Assembly: GCA_018222345.1 (NCBI GenBank)
Contig: JAAFAL010000006.1
Coordinates: 1 to 47,638 of the forward strand
DNA length: 47,638 bases
Origin: a bacterium
Lineage (GTDB): Bacteria > Pseudomonadota > Gammaproteobacteria > Nevskiales > OUC007
Direction: 5' to 3'
Under the pieces are notes generated by a model. That model worked only from the letters and a program-made list of their open reading frames with translations, was not told the origin of the DNA and did not search any database. Both the position numbers and the translations under genes were made by a program. How positions within the stretch are numbered: the stretch's first letter is position 1; each line of letters starts with the position of its first letter. This document shows, piece after piece, positions 1 through 47,638 of this stretch.

Positions 1-1
1 G

Positions 2-553
2 CCTATGACGATGCGTTTTCGGGGGCTAGTGCGCGGGCAGGGTAAGACCGAGGGCTTCCACGCCCGCGACGTCCATATGACCCCAACAATGCGACGCCTG
101 GGGCGGCAGGCGGCTGTGGATCAGACCGGTGAAAGTGAGCTGGCGAAGCGTTGTCGGCTATTCACCGAGCAGGCCGCTGAGGTGGCGCGCCGGGCCTTGC
201 GGCCTGCGCTCCAAAACCGCCCACAGACGCGGCCAGCGAGCAATTTGTTCAAGCTGGATGATCGATTCATTCAGCCGTGGTTGGATCATTTCGACAAGCA
301 GGTGGATCAGTGCTTCTTCCACGAAGTTAGCCGCACCGCGGACGAGACGACACCGGTTGCAGTGCTGGCTTTTACGAACACGCTCGCAGCCCGGGCGCGC
401 CAGACGTTCGCTGAGGCAATGGCGGTGCTGCCAAAGCGCGACGACCACTATCCGTTGACCAACGCGTCTGCAGAATCATTGTTGGAACTTCGATTGAGCC
501 ATCTGCTGAAAACCGCTGATGGCAATCTTGAACTCGAGCAGCCCGCTGCCTAA
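2..553 (+). CDS. cas8e: Cas8e (Cse1/CasA), large subunit of type I-E Cascade; 3' end only
   Basis: The frame is already open at the window edge, so only the C-terminal 183 residues are present. Cas8e recognises the PAM and recruits Cas3 within the Cascade complex. The fragment begins in the family's conserved RGQGKTEGFH segment and continues as the C-terminal helical bundle (for example KLDDRFIQPWLDHFDKQVD). The call is secured by position: it is followed 23 bp later by cse2 and then cas7e, cas5e, cas6e, cas1 and cas2 in canonical I-E order. The in-frame ATG at 5 is internal to the gene, not its start. Upstream cas8e sequence and any cas3 lie outside the window. Confidence 0.93.
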   Translation, partial: PMTMRFRGLVRGQGKTEGFHARDVHMTPTMRRLGRQAAVDQTGESELAKRCRLFTEQAAEVARRALRPALQNRPQTRPASNLFKLDDRFIQPWLDHFDKQVDQCFFHEVSRTADETTPVAVLAFTNTLAARARQTFAEAMAVLPKRDDHYPLTNASAESLLELRLSHLLKTADGNLELEQPAA

Positions 554-576
554 GCATCAACGCACGGAACATTCTC

Positions 577-1185
577 ATGTCATCGAACAACGCACATCCA
601 TCTACCTCCGGCCATGGTGAAACGCCTGAAACGGAATCCACCGATGCGAACGCGCCGCAAGCGGCCGCGGGTGTTGGGACGAGCGTGGGGCGCCTTGCCA
701 ATTGGATGCAGCGGGACACCACTCCGATAGGCGATCTCGCCACGCTCAGGCGGATGGACCCGGCAGACCCCGTTCCCGCCTACCCAGTGCTACTCCGCCA
801 GCTCGGTGATGCGGGGCTGGACCTACCCGGCGATGAGGGCCTGCGCCGCTGGGCGCTCATCGTGCACTGCCTTGCGCTGGCGCGCGGCCGCCACCAGCCC
901 AAAAAGTCTTTTGGTGGTGCCATGTACGAGATCGGCATGACGGACTTGCGCATGAACAGCCTTCTAAGAGCAGATTTTGACCAGCTCACAGATCTACTGC
1001 CCCGGATTGCCCGCCGGCTGGATTCCCAAGCGGCGGTGGCCGACTGGGCGCAAGCCGCATGGTACGTGCTCGGCATGGGGTTGCGCGGCGGCAGGAGTGA
1101 CAGCGCGACTAAAGCACGCAGCAACATCGCCAGAGGCTTCGTCATGGCTCAGCACGCCAAGGAGCGAGCGATCAATGGCGAGTAG
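577..1185 (+). CDS. cse2: Cse2 (CasB), small subunit of type I-E Cascade
   Basis: This 202-residue all-helical protein matches the size and position of Cse2, the small subunit present as a dimer in Cascade that helps hold the displaced non-target strand. The first 50 residues are low-complexity (Ser/Thr/Ala rich) and look disordered. The core carries the family-like stretches LRRWALIVHCLALA and GGAMYEIGMTDLRMNSLLRA. The start at 577 has only a weak purine run upstream; short spacing behind cas8e suggests translational coupling. A gap of 79 bp separates it from cas7e. Function rests on operon context plus these motifs. Confidence 0.9.
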   Translation: MSSNNAHPSTSGHGETPETESTDANAPQAAAGVGTSVGRLANWMQRDTTPIGDLATLRRMDPADPVPAYPVLLRQLGDAGLDLPGDEGLRRWALIVHCLALARGRHQPKKSFGGAMYEIGMTDLRMNSLLRADFDQLTDLLPRIARRLDSQAAVADWAQAAWYVLGMGLRGGRSDSATKARSNIARGFVMAQHAKERAINGE

Positions 1186-1264
1186 GCAGCGAGCGAGATC
1201 GCTCACATAGTGCGGCTTTAGGCACACAACATCCCGAACAACAGCCATAACCAGGAGACTCGAC

Positions 1265-2431
1265 ATGTCCCGCTTTATTCAAATTCACTGGCTCGCTTCC
1301 TACCCGGCGGCCTTGCTCAACCGTGACGACGCTGGCCAGGCCAAACGGATGCCGTTTGGTGGCAGTGTGCGCGGCCGAGTGTCCTCGCAGTGCCTAAAGC
1401 GCCACTGGCGGCTGGCTGGTGCGCCCAGCCTAGATCGGGCCACGGAAAACCCGCACTCGCTGCAGGCACTCGGTGCCGATACCGGCCATCGATCGCGCGA
1501 AGTCGTCGAGCGCCTGATCATGCCGGCCGTGCGTGAGCAGCACCCGGACCTTGACGACGAGGCGGCCGAGGGCATTCAGCTCGCGCTGATCGAGCAGGTG
1601 TACGGCAACAAGGCCGGTGACCCGAAAAAGCGGCAGGCGCTGTTGATCGGCGACGGTGAGGTGCGCTACCTGACGGGCAAAGCACTGGAGGCGCTTGCCA
1701 GCGGAGAGCCGGACGCCAAGAAAGCGCTGACTGCCGCGCTGAAGGGTGAGAAGAAAAACATCAAGGCGCTGGTTGGCGGAGCTGGACTGGAAGCTGCGCT
1801 GTTTGGCCGGATGGTCACCTCGGATACGTCCGCCAATACCGATGCGGCCATTCATGTGGCGCATGCGCTCACGGTTCACGCGCTGGAGCGAGAGACCGAT
1901 TTCATGAGCGTGGTGGATGACCTGAAAACGAATGCCGATGGTGATGACAGCGGCGCGGCCGGCGTATTCGACATGGAGCTCGCGAGTGGTTTGTACTATG
2001 GCTATACCGTCATTGATGTGCCGCTGCTGATCGCCAACTTGACGTCGGACGTAGGCTTGCCGGCCAGGGTGGCCGAGCACCTGTTGTACCTGATTGCAGA
2101 AGTTTCGCCCGGTGCGAAAAAAGGCTCCACCGCGCCGTATGCCTTCGCCGAGTGGATGCTCGTTGAGGCCGGTGACCGCCAGCCCCGCACACTGGCCAAT
2201 GCATTTCGCAAGGCGCTGGACGGTCGCGAAATCACGGTTGAAGAAGCCGTCGCCCGGCTGGATGCTCATCTCGCCAAGCTTGACGCCACCTACGGCGAGG
2301 GCGAGCGACGGCGGCAGATGGGTTTGGACTCCCAGGCAGGTGCTGGCGGAGACGCGCTTGCCCTGAATGCCCTGGCAAGTTGGGCCGGCGAGCAGGTGCA
2401 GGCCCGCGCCGACGCCAAGGCAACAGCGTGA
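1265..2431 (+). CDS. cas7e: Cas7e (Cse4/CasC), backbone subunit of type I-E Cascade
   Basis: The product is 388 residues, close to the family norm. Six copies form the crRNA-binding backbone of Cascade. The N-terminus (IQIHWLASYPAALLNRDDAG, then KRMPFGGSVRGRVSSQCLKR) is diagnostic for Cas7e: the RVSSQCLKR segment is the conserved crRNA-contacting region. A strong ribosome site (AGGAG) lies about 8 bp before the ATG. The 3' end overlaps the GTG start of cas5e by 4 bp (GTGA), indicating translational coupling. No truncation or missing motif was seen. Confidence 0.96.
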   Translation: MSRFIQIHWLASYPAALLNRDDAGQAKRMPFGGSVRGRVSSQCLKRHWRLAGAPSLDRATENPHSLQALGADTGHRSREVVERLIMPAVREQHPDLDDEAAEGIQLALIEQVYGNKAGDPKKRQALLIGDGEVRYLTGKALEALASGEPDAKKALTAALKGEKKNIKALVGGAGLEAALFGRMVTSDTSANTDAAIHVAHALTVHALERETDFMSVVDDLKTNADGDDSGAAGVFDMELASGLYYGYTVIDVPLLIANLTSDVGLPARVAEHLLYLIAEVSPGAKKGSTAPYAFAEWMLVEAGDRQPRTLANAFRKALDGREITVEEAVARLDAHLAKLDATYGEGERRRQMGLDSQAGAGGDALALNALASWAGEQVQARADAKATA

Positions 2432-3195
2432 CCAGCAACGGCAGCCGTAATTGCGACAGCGCCGCCGAACGTCGTTACCTGATCTTGCGCCTGGAGGCTC
2501 CGCTGATGAGCTTCGGTGGCGTCATGGTCGATGGCCGGGGCGTTGAAATGGCGCTGCCGGCCAAGAGCCTGATCACCGGCCTGTTGGCCAACGCGTTGGG
2601 CTACCGGCGAGAACAGACGGACCGCCTGCAGGCGCTGCAGGATCGGCTGTACTTCGCCGTGCAGGTCGACCGCACCGGTACACCGATGCGCGATTTCCAG
2701 ACCGCCCAGCTTGGCGCGAACGATACCGCGTGGACCACCCGAGGCGTTGCAGAGGGACGTGCCGGCGGCGCTGCGACGTATGATTCCCCGTATATCCGCG
2801 AGCGCGACTATCACGCTGATCGCAGCTGCGCCGTTGCCATATGGCTGGACCCGCCTGAGCAGGCTCCCAGCTTGGAGGCGCTGTCAAGTGCTCTCGAGAA
2901 CCCCGCTCGCCCGCTATTTATCGGCCGCAAGCCATGTTTGCCATCGGAGTATTTGTCGCGGGGCGTCCGCGTTGCGGCCAATCCGCAAGACGCGTTGGCA
3001 AGCCACTGGCTGGAAGACGCCCACAACGCTGATTACTTCGAGCAGGTAGATGGCCGCGCCCACACCTTGAGTGATTTCCAAGTGAGCGGTGAGCGCCTGT
3101 GGCGTCATCAAATTCACGCCGGTCAGCAGCGTTGGCGGCGGCACCATATCGTGCGACCTGGGATCGCTGTCAGTTCAGCGGGCGGCAGCACATGA
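2428..3195 (+). CDS. cas5e: Cas5e (CasD), 5'-handle-binding subunit of type I-E Cascade
   Basis: Starting at the GTG that overlaps the cas7e stop, this encodes 255 residues. Cas5e caps the crRNA 5' handle in Cascade. The RAMP-type beginning YLILRLEAPLMSFGG is the usual Cas5 signature, followed by the family segments PAKSLITGLLANALGY and the FIGRKPCLPSEY region near the middle. About 20 residues precede the conserved start of the domain, so an N-terminal extension is possible; a longer reading from 2380 would run through cas7e and is not favoured. The stop overlaps the cas6e ATG (ATGA). Confidence 0.94.
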   Translation: MTSNGSRNCDSAAERRYLILRLEAPLMSFGGVMVDGRGVEMALPAKSLITGLLANALGYRREQTDRLQALQDRLYFAVQVDRTGTPMRDFQTAQLGANDTAWTTRGVAEGRAGGAATYDSPYIRERDYHADRSCAVAIWLDPPEQAPSLEALSSALENPARPLFIGRKPCLPSEYLSRGVRVAANPQDALASHWLEDAHNADYFEQVDGRAHTLSDFQVSGERLWRHQIHAGQQRWRRHHIVRPGIAVSSAGGST

Positions 3196-3923
3196 CGACA
3201 CTGCACTTGCTCAGCCTGCGGCCAGACCTTGCTCAGTTCAGCCGTTGGGCGGTCGCGCGTGGCTTGCTGCATTCGGGCGTTGACGATGGCTACGCTTGGC
3301 ACGCGTTGCTGGCCAGCGCTTTCGGTGAGCTTGCGCCCAAACCGTTCGCTGTGCGCGAGTGCGCAGACGGCGTTGAATTGCTGGGCTATTGTCAAATGGA
3401 CCCGCAGCAAGCGATCGGATTTGGCCAAGACAGCGCCGTGCTTGACGCCATTGCACCGCACACCCTACAAGTGCGCACCCTGCCCATGACTTGGGAGGCC
3501 GGGCTGCGTTTGAGCTACCAGGTGCGTGTGCGGCCGGTCGTTCGCTCGCGCGGTGGCCGAGGGCGAGGCAACGCCAAGGAACTGGATGCGGCGATCCACG
3601 CCCGGCAGACGGCACCGGACATCCAGCGCATGGATGCATATGGCCGTTGGCTGGCTGCGGAATGTGCGCGCGACGGTGCCAGTCAGCTTGAGTCGATGCG
3701 CCCTGCGAGCTACTGCCGTAGCAAAGTGCTGCGCAAGGGGCAGGGCAGCGGCGATGGCAGCCGCCCACGTGCCGCCGTCGAAGGCCCTGATCTCACAGCC
3801 ACAGGCCAACTCACAGTGGCCGATAGTGGTGCGTTCAGCCAATTGCTCGCCCGTGGCGTTGGCCGGCACCGCGCCTTCGGATTCGGCTGCCTGCTCATCG
3901 CGCCACCCGGCGTGCTGGGCTAA
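3192..3923 (+). CDS. cas6e: Cas6e (Cse3/CasE), CRISPR repeat endoribonuclease
   Basis: Cas6e cuts the pre-crRNA at the base of each repeat hairpin and stays bound to the crRNA 3' end. The 243-residue product starts at the ATG overlapping the cas5e stop. It has the Tyr-x-x-His pair (Y34, H37 in GYAWHALLASAFG) spaced like the catalytic Tyr23/His26 of the Thermus enzyme. The C-terminus holds the glycine-rich loop typical of the second RRM fold (GVGRHRAFGFGCLLI). Its expected substrate, a repeat with a CCCCGC/GCGGGG stem, is the array in this same window, which supports a working pair. Confidence 0.95.
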   Translation: MTTLHLLSLRPDLAQFSRWAVARGLLHSGVDDGYAWHALLASAFGELAPKPFAVRECADGVELLGYCQMDPQQAIGFGQDSAVLDAIAPHTLQVRTLPMTWEAGLRLSYQVRVRPVVRSRGGRGRGNAKELDAAIHARQTAPDIQRMDAYGRWLAAECARDGASQLESMRPASYCRSKVLRKGQGSGDGSRPRAAVEGPDLTATGQLTVADSGAFSQLLARGVGRHRAFGFGCLLIAPPGVLG

Positions 3924-3949
3924 CTCGCGAGTTGGCGAGGTAATTCACG

Positions 3950-4828
3950 GTGCTAAGGGGGCGTTTGGGGCTTGAACAAGCTCGCCTGCCGCACGCCGAC
4001 CGCCACGGATTGATTTGGCTTGAGCGCGGGCACTTGGTGGTTGAACATGGCTGCTTGCATTTCGTGCGCAAGGGTAATGACGCAGCCAGCGGAGAGTATC
4101 AGGTGCCGCACCAGAGCCTTAGCATGGTGTTGCTCGGCCCAGGTAGCCTTGTGAGCCACGATGCCCTGCGCCTGCTCGCCCGGCATGGCACGGCGCTAGT
4201 TGCTGTAGGCAGCGATGGAGTGCGCTGCTACACCGCCCCGCCGCTGGGCCCAGACCGATCCGATTTCGCGCGACAGCAGGCGCGACTTTGGGCCGACGAA
4301 ACTAGCCGTCTTGAAGTGGCCCGGCACATGTATGCCCTGCGACTTGGCGAGGTACTGCCTCATCGCCAAATCGAAGTACTGCGCGGCATTGAAGGGGCAC
4401 GGATGAAAAGGTCTTACAAGCTGATTGCCGAGCGCTGCGGCATCACTTGGAAAGGCCGTCGCTTTGACCGCGCTAACCCCACTGCAGCTGACGCTGCCAA
4501 TCAGGCTATCAACCATGCAGCAACAGCCATTCAGGCAGCGGCCGCGATTGCGGTTGCCAGTACGTCTACACTCCCGCCGCTGGGCTTCATCCACGAAGAC
4601 TCCGACCAATCCTTTGTGCTGGACGTGGCCGATCTATACCGCGATAGCGTAACCCTGCCAGTCGCATTTGTATCTGCCAAAGAATCAGAAACCAACCATC
4701 GAGACTCCATTGATCGGATAGTGCGTCGCAATGCCGCCAAGGCGTTCAAAAAGGACAAGCTAATCCCCAACATGATCGACCGCATTAAGCGGTTGTTGGC
4801 CCCCGCTATCGACAAGGCAGACGCGTAG
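3950..4828 (+). CDS. cas1: Cas1, type I-E spacer-integration nuclease/integrase
   Basis: The 292-residue product is the catalytic subunit of the Cas1-Cas2 adaptation complex. All four metal-binding positions of E. coli Cas1 (E141, H208, D218, D221) are present with identical spacing: E148 in GIEGARMK, H215 in FIHEDSD, and D225/D228 in VLDVADLY. The start is GTG at 3950 with a GAGG purine run upstream, 26 bp after cas6e. It is followed one base later by cas2. Intact active-site residues, an intact cas2 and a leader with an IHF-like site suggest adaptation was functional recently. Confidence 0.97.
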   Translation: MLRGRLGLEQARLPHADRHGLIWLERGHLVVEHGCLHFVRKGNDAASGEYQVPHQSLSMVLLGPGSLVSHDALRLLARHGTALVAVGSDGVRCYTAPPLGPDRSDFARQQARLWADETSRLEVARHMYALRLGEVLPHRQIEVLRGIEGARMKRSYKLIAERCGITWKGRRFDRANPTAADAANQAINHAATAIQAAAAIAVASTSTLPPLGFIHEDSDQSFVLDVADLYRDSVTLPVAFVSAKESETNHRDSIDRIVRRNAAKAFKKDKLIPNMIDRIKRLLAPAIDKADA

Positions 4829-4829
4829 C

Positions 4830-5123
4830 ATGGGCCTGTCGGTGGTCGTCACGCGTGATGTGGAAGATCGCTACCGAGGCTTTCTTGCATCAGTCATGCT
4901 TGAAGTCAGCGCGGGTGTATACATCAGCCCGCAGCTCACTAAAGGCAGCCGAGAAAGGTTGTGGGCGGTGGTCACCGGTTGGCACCAACAGCTGCGCCGC
5001 GGCAGCCTCACCCTAGTCTGGCAAGCTAGCGACCAGCCGGGCGGCATTGGTCTGCTCCAGCTAGGCGAGCCTCTGCGTGACCTGCTGGAACTCGACGACT
5101 TTCTTTTGGTGCGCAAGCGCTAA
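4830..5123 (+). CDS. cas2: Cas2e, type I-E adaptation scaffold protein
   Basis: This 97-residue protein belongs to the Cas2e (CasCas2CT1978-type) branch. In adaptation it forms the central dimer that positions prespacer DNA between Cas1 dimers. The N-terminal strand begins LSVVVTRDV and is followed by RYRGFLASVMLEVSAGVYIS and the RLWAVVTGW helix, all typical of the subtype. It starts one base after the cas1 stop, so the two are probably co-translated. The stop is 74 bp from the first CRISPR repeat, so the cas operon runs straight into the leader. Confidence 0.95.
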   Translation: MGLSVVVTRDVEDRYRGFLASVMLEVSAGVYISPQLTKGSRERLWAVVTGWHQQLRRGSLTLVWQASDQPGGIGLLQLGEPLRDLLELDDFLLVRKR

Positions 5124-5137
5124 GCCGACCGCGCCAC

Positions 5138-5149
5138 CGCTCTTTAACA
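5138..5149 (+). promoter_or_regulatory. boxA antitermination element in the CRISPR leader
   Basis: The sequence CGCTCTTTAACA matches the boxA consensus of bacterial rRNA leaders, to which NusB-NusE (S10) binds on RNA to protect long untranslated transcripts from Rho. It lies 49 bp before the first repeat, in the orientation of array transcription. BoxA-dependent antitermination of CRISPR arrays has been described in other bacteria, so the role proposed here is inference from a known precedent. Confidence 0.75.
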
Positions 5150-5175
5150 ATTTGCTATTGTTCAAATGCCTTAGG

Positions 5176-5188
5176 CATCAAAGACTTG
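5176..5188 (+). promoter_or_regulatory. Probable IHF binding site in the leader
   Basis: The sequence CATCAAAGACTTG fits the IHF consensus WATCAA-N4-TTR at every defined position except the first (C for A/T). It ends 9 bp before the first repeat. In E. coli I-E, IHF bends the leader at a comparable place and is needed for leader-end integration by Cas1-Cas2. One degenerate match in a short region is only moderate evidence, but the location is exactly right. Confidence 0.6.
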
Positions 5189-5197
5189 CTGTCTAGG

Positions 5198-7665
5198 GTT
5201 TCCCCCGCCTACGCGGGGATGAGCCCAACGATTGTTCGCGCTGGGCACGCTCGACTTGGTTTCCCCCGCCTACGCGGGGATGAGCCCTGAACTAGCAGCC
5301 GCAGCGGGGATAGCACTATGTTTCCCCCGCCTACGCGGGGATGAGCCCCCGGTTGAGATTTTCGATATTCGCTACGTGATGTTTCCCCCGCCTACGCGGG
5401 GATGAGCCCCAAGCGCGAAGTTTTCGCCCTGCCCGCTGAGTGTTTCCCCCGCCTACGCGGGGATGAGCCCAACGGCAAGTACGGCGCAATCGGATCAATG
5501 ACGTTTCCCCCGCCTACGCGGGGATGAGCCCCAATGCCGCTGATTTGCCTGTTGCTCGCCTTGGTTTCCCCCGCCTACGCGGGGATGAGCCCAACAGGAA
5601 GCAACCGCGGCAGACCCCACGTGAGTTTCCCCCGCCTACGCGGGGATGAGCCCCGCCCAAGTAGGAGCGGTCATTGATCCGATTGGTTTCCCCCGCCTAC
5701 GCGGGGATGAGCCGTACCAAGATCGCCGCCAGTTCGGGCAGCACGGGTTTCCCCCGCCTACGCGGGGATGAGCCCCACACCCTATCCGCCGTCATTGCGC
5801 CGGCAGAGTTTCCCCCGCCTACGCGGGGATGAGCCCTGGCTCAGGTAGGTCGCAATGCTGGCGTTCCTGTTTCCCCCGCCTACGCGGGGATGAGCCCTCT
5901 GCTTACGACCCCACGACTTCGCTGGATGTGTTTCCCCCGCCTACGCGGGGATGAGCCCTCGACATTACCAGTGCCTAGGTCGGCGAGGACGTTTCCCCCG
6001 CCTACGCGGGGATGAGCCCGACGCACCGTACAAGGAAGTCGCCGCCCGGCGGTTTCCCCCGCCTACGCGGGGATGAGCCCGCTAAACGCGCCCTCGAACG
6101 TGGCCGGCACAAGTTTCCCCCGCCTACGCGGGGATGAGCCCGCACCACGCAACTGCGGCGGCACCGTTCCAGGTTTCCCCCGCCTACGCGGGGATGAGCC
6201 CTCGTCCCTGTCAGTGCCCGCAATGACTGTCCCGTTTCCCCCGCCTACGCGGGGATGAGCCCCCGGTTGATATCTACAGCATTCGCTATGTGATGTTTCC
6301 CCCGCCTACGCGGGGATGAGCCCGGGCCGGACAGGCCGCATTACTCCGGTTCTTGGTTTCCCCCGCCTACGCGGGGATGAGCCCTGGGTGGTGCGGACGA
6401 GGAAGATCGATTGACCGTTTCCCCCGCCTACGCGGGGATGAGCCCCCAAGGCCAAAGCCTGGGTGATGACCGCCGCTGTTTCCCCCGCCTACGCGGGGAT
6501 GAGCCCGCTGCTTGAAGCCACTGTTCAAGGCTGGTTAAGTTTCCCCCGCCTACGCGGGGATGAGCCCCCGAGTCCGGTAATTGCCGCTAACGCTGATCGG
6601 TTTCCCCCGCCTACGCGGGGATGAGCCCCTCGCCTATGGTGGGGTTTGGTGCGGTTGGCAGTTTCCCCCGCCCACGCGGGGATGAGCCCGGGACTGAAAG
6701 CGCGCCGCGAAAGTGCAAGCCGTTTCCCCCGCCCACGCGGGGATGAGCCCAATCAAGCAGCCATACGCCGGCAACAACGCTGGTTTCCCCCGCCCACGCG
6801 GGGATGAGCCCATACCGAGAGTGAGTTGCGGGCGGTTTTGTATGTTTCCCCCGCCCACGCGGGGATGAGCCCTCAGCAGTTGCACGAAACCCACGTAAAA
6901 GAAAGTTTCCCCCGCCCACGCGGGGATGAGCCCGCCGAGGCAGTGGTAACAGGCGGCAACGGCAGGTTTCCCCCGCCCACGCGGGGATGAGCCCGCTGAT
7001 CGGCTTGAATTGGCGATCACGCTGGAGTTTCCCCCGCCCACGCGGGGATGAGCCCCACCGTAGGTCAGCGCGTCACGCGCGTCGTTAGTTTCCCCCGCCC
7101 ACGCGGGGATGAGCCCGTGTTGCCGTCGCCGTAGTTCCAGTCGGCTGGGTTTCCCCCGCCCACGCGGGGATGAGCCCCCAACAATCGGCGAGGTCAAATG
7201 CCCGTTCAGGTTTCCCCCGCCCACGCGGGGATGAGCCCCGCCGTTCATTGGTCAACTCACGGGGCAGTCTGTTTCCCCCGCCCACGCGGGGATGAGCCCG
7301 AAGACGACACGCCCGGGCCTTACCATCGAGAGTTTCCCCCGCCCACGCGGGGATGAGCCCCAGATTGCCGAGGACTTGCGGCTGCGGGCTGAGTTTCCCC
7401 CGCCCACGCGGGGATGAGCCCCCCAGGCCATTTGGGAACACGGCCCGGAAAATGTTTCCCCCGCCCACGCGGGGATGAGCCCAGGTCGCCGCTATCCTGC
7501 ACCAGCACAATCGAGTTTCCCCCGCCCACGCGGGGATGAGCCCCCGGAAGGCTTCGCAGCGTTCCGCGATTCGAAGTTTCCCCCGCCCACGCGGGGATGA
7601 GCCCTCGCTGAGATAGCAAATTTCGTGCAATGAGGGGTTTCCCCCGCCCTCGCGGGGATGAGTCC
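5198..7665 (+). CRISPR. Type I-E CRISPR array, 41 repeats and 40 spacers
   Basis: Repeats are 29 bp (GTTTCCCCCGCC, then TACGCGGGGATGAGCCC) with a CCCCGC/GCGGGG hairpin around a four-base loop. Spacers are 32 bp except one of 31 bp (6142-6172), giving a 61-bp period. Repeats 1-24 (5198-6628) have loop CTAC; repeats 25-40 (6661-7604) have loop CCAC; repeat 41 (7637-7665) is degenerate (CCTC loop, GAGTCC end) and marks the old, leader-distal end. The 29th base is C in every repeat except the one ending at 5714, which has G. As in other I-E systems this base probably comes from the PAM end of the protospacer. Two spacer pairs are related (see findings). Confidence 0.99.
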
Positions 7666-7810
7666 GGGTGCGCCGGGTTGGCCACCTTGACGTGCCAGTG
7701 CCCCACAAATGCCCTCATTGGCCTGAAAAAGAAAAAGGCCAGCAACCAGGCTAACGGCCCAAAATTGCTCGCAGGGCCATCACACCCATGCACGCCAACG
7801 GAGAACAAGG
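7666..7810. other. Array trailer, no gene recognised
   Basis: This 145-bp stretch follows the last repeat. It contains a short hairpin, TGGCCT/AGGCCA around an A-rich loop (about 7719-7741), but no T-run after it on the plus strand, so I do not call a terminator. A leftward frame with a hydrophobic phenylalanine-rich patch crosses it but continues into the repeats and has no supported start. Confidence 0.5.
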
Positions 7811-8053
7811 TTAGTAGGCGCTAAGTACCATGGGGCGTTTTGTTGCAGGCTTGAAGCGCGATACGCTAATAGCAAGGTGCAATTGCCCGCCAAATTCTGC
7901 GAGCAAGGCTTGTATCAAGATGGCGGGAACGTCCCGATCGTGAAACAGGGGGCGCGAGAGGCCAAGGCGCTCGACAAGGTCTGAGCCAGTATTGGAGCTG
8001 GGTACGGCCATAAGTGCGCCGTTGTTATCGCGGTAGAACTTTCCGAATCGCAT
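7811..8053 (-). CDS. Hypothetical protein, 80 residues
   Basis: I do not recognise this gene. The ATG at 8053 has an AGGA purine run about 8 bp upstream on the minus strand. The product is mixed in composition, with an aliphatic helix-like centre (DVPAILIQALLAEFGG) and a basic C-terminus; no membrane segment or signal peptide is seen. The frame stays open upstream to 8182 without a better start. It lies alone between the CRISPR trailer and a decayed gene, in a region that looks accessory. It may be a genuine orphan or a remnant; no function is proposed. Confidence 0.4.
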   Translation of the reverse strand: MRFGKFYRDNNGALMAVPSSNTGSDLVERLGLSRPLFHDRDVPAILIQALLAEFGGQLHLAISVSRFKPATKRPMVLSAY

Positions 8054-8431
8054 TGCTGTAGTCCTGAAAATGGGTTCTACAGGTAATAACGTAATCGGGA
8101 GCAAAAACCGGACACGGCGCGGCCAGAAAGTTTTGCAGGCGTTCAATCCGGTAAGTACGCGCGCGAGGGCTGCGCAGGTCATCCGCCAACTACGCGCGCG
8201 AGACCTTTTGCAGTGAAATCAACGAGCTTAGGGTTGAGTCAATGGGTGTGGAAGCGAGCTCGCTGGGAAAAGTGACACCGCGCTTCTGTGAGTAACATTG
8301 TGAGTAACTAGAATACCCGAATAAACTATCGACCTTAAAGAACAATACGTTATAGAGCGAATTGGATAGCCTGATGGCCACCAGTATCCATAACGACCTT
8401 CAGTTCGACCATCAGAAGTGGTCGTTTCAAG
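8054..8431. other. Stretch with no supported gene
   Basis: A plus-strand frame of 48 codons (8070-8216, arginine-rich) has no clear ribosome site and no recognisable family, and I do not call it. A 10-bp direct repeat, TGTGAGTAAC, occurs at 8287-8296 and 8299-8308. From about 8285 to 8360 the DNA is more AT-rich than its surroundings and could hold the promoter of the decayed gene starting at 8432. Nothing else was recognised. Confidence 0.5.
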
Positions 8432-8770
8432 ATGCTTAATCGAACCGCTGTCATCGTCCGGTACAAGCAGCCATTCGTCGATTGGATCAATGCGGCGCAT
8501 CCGAATCCAACGCACGAGATTGCGCTGCGTGCATGGACGGAGAGAAAACCGTGTACCTCATCGAAAAGATCGACGATGAGCCGCACTTCAAGCAATGGTT
8601 GAAACTGAATTGGGAAGTTCTGTTCGAGGAGGAACAGCACGGCTGGTACGTCACGCCTGAACTCTGGCCGCAGGATCGGACGCGCGCTATTCGACCGTTG
8701 GTGCGACGTCGAATATCACACTGTCGTTGAAGATCGGGTGACGGTGCCATTGATCGACTACGAGATCTAG
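8432..8770 (+). pseudogene. Frameshifted small hypothetical protein gene
   Basis: Three pieces in two frames read as one acidic soluble protein of roughly 112 residues. The first runs from the ATG at 8432 (MLNRTAVIVRYKQPFVDWIN...) to about 8535. The second is shifted by one base (GEKTVYLIEKIDDEPHFKQW to LWPQDR). The third, from about 8684, returns to the first frame (ALFDRWCDVEYHTVVEDR) and stops at 8770. I recall similar conserved hypothetical proteins in proteobacteria with the same opening (LNRTA.IVR.KQPF.DW) and a WP.(N/D)R segment, but cannot name a family. Two compensating one-base errors break the gene; the piece between them would meet a stop in the original frame. A sequencing error at either point is the alternative. 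Confidence 0.65.
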
Positions 8771-8822
8771 GGCGCAAGAATCAGGCGGCTATCGAATCCC
8801 ACTACGTATTGCATTTCCGCAG

Positions 8823-8862
8823 TTGTCCCGCAAAATAGGCGCAGTGCAAAAAAGCGGGACAA
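8823..8862. promoter_or_regulatory. Inverted repeat upstream of the nucleotidyltransferase gene
   Basis: TTGTCCCGC at 8823-8831 is matched by its exact reverse complement GCGGGACAA at 8854-8862, a 9-bp inverted repeat with a 22-bp AT-richer centre. It ends two bases before the ATG at 8865. Placement over the probable promoter and start suggests an operator, perhaps for autoregulation, or an RNA hairpin over the start. A TTG codon at 8823 is in frame with the gene, but using it would place the repeat inside the coding region. Confidence 0.6.
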
Positions 8863-8864
8863 CC

Positions 8865-9842
8865 ATGATCGAATTCAACGCAGACCAGTATCGGGCCGCT
8901 GAAAACCTGGCGATGGCATACGACGCCTGGGCCGACAATGAGCGCGTCTGGCGTGAGCACCACGATCGTCTTGACTGGGTTACCCGCAAGGGCAACGACT
9001 ACCTATACCGCATCGTTGACCGAGACGGTAACGCCACTTCGCTTGGTCCACGCAGCGAGGAGCTGGAGCGATTCAAGGCTGAATACGACGAGACCCGAGG
9101 CCGTGCGAAAGCGGCTCGTGCCTCCCTGAAAGAAGCCGTTCAAGTCAGCTCCCGTATCGCCAGGGCAACGCGACTCCCTGGACTCGACGAGACCGCAGGC
9201 AAGATTCTTGTCGAAGCGGACCTGCGCGGTCTGCTAGGTACCGCCGTCATCACAGTCGGCACCAACGCTTCAATCTGCTACGCGTACGCTGCCGGAACGA
9301 CGCTTCCGCCCGACCTCCAAGCGACCAAGGACTTCGACCTTGCATGGTCGGGCACGAAGGAGACGCTGGCCGTTGTGGATCTTAGCGACCGCCCGATACT
9401 CAATTTGCTGAAATCCGTGGACTCCACGTTCACTGTAAACACCGAACGCCCTTTTCAGGCTCGGAATCGTCACGCGTACGAAGTCGAATTGCTCGCAGCG
9501 CCCTCCGTCAAGCACACGATCCCCGGAGCAGATGGTCTCAAGCCGGTTGGCGAAATGATTGAGCAAGAGTGGCTGCTGCTGGGCAAGACGGTGCGCCAAA
9601 TCGTTCGTACCGACGGCGCATGGGCGTGCCCCATCGTCGCGCCTGACCCTCGGTGGTTCGCTTTGCACAAGTCATGGCTGTCGCGTAAGCCCGAGCGCAA
9701 CCCGAACAAGATCAGGAAGGATGGCGAACAGGGTCGATTGATCTGGAAGATGTCAAAGGACGGGCTCTTCCCCTTCCATCGAATCGATCAGGAATTCCTG
9801 GACGCGATCCCTCAAGAACTGGCCGGGTTCGTCCACTCCTGA
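8865..9842 (+). CDS. Nucleotidyltransferase-fold protein, GSU2403-like
   Basis: The 325-residue product resembles the GSU2403 / NTP_transf_8 family. It has a nucleotidyltransferase core with a glycine turn (VITVGTNAS) followed about 25 residues later by the acidic pair in ATKDFDLAW, the expected metal-binding motif. Near the C-terminus it has the family-like DPRWFALHKSWLS with a following lysine/arginine-rich helix. The N-terminal 120 residues are helical and charged. The ATG at 8865 is chosen over the TTG at 8823 because the inverted repeat lies between them; no good ribosome site precedes either. It stands alone beside a CRISPR system, and members of related nucleotidyltransferase groups act as toxins or in phage defence, but a defence role here is inference. 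Confidence 0.7.
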   Translation: MIEFNADQYRAAENLAMAYDAWADNERVWREHHDRLDWVTRKGNDYLYRIVDRDGNATSLGPRSEELERFKAEYDETRGRAKAARASLKEAVQVSSRIARATRLPGLDETAGKILVEADLRGLLGTAVITVGTNASICYAYAAGTTLPPDLQATKDFDLAWSGTKETLAVVDLSDRPILNLLKSVDSTFTVNTERPFQARNRHAYEVELLAAPSVKHTIPGADGLKPVGEMIEQEWLLLGKTVRQIVRTDGAWACPIVAPDPRWFALHKSWLSRKPERNPNKIRKDGEQGRLIWKMSKDGLFPFHRIDQEFLDAIPQELAGFVHS

Positions 9843-9907
9843 AACGCCAAGCGCCGTAAACCCCGTTCTGGGCAGGGTTATTGGACGTCACCGCCCGCGC
9901 AAGCGCG

Positions 9908-10537
9908 CTATTTCATCGGCGCCAAGCCGCTCATCAGCCAGTCGAAGTGATCGCGAAACCGTTCTTGCCAAGGCGATGCTTCTTCGATGTGCCGCACGCG
10001 GCCTTCGATGTGCAGGGCGGCGTAGCCGTGGCATAGCGCCCATACGTGTGCTGCCAAGCGCCGTGCAGGCGCGGCTTTAATGGCACCGAATCGCTGCAAT
10101 AGCTCGATTGACTGCAGCAGTACACCGAATGCCTGCTCGCCGGCCTGATGCAACGCCGGGTGGGCCTCATGGCTGGGGATGACGCCGCCAAACATCAGGC
10201 GGTAGTAGTCGGGGTTGTCGTAGGCAAATTGCACGTATTGCTGGCCCATGTCCTGAAAACGATCCAGGGTCATCATGTGCAGGCCCTCGGGTGATGCGCT
10301 ACGCAGCGCTGCTTCAAACAGCCCAAACCCCCGCTCGGCCAAGGCGGCCAGCATGGCTTCCTTGTCGGCAAAGTGGCGGTACGGCGCCGTGGGTGACAAC
10401 TCAGCGCGGCGCGCAGCCTCGCGCAAGCTCAATGCTTCCGGACCGACTTCTTGCAGTACCGAAAGCGCAGCGTCCAGGCAGCGGTCGCGGGTTGACGCCG
10501 ATTGACTGGGTGTTGTGCTGGCCAGCGTAGATGACAT
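9908..10537 (-). CDS. TetR-family transcriptional repressor
   Basis: The 209-residue protein has an N-terminal TetR helix-turn-helix: helix RCLDAALSVLQEVGPEALSL, then REAARRAELSPTAPYRHFAD, then KEAMLAALAERGF. The C-terminal ligand domain resembles the TetR_C_33/WHG type (YVQFAYDNPDYYRLMFGG). It is divergent from a tripartite RND efflux operon with 119 bp between start codons, the usual layout for a local repressor of the pump. An inverted repeat over the pump promoter is the likely operator. The inducer cannot be told from sequence. Confidence 0.9.
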   Translation of the reverse strand: MSSTLASTTPSQSASTRDRCLDAALSVLQEVGPEALSLREAARRAELSPTAPYRHFADKEAMLAALAERGFGLFEAALRSASPEGLHMMTLDRFQDMGQQYVQFAYDNPDYYRLMFGGVIPSHEAHPALHQAGEQAFGVLLQSIELLQRFGAIKAAPARRLAAHVWALCHGYAALHIEGRVRHIEEASPWQERFRDHFDWLMSGLAPMK

Positions 10538-10656
10538 CGATGGAGATTAGCACACGAGTAAGCAATGCAATCAATAATGTTTACACTGCTTACATCAGGG
10601 TATATATTGCTTGCGACGTATTGCCACTGAGTGTCGCCGTGACTGTCCACAAATTT
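10538..10656. promoter_or_regulatory. Divergent promoter/operator region, tetR versus efflux operon
   Basis: On the plus strand, TTTACA (10580-10585) and TATATT (10603-10608) with 17-bp spacing make a good sigma-70 promoter for the efflux operon. GTAAGCA (10558-10564) and its reverse complement TGCTTAC (10587-10593) flank the -35 element, and the right arm sits between -35 and -10. TetR binding here would block RNA polymerase and could also control tetR. Operator assignment is inference from position and symmetry. Confidence 0.65.
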
Positions 10657-11763
10657 ATGCCACGAGTTTCCCCGCAACGTGCGTTAGTCGCATTTGCTTG
10701 CAGCGCGGTGAGCCTTGCCGGGCTTGCCGGCTGTGGTGCGGGCGAGCCGGGCACCACGCCAGTGCCGTCCGAGCAGGCTGCCGCAACAGCAAGCCGTGTT
10801 CGTGTGGCGCCAGTCGGCGGCATCGAATCGTTGGCGCAATTGTCATTCCCGGCGGTCACTCGCAGCGCACAGCGCGGCGCGCTGACATTTCAGGTGCCGG
10901 GCAATCTGGCGTTCCGGCTTGAAATTGGCGACAACTTTGCGCCAGGCGACACGCTTTCCCGCTTGGACAACCCCAGCTTGCAACCGGCCGCCGCCGCCGC
11001 GCGCCAGCAATTGGCGCAGGCGCGCAGCCAACGCGAACAGGCAGCGCGCGACCTCGCACGGGTACGCCAACTGCGTGAGGGCGGGGCGGCAACGCAGGAG
11101 GAGCTTGAGCGTGTGGAGTCGAGCCTGATGACCTTGCAGGCCGCCGAGGCATCGGCGCAAGCGCAAGCGAATCAAGCGCGGCGTTTGTTGGCCGAGACCC
11201 GAATCAAGGCGCCATTTGCAGGCACCATCGCACAGGTGTTCGTCGAGCCTGGCGAGTATGTGCAACCCGGCAAGCCGGTGCTGTCGGCGGCTGGCGGCGT
11301 AGCGCTGGAACTCGAGATTGCCTTGCCCGAAGCCTTGGCCCTGCAACGCCAGGTGGGTGAGCGGCTGACAGTGTTGCTGCCATTTCTTGGGCGTAGCGTC
11401 GATGGCCGCGTGGTGGAAGTGGCGCGCGCCGCGCCGGACGCCGGGCGGCTATTCCCATTGGTGGTGGCGTTGCAGCAGGCCGACGCGCTGACGCTGCGGG
11501 CAGGCATGACTGCCGAAGTGCAAGTGCCGCTGCCGACAACGGCCGAGCGCGCGGTGCCACTGCGCGCAGTCGTTGACCCCGGTAGCGGCGAGCCACGTGT
11601 GTTCAGGCTCGATGGCGACAAAGTTCGTGCCGTACGGGTCGAGGTTGGCGACATCATCGGCGAGCGCGTTGTTGTGGTGGGCGACCTTGCTCCAGGCGAC
11701 ATGGTTGTTGTCAGCGGCGTGGCGAAATTGATTGATGGCGAAACCGTGACGGTGCTGCCATGA
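10657..11763 (+). CDS. RND efflux periplasmic adaptor (membrane fusion lipoprotein)
   Basis: The 368-residue product is the HlyD/AcrA-type adaptor that joins the inner-membrane pump to the outer-membrane channel. It starts with a lipoprotein signal: basic N-terminus, hydrophobic stretch, and lipobox LAGC with Cys26. The order is then a first beta/lipoyl half (FQVPGNLAFRLEIGDNF), an alpha hairpin of coiled coil (about residues 110-180), the second lipoyl half (IKAPFAGTIAQVFVEPGEYV), and beta-barrel and membrane-proximal domains. An ATG at 10657 is preferred over a longer frame because the signal peptide begins there. The stop overlaps the next gene's ATG by 4 bp. Confidence 0.93.
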   Translation: MPRVSPQRALVAFACSAVSLAGLAGCGAGEPGTTPVPSEQAAATASRVRVAPVGGIESLAQLSFPAVTRSAQRGALTFQVPGNLAFRLEIGDNFAPGDTLSRLDNPSLQPAAAAARQQLAQARSQREQAARDLARVRQLREGGAATQEELERVESSLMTLQAAEASAQAQANQARRLLAETRIKAPFAGTIAQVFVEPGEYVQPGKPVLSAAGGVALELEIALPEALALQRQVGERLTVLLPFLGRSVDGRVVEVARAAPDAGRLFPLVVALQQADALTLRAGMTAEVQVPLPTTAERAVPLRAVVDPGSGEPRVFRLDGDKVRAVRVEVGDIIGERVVVVGDLAPGDMVVVSGVAKLIDGETVTVLP

Positions 11764-14700
11764 GCAGCAGTGGATTAGATCGCGTGTCTGGCCTGGCCAG
11801 CACGGTCATCGCGCAGCAAAAGCTCATTGTCACGGTTGCGCTGCTGCTGGCATTTTCAGGTGCCTTGGCATTTCTGAGCATGGACCGCCAGGAAGACCCC
11901 TTCTTCCCGCAACGCGCTGCACGCATTGTGGTGCCGTTCCCTGGGGCCGACCCGGCACGCATCGAGCGGCTGGTGGTCAACCACATCGAAGAAGAAGTGG
12001 CGCAGGTGGAGGAAGTGGGCAAGATCTACTCGACCATGCGCACGGGTGTGGCGTTGACCACTGTCGAACTGCGTGACGATATCTATGACACGCAAAGCGC
12101 GTGGGAGCGTGTGCGCCAGGCCGTTGCGCGCGCGCAAGCCAAGTTCCCGCCGCAGGCCGGCGTGCCCGACATTGATGACCAGCTCATCAACACCGCCACG
12201 GTGGTGTTGGCGGTGACTGGCAGTGGTGATGTGATGCGCTTGGCGCAAGCCGCCGAGCAATTGAAAGCGCGGCTGCTGAGTTTGCCTGACCTGCAGCGGG
12301 TCGAATTGGTGGGCGATCCCGGCGAGCAAGTCACGATTGCCTTGCGTGATGCCGTCGTTCGCCGTGTCGCGCTACCGCCAGCGGAACTCGCCCGGCAGTT
12401 GCAGTCGCGCAACCAGATTATCCCCGGCGGCACGCTGGAGCTGGCTGATTCCACTGTGGTGCTGACGCCAGAAACCGAGTTTCGTAGCCTGGACGAAATC
12501 CGCGCCACGCCGATTCGCCTGCCGGCCGGCGACACCGTGCCGCTTGCCAGCCTGGCGAGGGTCTCGCTCGGCCCGACCGAGCCTGCCGCCAGCCGATTTT
12601 TTGTTGATGGCGCAAGAGCCGTGGGTGTGAGCCTGGTGAGCGTGCCCAACGCAACCAATCAAGTGGCGTTTGGCGAAGTGGTTATCGCAGCGGTATCGCG
12701 TGTCCAGCAGCAGTTTGATGCGTCCGCAGAGTTTGCAGACCTGCAGATCGAAACGGTTTATTTCCAACCTGACCGGGTGCACAAGCGTTTGTCGGATTTG
12801 TCCGGAAATTTGCTGCTGGCCATGGCCATCATCTTGCTGGTGTTGTTCGTGTTTATGGGCATCCGCCTGGGCATGGTTGTCGCGGTAGTGTTGCCGTTGG
12901 TTTCGGCCGTCACCATCGCGATCTACGCCATGAACGGCAACGTGCTGCACCAGATTGCCGTCATCGGTTTGATCGTCGCGCTCGGCATCCTGATCGACAA
13001 CGCCATCGTCATGGTCGAAAACATTCAGTGGCGCATCAATCAGGGCCAGTCGCCGCGCCAAGCCGCCGCTGGGTCAGTGCGCGAACTGATCGGCCCATTG
13101 GGCGCCGCAACCGGAACGACGCTGGCAGCGTTCGTGCCACTGCTGCTGGCAAAAGGGGGCACCGCCGACTTCACGCGGGCGGTGCCAGTGACCATCATGA
13201 CCGCGCTGGCGATTAGCTACGTGGCGGCGATGACATTCACGCCGGTAGTGGCGTCGTGGTTCTTGAAGCCACAACACAAAGCTGCGGACGGATTTCCTGA
13301 GCGCCTGGGCAGCTTTGCAGGCCGCCTGGCCACGCGCAGGGCTGGCATGGTGTTTTTGGGTGGTGCTTTGTTGGTCGGCGGCAGTGTCGTCATGGCGGGC
13401 TTTGTCGAAGCACAGTTTTTCCCCAATGCCGACCGCAATCAGATCGTCATCGACTTCACGCTGCCCGAAGGCACATCGGTAGAGCGCACACAGGCAGTGG
13501 CCGAGCAAGTCGAGGCCGAACTGCGCGGAGATAGCGACACCGTCGCCGTACACGCCAACATCGGCGAGACCGGGCCACGTTTTTACTACAACCTGCCGAG
13601 CCGCCCGCGCGAGCCGAATCGCGGCCGGTTGGTTGTCGAAACCCGTGGCTTGGACGCCAATGTGCGGCTGGTGCGCAAGGTGCGCGCGTACGCGCTACAA
13701 GCGCTGCCGGATGTCGAACTCATCGCCAAGCAGTTGGCGCAGGGGCCGCCGATCAATTCGCCCATTGAGGTGCGGGTTTTTCACCCCGACCCGAAACCGC
13801 TGGCGATTGCCGTCGAGCAGGTCTATGCCGCCTTGCGCACCGTGCCGGGCGCGGTGGATGCGCGGCATGATCTGGGCGTTGGCGTGCCGGTGGTGAATTA
13901 CGCCATCAACGACGCGGTGGCGGTGGATTACGGCTTGAGCCGTACCGATGTTGCGCAGGCATTACTTGGGCGCAGCACCGGAATTCGCGTGGGCGATTAC
14001 CTGGCGGGTGACGAGCCAGTTCCGATTCGCATTCGCTCAGCCGCCGGGCAGCGCTTTGATCTTGCCCAACTTCCGGCGATCTCCATCTTCAGCCCACTCG
14101 CCGGCCCGGTGCCACTGGCCACTTTGGTTGTGCCCAGGGTTGCTTGGCAGCCGGCAGTGATCAAGCACCGAGATGGCCGCCGCGTGGCCACGGTGTCATC
14201 CGAACTAGACCCCGACTTCGTCTATACGCAAGTGCTCGCCGACCTGCAGCCCAAGCTGGATGCGCTGGACCTGCCACCCGGTGTCGAGTTGCGCTTTGGC
14301 GGCGAGACCGAAACCAGTGGTGAGGCCAATGCCGCCATTTTGACCACCGCGCCATTTGGTTTGATGCTGTTGCTGTTCTTCCTGCTGCTGCAGTTCAACA
14401 GCTTCAAGCGCACGGCCATCGTGATGATGACGGTGCCCTTGGCCGCCGTTGGTGTTATTCCGGGCCTGGTGCTCACTGGGTCGCCATTTGGCTTTCAGCC
14501 ACTGCTGGGCATCATCGCGCTGATCGGCATCGTCGTGAACAACGCCATTGTGCTGATTGATGTGGTTGATCAGCGCCTTGCAGATGGTGCCGATGTGCCA
14601 CAAGCGGTGCGCGATGCGGTGACGCGCCGCGCGCGGCCGATCTTGCTGACCACGGCCACGACCATCGCCGGCCTGCTGCCGTTGGCGTTTTCGGGCACAA

Positions 14701-14852
14701 CGCTGTGGCCGCCGATGGCGTGGGCGATTATTTCCGGCCTGACCGCGTCGGCGTTCCTGACTTTATTCATCGTGCCTGCGGCTTGTCGGCTATGGCTCAC
14801 AGCGCCGCCGCCGGCCGAGGCCGAATCGCCTGCGGAGCTTCGCCATGCGTAG
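11760..14852 (+). CDS. RND multidrug efflux permease (AcrB-like)
   Basis: This 1030-residue inner-membrane proton antiporter has the RND layout: TM1 at about residues 22-42, a large periplasmic loop, TM2-6 from about residue 340, a second periplasmic loop, and a C-terminal TM bundle with GIVVNNAIVLIDVVDQR. The TM4 proton-relay motif reads GILIDNAIVMVENIQ, so there is Asp at about 413 but Asn where AcrB has a second Asp. It overlaps the adaptor gene by 4 bp and the channel gene by 8 bp, so the three are one translational unit. Substrate cannot be inferred. The TetR gene upstream is the probable regulator. Confidence 0.94.
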   Translation: MSSSGLDRVSGLASTVIAQQKLIVTVALLLAFSGALAFLSMDRQEDPFFPQRAARIVVPFPGADPARIERLVVNHIEEEVAQVEEVGKIYSTMRTGVALTTVELRDDIYDTQSAWERVRQAVARAQAKFPPQAGVPDIDDQLINTATVVLAVTGSGDVMRLAQAAEQLKARLLSLPDLQRVELVGDPGEQVTIALRDAVVRRVALPPAELARQLQSRNQIIPGGTLELADSTVVLTPETEFRSLDEIRATPIRLPAGDTVPLASLARVSLGPTEPAASRFFVDGARAVGVSLVSVPNATNQVAFGEVVIAAVSRVQQQFDASAEFADLQIETVYFQPDRVHKRLSDLSGNLLLAMAIILLVLFVFMGIRLGMVVAVVLPLVSAVTIAIYAMNGNVLHQIAVIGLIVALGILIDNAIVMVENIQWRINQGQSPRQAAAGSVRELIGPLGAATGTTLAAFVPLLLAKGGTADFTRAVPVTIMTALAISYVAAMTFTPVVASWFLKPQHKAADGFPERLGSFAGRLATRRAGMVFLGGALLVGGSVVMAGFVEAQFFPNADRNQIVIDFTLPEGTSVERTQAVAEQVEAELRGDSDTVAVHANIGETGPRFYYNLPSRPREPNRGRLVVETRGLDANVRLVRKVRAYALQALPDVELIAKQLAQGPPINSPIEVRVFHPDPKPLAIAVEQVYAALRTVPGAVDARHDLGVGVPVVNYAINDAVAVDYGLSRTDVAQALLGRSTGIRVGDYLAGDEPVPIRIRSAAGQRFDLAQLPAISIFSPLAGPVPLATLVVPRVAWQPAVIKHRDGRRVATVSSELDPDFVYTQVLADLQPKLDALDLPPGVELRFGGETETSGEANAAILTTAPFGLMLLLFFLLLQFNSFKRTAIVMMTVPLAAVGVIPGLVLTGSPFGFQPLLGIIALIGIVVNNAIVLIDVVDQRLADGADVPQAVRDAVTRRARPILLTTATTIAGLLPLAFSGTTLWPPMAWAIISGLTASAFLTLFIVPAACRLWLTAPPPAEAESPAELRHA

Positions 14853-16122
14853 TGTTTTGATCCCTGCCGCCCTTCTTGCTGGCCTGTGGTTGCCGGCCGC
14901 AGGTGCCACCGCGGCGCTAAGCACGCTGCCCCAAGTGGTCGAAGCGGCGGCCACGCAGCCTGTTGCGCAGGCGGCGGATTTTCGCCGTGCGGCGGCCGAG
15001 GCCGGCGCGACCGCACAGTGGCGCGGCGCCTGGTTGCCCAGCCTCCATGTCGATGCATTGGCTGCGCGAGTTAACTCAGTGAGCACCATACAAACGCCAG
15101 CAGGCGCGCTGCGCCTCGGCGACGAGGATGTGGGTGAGCTGACAGTGTCACTTCGCCAGCCAATTCTTGACCTCGCATCACAACGCTACGGCGTCCGGGC
15201 TTCGCGGCTGGATGCGAACGCCGCAGCGCTGCTTGCGGCGCGGACAGCGCGCGAGTCAGCGGCGGCTGCGGGCGTGCAGTTTCTGAACGTGCTGATGCTC
15301 GACGCCGAACTTGCGGCTATCGACGCGCAAACGAAAAGCCTGCACAAGCGGGTGGAGCGGGTGCAGGCACAGGCTGATGCCGGCCGGGCGCTGACCGCCG
15401 ATGTGCTGGACATTGAACTTGCTCAAGCGCGGGTGGCGCAGCAGCGCGTGCGCTTGCAGGCGCGGCGGCAAACACTGCTGCAGGATTTACGCCGTCGCAC
15501 TGGCCAGGCTGTTGCGGCAGTGCCGCCAACGAGCCCGCCGGCGCGCCTGCCTGAAGTTGCGATTGAGCAGGCGCTTGAGCAACGCAGAGACTTGCAAGCC
15601 TTGATGTTGCAGACATCTGCCGCCGACACCAAGCGCGCGCAGCGCAATGCGTCGGCGTTGCCGACGTTGGGCGCATCGGTGAGCTATGTGCGCAGCGACG
15701 GCAGCCCGATCACGCCGGAGGAAGACGCGCGGCTTGGCGTATCACTGACATGGACGCCATTTACCTCGGGCCGCCGCACGGCCGAGGCGTCTGCCGCTGC
15801 GCGTGAGCGCGACGCGCTGCAGGCGGAGTTGCGTGAAGCGCAAGCGGGCGCGCGCGTGCAGTTGGTGCAGGCGCGCGGTGATTTCCAGTCTGCGCTCGCG
15901 TTGGTGCAGTTGGCGCAATCGGCGGTGGCATCGGCGCAATCAACACTGCAAACGCGCAGTGCCCGTTTCGATGCAGGCCGCGCCACCATCGATGAAGTGC
16001 TGGACGCCGAAGCACGCTTGGCCGAGCAAACAGCCCTGACTGCCAGTGCAGAGCTGCAGCAGTGGCAGGCCGTGATCAGCTACCGGCTGGCGGCTGGGTT
16101 GCCACTGATTGCCAGCGACTGA
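14845..16122 (+). CDS. TolC-like outer-membrane efflux channel
   Basis: This 425-residue protein has a cleavable signal peptide (MRSVLIPAALLAGLWLP to ATAA) and two tandem helical repeats rich in Ala, Gln and Arg, as in OEP/TolC family channels. Family-like segments are the helix LDANAAALLAARTARESAAA in the first repeat and QARGDFQSALALVQLAQSAV in the second. It overlaps the permease gene by 8 bp and completes the adaptor-permease-channel set. No Cys lipobox is seen, unlike OprM-type channels. It is the last gene of the operon; the next genes are convergent. Confidence 0.92.
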   Translation: MRSVLIPAALLAGLWLPAAGATAALSTLPQVVEAAATQPVAQAADFRRAAAEAGATAQWRGAWLPSLHVDALAARVNSVSTIQTPAGALRLGDEDVGELTVSLRQPILDLASQRYGVRASRLDANAAALLAARTARESAAAAGVQFLNVLMLDAELAAIDAQTKSLHKRVERVQAQADAGRALTADVLDIELAQARVAQQRVRLQARRQTLLQDLRRRTGQAVAAVPPTSPPARLPEVAIEQALEQRRDLQALMLQTSAADTKRAQRNASALPTLGASVSYVRSDGSPITPEEDARLGVSLTWTPFTSGRRTAEASAAARERDALQAELREAQAGARVQLVQARGDFQSALALVQLAQSAVASAQSTLQTRSARFDAGRATIDEVLDAEARLAEQTALTASAELQQWQAVISYRLAAGLPLIASD

Positions 16123-16137
16123 GCAATCGATAGGTTT

Positions 16138-16154
16138 GCAGCCGCGCGGGCTGC
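16138..16154. terminator. Hairpin between convergent genes, weak terminator candidate
   Basis: GCAGCC and GGCTGC flank a five-base GC loop just after the channel-gene stop and just before the stop of a convergent small gene. No T-run follows on either strand, so intrinsic termination is doubtful. Confidence 0.3.
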
Positions 16155-16163
16155 TCAATCGCG

Positions 16164-16292
16164 TCAGCGTTTGCGCTTTCGGCGCTCGGCATCTTTGAGC
16201 CGGCGTTTGAACTCCACAGTGGTCAAAACCAAGCCGGTCACCATCAGCGAGAAGCAAACAACGCCGACCAGTAGTAGTACCTGATCACTCAT
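16164..16292 (-). CDS. Small membrane protein, 42 residues, basic tail
   Basis: I do not recognise a family. The product has one N-terminal membrane segment (about residues 5-26, VLLLVGVVCFSLMVTGLVL) and then a strongly basic tail ending ERRKRKR, which predicts N-out/C-in. Its ATG lies inside the last codons of the preceding 65-codon gene (ATGAGTGA), so translation is probably coupled. The pairing of a basic tail here with the acidic EDDDDE tail of its neighbour suggests the two proteins may touch at the cytoplasmic face; this is inference. The frame was found by reading the minus strand directly. Confidence 0.6.
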   Translation of the reverse strand: MSDQVLLLVGVVCFSLMVTGLVLTTVEFKRRLKDAERRKRKR

Positions 16293-16482
16293 CGTCGTCG
16301 TCCTCTTGGGCGAGCGCGGTCAGCGCACACAACTTCACGTAGATGCCGAAAGCCAGAATGGCTGGCACCCAGATGGCGGTAAATATCCCTTCCATCTTCT
16401 GGCCACCAAACCACAGTACGCCGGAGACGGCGAACGCGACGCCCACGGCGATGGCAATAAATAAATCCGAAAGCTTGAACAT
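16285..16482 (-). CDS. Small two-pass membrane protein, 65 residues, acidic tail
   Basis: I do not recognise a family. The ATG at 16482 has a strong GGAG ribosome site 7-10 bp upstream, which decides the start over a longer frame. There are two membrane segments (about residues 7-26 and 33-53) joined by GGQKMEG, and an acidic C-terminal run EDDDDE. It overlaps the 42-codon gene downstream and follows the 67-codon gene after 10 bp, so the three probably form one leftward operon. The clear ribosome site and coding-like composition make it likely to be expressed. Confidence 0.65.
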   Translation of the reverse strand: MFKLSDLFIAIAVGVAFAVSGVLWFGGQKMEGIFTAIWVPAILAFGIYVKLCALTALAQEDDDDE

Positions 16483-16492
16483 GGTTGGCTCC

Positions 16493-16696
16493 TTACTGGC
16501 AATCGCGCCATAGAAAACGGTTGGATGCCTCGTTGTGGCGGGCGCGGCACAGGGCATCACGGCGTTGACGCATGGCAGGCGTATTGAACTGTTTGCCGTA
16601 TTGCGCAGGCTCGGTACTGTGGTTGGCTCGTCGCTTCTGGTTTGGCCGCAAAACAACAGTTTGTATGTGATCAATTAGCTTCACGATGAACTCCAT
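16493..16696 (-). CDS. Small basic protein, 67 residues, unknown function
   Basis: I do not recognise this protein. The ATG at 16696 follows AAGGG by one base, a close but plausible ribosome site. The product starts with an amphipathic stretch (MEFIVKLIDHIQTVVL) and is then rich in Arg, Asn and Gln with two Cys near the C-terminus (ALCRARHNEASNRFLWRDCQ). No membrane segment is evident. It is first in the presumed three-gene leftward operon; an AT-rich promoter-like region lies immediately upstream. Confidence 0.5.
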   Translation of the reverse strand: MEFIVKLIDHIQTVVLRPNQKRRANHSTEPAQYGKQFNTPAMRQRRDALCRARHNEASNRFLWRDCQ

Positions 16697-16729
16697 GCCC
16701 TTATAAATCTATATATAATATATACATTA
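16697..16729. promoter_or_regulatory. AT-rich divergent promoter of the small-protein cluster
   Basis: This 33-bp region is almost pure A/T in a GC-rich neighbourhood. The plus strand has a perfect TATAAT at 16714-16719, placing a transcription start within a few bases of the ATG at 16730, so that mRNA may be leaderless. The minus strand has TATTAT-like -10 sequences suited to the leftward operon. No convincing -35 element is seen on either strand, which may point to activator control. Confidence 0.55.
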
Positions 16730-16999
16730 ATGCGAAACAGGGTCAATCAGTTGAACGCTAACCGTCGCGAAAAAATTGTCCGAACACGTGTATTCCCAGC
16801 CCAATTGCGGCCCTACGCACGCGGCGTCGGGTTGGTTGGGGTCATGTTGGCGGTCGTGGCCTTGGCTGTGATGTTGTTGCAGTGGGTTGTCGGCTGCGAT
16901 TTCGTCGCGGGCTGCCCGTCTGGCATGGATTTGAAGTGGTCTTCCAGGATTGCCATTAGTGGTTTGCTGCTCGCGTATCTGGGTTTCCTCGACGAATAA
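16730..16999 (+). CDS. Small membrane protein, 89 residues
   Basis: I do not recognise a family. A basic N-terminus of 30 residues precedes a long membrane segment (about 33-55, GVGLVGVMLAVVALAVMLLQ), a short loop with two Cys (VGCDFVAGCPSG) that could form a periplasmic disulphide, and a second membrane segment (about 72-87). No ribosome site precedes the ATG, and a TATAAT lies just upstream, so leaderless translation is possible. It is divergent from the leftward trio of small genes. The stop codon lies in the A-run of a leftward terminator. Confidence 0.6.
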   Translation: MRNRVNQLNANRREKIVRTRVFPAQLRPYARGVGLVGVMLAVVALAVMLLQWVVGCDFVAGCPSGMDLKWSSRIAISGLLLAYLGFLDE

Positions 17000-17026
17000 A
17001 AAAAGGCCGCAGCATTTGCTGCGGCC
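16998..17026 (-). terminator. Rho-independent terminator, leftward
   Basis: The perfect stem GGCCGCAG/CTGCGGCC (17005-17026) is followed on the minus strand by seven T (complement of A at 16998-17004). On the plus strand no T-run follows. It therefore terminates leftward transcription, although no leftward protein gene lies upstream of it, which points to an RNA gene. Confidence 0.85.
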
Positions 17027-17110
17027 TAGAACTGCGCCCACGGGGACTTGGACGACTTTGTGGTGTAGAACCACTTTGGAGGAGACTGCACGTTTGCTTG
17101 CAGCCCGACA
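16998..17110 (-). ncRNA. Candidate small RNA
   Basis: A leftward terminator needs a transcript, and the roughly 110 bp to its right hold no leftward gene. A TTGACT hexamer (minus strand, 17140-17135) lies 17 bp from a weak -10 (TAATTT, 17117-17112), predicting a start near 17105. The RNA would carry an exposed UCUCCUCC run (17085-17078), a GUGGU/ACCAC hairpin (17074-17060) and the terminator hairpin with a U tail. C-rich loops of this kind bind ribosome sites in known Hfq-type RNAs. The 5' end is approximate; all of this is prediction. Confidence 0.45.
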
Positions 17111-17162
17111 TAAATTAATATACAAAATCGATACAGTCAAGCGTGAGCAATAGGAGCAAGCC

Positions 17163-18146
17163 GTGAATCAAGAGCAGGTGTACAAAATCGGTGCGGTGTC
17201 AAAGCTGGTCGGGATTCCAGCAGTGACGCTACGCATGTGGGAGCGGCGGCATGCGGTTGTCGAGCCTGCCCGGACCGATGCTGGCGGGCGACTGTATTCG
17301 CAGGCCGATCTCCAGCGCTTGGCCTTGGTCAAGCAGGCTGTTGATGCTGGCCACTCGATATCGACCGTTGCGGCGCTGGATAGCGAGGCGATTCGCCAAC
17401 GCCTGCGGCAATCAGTCAGTGCGTCGCCTGCGGGTGTGGATGGCCCGATCGCCTGTTATGTGGTTGGCAGGCCCGGTTTCCTGGCGCAGAACGACACGGC
17501 GGGTACAAAACGGGCTGATACACAGCAGTTCGTCGAGTTGGGGCGCTTCGATACGATTGCGGCGCTGATTGCCGCCACTGCAGACGACGACCGCACGGTT
17601 GACACCCTGATCATTGAGGTCGATCTGGTGACACCGGAATTACTCCGGCAGTTGAAGCGCGCGCAGCAGCAAACCAGTTGCAGCGGCACCGTGGTTGTTT
17701 ACAAGTTCGGTACACGAGCGCACTTGGGCATGATCAAGCGGTCGCGCGCGCGCCTGCTGCAAGCGCCCGTGCAGATCGATGCCGTGCTGGCGATGGCGCG
17801 TGATTTACTGCAGCGCTTGCCGACCATGGCGCCGCCGCAGGCCGACAACCTCGATCAGATGATCTTCGCGCCAATCCCCGACAGGCGTTACTCCGACGAT
17901 GACCTCGCGCAGTTGGCCCAGGCGTCTAGCGCCGTCAAATGCGAATGCCCAGAACATTTGGCGGGGCTGATCGAACGCCTGGCGGCGTTTGAGGATTACT
18001 CGGCGCACTGCGAGAACGAAAACCGCGAAGACGCGGCAATACACATGATGCTGCATGGCGTGGCTGCGCATGCGCGGCGGTCGCTGGAAGACGCCTTGCA
18101 ACGGGTCGTTGAATTCGAGCAGATCGAACTGCCTCGCGATGCCTGA
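17163..18146 (+). CDS. MerR-family transcriptional regulator, CarH/LitR-like layout
   Basis: The start is GTG with an AGGAG ribosome site. The 327-residue product has an N-terminal MerR winged helix (YKIGAVSKLVGIPAVTLRMW, then ERRHAVVEPARTDAGGRLYS). A middle alpha/beta domain (about 85-215) resembles the B12-binding fold of CarH/LitR light sensors but shows no His-containing cobalamin motif. A C-terminal helical region carries four Cys (KCECPEH and HCENEN), a possible redox or metal site. The photolyase-like gene begins about 60 bp downstream, an arrangement typical of light-response loci. A light or redox signal is inference; the regulator and DNA-binding domain are clear. Confidence 0.85.
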   Translation: MNQEQVYKIGAVSKLVGIPAVTLRMWERRHAVVEPARTDAGGRLYSQADLQRLALVKQAVDAGHSISTVAALDSEAIRQRLRQSVSASPAGVDGPIACYVVGRPGFLAQNDTAGTKRADTQQFVELGRFDTIAALIAATADDDRTVDTLIIEVDLVTPELLRQLKRAQQQTSCSGTVVVYKFGTRAHLGMIKRSRARLLQAPVQIDAVLAMARDLLQRLPTMAPPQADNLDQMIFAPIPDRRYSDDDLAQLAQASSAVKCECPEHLAGLIERLAAFEDYSAHCENENREDAAIHMMLHGVAAHARRSLEDALQRVVEFEQIELPRDA

Positions 18147-18209
18147 ACTTGCCACTGCGCACATGAAGCAAGCTCTGCGGCTACACCCGCGCTACGCACG
18201 CCTTTGCTG

Positions 18210-19394
18210 ATGGAGCAGGCACCGGCAGCAACGCGCGACGAGGCGCTGGATCGGCTCAAGGCCTTCGTCCCGAATGCGGGCAGGGCATACGCGGCGCAGC
18301 GCAACAATGCCTCGGTCGATGCGGTGTCGCGCCTGTCGGCACCTCTCAGGCATCGCCTGATCGCTGAACCTGAGGTGTTGCGGGCGGTGTTGTCTCAGCA
18401 CCGGCTGGAGGACGCAGAAAAATTCATCCAGGAAGTCTGTTGGCGGTCTTACTGGAAGGGCTGGCTGGAACAGCGCCCCAATACTTGGGCAGCGTATTGC
18501 GGCGAGCGCGACCAAGCGTTCGAGCAGGTTGCCGACACGCCGGCCTACCATCAGGCGGTCGCCGGGCGCACAGGCATCGCCTGCTTTGACGACTGGGCAC
18601 AGCAACTGAATACGACCGGCTACCTGCACAACCATGTGCGAATGTGGGTGGCGAGCATCTGGATCTTCACGCTGGAGTTGCCGTGGACGCTGGGCGCCCA
18701 CTGGTTCTTGTCGCGCCTGCTCGACGGTGACGCGGCGTCCAATACCTTGTCGTGGCGCTGGGTGGCTGGCTTGCAAACAGCCGGCAAGCATTACTTGGCC
18801 CGCGCCGACAACATCAATAAGTTCACCGGCGGCCAATACAATCCTGCAGGCCAACTCAACGAGACCGCCACTGCATTGACGCCGTCAGCAAGCAAACCAC
18901 CGGCGGCCATGCCGGGCTGGCCGGTGGTCGAAGCGCTGCAGGCCAGTGATGCCTTGTTATTAACCGATGAGGACTTGAGCCCTGACCACGGCGGGCTGCG
19001 AATCCCGAATGGGTTGGCCATTGCGGTTTGTTTGCCGGACAGTGCAGCGAGCTCCAGCAGCAATTTGGCGCAAGCGCAGCATGTCCAGCGTTACAAGCAT
19101 GCCGCGGCGCAGGACACCGTCGCCCGCTTGCAGCGTGCTGGCCACGCCGTAGCAACGCCGACGTTTGACGAGCTCGGCACATGGCTGGCCGAGGTCGCTC
19201 CGCGCCGGCTGGTAATGCCGTGGGTGCCGGTGGGCGCCACACGTGACCGCTTGATGGCATTGCTCGGCGACCTGGACATGCCGTGGGCGTATTGGCAACG
19301 CGGTTGGGATGCTGCGGTTTGGCCGCATGCGCAGCGCGGCTTCTTCCCATTCAAGAAACGCGTGCTACCCACCTTGTCCGACTTGTTGGCATGA
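18210..19394 (+). CDS. Photolyase/cryptochrome FAD-domain protein with rearranged domains
   Basis: The 394-residue product begins directly with the helical FAD-binding domain: FIQEVCWRSYWKGWLEQRP parallels the photolyase WREFY region, GYLHNHVRMWVASIW parallels its GxxHNRxRM helix, and DGDAASNTLSWRWVAG parallels DGDxASNxxxWQWxAG. The usual N-terminal antenna-binding alpha/beta domain is absent. Instead about 150 C-terminal residues have an alternating strand/helix pattern (LAIAVCLPD, then RLVMPWVPVGATRDRL). It ends FFPFKKRVLP. No ATG or GTG exists between the MerR stop and 18210; a TTG lies at 18204. It is likely co-transcribed with the MerR gene. DNA repair or light sensing is inferred from the family. 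Confidence 0.8.
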   Translation: MEQAPAATRDEALDRLKAFVPNAGRAYAAQRNNASVDAVSRLSAPLRHRLIAEPEVLRAVLSQHRLEDAEKFIQEVCWRSYWKGWLEQRPNTWAAYCGERDQAFEQVADTPAYHQAVAGRTGIACFDDWAQQLNTTGYLHNHVRMWVASIWIFTLELPWTLGAHWFLSRLLDGDAASNTLSWRWVAGLQTAGKHYLARADNINKFTGGQYNPAGQLNETATALTPSASKPPAAMPGWPVVEALQASDALLLTDEDLSPDHGGLRIPNGLAIAVCLPDSAASSSSNLAQAQHVQRYKHAAAQDTVARLQRAGHAVATPTFDELGTWLAEVAPRRLVMPWVPVGATRDRLMALLGDLDMPWAYWQRGWDAAVWPHAQRGFFPFKKRVLPTLSDLLA

Positions 19395-19428
19395 GCGCGG
19401 AGGGCTTGCGGTCTGTTCAAGTAACCAG

Positions 19429-19448
19429 TACTGTTATTAACAACAGTA
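19429..19448 (+). promoter_or_regulatory. LexA (SOS) box
   Basis: TACTG and CAGTA flank an AT-rich 10-bp core (TTATTAACAA), so the 20-bp site matches the E. coli-type LexA consensus CTG-N10-CAG with extended symmetric ends. It lies 27 bp before a small ORF with a ribosome site. A TTGCGG hexamer 17 bp upstream (19406-19411) would place the -10 inside the box. The preceding gene ends at 19394, so the only gene it can control is the small ORF or the stretch after it. Confidence 0.88.
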
Positions 19449-19475
19449 TTTAATCAGTGCCACTGGGAGCCTTGG

Positions 19476-19655
19476 ATGACACCTGCAAAGACCTACACGA
19501 TTGGTGATGACTGCTTGGACCGTTTGCGCGCCCGCCGCCGGCGTCTGTTCGCGCAACATTGGCTGGACCAGGCGCTGACCAGCCTTGGGCTTGGCAACGC
19601 ATTGCGCCATACGCAGGCGTTGCGGGTTACGCCGGCTCGCGTACGTTGGAGCTAA
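19476..19655 (+). CDS. Small basic protein, 59 residues, predicted SOS-induced
   Basis: I do not recognise a family. The ATG has a GGGAG ribosome site 7 bp upstream. The product is strongly basic, with ten Arg, including RLRARRRRLF in the first third, then an amphipathic helix (AQHWLDQALTSLGLGNAL). No membrane segment or signal peptide is seen. A near-perfect LexA box overlaps its presumed promoter, so it should be induced by DNA damage. Known small SOS proteins include cell-division inhibitors and toxins, but sequence gives no direct support for either. It follows a photolyase-like gene and converges on pilR with 25 bp between stops. Confidence 0.65.
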   Translation: MTPAKTYTIGDDCLDRLRARRRRLFAQHWLDQALTSLGLGNALRHTQALRVTPARVRWS

Positions 19656-19680
19656 GCCGGCTGCGCCTCGGCGCTGCCAG

Positions 19681-21090
19681 CTAATCGATGCCGAGCTTTT
19701 TGATGCGGTAGCGCAACTGTCGAAAGCTCATGCCGAGCAGCTCCGCCGCTTTGGTTTTGTTGTAGCGCGTTTGCTGCAGCGCTTCGGTAATGCGTTGACG
19801 CTCGAGGTTTTCGATCTGCTCGTGCAAGTTGTCGCCGCCATCGCCACCAGCTGCCGGCTGCGGCGCGGCAGGCCCCGATTGATCTGGCGCTGGCTGTGCT
19901 GCAGCGGGCTTGAGCGTTGCAGCTTGATCCAAGTGCAGGTCGTCGGCATCGATTTGGGCACTTTCGGCCAAAGTAACCGCGCGCTCCAGCACGTTTTCCA
20001 ACTCACGCACATTGCCTGCAAACGGATGTTGTTGCAGCAAATCGATTGCGCTGTTGGTCAGTTCGGGGGCAGCATCCAAACCGTGGCGATGGGCGATTTG
20101 TTGTAGCGCATGCCTGGCGAGCACCGGCAGGTCGCGGCGCCGTTCGCGCAACGGCGGCACTTGTACCTTGATGACGTTCAAACGGTAGAACAGGTCCTGG
20201 CGAAACTCGCCGGTGCTGACCAATGTTTCTAGCGGTTTATGGGTGGCCGAAATGATGCGCACGTTGACTGCGCGTTCGACATCGTCACCCACAGCGCGAA
20301 CCGCACGCTCTTGGATGGCGCGTAGTAGTTTGACTTGCATGGCCAGTGGCAAATCGGCCACCTCGTCCAAAAACAGTGTCCCGCCTTCGGCGCTTTGGAA
20401 CAGCCCGATCTTGTCTTGCGTGGCGCCAGTAAACGCGCCTTTCTTGTGGCCGAAAAATTCCGATTCCATCAACTCGCTGGGAATTGCACCGCAGTTCACT
20501 GGCACAAACGGCGCAGCGGCGCGTGGCCCCTGAGCATGGATGGAGCGCGCGACAAGTTCTTTGCCGGTGCCGGACTCGCCATGCACATACACCGGCGCTT
20601 GGCTGCGGGCCAGCTTGGCGATGGTGTTGCGCAAGTGCTGCATGGGTTCGGTTTCGCCCAACAGTTGTGGCCCTGCAGTTGGCGACGGCCCAGCCAGTCT
20701 GGACGCCTCTGTGCTTTGCCCCGGCGACAGTTGTGCGGCCGTCTCGACCAGCTTGCGCAGTGTGTCGATGTCGATGGGCTTGCTGACGAAGTCAAACGCG
20801 CCCGCCTTGAGCGATTCGACCGCCAATGTTTGATTGCCGTATGCCGTAATGACGGCAACGGGCAAGCTTGGCAAGGTGTCTTGAATGTGGCGCACGATGT
20901 CCAGCCCCGTGCCGTCGGGTAACTGCATGTCGGTAAGGCAGACATCGAAGGTGGCTTCGGCCAGCATCTCGCGTGCGTCTTGCACACAGCCGGCGGCACT
21001 GGTGTTCATGCCCATGCGCCCAAGGGTGATTTCTACCAGCCGCCGGATGTCGGCTTCGTCATCGACAATCAACACGTTTGGTGTGCTCAT
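19681..21090 (-). CDS. pilR: PilR-type sigma-54 response regulator
   Basis: The 469-residue NtrC-family activator has an N-terminal receiver domain with phosphoacceptor Asp54 (CLTDMQLPDG), a sigma-54 AAA+ domain with Walker A GESGTGKE and the sigma-54 loop GAFTGA, and a C-terminal Fis-type helix-turn-helix (KTKAAELLGMSFRQLRYRIK). In PilR this protein activates the type IV pilin gene pilA from a sigma-54 promoter. The ATG at 21090 overlaps the pilS stop (ATGA); longer in-frame sequence upstream lies inside pilS. The nearby pilS partner supports the name. No pilA is in this window. Confidence 0.92.
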   Translation of the reverse strand: MSTPNVLIVDDEADIRRLVEITLGRMGMNTSAAGCVQDAREMLAEATFDVCLTDMQLPDGTGLDIVRHIQDTLPSLPVAVITAYGNQTLAVESLKAGAFDFVSKPIDIDTLRKLVETAAQLSPGQSTEASRLAGPSPTAGPQLLGETEPMQHLRNTIAKLARSQAPVYVHGESGTGKELVARSIHAQGPRAAAPFVPVNCGAIPSELMESEFFGHKKGAFTGATQDKIGLFQSAEGGTLFLDEVADLPLAMQVKLLRAIQERAVRAVGDDVERAVNVRIISATHKPLETLVSTGEFRQDLFYRLNVIKVQVPPLRERRRDLPVLARHALQQIAHRHGLDAAPELTNSAIDLLQQHPFAGNVRELENVLERAVTLAESAQIDADDLHLDQAATLKPAAAQPAPDQSGPAAPQPAAGGDGGDNLHEQIENLERQRITEALQQTRYNKTKAAELLGMSFRQLRYRIKKLGID

Positions 21091-22757
21091 GCCGCAGTCT
21101 CGACGGCATTGGCGGTGCTGCCCGGATTGGCCTTGTGTGCGCGCATTGAAATTTGCATCCACGCGCCATCGGGTGCGTCTGCAGGCCGCTCGCTGTCCGT
21201 CACAAGATTGAGCTGAGCACCGTTGACAGCACACAGATCACGGGCCATGAACAAACCTAGGCCGGTGCCACCGCGGCGGCTGGTGTAGAACGGCTCAAAC
21301 AGCTTGTCGGCGGTGTCTTCGGCGACGCCCGGGCCATCATCAATGCTGTTCAAAATGACACGCTCGCCATCTTGGTAGGCGCTCAGCGCAACGCGGCATT
21401 GGCCGTCACGCTGGCCGTGCTGGCGGCTGTTGTCCCACAAATTGGTGAGCACGCGGCGCAAGTGCAGTGGGTCGAAATCAACAACCAGCGTGTCGGGAAT
21501 CGCAAGCATTTCAATATCGGCGTCCGCCTGGCTAATCGCTTCAAAATATTGCCCAATAACGGCTTCGAGCCATGTGGCGAGTTGCAGCGGCTGGGCAGCG
21601 CTGGCATGCGTGCTGCCCAGCGACAGTACGTCACTGACAATGGCGTCGATACGTTTGCCGTGCTCGCGGATGATGCGGGTCAGGTCGCGGTCATCGTTGG
21701 GCAGGGTTGGTGATTCTGCAAGCAACTGCCCGGCGTTGGTGATTGCCGCCAGTGGGTTGCGGATCTCATGCGCAATACCGGCCGACAACCGCCCGAGCGC
21801 GGCGAGCTTCATTTGCTGGGCTTGTTCGACCATTGCTGTGGCGTCTTCCAGCATGATCAGCAACGGTTGCCGGGCGGCCCAGCCCAAGCGCACGAATTGC
21901 GGGATGATGCTGCGGCCATCCGGCGATTGTATCGGTGGCACGTCGGCGCTGGGGTCGCCGCGCCAGCCGGCTAGCCGCACCGCCAAGGCCGGCGAACATT
22001 TGGCCAAGGCTTGGCCGTGAATGTCGGGCGTGAACTTCAATAACTGCTGCGCCGCCGGGTTGGTGGTTTGCACGGTTTCATCGGTTGCCAGCACGATGAC
22101 GCCAGCGCGCATGCGCTGGACGATTGTTTGATTCAGCCGTGCCAGGCTTTTCAGGTCGCCGCCCACCTGCCGGGCCAATGCCTCGCCGCGGCGGGCGCGC
22201 ACCGCAAGGGCGTTGGCAGTCAGGCTGACCACAAACAGCAAGATGCCCAGCAAGCCGGCTGCGGTCATAGCGCCCGAGAGCAGGTCCTGCTCCGGGCGCA
22301 TCGTCATGCCGTTGTAGGCTTCCTGCACCAGCAGCGTAACGCTGGCAAATGCCGCAGTGAATGCGGCGGCGCGGCGGTTGACCAGCAGGCTGGCGGTCAC
22401 GCACGGCACCATCATCAGTACGCCCAGACCACCGACCACGCCGCCTGTTGCGTAAACCAGTACGCCAACCAACAGCAGGTCGCAGCCAACGTGCATGGCT
22501 GTTTGCACTGCGAGGCCGGGGCGGCGCATTTCCAGCGTAATCGTGGCCGCGATCGCGGTGATGGCGCTAAACACCGTAGCGCCCAAAAATGGCCCGCGGG
22601 CCATCACATCAATGAGCTGTTCCGTCGAGTCGGTGGAATAGCCCGCCAACAGTGCCACAGCCAACACCCAGCGATAGCCGGTGAGCGCACGCAGTACGCG
22701 CCAGTCGGATGCACTGGGCGGGTCAGGAATATCGGATGCGAGTAGGCGCGGCAGCAT
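21087..22757 (-). CDS. pilS: PilS-type membrane sensor histidine kinase
   Basis: The 556-residue product has an N-terminal membrane domain of about six helices (roughly residues 25-180), a PAS-like segment, then the kinase core: H-box LSAGIAHEIRNPLAAI, N-box LTNLWDNSRQHG, and G-boxes DDGPGVAEDTADKLFEPFY and GTGLGLFMARD. PilS phosphorylates PilR, whose start it overlaps. The ATG at 22757 has no strong ribosome site; it is chosen because the conserved membrane domain follows soon after. It is divergent from sucC with 171 bp between starts. The pilSR-sucCD neighbourhood is one I associate with Xanthomonadales. Confidence 0.9.
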   Translation of the reverse strand: MLPRLLASDIPDPPSASDWRVLRALTGYRWVLAVALLAGYSTDSTEQLIDVMARGPFLGATVFSAITAIAATITLEMRRPGLAVQTAMHVGCDLLLVGVLVYATGGVVGGLGVLMMVPCVTASLLVNRRAAAFTAAFASVTLLVQEAYNGMTMRPEQDLLSGAMTAAGLLGILLFVVSLTANALAVRARRGEALARQVGGDLKSLARLNQTIVQRMRAGVIVLATDETVQTTNPAAQQLLKFTPDIHGQALAKCSPALAVRLAGWRGDPSADVPPIQSPDGRSIIPQFVRLGWAARQPLLIMLEDATAMVEQAQQMKLAALGRLSAGIAHEIRNPLAAITNAGQLLAESPTLPNDDRDLTRIIREHGKRIDAIVSDVLSLGSTHASAAQPLQLATWLEAVIGQYFEAISQADADIEMLAIPDTLVVDFDPLHLRRVLTNLWDNSRQHGQRDGQCRVALSAYQDGERVILNSIDDGPGVAEDTADKLFEPFYTSRRGGTGLGLFMARDLCAVNGAQLNLVTDSERPADAPDGAWMQISMRAHKANPGSTANAVETAA

Positions 22758-22928
22758 GGTGATGCGAGTGATGGGTGGGTCGCGGCGGGCGCGTTGCGGA
22801 CTTTGGCAGAGTTTACGCATTCGTAGCCGCGGGTTGTGACGCTGCCGGCGATGGGCGAGAATCCCCGGCCCGTCGGGCATGCACTGCAGCCGGCCCGGCG
22901 ACACCTTTTGACTGGGGAGACAACCCGC

Positions 22929-24092
22929 ATGAATTTGCACGAGTATCAGGCCAAGCGCCTGTTCGCTGAGTACGGCATTCCAGTGCCGAAGAACGACGTT
23001 GCATCAACCGCCGACGAGGCTGTAGAAAAGGCCAAGGCGCTCGGTGGCGACAAGTGGGTGGTTAAGGCCCAAGTGCATGCGGGTGGCCGCGGCAAGGCCG
23101 GCGGCGTCAAGATTGTCGATAGCCTGGACGGCGTGCGTGACGCCGCTGCCGGCATGCTCGGCCAGCGCCTCGTCACCAAGCAAACCGATGCGAAAGGCTT
23201 ACCCATCAATCAAGTGTTGGTCGAAGAGCCATCGGCCATTGACCGCGAGATGTACTTGAGCGTGCTGGTTGATCGCGGCAGCGAATCCATCGTGTTTATG
23301 TGTTCACCCGATGGCGGCATGGACATTGAAGAAGTGGCCGAGAAGACGCCTGAGCGCATCAAGACCGTCACCGTGCCAGTTGGCGCCGGGTTCTCGGGCT
23401 ATCAGGCCCGCGACCTGGGCTTTTTCTTGGGTCTGGATAAGGCGCAGCTCAAAACCTTCACCAAGATTATCCAAGGCTTTTACCGCCTGTTCATCGAAAA
23501 GGACGCCGCGCTGGTCGAGATCAACCCGTTGATCACCACTGCGGATGGCGAATTGCGCGCCATCGACGGCAAGTTGGGCTTTGACGACAACGCGCTGTTC
23601 CGCCATCCGGACATTGCTGCAATGGCCGACCCCTCGCAGGAGGATGCTGCCGAGGCCGAAGCCGCCGAGCACGACCTCAACTACGTCACGCTGGAAGGCA
23701 ATGTCGGTTGCATGGTCAACGGCGCGGGCCTTGCCATGGCCACCATGGACGTGATCAAGCTCAACGGCGGCCAGCCGGCCAACTTTTTGGATGTTGGCGG
23801 CGCAGCTACTGCAGAACGCGTAACGGCAGCCTTCAAGCTCATTACCTCCGACGCCGATGTAAAAGCCATTCTGGTGAATATTTTTGGCGGCATCGTCCGC
23901 TGCGATGTGATTGCCGAGGGCATCATCGAGGCAGTCAAGCAAGTAGGGCTAAAGATCCCGGTGGTGGCTCGCCTAGAAGGCACCAATGTGGAGAAAGGGC
24001 GTGCGCTGCTGGAAGCCAGCGACTTCGACATTATTCCCGCCACCGATTTGAACGACGCAGCGCAAAAAGTTGTTGCTGCAGCAGGAGCCTGA
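22929..24092 (+). CDS. sucC: Succinyl-CoA synthetase beta subunit (ADP-forming)
   Basis: With SucD this TCA-cycle enzyme converts succinyl-CoA to succinate with substrate-level phosphorylation. The product is 387 residues, the normal length. It opens with the canonical [20 protein letters not shown], continues with the ATP-grasp domain ([16 protein letters not shown]), and contains the nucleotide/metal segment [14 protein letters not shown] and the C-terminal [15 protein letters not shown] and [10 protein letters not shown] motifs. The ATG at 22929 follows GGGGAGA. It is 3 bp upstream of sucD, an operon found across bacteria. Confidence 0.98.
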
Positions 24093-24095
24093 GCC

Positions 24096-24962
24096 ATGAG
24101 TATCTTGGTCAACAAAGACACAAAGCTGATTGTTCAGGGCTTCACCGGCTCGCAGGGCACTTTTCATGCCGAGCAGTGCATTGCCTATGGCACCGACATT
24201 GTTGGTGGTGTGACGCCCGGGCGTGGTGGGCAAACCCACCTCGAAAAGCCAGTGTTCGACACCGTCTCCAAAGCCGTGGCCGAGACTGGCGCCAACGCCT
24301 CGGTGATCTTCGTGCCGGCGCCGTTTGCGGCTGATGCGGTGCTCGAAGCGATTGCCGGTGGCATCAAGGTCATCGTCTGCATTACCGAGCACATTCCGGT
24401 GCTGGACATGGCGCGGGTCAAGAATGCCTTGCGTGACTCCGACGCGGTGCTTATCGGCCCCAACTGCCCGGGCATCATCACGCCGGGTGAGTGCAAGATC
24501 GGCATCATGCCCGGCCACATTCACACGCCGGGCAAGATCGGCGTGGTCAGCCGCTCCGGCACGCTCACCTACGAAGCGGTGCACCAGACCACCATGAACG
24601 GGCTGGGCCAAAGCACCTGCGTTGGCATCGGCGGCGACCCCATCCATGGCATGGGCTTTATCGACGTCATCAAGCGCTTCCAGGACGACCCGCAAACCGA
24701 AGGCATCATCATGGTGGGCGAGATTGGCGGCAGCAAAGAGGAAGAGGCCGCAGCCTATATCAAGGCCAATGTGACCAAGCCGGTGGCCGCTTACATTGCT
24801 GGCGTGACTGCGCCGCCGGGCAAACGCATGGGCCATGCTGGCGCCATCGTATCGGGCGGGCAGGGCACGGCTGATGCCAAGTTTGCCGCGCTGGAAGATG
24901 CTGGCGTTAAGACTGTGCGCTCGCCCAGTGATTTGGGTGAGGCGATTAAGTCTCAACTCTAA
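24096..24962 (+). CDS. sucD: Succinyl-CoA synthetase alpha subunit
   Basis: The 288-residue product carries the CoA-binding Rossmann domain ([18 protein letters not shown]) and the ligase domain with the active-site His that becomes phosphorylated, in [14 protein letters not shown]. Further family motifs are [39 protein letters not shown] and [11 protein letters not shown]. The ATG lies 3 bp after the sucC stop. It forms the alpha-beta enzyme with SucC. Length and motifs are entirely normal. Confidence 0.98.
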
Positions 24963-24971
24963 ATAGCCCCT

Positions 24972-25058
24972 TGTCATTGCGAGCGTCGAGAGGCGCGCGG
25001 CAATCTCGTCATGTATGCGCCAGCGTGACGAGATTGCTTCGCTCTGCTCGCAATGACA
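24972..25058. repeat. Long imperfect palindromic intergenic repeat
   Basis: TGTCATTGCGAGC (24972-24984) pairs with GCTCGCAATGACA (25046-25058), and inside them GCAATCTCGTCA (25000-25011) pairs with TGACGAGATTGC (25026-25037), giving an 87-bp two-tier hairpin. The outer and inner words (CATTGCGAGC, CAATCTCGT) resemble interspersed palindromic repeats I have seen in many bacterial genomes. No T-run follows, so it is not an obvious terminator. It separates sucD from nadE. Confidence 0.75.
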
Positions 25059-25093
25059 GGTAACTTTGGCGTGTTCCCGAACGGCTAAACCCC

Positions 25094-26728
25094 ATGGCCC
25101 GATCCCTCCGCGTTTGCATGGCCCAGCTCAACCTGTGGGTGGGCGATGTCGATGGCAACGTCGATAAGATGGTTGCGGCGGCCGTGACTGCGCGCGACGC
25201 GCACAAGGCCGACATCGTCGTGTTCCCCGAACTCGCAGTGCTGGGTTATCCGCCGGACGACCTGCTGCTGCGTAACGGCTTGCCCGACAAGATCAAGGCC
25301 GGACTGGCGCGGATCAAGAAAGAGGTTGCCGGCATCTGCGTCGTCGTGGGTTATCCCGAGTTCGCCAAGGCCGGCATGTACAACGCCGCCGATGTGTATT
25401 TGGGCGATCGCCGCATTGCCCATTACCGCAAGCAAAAGCTGCCCAACTACGGCGTGTTCGACGAAGACCGCCACTTCCACCCCGGCGACGCAACCTGCGT
25501 CTTCGAGTTGGCAGGGCTACCTGTTGGCTTGACGATTTGTGAGGATATTTGGGAGCCCGGCCCAGCCGCGGATGCCGCCAAGGCCGGTGCCAAGCTGCTC
25601 ATTAACATCAACGCCTCGCCGTTCCATGAACACAAGAGCGCGCAGCGCAACCAGGTGCTTGCCGACCGGGCCCGTGAGTGCGACCTGAGCATTGTCTATG
25701 TCAACTGCGTAGGCGGGCAGGACGAGTTGGTGTTTGATGGCGACTCGATGGTGGCGCGTTTCGACGGCCAGATCATCTACCGCGCACCCACCTTCACCGA
25801 AGGCGTTTTTGCCTGCGACGTGCCACTGGATCACGACGCCAAAGCCAAGCCGGCAAAGAAAAGCGAGCAGGCCATCGAGCCGTTGATCTGGCAGGCGCTG
25901 ACCCTGTCGATTTACGACTACGTCGATCGCAACGGCTTCGATGGCGTGTTGCTCGGGTTGTCCGGCGGCATCGACTCGTCCTTGGTGCTGGCCTTGGCCG
26001 TCGATGCGCTAGGGCCGGAGCGTGTGTGGGCGGTGGCGATGCCGTCGCGCTACACCTCGGATTTGTCGAAAACCCAGGCACAGCTTCAAGCCGAGAATCT
26101 TGGCGTGCGCTTTTCCGAGGTGCCCATCGAGCCGATGTTCGAAGCCTTCACGCAAGGCTTGGCCGATGAATTTGCTGGCACCGCAGAGGATGTCACCGAG
26201 GAAAATATCCAGTCACGCTGCCGCGGTACCATCTTGATGGCCTTGTCGAACAAGTTCCGCCACATCGTGCTGGCAACCGGCAACAAGAGTGAGATGGCAA
26301 CCGGTTACGCCACCTTGTATGGCGACATGGCCGGCGGCTTTGCGCCGCTCAAGGACGTGTATAAAACCACGGTGTTCGCACTATCGAAGTGGCGCAATGC
26401 ACAGTGCGCGGACGACGCCAAGGTGATTCCGCAAGCGGTGATCGACCGCCCACCGTCGGCCGAATTGCGCGCCGACCAGCAAGACAGCGACAGCCTGCCT
26501 CCGTATGAAACACTGGACGCGATCATCCGCGCCTATGTCGAGCAGCACGCCACACAGGCCGAAATTATCGACCAGGGGTTTGATGCCGACTTGGTGGCAC
26601 GCGTCACCGGCATGATCCGGCGCAATGAGTACAAGCGCCGGCAATCACCCCCTGGGCCGAAAGTAACGGCGCGGGCGTTTGGGCGCGATCGGCGGTATCC
26701 GATTACCGCGCAGTACAGCGACGTTTAA
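25094..26728 (+). CDS. nadE: Glutamine-dependent NAD+ synthetase
   Basis: The last step of NAD synthesis: nicotinic acid adenine dinucleotide, ATP and glutamine to NAD+. The 544-residue protein fuses an N-terminal nitrilase-type glutaminase with a C-terminal synthetase. The glutaminase triad is visible as E46 (FPELAVLGYPP), K115 (KQKLPNYGVFDE) and C149 (TICEDIWEP). The synthetase P-loop is LLGLSGGIDSSLVLALAVDA. The substrate segment LATGNKSEMATGYATLYGDM follows. The ATG at 25094 has no strong ribosome site. This is the two-domain form, so free ammonia is not needed. Confidence 0.96.
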   Translation: MARSLRVCMAQLNLWVGDVDGNVDKMVAAAVTARDAHKADIVVFPELAVLGYPPDDLLLRNGLPDKIKAGLARIKKEVAGICVVVGYPEFAKAGMYNAADVYLGDRRIAHYRKQKLPNYGVFDEDRHFHPGDATCVFELAGLPVGLTICEDIWEPGPAADAAKAGAKLLININASPFHEHKSAQRNQVLADRARECDLSIVYVNCVGGQDELVFDGDSMVARFDGQIIYRAPTFTEGVFACDVPLDHDAKAKPAKKSEQAIEPLIWQALTLSIYDYVDRNGFDGVLLGLSGGIDSSLVLALAVDALGPERVWAVAMPSRYTSDLSKTQAQLQAENLGVRFSEVPIEPMFEAFTQGLADEFAGTAEDVTEENIQSRCRGTILMALSNKFRHIVLATGNKSEMATGYATLYGDMAGGFAPLKDVYKTTVFALSKWRNAQCADDAKVIPQAVIDRPPSAELRADQQDSDSLPPYETLDAIIRAYVEQHATQAEIIDQGFDADLVARVTGMIRRNEYKRRQSPPGPKVTARAFGRDRRYPITAQYSDV

Positions 26729-26745
26729 GCGGGCCGAGACCCGAC

Positions 26746-27594
26746 TCAGCCGGCAGCGGCCTCCGGCGGCGTGTCATCCGGCTTGCCGGGCTTGGCAGGT
26801 TTTTCGACCCCTGCCTTGCCAAAGTTGGCAATCGCTAGAGCGCGTGCGTCGTCAGCCAGTTCGGTCAATTCCAACTTGCGGTAGGAGTTTTCCAGAACCT
26901 TGAGCGTCTCCGGGATGATCGACGTGCCCTGAAACTTGCGCAGGATGTCTTCGGCGCGGCGGCTGGCGGCCACGTAGGCTTTGCGGCGCTGGTAATACTT
27001 GGCAATCTGCAGGTCGTGGTAGGCCATACGCTCACGCAAATAAATCATGCGCTCGCGCGAATCGGTGACGAACTTGCTGTCGGGGTAGCGCTGCACCAAC
27101 TGGTTGAAAGCGTCGAAGGCGCGGCGCGCATACACCTGGTCGTACTGTGCCGAGTCCGACAGGCCAAACCAGCGCGGGTCGTCGGCGCCGCTGCGTTGGT
27201 AATGCACCAAACCTTTCAGGTACTGCACGTAAGCCACTTGCGGGTGGCGCGGGTGCTCTTTCAAGAACCGGTCGGCACCACTCAGCGCCGCATCGGGCGC
27301 GAACAGCTTGTAGTTCAGGTAGATGGTGTCGAGCTGCGCCTGGGTGGCGTAGTCGGTGAACGGGAAACGAATTTGCAGCGCTCGATATTGGCGCAACGCG
27401 CCTTCGTAGTCGGCCGATTCCAGCGAACTGCGCGCCAAGTCGTAGGTTTCTTGGGCTTTCAGCCGCTGCAGCCGCCGCGGAATGTCCTCGTCAAACGGGT
27501 TGACGGGCGCGGCACCGTCGCCGGCACAGGCTGCAAGCAGCGTGCTGACTAGGGCGGTGGCAATGAGGCGGCTGATCGACTTCGAGGAGGTCAT
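26746..27594 (-). CDS. bamD: BamD (ComL), outer-membrane assembly lipoprotein
   Basis: BamD is the essential lipoprotein partner of BamA in inserting beta-barrel proteins in the outer membrane. The 282-residue product has a lipoprotein signal with lipobox LAAC (Cys23) and five TPR-like helical pairs (for example SADYEGALRQYRALQIRFPF and AFDAFNQLVQRYPDSKFV, with the conserved RMIYLRERMAYHDLQIAKYY). The C-terminal tail rich in Lys and Pro makes it longer than the E. coli protein. The ATG at 27594 fits the signal peptide; a TTG at 27615 is less likely. It is divergent from rluD, a very common arrangement. Confidence 0.95.
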   Translation of the reverse strand: MTSSKSISRLIATALVSTLLAACAGDGAAPVNPFDEDIPRRLQRLKAQETYDLARSSLESADYEGALRQYRALQIRFPFTDYATQAQLDTIYLNYKLFAPDAALSGADRFLKEHPRHPQVAYVQYLKGLVHYQRSGADDPRWFGLSDSAQYDQVYARRAFDAFNQLVQRYPDSKFVTDSRERMIYLRERMAYHDLQIAKYYQRRKAYVAASRRAEDILRKFQGTSIIPETLKVLENSYRKLELTELADDARALAIANFGKAGVEKPAKPGKPDDTPPEAAAG

Positions 27595-27665
27595 AAAGGG
27601 GTCTTGCGTGTTCAAAGCATGCGGCCCGCGCTTGCGGGCCGTGGCCGGGCATTATACTGCGCCCA
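27595..27665. promoter_or_regulatory. bamD promoter and leader hairpin (bamD/rluD intergenic)
   Basis: On the minus strand a perfect TATAAT lies at 27656-27651, giving a bamD transcript start near 27645. The bamD leader would carry the strong hairpin CGGCCCGC/GCGGGCCG (27622-27641). On the plus strand TATACT (27653-27658) is so close to the rluD ATG at 27666 that rluD mRNA might be nearly leaderless if it uses it. No clear -35 element was found for either. Confidence 0.55.
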
Positions 27666-28622
27666 ATGATGAGCGAAAGCACTGTGTCTGATGTTCGAGT
27701 GCTGCAAGTGCCGGAAGTTCTCCACGGCCAGCGGCTAGACCGCGTGTTGTCGTCGCTCATGCCCGACGTATCGCGCAACCGCATCCAGCGCTGGATCGAC
27801 GACGGCCTGGTGCAAATCAATGCCGCCGAGGTGCGCAACCGCCGCCATGCTGTGGCTGCCGATGACACCTTGCAGGTGCAACCGCGGTTCGAGCCGGTCA
27901 TCGAAGCCCGCCCGGAGCCCATTGCGCTGGACATTGTTCATAGCGACGATGCGTGCCTGATCATCAACAAGCCGGCTGGGCTGGTCGTGCATCCCGGCGC
28001 CGGCAATCCCAATGGCACGCTACAGAATGCGCTGCTACATTTTGACGCCGCGCTAGAGCAAGTGCCGCGCGCCGGTTTGGTGCACCGGCTCGACAAAGAC
28101 ACCAGCGGTTTGTTGTTGGTGGCCCGCACGCCACAGGCGCATCACTTGCTGTCGCAAGCGCTGCAAGCGCGCGAGATCCACCGTGAATATCAAGCCGTGG
28201 TTTGGGGGCGCGTCATCGCTGGCGGCACGGTTGATGCGCCGATTGCTCGCCACCCCACCGACCGCACGCGGTTTCATGCGGCAGGCGGTGGCCGCGACTC
28301 GGTCACGCATTACCGCGTGTTGGCGCGGCATATCGCCCACAGCGTGCTCAAGCTCAAATTGGAGACTGGCCGCACGCACCAAATCCGCGTGCACATGCAA
28401 CATGTGGGGCATCCGTTGGTGGGCGATGCGACTTACGGCCGGCGTGGCGTCGGTGCAAAAGGATTGAGCAAAGCTGCCGCAGCCGCAGTTGCGGGTTTTC
28501 GCCGGCAGGCTTTGCATGCCCGGCGGCTGGCTTTTGATCATCCGATCACCGGCGCGCGTATCGACATCAAAGCGCCATTGCCCGCCGACATGCAGGCTTT
28601 GATGGAGGCGCTTGCGGCATGA
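27666..28622 (+). CDS. rluD: 23S rRNA pseudouridine synthase RluD
   Basis: RluD makes pseudouridines 1911, 1915 and 1917 in helix 69 of 23S rRNA. The 318-residue product has an N-terminal S4 RNA-binding domain (RLDRVLSSLMPDVSRNRIQR) and the RluA-type catalytic domain with the active-site Asp near residue 143 in HRLDKDTSGLLL. The motif LKLETGRTHQIRVHM and the C-terminal RQALHARRLAFDHP complete the family pattern. Two ATG codons (27666, 27669) are possible starts. It overlaps pgeF by 4 bp and is divergent from bamD, as in many proteobacteria. Confidence 0.94.
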   Translation: MMSESTVSDVRVLQVPEVLHGQRLDRVLSSLMPDVSRNRIQRWIDDGLVQINAAEVRNRRHAVAADDTLQVQPRFEPVIEARPEPIALDIVHSDDACLIINKPAGLVVHPGAGNPNGTLQNALLHFDAALEQVPRAGLVHRLDKDTSGLLLVARTPQAHHLLSQALQAREIHREYQAVVWGRVIAGGTVDAPIARHPTDRTRFHAAGGGRDSVTHYRVLARHIAHSVLKLKLETGRTHQIRVHMQHVGHPLVGDATYGRRGVGAKGLSKAAAAAVAGFRRQALHARRLAFDHPITGARIDIKAPLPADMQALMEALAA

Positions 28623-29359
28623 GCGAACTGGAAGTCATCGAAGCCAACTGGCAGGCGCCACCGGGCGTGCGCGCGGTGATGACAACTCGGTTGGGTGGCG
28701 TCAGCCAAGGGGCATTTGCCAGCTTGAATCTATCGGATCGGGTCGGTGATTCGCCTGATGCTGTCGCCAGCAACACCACGCGCTTGATCCGTAAGTTGGA
28801 TTTGCCTCAAGCGCCGAGTTGGCTATGGCAAGTGCACGGCAATGCCGTGGTGCGTAACCCGGCCTGCTGCGCTGAGCCGCCCGAGGCCGACGCCGCCGTG
28901 GCCGACGACCGGTCGTTGGTGTTGGCCATCCAAACTGCAGATTGTTTGCCGGTTGTTCTCGCGCGGCGTGATGGCAGCGCCATCGCCGCTGCGCATGCCG
29001 GCTGGCGCGGCTTGGCTGCTGGTGTGATCGGCAATGTGGTTGCGGCGCTGGGCCAGCCTGAGAACAGCGTGGCTTGGCTGGCGCCATGTATTTCAGCGCC
29101 GGCCTACGAGGTCGATGCCAAAGTGCGCGACGCCCTTGTGGCAAGCACACCTGGCGGCGAGGCGGCGTTCAAGCCAACCCAGCCCGGCCATTGGTTGGCC
29201 GACCTGCAACAGATTGCGCGTATGCAGTTGCAAGCGGCCGGCATCACTACGGTTGCGGCAACGGCGGTTTGCACGTTTGCTGATGAGCGGCGATTGTTTT
29301 CGTGGCGGCGTGACGGCGGAGAAACCGGCCGGCAGGCGGCTCTGGTATGGTTCGGATGA
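28619..29359 (+). CDS. pgeF: Peptidoglycan editing factor PgeF (YfiH, laccase-domain family)
   Basis: The 246-residue product belongs to the DUF152/YfiH family. Its E. coli member removes wrongly incorporated L-Ser from muropeptide precursors; members have also been called polyphenol oxidases or purine nucleoside phosphorylases. Motifs seen are MTTRLGGVSQGAFASLNLS near the start, the metal-site segments QTADCLPVVLA and AAHAGWRGLAAGV, and the C-terminal CTFADERRLFSWRRDG. It overlaps the rluD stop (ATGA). The rluD-pgeF operon facing bamD is widely conserved. Confidence 0.93.
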   Translation: MSELEVIEANWQAPPGVRAVMTTRLGGVSQGAFASLNLSDRVGDSPDAVASNTTRLIRKLDLPQAPSWLWQVHGNAVVRNPACCAEPPEADAAVADDRSLVLAIQTADCLPVVLARRDGSAIAAAHAGWRGLAAGVIGNVVAALGQPENSVAWLAPCISAPAYEVDAKVRDALVASTPGGEAAFKPTQPGHWLADLQQIARMQLQAAGITTVAATAVCTFADERRLFSWRRDGGETGRQAALVWFG

Positions 29360-29587
29360 GCTAGAGGCAACTATGCACGTGGCGTCGAAAATGCTGGCAA
29401 TCCGTAGGCTAACTTTTTGATTACAAGACAATGATTGCGCTGCCCGTAAGTGTCTGATTAAATAACGCGGCATTGAAATGTGATGAACTAACAGAGGCAT
29501 CAATAGCCCGGTTGTTCATTACGGCCATAGCGGCTGTGGCTGCAGATATAACAAAGTCGCCATAGGGCGACGACGAGGGGATTTCAC

Positions 29588-31840
29588 ATGGTGAGGACGA
29601 CAATGATGCATTCCATGGTGCGCGACGCGCACACGCCTGCGCCGCGCAAGCTGCGTTTCGTTGCGGTTATTGCAGCAGCATTTTTGGGGGCTTCGACCAG
29701 CGCATCAGCGGTGGACTTTGAAGTCGGTCCGTTTGAGGGCTCGATTCAGAGTTTGATTACCTTTGGTGCAGCCTGGCGTGTGCAGGATCGTGCAAGCCAT
29801 TTGATCGGTAAGAGCAACCTGAACCCGGGTTTGTGTGTGCGCACCGTAGCGACTGATAACCCGTCGGCAGGTACCACGCCACCTACATATGTAGAAAGTC
29901 AGTTGGGAGCGGCGTGCGCCACCTCAAATACACAGGCCAACTTGGATTATGTGAACGCACCCGGTTCCTTCTCACCCAATGGTGACAACGGCAACCTGAA
30001 CTTCGACAAGCACGACATCGTGTCGGCTGGTGCCAAGCTCAACTCCGAAATTACCTTTGATCTGGGCCCGGTCAGTTTCTACGCCAACCCGATCTATATT
30101 TTTGACGCCGAGAATTCCAACCGCGACGACCTCCACCCCGACACCACGCTACAGCCGCCAGCCACCCCTCGGCCGCGCGCTGTCGAGGCTTTGTCGGGTG
30201 ATCGTTTCGACTTCAACGGCTATCACGCAACGGCTTACCTGCCATTTATCGGCGGCCGCGAAATGCTGTTGCGGGTTGGCGAGCAGGGTATCAACTGGGG
30301 TGAATCGACCGCGCTGGTGTTCAACAGCATCAACGCCATCAACCCGCCAGACGGTACCCGTGCGCGCTTCCCCGGCTTCCAGCTTGAAGAGGCGTTCCAG
30401 CCCGTAGGCATGGCGGTATTCAGCACCGACGTTGCGCGCAATCTGTTCGTAGAAGGTTTCTACCAGTACGAGTGGAAGCCAGCAATTGCTGACCCTGTGG
30501 GCACATTCTTTTCGACCAGTGATATCGCCGGCGCAGGTGGCGAGTACGCCATGTTGTCGTTCGGCAAGCAGCCGGAAGATCCGGAGAACCTCTACCGGGC
30601 AAACGACAACCCAGAAGACCCGCAGAACATGCTGTCTGGGGCTGCAGGGCGGACTATTTTCCGTCGTGCCGACATCGAACCTGAAGACGGTGGCCAATAT
30701 GGCATCTCGTTCCGATATTTTGCCGAGGCGTTGAACAACGGTACGGAGTTGGCGTTCTACTTCGCCAACTATCACGCGCGCATCCCGAGCGTGTCGGCAT
30801 TTGCGGCCAGCCCTACCTGCATCGCCCCAGACTCGACGACGGTTTTGGAAGCTGCAGTTGACTGCGGAGGCTTTTCTGCAAACGGTGGCGCAGAGCCGGT
30901 GCCGGTTGATACCGCATCGCTGGCAGTGGAGTATCCGGAAGACATCAAGCTCTACGGATTCTCGTTCAACACCACAGTTGGAGACTTGGCGTTGTCGGGT
31001 GAGTACTCGTATCGCAGCAATTTGCCCGTGCAGATTCACTCGACTGACTTGGTGTTCGCAGCTTTGCAGCCAGCGTTCCCCAATAACGATATCTTAGTTG
31101 CTCCGGGCGCCCCAGGAATGGAGGCGCTGTCACTGCCGAGCCGCCGTTCAGGTGTGCCGGACTACGTTGAGACCCTGTTCCGCAACAATCCTGTCGATGC
31201 AGACGGCACCATGGATGGAGAGGAGAACTACTACATCCAGGGCTTCGAGCGCCAGGCAGTGCATCAGTTGCAATTCACGCTGCTGAACACCTTCGGTGGT
31301 GCAAACTGGCTCAATGCATCGCAGATCATCGCGATCTTCGAGTTCGGCGGAACCTTGTTCCCGGACATGCCCGATTTGAGTGAGCTGCAGTTCAACGGCG
31401 CTGAGACCAATACACATATCTCTGGCGGTGCAGACGGCACGCAGAATGGGTCGATCGATTCTGCCGAGTTTGGCGGTGCCTGCTCCGGGCAAGCCAACCC
31501 GGATCGCTGCCGCCAAAACCCGACCGCAGCACCACTTGACCACTTCCCGGATGAGTTCTCCTGGGGCTATCGTGCTGTTGCCGTGCTTCGCTACCAAAAT
31601 GCCTTGTTTGGTGCCAACTTGGAGCCAATTCTGGGCGTATTCCACGACGTCAAGGGCATTGCCCCAGGCGTTGGTCAGAACTTCTCGGAAGGTAACATCC
31701 AGGTGCTCACTGGCTTGCGTTTCGACTACCTGAACAAGTGGGTGGGCGAAGTTCGCTTGACGACGTTCACTGGCGGCAGTGATCACAATGCGCGAGTTGA
31801 CCGCGACAATGTGTTCGCCTTCATCGGTTACAACTTCTAA
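29588..31840 (+). CDS. DUF1302 family outer-membrane protein
   Basis: The 750-residue product has an N-terminal signal peptide (cleavage about residue 41, after STSASA) and a beta-rich body with alternating aromatic strands typical of an outer-membrane barrel, ending in FAFIGYNF with a terminal Phe as in many porins. Family-like segments include LITFGAAWRVQDR, GREMLLRVGEQGINWGES, and ISFRYFAEALNNGTELAFYF. A GGGG purine run precedes the ATG. It is first of four genes (DUF1302, DUF1329, YCF48-like, MMPL) that recur together. Role in export or uptake of a hydrophobic substrate is inferred from this grouping. Confidence 0.87.
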   Translation: MVRTTMMHSMVRDAHTPAPRKLRFVAVIAAAFLGASTSASAVDFEVGPFEGSIQSLITFGAAWRVQDRASHLIGKSNLNPGLCVRTVATDNPSAGTTPPTYVESQLGAACATSNTQANLDYVNAPGSFSPNGDNGNLNFDKHDIVSAGAKLNSEITFDLGPVSFYANPIYIFDAENSNRDDLHPDTTLQPPATPRPRAVEALSGDRFDFNGYHATAYLPFIGGREMLLRVGEQGINWGESTALVFNSINAINPPDGTRARFPGFQLEEAFQPVGMAVFSTDVARNLFVEGFYQYEWKPAIADPVGTFFSTSDIAGAGGEYAMLSFGKQPEDPENLYRANDNPEDPQNMLSGAAGRTIFRRADIEPEDGGQYGISFRYFAEALNNGTELAFYFANYHARIPSVSAFAASPTCIAPDSTTVLEAAVDCGGFSANGGAEPVPVDTASLAVEYPEDIKLYGFSFNTTVGDLALSGEYSYRSNLPVQIHSTDLVFAALQPAFPNNDILVAPGAPGMEALSLPSRRSGVPDYVETLFRNNPVDADGTMDGEENYYIQGFERQAVHQLQFTLLNTFGGANWLNASQIIAIFEFGGTLFPDMPDLSELQFNGAETNTHISGGADGTQNGSIDSAEFGGACSGQANPDRCRQNPTAAPLDHFPDEFSWGYRAVAVLRYQNALFGANLEPILGVFHDVKGIAPGVGQNFSEGNIQVLTGLRFDYLNKWVGEVRLTTFTGGSDHNARVDRDNVFAFIGYNF

Positions 31841-31890
31841 TCGATCGCCGAACTTACAACGCTGACGACAACCTACAGCAGGAGACCTCC

Positions 31891-33261
31891 GTGGCCCATA
31901 TTTCACGCCCGATGGGCGCAGTGGTGCTCGCCGCCGCCGTCTGTTTCAGCCCGGCCGTTCTGGCCGATGTCAGCGCCGAAGAGGCCGCCCGCTTAGGCGA
32001 CGACTTGACGCCATTGGGCGCGGAAAAAGCAGGGGATGCCGAGTTGGGCATTCCCGCATGGGATGGTGGGATCAAATCGGCCCCGCCAAGCTACAAGGGT
32101 TCGGGCACGCGCTATACCGATCCTTCACCAGATGACGCACCCAGCTTTACGATTACCTCGGATAACCTCGATGATTATCGTGAGTACTTGACGCCTGGGC
32201 AATTGGCGCTGTTTGCCAAGTTCCCTGAGTCGTACGAGATGCCGGTGTACGAAGGCCGGCGCGACTTTGCCAACCCGCAATTCATTTATGACGCCACGCT
32301 AGTGAACGCCACCAAGGCCAAGTTGGGCGGTGGTGGCGATGCCATCTCGGGCGCGATCACGGGCATTCCGTTCCCGTTTCCCGCCAATGGCCACGAGGTG
32401 ATCTGGAACCACAAGGTGCGCTTTCGCGGCTTGTCGGTGCGGCGCTGGAACAACCAGGCGGCAGTGACCAACACCGGTGACTACAACCTGGTGAAGCTGC
32501 GCGAGGACGTTACCTTCAGCTACAGCGAAGCGGGGATCGAGCCGGGCGACATCAACAACGTGATTTTGTATTTCTTGCAGATCACCACCCAGCCAGCGCG
32601 TCTGGCCGGCCAGATTCTGCTGGTACATGAAACCATGGACCAACTGCGCGAGCCGCGCAAAGCTTGGCTGTATAACCCCGGTCAGCGCCGCCTGCGCCGT
32701 GCGCCCAACGTGGCTTACGACAACCCGGGCACGGCGTCAGACGGCCTGCGCACCAACGACCAGACCGACATGTTCAACGGTGCCATGGACCGTTATGACT
32801 GGAAGCTGGTGGGCAAAAAGCCGATGTATGTGCCGGCCAACAGCTACACGCTGCATGCGGGTGACGTGGAGTACGATGACATCATCAAGCGTGGGCATAT
32901 CAATCAGGACCTGACACGCTATGAAATGCGCCGGGTTTGGGTGGTTGACGCTACGCTGCGTGGCGGCACCAGCCATATTTACAAGCGCCGCACGTTTTAC
33001 GTGGATGAAGACTCGTGGCAGGTCGTTGCTGTTGATGTTTACGACAAGCGTGACCAGTTGTGGCGCGTGCAGGAAGGCCATAGCGTGATGGCTTACGATG
33101 TGCCGTATCAGTTGCCTGCACTGGAGTCGGTTTACGACCTGTTGGCCAACCGCTATCTGGTACAGGCGATGAACAACGAGGATGACGAGACTTACGCCAT
33201 CGACGTTGATCCGCCGGTTTATTTCAACCCGTCCAACGTCAAGAAATTGGCGCGCCGCTAA
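31891..33261 (+). CDS. DUF1329 family exported protein
   Basis: The start is GTG, chosen because AGGAGA lies about 7 bp upstream and a signal peptide begins at once (cleavage about residue 25, after AVLA). The 456-residue product matches DUF1329, a LolA/LolB-like periplasmic fold: conserved-looking segments are GIPFPFPANGHEVIWNHKVR, LLVHETMDQLREPRKAWLYN and RRTFYVDEDSWQVVAVDVYD. It lies 50 bp after the DUF1302 gene. The lipid-carrier-like fold next to an outer-membrane barrel and an RND permease suggests a periplasmic shuttle for a hydrophobic cargo; that is inference. Confidence 0.87.
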   Translation: MAHISRPMGAVVLAAAVCFSPAVLADVSAEEAARLGDDLTPLGAEKAGDAELGIPAWDGGIKSAPPSYKGSGTRYTDPSPDDAPSFTITSDNLDDYREYLTPGQLALFAKFPESYEMPVYEGRRDFANPQFIYDATLVNATKAKLGGGGDAISGAITGIPFPFPANGHEVIWNHKVRFRGLSVRRWNNQAAVTNTGDYNLVKLREDVTFSYSEAGIEPGDINNVILYFLQITTQPARLAGQILLVHETMDQLREPRKAWLYNPGQRRLRRAPNVAYDNPGTASDGLRTNDQTDMFNGAMDRYDWKLVGKKPMYVPANSYTLHAGDVEYDDIIKRGHINQDLTRYEMRRVWVVDATLRGGTSHIYKRRTFYVDEDSWQVVAVDVYDKRDQLWRVQEGHSVMAYDVPYQLPALESVYDLLANRYLVQAMNNEDDETYAIDVDPPVYFNPSNVKKLARR

Positions 33262-33307
33262 GCAGCGCGTTAAGTTAGGTTAGGGTTAAACGATTATTCG
33301 AACATTA

Positions 33308-33328
33308 GCGGCCGCCACGCGCGGCCGC
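33308..33328. repeat. Strong hairpin in the DUF1329/YCF48 gap
   Basis: Two copies of the self-complementary octamer GCGGCCGC (33308-33315, 33321-33328) separated by five bases make a very stable hairpin. No T-run follows, so it may limit read-through or protect mRNA ends rather than terminate transcription. Confidence 0.5.
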
Positions 33329-33366
33329 ATCATGCCCAAGCGGGCAGCCAAGAAGGAGGAGATCCC

Positions 33367-34425
33367 ATGGCACTGAAGGGAGTTGGCCGAGGCGCATGTG
33401 CGCTGGCAGTTGCGAGTGCGTGTTGCGTGGCTGGGTTTGTGGCCTACGCGCAAGATGAAGGGGACATCAAACCGTTGCCAGCCGAGCAAATGCCGCTGGC
33501 GGCCGAGTCTTTGCTGCTCGATGTGGTCAACACCGGCAAGCGCTATGTGGCGGTTGGTGAGCGCGGCCACGTGGTGGCATCGCTGGATGGCAAAGGTTGG
33601 GTGCAGGCCTCGGTGCCGACGCGCGCGACGCTGACTGCCGTGAGCTTTGTCAGCGACCAGAAAGGTTGGGCCGTGGGCCACGATGCGTCGATCATCGGCA
33701 CCACCGATGGTGGGCAGACCTGGACGCTGCAACAATTCTTGCCGGAACTGCAAAATCCGCTGCTCGACGTGTTGTTTCTCAACGAAGACATTGGCTATGC
33801 CGTCGGCGCTTACAGCAGCTTCTACCGTACTAGCGACGGCGGGAGCACCTGGGAAGAGCACCCTACGCCCGCGCGTGATGACGAATGGCATTTCAATGCG
33901 ATTACCCAGCTCAACGACGGTACGCTCATCATTGTTGGTGAGTTCGGCACCATCGCCGTGTCTGGCGACCGCGGCGAAACCTGGACCAAGGTCAACGCCC
34001 CGTACGAGGGCTCCTACTTTGGTGCGACGCCATACGGCGCATCCGGCGTGCTGATTTTCGGCCTGCGCGGTAATGCCTTTGTGGCGGAAACCGTGTTGCC
34101 GACTGAAGATGGCGCTGACGAGAGTGCCGACGACGCAGCCACCGAAGACGATGAGGCGCTCGACGATGACGGCGCTGGTGACAGTTACGAAGTGAACTGG
34201 AGTCGTGTCAATACGGGTACGCAGCAAACCCTGCTGGGTGCTGATGTGCTGGACAGCGGCGACAGTGTCGTCGTTGGCCTCAACAGCACTGTGTTGCAAA
34301 TCGTCGATGGCCAGCGCGCCGTGCCGATGAACACGGGCGTTGATGGCAGCCTGAATGCCGTACTGGTGGAGGGCAGCAAGTTGCTGTTCGTGGGCGACAA
34401 CGGTACGCAGGTCGCTGCCCGCTAG
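33367..34425 (+). CDS. YCF48-like beta-propeller protein
   Basis: The 352-residue product starts after an excellent ribosome site (AAGGAGGAG) and has a signal peptide (cleavage near residue 28, YAQD). The body is a set of BNR/YCF48-type propeller blades with the repeating pattern GWAVGHDASIIGTTDGGQTW, GYAVGAYSSFYRTSDGGSTW and GEFGTIAVSGDRGETWTK. A low-complexity acidic insertion (about residues 245-270, rich in Asp/Glu/Ala) interrupts the later blades. It probably acts in the periplasm as an accessory or assembly factor for the adjacent RND permease; genes of this type regularly sit between DUF1329 and MMPL genes. Confidence 0.85.
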   Translation: MALKGVGRGACALAVASACCVAGFVAYAQDEGDIKPLPAEQMPLAAESLLLDVVNTGKRYVAVGERGHVVASLDGKGWVQASVPTRATLTAVSFVSDQKGWAVGHDASIIGTTDGGQTWTLQQFLPELQNPLLDVLFLNEDIGYAVGAYSSFYRTSDGGSTWEEHPTPARDDEWHFNAITQLNDGTLIIVGEFGTIAVSGDRGETWTKVNAPYEGSYFGATPYGASGVLIFGLRGNAFVAETVLPTEDGADESADDAATEDDEALDDDGAGDSYEVNWSRVNTGTQQTLLGADVLDSGDSVVVGLNSTVLQIVDGQRAVPMNTGVDGSLNAVLVEGSKLLFVGDNGTQVAAR

Positions 34426-34476
34426 GCGGCGACGGATAACAATGAATAACTCTCTGCATTTTATGGGGGCAGCGGC

Positions 34477-37287
34477 ATGATTTCCGCAAAAGATATTCTT
34501 CGCATTGTCGAGCCGATTGTTTACGGCAAGCGCTGGTTGGGGATGACCATTCTGTTGATCCTGACCGCATTTTTCGGTTATCACGCGTCGCAGATTCAGC
34601 CCGATGCCGGATTTGAAAAATCCATTCCGCAAGAGCACCCCTACATGGAGGTGCTCAACCAGTACAAATCAACATTTGGCGGTGGCAACCTGGTCAAGGT
34701 TGCACTGATTCAGGAAGACGGTAGCGAAATCTACAACGAGGTCTTCATGCAAACGCTGCGTGAAGTCACCGACGCGGTGTTCTTCCTGCCGGGTGTTGAC
34801 CGCTCGCGGGTGTCGTCGCTGTTCACGCCCGACGTGCGCTACACCGAAGTGGTCGAAGGCGGTTTTGCCGGTGGCAACGTGGTGCCGGCTGAATACGCCC
34901 CCACCGAAGACATGTTCCGCCTGGTCAAGACCAACGTTGGCAAGGCCGGCATCATCGGCCGCCTGGTCACCGAAGACCAAACCGGCGCCATGGTCAATGG
35001 CGAACTGCTGGAATTCGACCCGGTTTCCGGCGAGAAAATCGACTATCAAGAGGTTGCCGACGACCTCGAAAACAACATCCGTGGCCCAGTTGAAAGCACC
35101 AAGCGCTGGGTGCTGACGCTCAAAGAAGACGTCACGGTGCAAGACACCGAAGACGGCGAGCCTCATACCTACCCGGCGGGCCACACGGTCAAGACGCTTT
35201 ATTCCGAGCCCGGCTTCCTCGACAAGACTATCTTCGAGTGGGAGCTGACGCGCACTGACGATGGCGTAACCCGCCGCAGCGCCGTGCGCGGCTGGGCGCT
35301 GGAAGTACGCGAAGAGACCAACCCCGACCACGTGCCAAACATCAAGGTGCACATCATCGGCTTTGCCAAGGTGGTGGGCGATGTGACCGACGCCACGCTG
35401 GAAGTGGTGTTGTTCTTCCTGCTCACGCTGCTGATGACCATGGTGCTGCTGTGGGTTTACACCGGCTCATTCAAGCTGGCCGTGCTGCCGCTGATTTGTT
35501 CGGTGGTAGCGGTGATCTGGGAGTTCGGCCTGCTGCGGATTTTTGGCTACGGGCTCGATCCGTTCGCCATCCTGGTGCCGTTCCTGGTCTTGTCGGTATC
35601 GGTCAGCCACGGTGTGCAGTATGTGAACGCCTGGGTAGCCGAGATTGCGCACAACGACCGCAACAGTTTTGACGCCTCGGTGGAAACCTTCCGCCGCCTG
35701 GCCATCCCTGGCACAACGGCGCTGATCACAGATACCGCAGGCTTCCTCACGATCCTGCTAATCCCCATCGACATCATCCGCGAGATGTCGCTCAATGCAG
35801 CCTTCGGCATTCTCGCGATTATCGTTACCAACAAGGTGATGATGCCGATCTGGCTGACCTGGGTCGAGATCAAGGACAAGGAAGCCTTCAAGCGCAAACA
35901 GGACACACGCGACCGCTTCGGCGACGGCTTGTGGCGCCTGATCGCGAAAAACACCCGCCGTACGCCAGCCATCATTACCTTGCTGATCTGCTCGGTGCTG
36001 CTGGGTTGGTCGATGTGGAAGTACGACGACCTGCAAGTGGGTGATTCGCAAGCCGGCGTGCCGGAACTGCGCCCCGACTCGCGCTACAACATCGACTCCA
36101 ACGCGATTGTCGATAACTTCGCGATTGGCGTGGATATCCTCAAGGTGATTGCCGAGACGGCACCCAATGCCTGCATCCGCTACCAGCAGATGGAAAACAT
36201 CGACCGTTTTGCATGGCACATGACCAACCTCGAAAAAGAGGTGCAGTCGGTGATCTCGATGCCGCAGGTGGCCAAGGTGATCAACGCGGGTTGGAACGAA
36301 GGCTCGATGGCCTGGCGCATTCTGCCGCGCAACCGCGACGTCATGGTGCAGGCGATCACGCCTATCGAAACGTCAACGGGTTTGCTCAACCCGGATTGCT
36401 CGGCGATACCGGTGCTGATCTTCACCCGTGATCACAAGGCCAAGACCATCACCACCATCACCGACGCGGTGAAGGAATTCAACACCACCAATGCTGAGGA
36501 GTTCTTCGCTGCCAACAGCGATGTCACGCCTGAGTACTGTGCCGACAAGGCCGCGGTGCGTACTGAAATGGGCCAATTGGCGGTCGAGCGCGACACCATG
36601 GCCAAGCTGCAGACCGCGCAGCCTGACCCGGCACGTGCTGACGAGCTTGTTGCGATGAACAACAAGATGGACGAGCTGCAGGCCAAGTTCGAGGGCATGG
36701 AGAAATACTGCCCTGTGAACTACGCCTTGGCGTCCGGCAACGTCGGCGTTATGGCCGCCACCAACGAGGTGGTCAAGGCGCAGGAAATCCAGGTGGTGAT
36801 GTGGGTTTACGTCGTCGTCCTGATCTTCCTGTGGCTGTCCTTCCACAGCGCCGCCGGTGTGTTCTGCGTGGTGCTGCCACTGTCGCTGGTGTCGGTGATG
36901 GCCTACGCGGTGATGGCGGTGCTGGGTATCGGCCTCAAGGTGGCTACGCTGCCGGTGGTCGCGCTGGCTGTCGGTATCGGCGTTGACTACGGAATTTACG
37001 TGTTCGCGCAATTTGCCGAGGGGGTCGGCAAGGGCCAAAGCCTGGAAGAGGCCTTCTACAACACGCTCAAACAATCCGGCAAGGCGGTGATCTTCACCGG
37101 TGTCGCGCTGGGTATTGGCGTGGGCACGTGGCTGTTCTCGGCACTGCAGTTCCAGGCCGACATGGGCATCCTGCTGGTGTTCATGTTTACCGCCAACATG
37201 TTTGGTGCGATCTTGGTCATGCCAGCCCTTGGGCATTTCATGCTCACCAAGGAAGCAGCGATGAAGTCTGGGATTTCAGGCCACTAG
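34477..37287 (+). CDS. MMPL/RND-superfamily exporter
   Basis: The 936-residue inner-membrane protein has the RND duplication: TM1 near residues 20-38, a periplasmic domain, TM2-6 (about 300-450; VVLFFLLTLLMTMVLLWVYT, then LVPFLVLSVSVSHGVQYVNA), a second periplasmic domain, and TM7-12 at the C-terminus (GIGVDYGIYVFAQFAEG). The sterol-sensing-like and MMPL-type motifs and the length fit hydrophobe exporters (HAE2/HpnN-like) rather than AcrB-type drug pumps. It has four Cys in its second loop. The upstream three genes encode envelope proteins, so the set may move a lipid-like molecule across the envelope. A strong terminator follows. Confidence 0.88.
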   Translation: MISAKDILRIVEPIVYGKRWLGMTILLILTAFFGYHASQIQPDAGFEKSIPQEHPYMEVLNQYKSTFGGGNLVKVALIQEDGSEIYNEVFMQTLREVTDAVFFLPGVDRSRVSSLFTPDVRYTEVVEGGFAGGNVVPAEYAPTEDMFRLVKTNVGKAGIIGRLVTEDQTGAMVNGELLEFDPVSGEKIDYQEVADDLENNIRGPVESTKRWVLTLKEDVTVQDTEDGEPHTYPAGHTVKTLYSEPGFLDKTIFEWELTRTDDGVTRRSAVRGWALEVREETNPDHVPNIKVHIIGFAKVVGDVTDATLEVVLFFLLTLLMTMVLLWVYTGSFKLAVLPLICSVVAVIWEFGLLRIFGYGLDPFAILVPFLVLSVSVSHGVQYVNAWVAEIAHNDRNSFDASVETFRRLAIPGTTALITDTAGFLTILLIPIDIIREMSLNAAFGILAIIVTNKVMMPIWLTWVEIKDKEAFKRKQDTRDRFGDGLWRLIAKNTRRTPAIITLLICSVLLGWSMWKYDDLQVGDSQAGVPELRPDSRYNIDSNAIVDNFAIGVDILKVIAETAPNACIRYQQMENIDRFAWHMTNLEKEVQSVISMPQVAKVINAGWNEGSMAWRILPRNRDVMVQAITPIETSTGLLNPDCSAIPVLIFTRDHKAKTITTITDAVKEFNTTNAEEFFAANSDVTPEYCADKAAVRTEMGQLAVERDTMAKLQTAQPDPARADELVAMNNKMDELQAKFEGMEKYCPVNYALASGNVGVMAATNEVVKAQEIQVVMWVYVVVLIFLWLSFHSAAGVFCVVLPLSLVSVMAYAVMAVLGIGLKVATLPVVALAVGIGVDYGIYVFAQFAEGVGKGQSLEEAFYNTLKQSGKAVIFTGVALGIGVGTWLFSALQFQADMGILLVFMFTANMFGAILVMPALGHFMLTKEAAMKSGISGH

Positions 37288-37304
37288 GCCGGAGCCCAGA
37301 AACG

Positions 37305-37332
37305 AAAAAGCCCCGCGACGCGGGGCTTTTTT
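37305..37332. terminator. Bidirectional rho-independent terminator
   Basis: The stem AAAAAGCCCCGC/GCGGGGCTTTTTT with a three-base loop has a T-run on both strands. It closes the rightward DUF1302-MMPL operon and could also stop leftward transcripts from apaH. Confidence 0.95.
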
Positions 37333-37415
37333 GTGGGTCTAAAGATTTAAGCGTGATTGCTGGCAACCACCACGCTAACTGCGAATAGCCTACGTTCTGT
37401 AGAAACAGCTGTGTA

Positions 37416-38246
37416 TCAGCCGGGCTGCCGATGCGCCCTGCAAGCCAAGCTATGTAGCTCGCCACTGTCGATATCCAATGCCGTCAGCGCACCACCCCAA
37501 ACACAACCCGTGTCCAAGCCGCGTACGTTGTGATCCGGCCATTGCACCTGACCCAAGGTGCTCCAGTGTCCAAAAACCACGCCCGTGTCTCGGCTGGCTC
37601 GGCCGGCCGCAGCAAACCATGGCGTTGCTCCGGGCGGCGCCTCGCCGGGCGGCATTTTGTGATCCAACAACAGGCTGCCGTCGCGGTCGCAATAGCGCAG
37701 CCGGGTGAAACAGTTGATGGCAAAACGTTGGCGCTCCAGGCCGCGCAGCTTTGGCGACCATTGACGTGGGCCGTCGCCGTACATGCCGGCGAGCAGGGTG
37801 CGGTACTTCGGGCCGCGCAAGACCTGTTGCACCGCATCAGCTTCGCTCAGGGCGTCGTCAATCGTCCATTCGGGTGGCAGGCCGGCATGAACCATGGCCA
37901 GGTTTCGCTCTGCGTCGAAGTGCAGCAGCGGGCGGTGGCGCAGCCACGTCAGCAAGTCCTCGGCGTCGTTGGCTGCCACAATGGCATCGAGATCACCGCG
38001 CCGCTTGGGCGAGACACCCGCGGCCTGGGCCAGTAGGTGCAGGTCGTGATTGCCAAGCACGCAGTTCAGGCGTTCACGCAGGGCATAGACCTTGCGCAGG
38101 CAGGCCAGTGAGTCCGGCCCGCGGCTGACTAAATCACCTACCAGCCGTAGGCGGTCGTCCGGGCGTTTGTCGAAGCCGATCTGCGCAGTCAGTTGCGCGA
38201 ACTCATCCGCACAACCCTGCAGGTCACCGATGGCAAACGTCGCCAT
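37416..38246 (-). CDS. apaH: Diadenosine tetraphosphatase (symmetrical), ApaH
   Basis: ApaH hydrolyses Ap4A to two ADP and also removes Np4 caps from RNA. The 276-residue protein has the metallophosphoesterase motifs in order: FAIGDLQGC (residues 4-12), VGDLVSRGPDSL (about 36-47), and LGNHDLH (about 64-70), followed by the family-typical WLRHRPLLHF and MVHAGLPPEW. The usual neighbours ksgA and apaG are not here, so it stands alone between the MMPL terminator and the Flp pilus operon. The start at 38246 is the first ATG and leads straight into the first motif. Confidence 0.95.
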   Translation of the reverse strand: MATFAIGDLQGCADEFAQLTAQIGFDKRPDDRLRLVGDLVSRGPDSLACLRKVYALRERLNCVLGNHDLHLLAQAAGVSPKRRGDLDAIVAANDAEDLLTWLRHRPLLHFDAERNLAMVHAGLPPEWTIDDALSEADAVQQVLRGPKYRTLLAGMYGDGPRQWSPKLRGLERQRFAINCFTRLRYCDRDGSLLLDHKMPPGEAPPGATPWFAAAGRASRDTGVVFGHWSTLGQVQWPDHNVRGLDTGCVWGGALTALDIDSGELHSLACRAHRQPG

Positions 38247-38299
38247 CTCAGCGGCCGCTTGGTGCCGACAAACGGCATGCTGTGAGACGTTTTCGCTGC

Positions 38300-38371
38300 G
38301 CGGTCATCCGCGCGTGACAAGCGGTGCTCATAAGGGATAGTCCGGACTTGGCGCCAGGCGGTCATCCGCGC
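38300..38371. promoter_or_regulatory. Direct repeats upstream of the flp/tad operon
   Basis: The 14-bp word GCGGTCATCCGCGC occurs at 38300-38313 and 38358-38371, exactly 58 bp apart; each has an inner palindrome (GCGG-TCAT-CCGC). They lie in the 206-bp gap between divergent apaH and flp. Repeated palindromic sites in a promoter region suggest a regulator binding site, but no regulator is known to me for this word. Confidence 0.5.
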
Positions 38372-38452
38372 AACAATGACCATGCAACATCAGCGCAGCA
38401 ATGCGCGCCCTGAAATTGGCCGTGCGAAGACTGTCGGCCTGGAGATAAAACA

Positions 38453-38653
38453 ATGTTTCAAACTTTGCTGACACTGTACAAATTCTACCGTGATGACGAA
38501 GGCGCCAGTGCCGTTGAATATGGCCTGGTCGTTGGATTGATTGCGGTCGCGCTGATTTTGGTGCTTGGTGCGCTTGGCGGTGGGCTCGAGGGCCTGTTTC
38601 AGGATGCCGCCGATTGTGTGAGCGGTAGCGCAGAATGCGCCGCTGAGGAATAG
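38453..38653 (+). CDS. flp: Flp-type pilin prepilin
   Basis: The 66-residue product is the main subunit of Flp/Tad pili. It has a short leader ending in Gly17, then ASAVEYGLVVGLIAVALILV: the Flp processing motif with Glu and Tyr at mature positions 5 and 6 and a hydrophobic helix. A GGAG ribosome site lies upstream. The C-terminal tail has two Cys (DCVSGSAEC), which may form a loop. The prepilin peptidase gene that should process it begins 29 bp downstream. Confidence 0.94.
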   Translation: MFQTLLTLYKFYRDDEGASAVEYGLVVGLIAVALILVLGALGGGLEGLFQDAADCVSGSAECAAEE

Positions 38654-38682
38654 GCCGCCACGAAGCGATTGCCGCTGTTCCG

Positions 38683-39144
38683 ATGACATGGCAACTGGCC
38701 GCCAGCGCGTGGGCGCTGAGCGTTGGCGCCGTCGATTGGCGGCGCCAACGCATTCCCAACGCCTTGTTGGTGCCGGGCTTGTTGTTGGCCGCGGCGGCCT
38801 TGGCGGGCTGGGGCGCATCATTGAACCTGCGCAGCGCCGTGGTCGCCGTATTGATTGCCCTGGGTTTATCGTTGCCGGGCTATGTGCTCGGCAAAACCGG
38901 CGCCGGCGACGTCAAGTGTTTGGCTGTCATGGCGGGCTGCGTCGGCGCAGTGGGGGCGATCGAGTTGTTTTTGTTGAGTAGCCTGATGTTGGGGTTGGCG
39001 TGCGGCGTGCAATATTGGCGCCAGCGCCGTGCTGTCCAGTCATCGGCCAGCGTCACACAGCGCCTGCCCATGGGGCCAGCGCTGGTCGCGGGGTTCTTGA
39101 GCGTCGTCTGGTTTGGCCCGTGGCTATTGGCCGGCCTGGCATGA
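38683..39144 (+). CDS. cpaA: Prepilin peptidase CpaA/TadV (A24 family)
   Basis: This 153-residue integral membrane aspartic protease removes the leader from Flp and TadE-like pseudopilins. Both catalytic Asp are seen: D18 in GAVDWRRQRIPN and D76 in the GxGD motif (KTGAGDVKCLAV). About four to five membrane segments cover the rest. It lacks the N-terminal methylase domain of PilD, as is normal for CpaA. The stop overlaps the tadE start (ATGA). Confidence 0.94.
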   Translation: MTWQLAASAWALSVGAVDWRRQRIPNALLVPGLLLAAAALAGWGASLNLRSAVVAVLIALGLSLPGYVLGKTGAGDVKCLAVMAGCVGAVGAIELFLLSSLMLGLACGVQYWRQRRAVQSSASVTQRLPMGPALVAGFLSVVWFGPWLLAGLA

Positions 39145-39626
39145 ATTTCAAGGTTCGCCAAGCTGGCGCAACGGCCACCGAGTTCGCGCTGGTGTTTCCG
39201 TTGTTGTTCCTGCTGCTGTACGGCATGATTGTTTACGCCTACGTGTTCTTGGTGAACGAGTCGATCACCTATGTGGCGCAGGAAGCAGCCGAGGCAGCGG
39301 TGGCGGTTGACCCCAATGACCCGCCACCCGGAGGTTACGAGGCGCAAGTGATACAGCGCGTGCGCACCACCGCCGTTGACCTGCTGGCGTGGCTGCCTGC
39401 CAGCCAGCGCGAGCGGGTTGTTGGCGGTTCGGGTGAGAAGGTGCAAGTGCAGCTTGAAACCAGTGGCGGGCAGCAGGTTGTGCGTGTTGATATGCGGTTC
39501 GATCTGGATGGCTTGTTTCCAACAATTGCCTTGCCGCTGGTCGGCCGCGTGCCACCCATGCCAGAATCGCTGGGCGCCAATGCGATTGCGTTGTTAGACC
39601 CCGGCATTGAAGCCGGCGGGGGCTGA
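39141..39626 (+). CDS. tadE: TadE-like pseudopilin
   Basis: The 161-residue product begins with a short basic leader and the TadE motif QAGATATEFALVFPLLFLLL: Glu after ATAT, then a long hydrophobic helix. The remainder is periplasmic and unremarkable. The start at 39141 overlaps the cpaA stop; a longer frame upstream from 39000 runs through cpaA and is rejected. TadE-type proteins are minor pilins needed for Flp pilus assembly. A gap of 52 bp to a 14-codon ORF follows. Confidence 0.9.
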   Translation: MNFKVRQAGATATEFALVFPLLFLLLYGMIVYAYVFLVNESITYVAQEAAEAAVAVDPNDPPPGGYEAQVIQRVRTTAVDLLAWLPASQRERVVGGSGEKVQVQLETSGGQQVVRVDMRFDLDGLFPTIALPLVGRVPPMPESLGANAIALLDPGIEAGGG

Positions 39627-39678
39627 CCGGGCAAAACGCCCGCGCAAGTGGCATTGTGCGATTGAGGGAGGAGCAGAA

Positions 39679-39723
39679 ATGACGATTGGTCAATACCGCC
39701 AGTACAAGGCAAGCGCCCAATGA
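39679..39723 (+). CDS. 14-codon leader ORF coupled to cpaB
   Basis: A very strong ribosome site (GGGAGGAG) precedes an ATG at 39679 and a 14-codon frame (MTIGQYRQYKASAQ) whose TGA overlaps the cpaB ATG at 39720. cpaB itself has only a distant AAGG upstream. The arrangement suggests ribosomes load on the short frame and pass to cpaB. It may be a leader peptide only, or the decayed start of a lost gene. It is not proof of a functional peptide. Confidence 0.5.
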   Translation: MTIGQYRQYKASAQ

Positions 39724-40628
39724 GCAGCGGCACACTCAAGCTATTGGCCGTTGCCATGGTGGTGCTGGCATTGATTGCCGGCGTTGCCGCCTGGCGGCTG
39801 AGCACCCAGTACTCAGAGCAAGCCCGCGTGGCTGCAACCCAGCAGGCTGCGGTGCGCGAGGCACAAAAAACCCGCACACTGCTGGTAGTGGCCACCAAGC
39901 CGATTACCGCTTTTGAGCCGATCCCCGCCGATGCGGTGGCACTTGCCAGCGTAGAGATTGCGCCGAATGCATTCTTCACTGCTGTCGAAGATGTTGCCGA
40001 GCGCACACCGCTGGTCGATATCGATGTCGGCGCGCCAGTGACGCCGCGTTACTTTGGCGCCATCAACCAGTTGGCGCGCATCATTCCCCAAGGCAGCAAG
40101 GCGATGTCGTTCGAGATCGATGATGTTGTCGCTGTGGGTGGCTTTGTGCGCCCCGGCGACACCGTGGATGTGCTGATGTATGTGCGCGGCCTTGGCAGCA
40201 ACGCCACCAGCCAAGCGCGTACCTTGCTCGAAGAGGCTTTGGTGCTGGGCTATGAAGAGCGGATTATTGACCGGCCAGAGGGCGCCGGAGGCGATGGCGG
40301 CAATCAACGCCGGCGCATCCGCACGGCGGTGATTGCTGTGCCCGATGACGAGGTTACCCGCGTGTTGTTGGGCGACAGCGTGGGCACATTGCGCCTGGCG
40401 CTGCACGGCGCGCAGGTACTGGACGGTGATGAATTGCCGGGTGAAAGCGGCGAGTTGCCATTGATTAGCGACTCCGACGCTGAAAAAGCCGAAGACGACA
40501 AGCCGGATGTGATTACTCTGGCCGAACTGACGGCGCTGAAAAAAGCCCAGGGCGACAAACCCAAGCCGCCACCGCGCCCCGCGGTCTATGTGTATCGCGG
40601 CAACGATATTGAAACGGTGCGCCCATGA
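39720..40628 (+). CDS. cpaB: Flp pilus assembly protein CpaB/RcpC
   Basis: The 302-residue protein has one N-terminal membrane anchor (TLKLLAVAMVVLALIAGVAA), then a SAF domain (LLVVATKPITAFEPIPADAV) and the family segment FEIDDVVAVGGFVRPGDTVDV. CpaB/RcpC sits in the periplasm and helps the secretin CpaC. The last 60 residues are acidic then proline-rich. Its ATG overlaps the stop of the 14-codon ORF, and its stop overlaps cpaC (ATGA). Confidence 0.92.
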   Translation: MSSGTLKLLAVAMVVLALIAGVAAWRLSTQYSEQARVAATQQAAVREAQKTRTLLVVATKPITAFEPIPADAVALASVEIAPNAFFTAVEDVAERTPLVDIDVGAPVTPRYFGAINQLARIIPQGSKAMSFEIDDVVAVGGFVRPGDTVDVLMYVRGLGSNATSQARTLLEEALVLGYEERIIDRPEGAGGDGGNQRRRIRTAVIAVPDDEVTRVLLGDSVGTLRLALHGAQVLDGDELPGESGELPLISDSDAEKAEDDKPDVITLAELTALKKAQGDKPKPPPRPAVYVYRGNDIETVRP

Positions 40629-41947
40629 TTCGCCTTGTCCTGATTTTGCTATTGGTCGGCGGCTTGGCGACTCCGGCGCTGGCGTATTTGCCGCCTGATC
40701 GCATTCTTGTGCTCGACAAGGGCACGCATAAATTGTTGCGCCAGGGCCAGGCGGTCAAGCGTGTTGCCGTGGGCGACCCCAGCGTCGCCGACGTCAATGT
40801 CATCAATCGCCGCGAGGTGCTCGTTACTGGCAAAACCCTCGGCGTCACCAGCCTGATTGTCTGGGACGCGGCCACCAACACGCCCAGTGAATACCGCATC
40901 ACCGTTCGCCCGGCGCAAGACCTGAGCAACCCGGCGCCACCGAATCCGGCGCTGGCCAATGCCCGCGTGCAACCCGGCAAGGCGGTGTCGGGCAGCGTCG
41001 ACAGCCTGGCTGCGGCGCGTGCTGCAAACGCCCAAGCCCAAGGTGGCGATGCGCCAGTGAACACGCTGCAGGTGAATGTCGATACCCAGGTCATGGCGGC
41101 AATCAAGATTGTCGAAGTCAATCGCACCACGCTGCAGCAGTACGGCTTCAACTTCATCAACAACACACTGAATACCACGGTGGTCGTATCGCCACCAGGT
41201 ACTTTGTCGTCGATCTCCAACTCTGGCGCAGGCGGGTTTGACTTGCAGTCGAGCAGCGGCTTCCGCGCTGTTCAGGATGCCTTCCAGTTGGCCGTGGGTG
41301 ATGCCTCGCAAAGCGTGCTGGGCGTGCTCAGCTTGCTGGAACGCCAGGGCCTGGCGCGCACGTTGGCCGAGCCCAGCCTGGTGGCCACCAGCGGCCAGTC
41401 GGCGAGCTTTTTGGCCGGTGGCGAGTTCCCTATCCCGGTGGTGCAGGGCAACAGCAACGCAGTATCGATTGAGTTCAAGGAATTCGGCGTGCGCCTGAAC
41501 ATGACCCCCACCGTGCTCGACGCCGACCGCATTGTCATCAAGGTGGCGCCGGAGGTCAGCGAGTTGGACTTCACTACCGGCGTACAAAGCGGTGGCGTGT
41601 CGGTGCCTAGCCTTATCGTCCGGCGCACCGATACGACCGTGGAGTTGGGCGACGGCGAGAGTTTTGTCATCAGCGGCCTGATCAACGACCAACTCACCAG
41701 CAATGTCAGCAAAGTGCCGTTCTTGGGCGACCTGCCTTACATCGGAGCGTTTTTCCGCAGCAGCCGCTACTCGCGCGCCGAGCGCGAATTGATCATGGTG
41801 GTTACGCCGCGCATCGTTCGGCCATTTGCCGCCGGTGCCGATTTGCCGCCGTTGCCCGGCGCGCAGTACGACGACTACCGCCCCGATTTCGACGACACCA
41901 TGTTCCTCGAAACCGGCGACTTTGACGCCACCGGGTTCTCCGACTAA
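40625..41947 (+). CDS. cpaC: Flp pilus secretin CpaC/RcpA
   Basis: The outer-membrane secretin channel of the Tad system, 440 residues. A signal peptide (cut after TPALA, residue about 20) precedes the pilus-secretin N-terminal domain (ILVLDKGTHKLLRQGQAVKR to GVTSLIVWD), and the C-terminal secretin domain includes LLERQGLARTLAEPSLVATS, FLAGGEFPIPV and LPYIGAFFRSSRYSRAEREL. No BON domain is evident. It overlaps cpaB and cpaE by a few bases. Confidence 0.95.
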   Translation: MIRLVLILLLVGGLATPALAYLPPDRILVLDKGTHKLLRQGQAVKRVAVGDPSVADVNVINRREVLVTGKTLGVTSLIVWDAATNTPSEYRITVRPAQDLSNPAPPNPALANARVQPGKAVSGSVDSLAAARAANAQAQGGDAPVNTLQVNVDTQVMAAIKIVEVNRTTLQQYGFNFINNTLNTTVVVSPPGTLSSISNSGAGGFDLQSSSGFRAVQDAFQLAVGDASQSVLGVLSLLERQGLARTLAEPSLVATSGQSASFLAGGEFPIPVVQGNSNAVSIEFKEFGVRLNMTPTVLDADRIVIKVAPEVSELDFTTGVQSGGVSVPSLIVRRTDTTVELGDGESFVISGLINDQLTSNVSKVPFLGDLPYIGAFFRSSRYSRAERELIMVVTPRIVRPFAAGADLPPLPGAQYDDYRPDFDDTMFLETGDFDATGFSD

Positions 41948-43140
41948 TGGCCGCTGCAGACCGCGCACTCAAGTCCATGGCCCTGGTCGTCGCCAACGAC
42001 CCGCGCTATTCGCATTGGCTGGTGCAATGCCTGGGCCACGATATCGAGGTGCATTTGGTGCGTGCCACCAGTGGCCTGCCGGATATTGCCGGCGCCAGCC
42101 TGGCGTTTGTCGAAATTGAAGACGACCGCCCGGAACTGGGCGCGCAAATGATTGACCAACTGCTCGACCGCAATCCGGACCTGCCGGTGTTCGCTGTCGG
42201 CAACAGCGGGGCATCGCAGTCGGTGCTGGCGGCAGTGCGGGCCGGCGCAAAGGACTATTTTGTCCGCGAAGAAGACGACGAAAATCTGTCGGCGCGTGTG
42301 AGCAAGGTGTTGCGGCGCATCACTACCAACGCACCGGGCCGCAATCATGCGTCGCAAGGGCAGTTGATTACCTTGATGACGGCGCAAAGCAATTTGCGCA
42401 ACGCCTTTGTCGGCGGTCATCTGGCATTGGCGATCGACGAGAACCTGCCGCCGAACGAGCATGTGTTGCTCATCGATGTCGGCACGCCAACCGGCTGCTC
42501 ACTGGTGTATTTCAACGTCAATCAAAGCTACAACCTGCTTGACGGCTTGAATGATGTTTATCGCTGCGATCAAACGCTGATCGACACCGCGTTTGCGCGG
42601 CACAGCAGTGGCCTGTTCGTGCTCAGCTTGCCGGAAGACAGCCTGGGGTTCCCGGCGCTGGACGACAGCGACCTGATGACGCTGGTGGAGACTCTGCGCA
42701 ACTACTTCGCCGCCATCGTCATCAGTGTGGATGGCCATTTGCCGATGAATACGATCGGCGGCTTGATCAGCCATTCGACGCGCTCACTGCTGGTGACGGA
42801 CCAGTCCATCTTGCGCAGCCGCCACAACAAGCACTTGCTCAAAAAGCTGCGGCTCGACGATGTGCCGTTGGACCGCACTGGCCTGGTGGTTGATTGCTAC
42901 CGCAAGCGCGTCGGGCTGGAGCCTGACAACCTCGCCGAATTGCTCAACTTGCCAGTGTTCGCCACTTTGGGCGGCCAGCACGTGCAGCAGATTCACGCCA
43001 TGAACGCGGGCGAATCGATGTTCTCGTTGGCCCCGCGCGATGCATTTTGCGGCGAGGTTCGGGCCTTGGCGGGCAGCCTCGTCAAAGGCGAGTCGTTGCG
43101 CCCGCAGCAGCAGGGCTTCTTCGCTCGGCTGCTGGGTTAG
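41947..43140 (+). CDS. cpaE: CpaE/TadZ-like pilus localisation ATPase, degenerate P-loop
   Basis: The 397-residue product has an N-terminal receiver-like domain (about 10-125, VANDPRYSHWLVQCLGHDIE) and a C-terminal MinD/ParA-like domain. TadZ/CpaE proteins place the Tad machinery at the pole. The P-loop position reads LMTAQSNLRNAF (residues 144-155) in place of the usual KGGxGxT/S, so no Walker A lysine is seen and ATP binding is doubtful. The rest of the fold is recognisable (VLLIDVGTPTGCSLVYFNV, NTIGGLISHSTRSLLVTDQS). The TAG stop overlaps the first base of an inserted element; before insertion the stop was probably TAA. Confidence 0.88.
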   Translation: MAAADRALKSMALVVANDPRYSHWLVQCLGHDIEVHLVRATSGLPDIAGASLAFVEIEDDRPELGAQMIDQLLDRNPDLPVFAVGNSGASQSVLAAVRAGAKDYFVREEDDENLSARVSKVLRRITTNAPGRNHASQGQLITLMTAQSNLRNAFVGGHLALAIDENLPPNEHVLLIDVGTPTGCSLVYFNVNQSYNLLDGLNDVYRCDQTLIDTAFARHSSGLFVLSLPEDSLGFPALDDSDLMTLVETLRNYFAAIVISVDGHLPMNTIGGLISHSTRSLLVTDQSILRSRHNKHLLKKLRLDDVPLDRTGLVVDCYRKRVGLEPDNLAELLNLPVFATLGGQHVQQIHAMNAGESMFSLAPRDAFCGEVRALAGSLVKGESLRPQQQGFFARLLG

Positions 43141-43411
43141 GGAAGTTCTGATCGAATCGCGCGGCCGCGCCGGAGACCTTTCTGGCTCGCGCGCAAGGCA
43201 AATGGAGAGACATGTGGTGATTCCCCATAAACGACATTTAACGCAGCGAGCGGGCCAGAAAGGCCCGGCCCCAACGGGGTTCGGCCCGAAAAGCCCCGCT
43301 GACTGCGTTGGCCGTCTTGGCCGCAGAATGACTGCGACACTGCGCCAGCCGCCTTGCAGCGATGCTTTTCGGGACTCGAACGCGACTCGCGCGATTCGAC
43401 CAGAGCTTCCC
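43140..43411. mobile_element. MITE-like insertion, 272 bp, with 24-bp terminal inverted repeats
   Basis: The left end GGGAAGTTCTGATCGAATCG and the reverse complement of the right end GGGAAGCTCTGGTCGAATCG match at 22 of 24 positions over the full repeat (43140-43163 and 43388-43411). TA flanks both ends (43138-43139, 43412-43413) as a probable target duplication. The interior is GC-rich and full of short hairpins and holds no convincing gene. Removing the element and one TA leaves GGT-TAA followed 9 bp later by the cpaF ATG, a tight junction like the rest of this operon. The ends resemble IS5-type elements, but the parent IS is not in the window. Confidence 0.85.
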
Positions 43412-43424
43412 TAAGGGCGCTCGC

Positions 43425-44639
43425 ATGAGCCCATCGGACGACATCAAGTTCCGGCTATCGGACCAGTACCAGTCGCTCAAGACTAGTATCCACCGTCGGC
43501 TTATCGAGTTGATCGACGAGCGCAACATCAATGTTGATGAGTGGACAGCGCAGCGCATCCAGGAATTTTGCGCCGACCAGGTGCGTCGCTACGTGCTCGA
43601 CCACAAGCTTGCGGTCAACCAGCACGAGGTCGATATGCTGGCCGCCGATGCTCACCATGAATTGGTGGGTTATGGGCCAATTCAAAGCTTGGTCGAGCAA
43701 GACGACATCGACGATATTGTCGTCAACGGCCCGTCGAACGTATTCATCGAGCGCAAGGGCAAGTTGTCGAAAGCCGACGTGCGTTTTGTCGATGACGCCC
43801 ATGTGGTGCGCGTGATCCAGCGAATTCTGGCGCCGATCGGTCGGCGGGTCGATGAGTCGTCGCCCATGGTCGATGCGCGACTGCCCGACGGCTCACGGGT
43901 CAATGCCATCGTGCCGCCCATTGCGCTCGACGGCCCATGTATTTCCATCCGCAAGTTTCGCCGCAATCCGCTTACCGAGCGCGACCTGCTGGAATACGGC
44001 ACCGTGTCCGAGTTGGAGCTGGCTTACCTGCAAAAACGCGTGCAGCAGCGCGCCAATCTGATTGTTGTGGGGGGTACCGGCTCCGGCAAGACGACCTTCC
44101 TCAATCTGCTATCGCAATGGATCGGCAAGCAGGAGCGCATCATCACCGTGGAAGACGCCGCCGAACTGCGGCTGAGCCACGACCACACCGTGCGCCTGGA
44201 AACCCGGCCGCCCAATCTGGAAGGCGAACGCGCCGTCACCGCGCGTGACCTCGTGCGCAACGCGCTGCGCATGCGGCCCGACCGCATCATCGTTGGCGAG
44301 GTGCGCGGCGATGAGGTGCTGGACATGTTGCAGGCCATGAATACTGGCCACGACGGTTCCATGACCACCATCCATGCCAATGGCTGCGGCGATGCACTGG
44401 CGCGCTTGGAGCTGCTGGCCGGCTTTGCCGGTTTTGGCGGCTCCGAGGTGACGCTGCGCCAGCAGATTGTCAGCGCGGTTGACCTGATGGTGCACGTCAC
44501 ACGCATGCCCAGCGGCGAGCGGCGGCTGATGTCGGTCACCGAAGTTGGCCGGATTGTCGGTGGCGAGATCGAATTGACCGACCTGTTCCGCTACGACATC
44601 GAGGCGCAGCAACACCAAGATTTGCGCGAGGCGGCCTGA
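43425..44639 (+). CDS. cpaF: Tad secretion ATPase CpaF/TadA
   Basis: The 404-residue type II/IV secretion ATPase powers Flp pilus assembly. It has an N-terminal helical domain, the all-alpha/beta NTD (VGYGPIQSLVEQDDIDDIVV, residues 81-100), Walker A VVGGTGSGKTTFLNLL (about 214-229), an Asp box and Walker B RPDRIIVGEVRGDEVLDMLQ, and the His box MTTIHAN. The ATG at 43425 has a weak AAGGG site; upstream in-frame codons lie inside the inserted element. It overlaps tadB by one base. Expression may be altered by the 272-bp insertion just upstream. Confidence 0.96.
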   Translation: MSPSDDIKFRLSDQYQSLKTSIHRRLIELIDERNINVDEWTAQRIQEFCADQVRRYVLDHKLAVNQHEVDMLAADAHHELVGYGPIQSLVEQDDIDDIVVNGPSNVFIERKGKLSKADVRFVDDAHVVRVIQRILAPIGRRVDESSPMVDARLPDGSRVNAIVPPIALDGPCISIRKFRRNPLTERDLLEYGTVSELELAYLQKRVQQRANLIVVGGTGSGKTTFLNLLSQWIGKQERIITVEDAAELRLSHDHTVRLETRPPNLEGERAVTARDLVRNALRMRPDRIIVGEVRGDEVLDMLQAMNTGHDGSMTTIHANGCGDALARLELLAGFAGFGGSEVTLRQQIVSAVDLMVHVTRMPSGERRLMSVTEVGRIVGGEIELTDLFRYDIEAQQHQDLREAA

Positions 44640-45574
44640 TGTCACCCGTCACCCTGGCTTTGGCTGCGCTCATGCTGCTCGCCGCGGCCGGCGGTGCTTT
44701 TTTGTGGTTGGCGGCCAGTTCATCCCAGCAGCGTCGCGAGGCAGCGATGCGCGCACGCGCTGGCGGCGAGTTGTATGCAGAAGACGATGCCCTGGAGGGT
44801 ATCGACCAAAGCTACAGCGACCCGATAACCCGTTGGGTGGCGCATCGCCTGTGGCGCTCTGGCGCACAAATCAGCAGTAGTCGCGTCAGTATCGGCCTGA
44901 TACTTGCGGCGTTGGGTTTCGTACTGGTGGTTATTTTCCTCGGCATTGCGCTGGGCTTGCTCATCGCCTTGATTGTGAGCGGCGTGTTTTATTTGGTCAT
45001 CGCCCGCCGTGCGGCGGCCCGGCGTCAGGCGCTGCTAGACCAGTTGCCGGATTACCTCGACCACATGTTGCGCGCGCTGTCGGCGGGCAACACCTTGGAA
45101 GAATCGATCGCCGAGGCCGCCCGCGAAGCCAACGACCCCATCCGCAGCGTGTTCCAACAGGTGGCGCGGCAAGCGCGCTTGGGTGCTCCGATCGCAGAAG
45201 TCTTGGCGCGCCAGGGCGTCATACACGACTTGCGCGACCTCAACGCACTGGCCATGGCGGCATCGGTGAATAAGCAGTACGGTGGCAGCATGCGGCGGAT
45301 TATCCGCAGCCTAATCGCGGCCGTGCGCGCGCGCGACGCCGCCGGCCGCGAATTGCGGGCACTGACTGCCGAGTCACGGTTCTCGGCCATGGTGCTGGTG
45401 CTGATCAGCCTCGGGTTGACCGCCTATATCCTGGTCCAGAACCCGCAGTACTACGCCGAAATGTGGGCGGCCACCGACACCCGTGCATTGCTGCTGGGCT
45501 CCGCCGGGTTGCAGCTTGCAGGGATTGTGGTGATCTATCGCATGGTTCAATCCACCAATCGTTTCGGCCAATGA
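44639..45574 (+). CDS. tadB: Tad inner-membrane platform protein TadB
   Basis: The 311-residue product has an N-terminal membrane helix, two central ones (about 82-120; IGLILAALGFVLVVIFLGIA), a cytoplasmic T2SF/GspF domain (LLDQLPDYLDHMLRALSAGN, then TLEESIAEAAREANDPIRSV), and two C-terminal helices. With TadC it forms the platform against which CpaF works. The start overlaps the cpaF stop and the stop overlaps the tadC start (ATGA). Confidence 0.93.
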   Translation: MSPVTLALAALMLLAAAGGAFLWLAASSSQQRREAAMRARAGGELYAEDDALEGIDQSYSDPITRWVAHRLWRSGAQISSSRVSIGLILAALGFVLVVIFLGIALGLLIALIVSGVFYLVIARRAAARRQALLDQLPDYLDHMLRALSAGNTLEESIAEAAREANDPIRSVFQQVARQARLGAPIAEVLARQGVIHDLRDLNALAMAASVNKQYGGSMRRIIRSLIAAVRARDAAGRELRALTAESRFSAMVLVLISLGLTAYILVQNPQYYAEMWAATDTRALLLGSAGLQLAGIVVIYRMVQSTNRFGQ

Positions 45575-46482
45575 TTTTCGCAATTATTGTTTCTGTCGCG
45601 GTGGTGCTGTTGATCCTCGGCGTCGGTACTTGGTTGCTGGTCGATCATGCCGCGCGCCAACGTGAGCGGCTGCACCGGCGTATCACCGATGTGGCATTGG
45701 ATGACGATTTCGATGATGAGCACGGCATGCTGGTTGCCGGCCTGGCGCGTGGTGGGCGCCGGGTCGAGCAATGGATGGACACGGGCAGCGAAACCAATCG
45801 CATGTTTATCCAGGCTGGCTGGCGCGCACCGCAGCCACGGGTGTTGTTTTATGCCGCGCAGGCGGGCTTGCCGCTGCTCGTGCTGGTTGGAATCGGCTTC
45901 GCCGTAGCGTCTGGCGCCGCCAGTGTGGTCAACGCGGCCTTGTACGGTTTTATGGCCTTTGCCGTGGCCGTGCTCGCCCCGCGCTGGATGTTGCGCAGTA
46001 TCGCCAGCAATCGGCGTGAGCGTATCCGCGCCGAAGTGCCGATGTTCATCCACATGCTGATCCTGCTCTTCGAGGCTGGCTTATCGACGCGCCAAGCGCT
46101 GGCCAGTTTGGTGCGTGAAGGCCGCGGTGTGGTGCCGCACTTGCAAGTCGAAATGTCCAATGTACTGCGCCAGCTCGATGCAGGCGGCGATGCGTCAACC
46201 ACGCTGCAACAACTGGGCGACGGCTTGGAGGTCAACGAACTGGACAATGTATTGGGAGTGTTGCGGCAGATCGACCGCTATGGCGGCGAACTGCGCCAAC
46301 CGCTTACCGAAACCCTGGCGCTGCTCGAAGAGCGCCGCAGCCTGACCATGCGCGAGCAGGTCAACAAATTGGCCGGCCAGATGACGGTTGTGATGGTGTT
46401 GTTTTTCTTCCCGGCGCTTTTGATTTTTGTAGCCGGGCCACCGTTTGTGGCCGTGCTCAGCGCGCTGGCAGGGTTTGGCTGA
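45571..46482 (+). CDS. tadC: Tad inner-membrane platform protein TadC
   Basis: The 303-residue product starts at the ATG that overlaps the tadB stop and opens with a membrane helix (MIFAIIVSVAVVLLILGVGT). A central pair of helices (about 92-135) and a T2SF domain (IRAEVPMFIHMLILLFEAGL, then STRQALASLVREGRGVV) precede a C-terminal helix (MTVVMVLFFFPALLIFVAGP). It pairs with TadB. An in-frame sequence upstream to 45463 lies inside tadB and is not part of the gene. Confidence 0.93.
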   Translation: MIFAIIVSVAVVLLILGVGTWLLVDHAARQRERLHRRITDVALDDDFDDEHGMLVAGLARGGRRVEQWMDTGSETNRMFIQAGWRAPQPRVLFYAAQAGLPLLVLVGIGFAVASGAASVVNAALYGFMAFAVAVLAPRWMLRSIASNRRERIRAEVPMFIHMLILLFEAGLSTRQALASLVREGRGVVPHLQVEMSNVLRQLDAGGDASTTLQQLGDGLEVNELDNVLGVLRQIDRYGGELRQPLTETLALLEERRSLTMREQVNKLAGQMTVVMVLFFFPALLIFVAGPPFVAVLSALAGFG

Positions 46483-47180
46483 TGCACGCACCAGTCACCC
46501 GCGTATTAGTTCTGGTGGTTGCGCTTGTCGCTACGGCGGCTTGTGTCAATTCACCCAAAACAGCGGATGACGCCGTACGCGCCGCCACGCCGCGAGACAA
46601 CGCTCGGCTGCAGACCGAGCTGATTTCCGAACTGATGTCGCAAGGCCAGTATTACGCCGCGCTCGCCAACATTGAGGATGTCGAACGGCGCAATGGGGTG
46701 ACACCGCAAAGTACGCTGTTGCGCGCGCACTGCCTGCGCCAAACCGAATCCTGGGCTGCTGCCGAGGCCAGCTATCGCACATTGCTGGGCGGCGCATTGG
46801 CAGCCCAGGCCCACCACGGCTTGGGCTTGATTTTGGCCCGGCGCGACCTGGCTTCCGCCGTCCAACACCTGCAACAGTCCGTCCGTCTGCAGCCGACCAA
46901 TGCCACTGCGCGCAACGACTTAGGCTATGCGCAAATGCTCACAGGTGCACTGGACGAAGCACGGCTGCAGTTTGAAACCGCGCGGCAACTGGCGCCGCAG
47001 GATGCCAAAGCCCGCAACAACCTGATTGTGTTGTTGCACGTCATGGGCCAAAGCGACCAGGCGGCGGAGCTGGAAAACAGCGCAAAGCTGCCAACGGCGC
47101 TACGCCAACAACTGCGCCGCCAAGCGGCCGAACTCACCGAAGCATTGCTGGCGGGCCAGCGCCCCAATAGCGCCTCGTAG
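46482..47180 (+). CDS. tadD: TadD-like TPR lipoprotein
   Basis: The 232-residue product has a lipoprotein signal ending in ATAAC (Cys21) and about four TPR units (LISELMSQGQYYAALANIED, AHHGLGLILARRDLASAVQH, ARNDLGYAQMLTGALDEARL). TadD is needed for assembly or stability of the outer-membrane part of the Tad apparatus. Its ATG overlaps the tadC stop, and a DUF3613 gene starts 16 bp after it. Confidence 0.88.
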   Translation: MHAPVTRVLVLVVALVATAACVNSPKTADDAVRAATPRDNARLQTELISELMSQGQYYAALANIEDVERRNGVTPQSTLLRAHCLRQTESWAAAEASYRTLLGGALAAQAHHGLGLILARRDLASAVQHLQQSVRLQPTNATARNDLGYAQMLTGALDEARLQFETARQLAPQDAKARNNLIVLLHVMGQSDQAAELENSAKLPTALRQQLRRQAAELTEALLAGQRPNSAS

Positions 47181-47196
47181 GCGCAGGAGACTGCAT

Positions 47197-47475
47197 ATGA
47201 CACGCCTTACATCTCTGATCGGCAGCACATGCGCATGTTTGTGTATCGCGTGGGCTGGCACTGCTTCGGCGCAGGACCAGGGCACGCAGCGGGTTGGTGA
47301 CCAGGCACGTGCGTGGATGGACCTGCAAGCCTCCGGCACCCAAGCCAGCGAAGCCGAGCGGCCAATCACAGGCGAGGTCGCCGAGCGCGTGTATCAACGT
47401 TATCTCGACAGCTTTACCCACCCGATTCCCAGGCAGTTCACTCGCGAGGCGTTTACCTCCGATGGTGAAAATTAG
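47197..47475 (+). CDS. DUF3613 family small exported protein
   Basis: The 92-residue product follows a CAGGAGA ribosome site and has a signal peptide cut near residue 25 (GTASA-QDQ). The mature part matches the DUF3613 pattern: ARAWMDLQASGTQAS, then ITGEVAERVYQRYLDSFTHP and a final IPRQF segment. Genes of this family are commonly at the end of Tad operons; the molecular role is unknown. The ATG at 47197 is preferred because an upstream reading from 47026 lies in tadD. Confidence 0.85.
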   Translation: MTRLTSLIGSTCACLCIAWAGTASAQDQGTQRVGDQARAWMDLQASGTQASEAERPITGEVAERVYQRYLDSFTHPIPRQFTREAFTSDGEN

Positions 47476-47545
47476 CCCGCATGTTTCACGTGACCGCTTA
47501 TTGGGTCATGTATGCACATGATTTTATTGGACGCCTCAGGATTCT

Positions 47546-47638
47546 TTGAAAAGCCAGTTTGGTTTGCTGCATCGCTTGCGCAGCATCTGGCTGGTCTCGG
47601 CCGCCCTGTGCTTGCTCTTCCTTCCAAACATAGCTACG
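47546..47638 (+). CDS. Possible start of the next gene, cut by the window end
   Basis: From a TTG with AGGA four to seven bases upstream, a frame runs off the window: KSQFGLLHRLRSIWLVSAAL, then CLLFLPNIAT, a basic N-terminus plus hydrophobic helix as in a signal anchor. It follows the DUF3613 gene by 70 bp and would continue the pilus operon. A competing frame from an ATG at 47518 is also open to the end but lacks a good ribosome site. Too little is visible for a family call. Confidence 0.4.
   Translation, partial: MKSQFGLLHRLRSIWLVSAALCLLFLPNIAT

Follow-up and report, generated by a model that had tools for sequence, protein, structure and literature searches.

An IS5-type MITE with an inverted pair of hairpin cores at the stop codon of cpaE

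Among described repeats, the REPINs are the closest published parallel to the doublet of hairpin cores reported here. They consist of two inverted REP sequences that form a hairpin, they are linked to RAYT transposases, and compensatory changes in the hairpin have been reported (PMC3116915). Our element, too, is extragenic, consists of a hairpin unit doubled in inverted orientation and shows compensatory changes, but its units measure about 105 nt whereas REPs are short, and its IS5-type ends and duplicated YTAR target indicate a DDE transposase rather than a RAYT. Like the IS5-family MITEs, it has the terminal inverted repeats of an autonomous IS5-family element, uses YTAR as its target, lacks coding capacity and is present in many copies. 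Unlike these, it has a body composed of a conserved inverted pair of ca. 105-nt cores, which also occurs with other outer repeats and is not merely shortened IS DNA.

Other small repeats are more distant. Chunjie of Geobacter uraniireducens, as described in a review, is also a MITE, with a length of 235 bp (PMC10969869). The Caulobacter CIR repeats, again compared by description, resemble the element in that their RNA is drawn as two long arms with a linker, but their likeness to MITEs is described as partial and they carry a GANTC motif (PMC2229807). The Correia/NEMIS and ERIC sequences are similarly small and intergenic; they have TA ends, and their stable RNA folds influence the mRNAs nearby. 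Their ends and sizes are unlike those of the present element, and the mRNA effect was described for those repeats (PMC2229807).

The element between cpaE and cpaF

The window, i.e. the whole stretch of 47,638 nucleotides that was analysed, carries between cpaE and cpaF an element proper of 270 bp with the sequence GGAAG...CTTCC. The locus is composed as follows, with the basis of each assignment in brackets.

41947-43140, plus strand: cpaE/TadZ-like gene, 397 aa, with its TAG stop (43138-43140) inside the left target copy (ORF table)
43137-43140, no strand: left YTAR target copy, TTAG (target-duplication statistics of related elements)
43141-43410, plus strand: IS5-type MITE, 270 bp (ends of the same type as those of a full IS5-family element)
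43141-43163, plus strand: left terminal inverted repeat (arm comparison, TIR pattern scan)
43165-43269, minus strand: left hairpin core (covariance model of the right core, 55 bits; L001:1528-1632, minus)
43279-43385, plus strand: right hairpin core, motifs CTGCGTT ... CTTG ... CTGCG ... CGCCTTG (covariance model)
43388-43410, minus strand: right terminal inverted repeat (arm comparison, TIR pattern scan)
43411-43414, no strand: right YTAR target copy, CTAA (same as the G001 empty site)
43425-44639, plus strand: cpaF, Tad pilus ATPase, PF00437 (ORF table, Pfam)

The inverted arms (43137-43163 and 43388-43414) measure 27 nt each with the target bases counted in, and 25 of these are complementary. 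When up to 3 mismatches are allowed, the window has two occurrences of the TIR pattern, against 0.02 expected. The consensus end GGAAGCTCTGATTGAATC was found nowhere in the window outside the element's own two ends, each of which is 2 positions off this 18-bp IS end. According to the ORF table the element has no transposase gene and, being short (270 bp) and multicopy, it has the properties of a MITE. The original prediction of a MITE at this position is borne out by the inverted ends, the 12 copies and the empty site described below; its dimensions (272 bp, 24-bp ends with 22 matches) are replaced by 270 bp and 27-nt arms with 25 matches.

The cpaE gene has matches, some of them weak, in the genomes of 55 of 61 relatives. 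Its product gave no Pfam match, and the name cpaE/TadZ-like derives from homology and position. The reading frame of cpaF stays open upstream as far as an ATG within the element (43362), so that an N-terminal extension of 21 residues is conceivable (43362-43424).

The genome to which the window belongs (220 contigs, 3.0 Mb) contains 12 near-complete copies including the one in the window, together with fragments at contig ends. The 11 other near-complete copies, for which a search had been proposed, are 78-85% identical to the window copy, occur in both orientations and adjoin unrelated genes, for example secF. A division into two sequence subfamilies was rejected as an orientation artefact; all copies belong to one family that was inserted both ways. 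At the edges of two copies (L003, left edge around 1497-1503, and L004, right edge around 1774-1780) the pattern suggests a change from TAG to CAG after insertion, and the neighbouring gene would now end inside the element.

Target site, stop codons and parent insertion sequence

An empty site, which had been proposed as a check, is present in G001, a genome of a sister genus in the same family, in the arrangement cpaE-TAA-GGGCTCTC-ATG-cpaF. With one target copy kept (in brackets), the window reads GGG[CTAA]GGGCGCTCGCATGAG and G001 reads CAG[CTAA]GGGCTCTCATGAG. Removal of the element from the window leaves CTAA GGGCGCTCGC ATG, so that the expected return to a TAA stop agrees with G001, while the distance from stop to start is 10 nt and not the 9 bp proposed earlier. 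In G002 and G003, cpaE ends with TGA and the element is absent.

The target was defined with related elements. Scanning for the 18-bp end GGAAGCTCTGATTGAATC gave many loci, mostly elements of about 160 bp in two Lysobacterales MAGs. An exact 4-bp flank repeat was found in 70 of 134 such elements as compared to 14 after shuffling, with YTAR as the consensus. A TA-only target of the IS630 type was rejected on these statistics, and the TA flanks of the original prediction give way to 4-bp copies, TTAG and CTAA. These two flanks differ from each other and share only the TA core, and both conform to YTAR; if the target was CTAA, both changes to TTAG are silent in cpaE (GGC to GGT and TAA to TAG).

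Insertion at a stop codon is real and happened more than once. A second copy is located at the secF stop, with empty sites in G001 and G002; secF has the same last residue in G001-G003, and its stop forms a YTAR sequence in G001 and G002 (TTAG, CTAG). The proposed insertion into the stop codon and the ancestral TAA were correct, but the survival of a functional stop as TAG is not luck: the cpaE stop was kept and the gene left intact because YTAR contains TAA or TAG and is duplicated. By gene calls from a simple script, stop codons are used by 5 of the 12 copies in this genome (23% of sampled non-coding YTAR sites are stops) and by 28 of 114 elements in the Lysobacterales MAGs (79 of 504 sites, 16%). 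These numbers represent a slight excess at most, and a special preference for stop codons was rejected. Stop-codon insertions thus reflect survivorship at about the frequency that the target predicts, and the cpaE insertion shows clearly why IS5-type elements can sit harmlessly in stop codons: the target spells the stop. In G003 a lone end, GGAAGCACTGATTGAATC, directly follows a TAG stop (L217, around 1518); a second end was not noticed there.

The IS5-like parent that had been suggested is supported by another genome. In MAG BWSM_30 the end GGAAGCTCTGATTGAATC lies just before the IS5-family transposase gene P0001 (NF033581, 329 bits), and contig ends of this MAG show both ends of that IS, with the 18-bp end identical. 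Relatives carry IS5-family elements whose ends are of this type as well. The window's own assembly contains neither a PF01609 (DDE_Tnp_1) protein nor a homologue of the BWSM_30 transposase. Other candidates for the parent were rejected: an apparent 1338-bp element in L106 consists of two ends around a DnaJ-like gene, and the transposase matches in L235-L240 have no matching pair of ends.

The two Lysobacterales MAGs (WGBZ01 and JALWKC01; L102-L216) harbor well over 100 elements of 157-162 bp in two subfamilies, several of them in tandem about 4 bp apart. Genus g7 of another family has elements that are built to the same plan and use the same target, mostly about 273-287 bp long. Minimal palindromes of 27 nt, GGAAGCTCTGATTGAATCAGAGCTTCC or close to it, were observed at YTAR-like sites, with two ends joined and nothing between them (L201, around 813-839; L176, around 258-284; L119, around 2282-2308); their hosts are Thiomicrorhabdus, Halothiobacillus and another gammaproteobacterium.

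In the mechanism we propose, a non-autonomous IS5-type element inserted into the CTAA with which cpaE ends. The inverted ends (GGAAGCTCTGATTGAATC) would be recognised in trans by an IS5-group transposase, one that is not found in the element's own assembly, and this enzyme would duplicate the 4-bp YTAR target. The stop codon is thereby doubled, so that cpaE remains intact, and the sequence in front of the cpaF ATG is untouched. The body is an inverted pair of hairpin cores with stems co-evolving as Watson-Crick pairs, and the effect on the operon would probably be limited to loss of the close translational coupling between cpaE and cpaF. With the copies, the ends, the target, the empty site and an IS with the same ends at hand, we consider insertion of an IS5-type MITE with such a body at the cpaE end very probably correct. 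Against it count the unequal target copies at this site, the failure to find a matching transposase in the assembly and the mostly single, uncompensated changes of the 160-bp relatives. The insertion itself is ordinary biology; the hairpin core is the part worth following.

Fold and covariation of the body

The consensus fold of the 12 copies has 103 pairs, of which 31 show compensated double changes. In a set of 25 elements, pairing was called on both strands for 82 pairs, whose cells comprise 1926 Watson-Crick, 33 G.U and 52 A.C. Changes of both bases that retain Watson-Crick pairing were counted in 315 cells as compared to 106 expected under independent arms. In the stems of 19 tRNAs the ratio Watson-Crick:G.U:A.C is 383:21:0, the zero being partly built in by the ARAGORN-drawn brackets. 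For the elements the fair comparison is that of G.U with A.C, which are alike, because requiring a call on both strands in itself depletes fixed G.U pairs. The absent strand bias is compatible with DNA, or with RNA made from either strand.

As the most likely reason for this pattern we tentatively suggest that a protein binds the folded single-stranded form at the conserved internal loops, which would aid movement or persistence of the element; we take this possibility seriously without regarding it as probable. The hairpins could instead act as RNA that is co-transcribed and processed, for example by RNase III, or that stabilises mRNA, making the element a post-transcriptional regulator of cpaE and cpaF. 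The very stable fold (-158 kcal/mol, z -10.3), the conserved internal-loop motifs and the precedents of Correia/NEMIS and ERIC (PMC2229807) speak for this, but the stems avoid G.U as much as A.C, unlike tRNA stems, and with both orientations among the copies no single RNA strand is preserved. The core also lacks an Rfam family: neither the window junction region nor any of 12 loci that carry the core or related elements gave a match at gathering score. A role as RNA is in our judgement unlikely. Somewhat doubtful, too, is that the covariation is a mutational by-product, in which template switching in quasi-palindromes copies changes from arm to arm and preserves pairing without function. Such copying would account for Watson-Crick pairing without strand bias, and private double changes do exist in the window's own genome (26 double vs 32 single). 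Yet the conserved internal-loop mismatches were left uncorrected, and in the less diverged 160-bp relatives most changes are single and uncompensated (subfamily A: 305 single, 45 double, 25 expected). The covariation signal of the 160-bp families is weak because few variable pairs are common to both strands.

The original prediction went further in proposing that the element may alter or switch the pilus. The insertion increased the cpaE-cpaF spacing from 10 to 284 nt, so that cpaF is set apart from the genes before it although the rest of the operon is closely packed, and reduced coupling of the two genes is plausible from this arrangement. However, cpaF retains AAGGG in front of its ATG. No promoter-like or terminator-like match was found in the element or at the junction, nor does the junction contain an intrinsic terminator (a GC-rich hairpin with a T run). 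The single genome of the species gives no sign of inversion, excision or polymorphism, and 11 similar copies are located elsewhere, beside unrelated genes such as secF. We consider a regulatory switch highly improbable.

The hairpin core in other genomes

A covariance model, R1, was built from the right hairpin of the element. The same model fits 43165-43269 on the minus strand and 43279-43385 on the plus strand, so that the element is an inverted doublet; for the left core, direct alignment also scores above shuffles. At several other loci the same minus/plus pair of cores occurs, with 7-25 bp between them. Of 274 Gammaproteobacteria genomes, 40 gave a match to R1, several of them reaching the scoring limit of 14 or more matches; at a stricter limit the core was found in 15 of 299 genomes of the phylum, where matches outside the class are called by model score alone. 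The covariation score over 50 core matches was 0.736, as compared to 0.178 for shuffled and at most 0.113 for sliding controls, in an alignment that was fitted to the model and leans towards it and in which a few rows are the reverse strand of a counted core. The stems vary freely, while GCGTT, CTTG, CTGCG and CGCCTTG are kept and the internal-loop mismatches are conserved. The core has no name in the open literature searched, nor did the sequences of the ends and the core turn up anything relevant in full texts.

The core is widespread and joined to outer repeats of several kinds; it has no Rfam family, and it covaries strongly but lacks the G.U signature typical of RNA. It may be that the ca. 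105-nt core, with its CTGCG against CTTG loop motifs and free stems, is a mobile module of Gammaproteobacteria and beyond, which occurs as an inverted doublet, was repeatedly joined to different IS ends and is recognised by some protein as folded single-stranded DNA; we consider this broader proposal speculative and hold it with some doubt. Should recognition of the core as folded DNA prove true, many intergenic repeats of these bacteria would have a common explanation and the binding protein could be sought. IS5-type outer repeats as in the window surround the core at L294, L305, L306 and L307, whereas CTAGTACTCTTTCAAG does so at L293 and GTGTAGTGCGTCACTCTTGG at L298. Across L293-L310, which are from different genera, one hairpin core is bordered by three or more types of outer inverted repeat.
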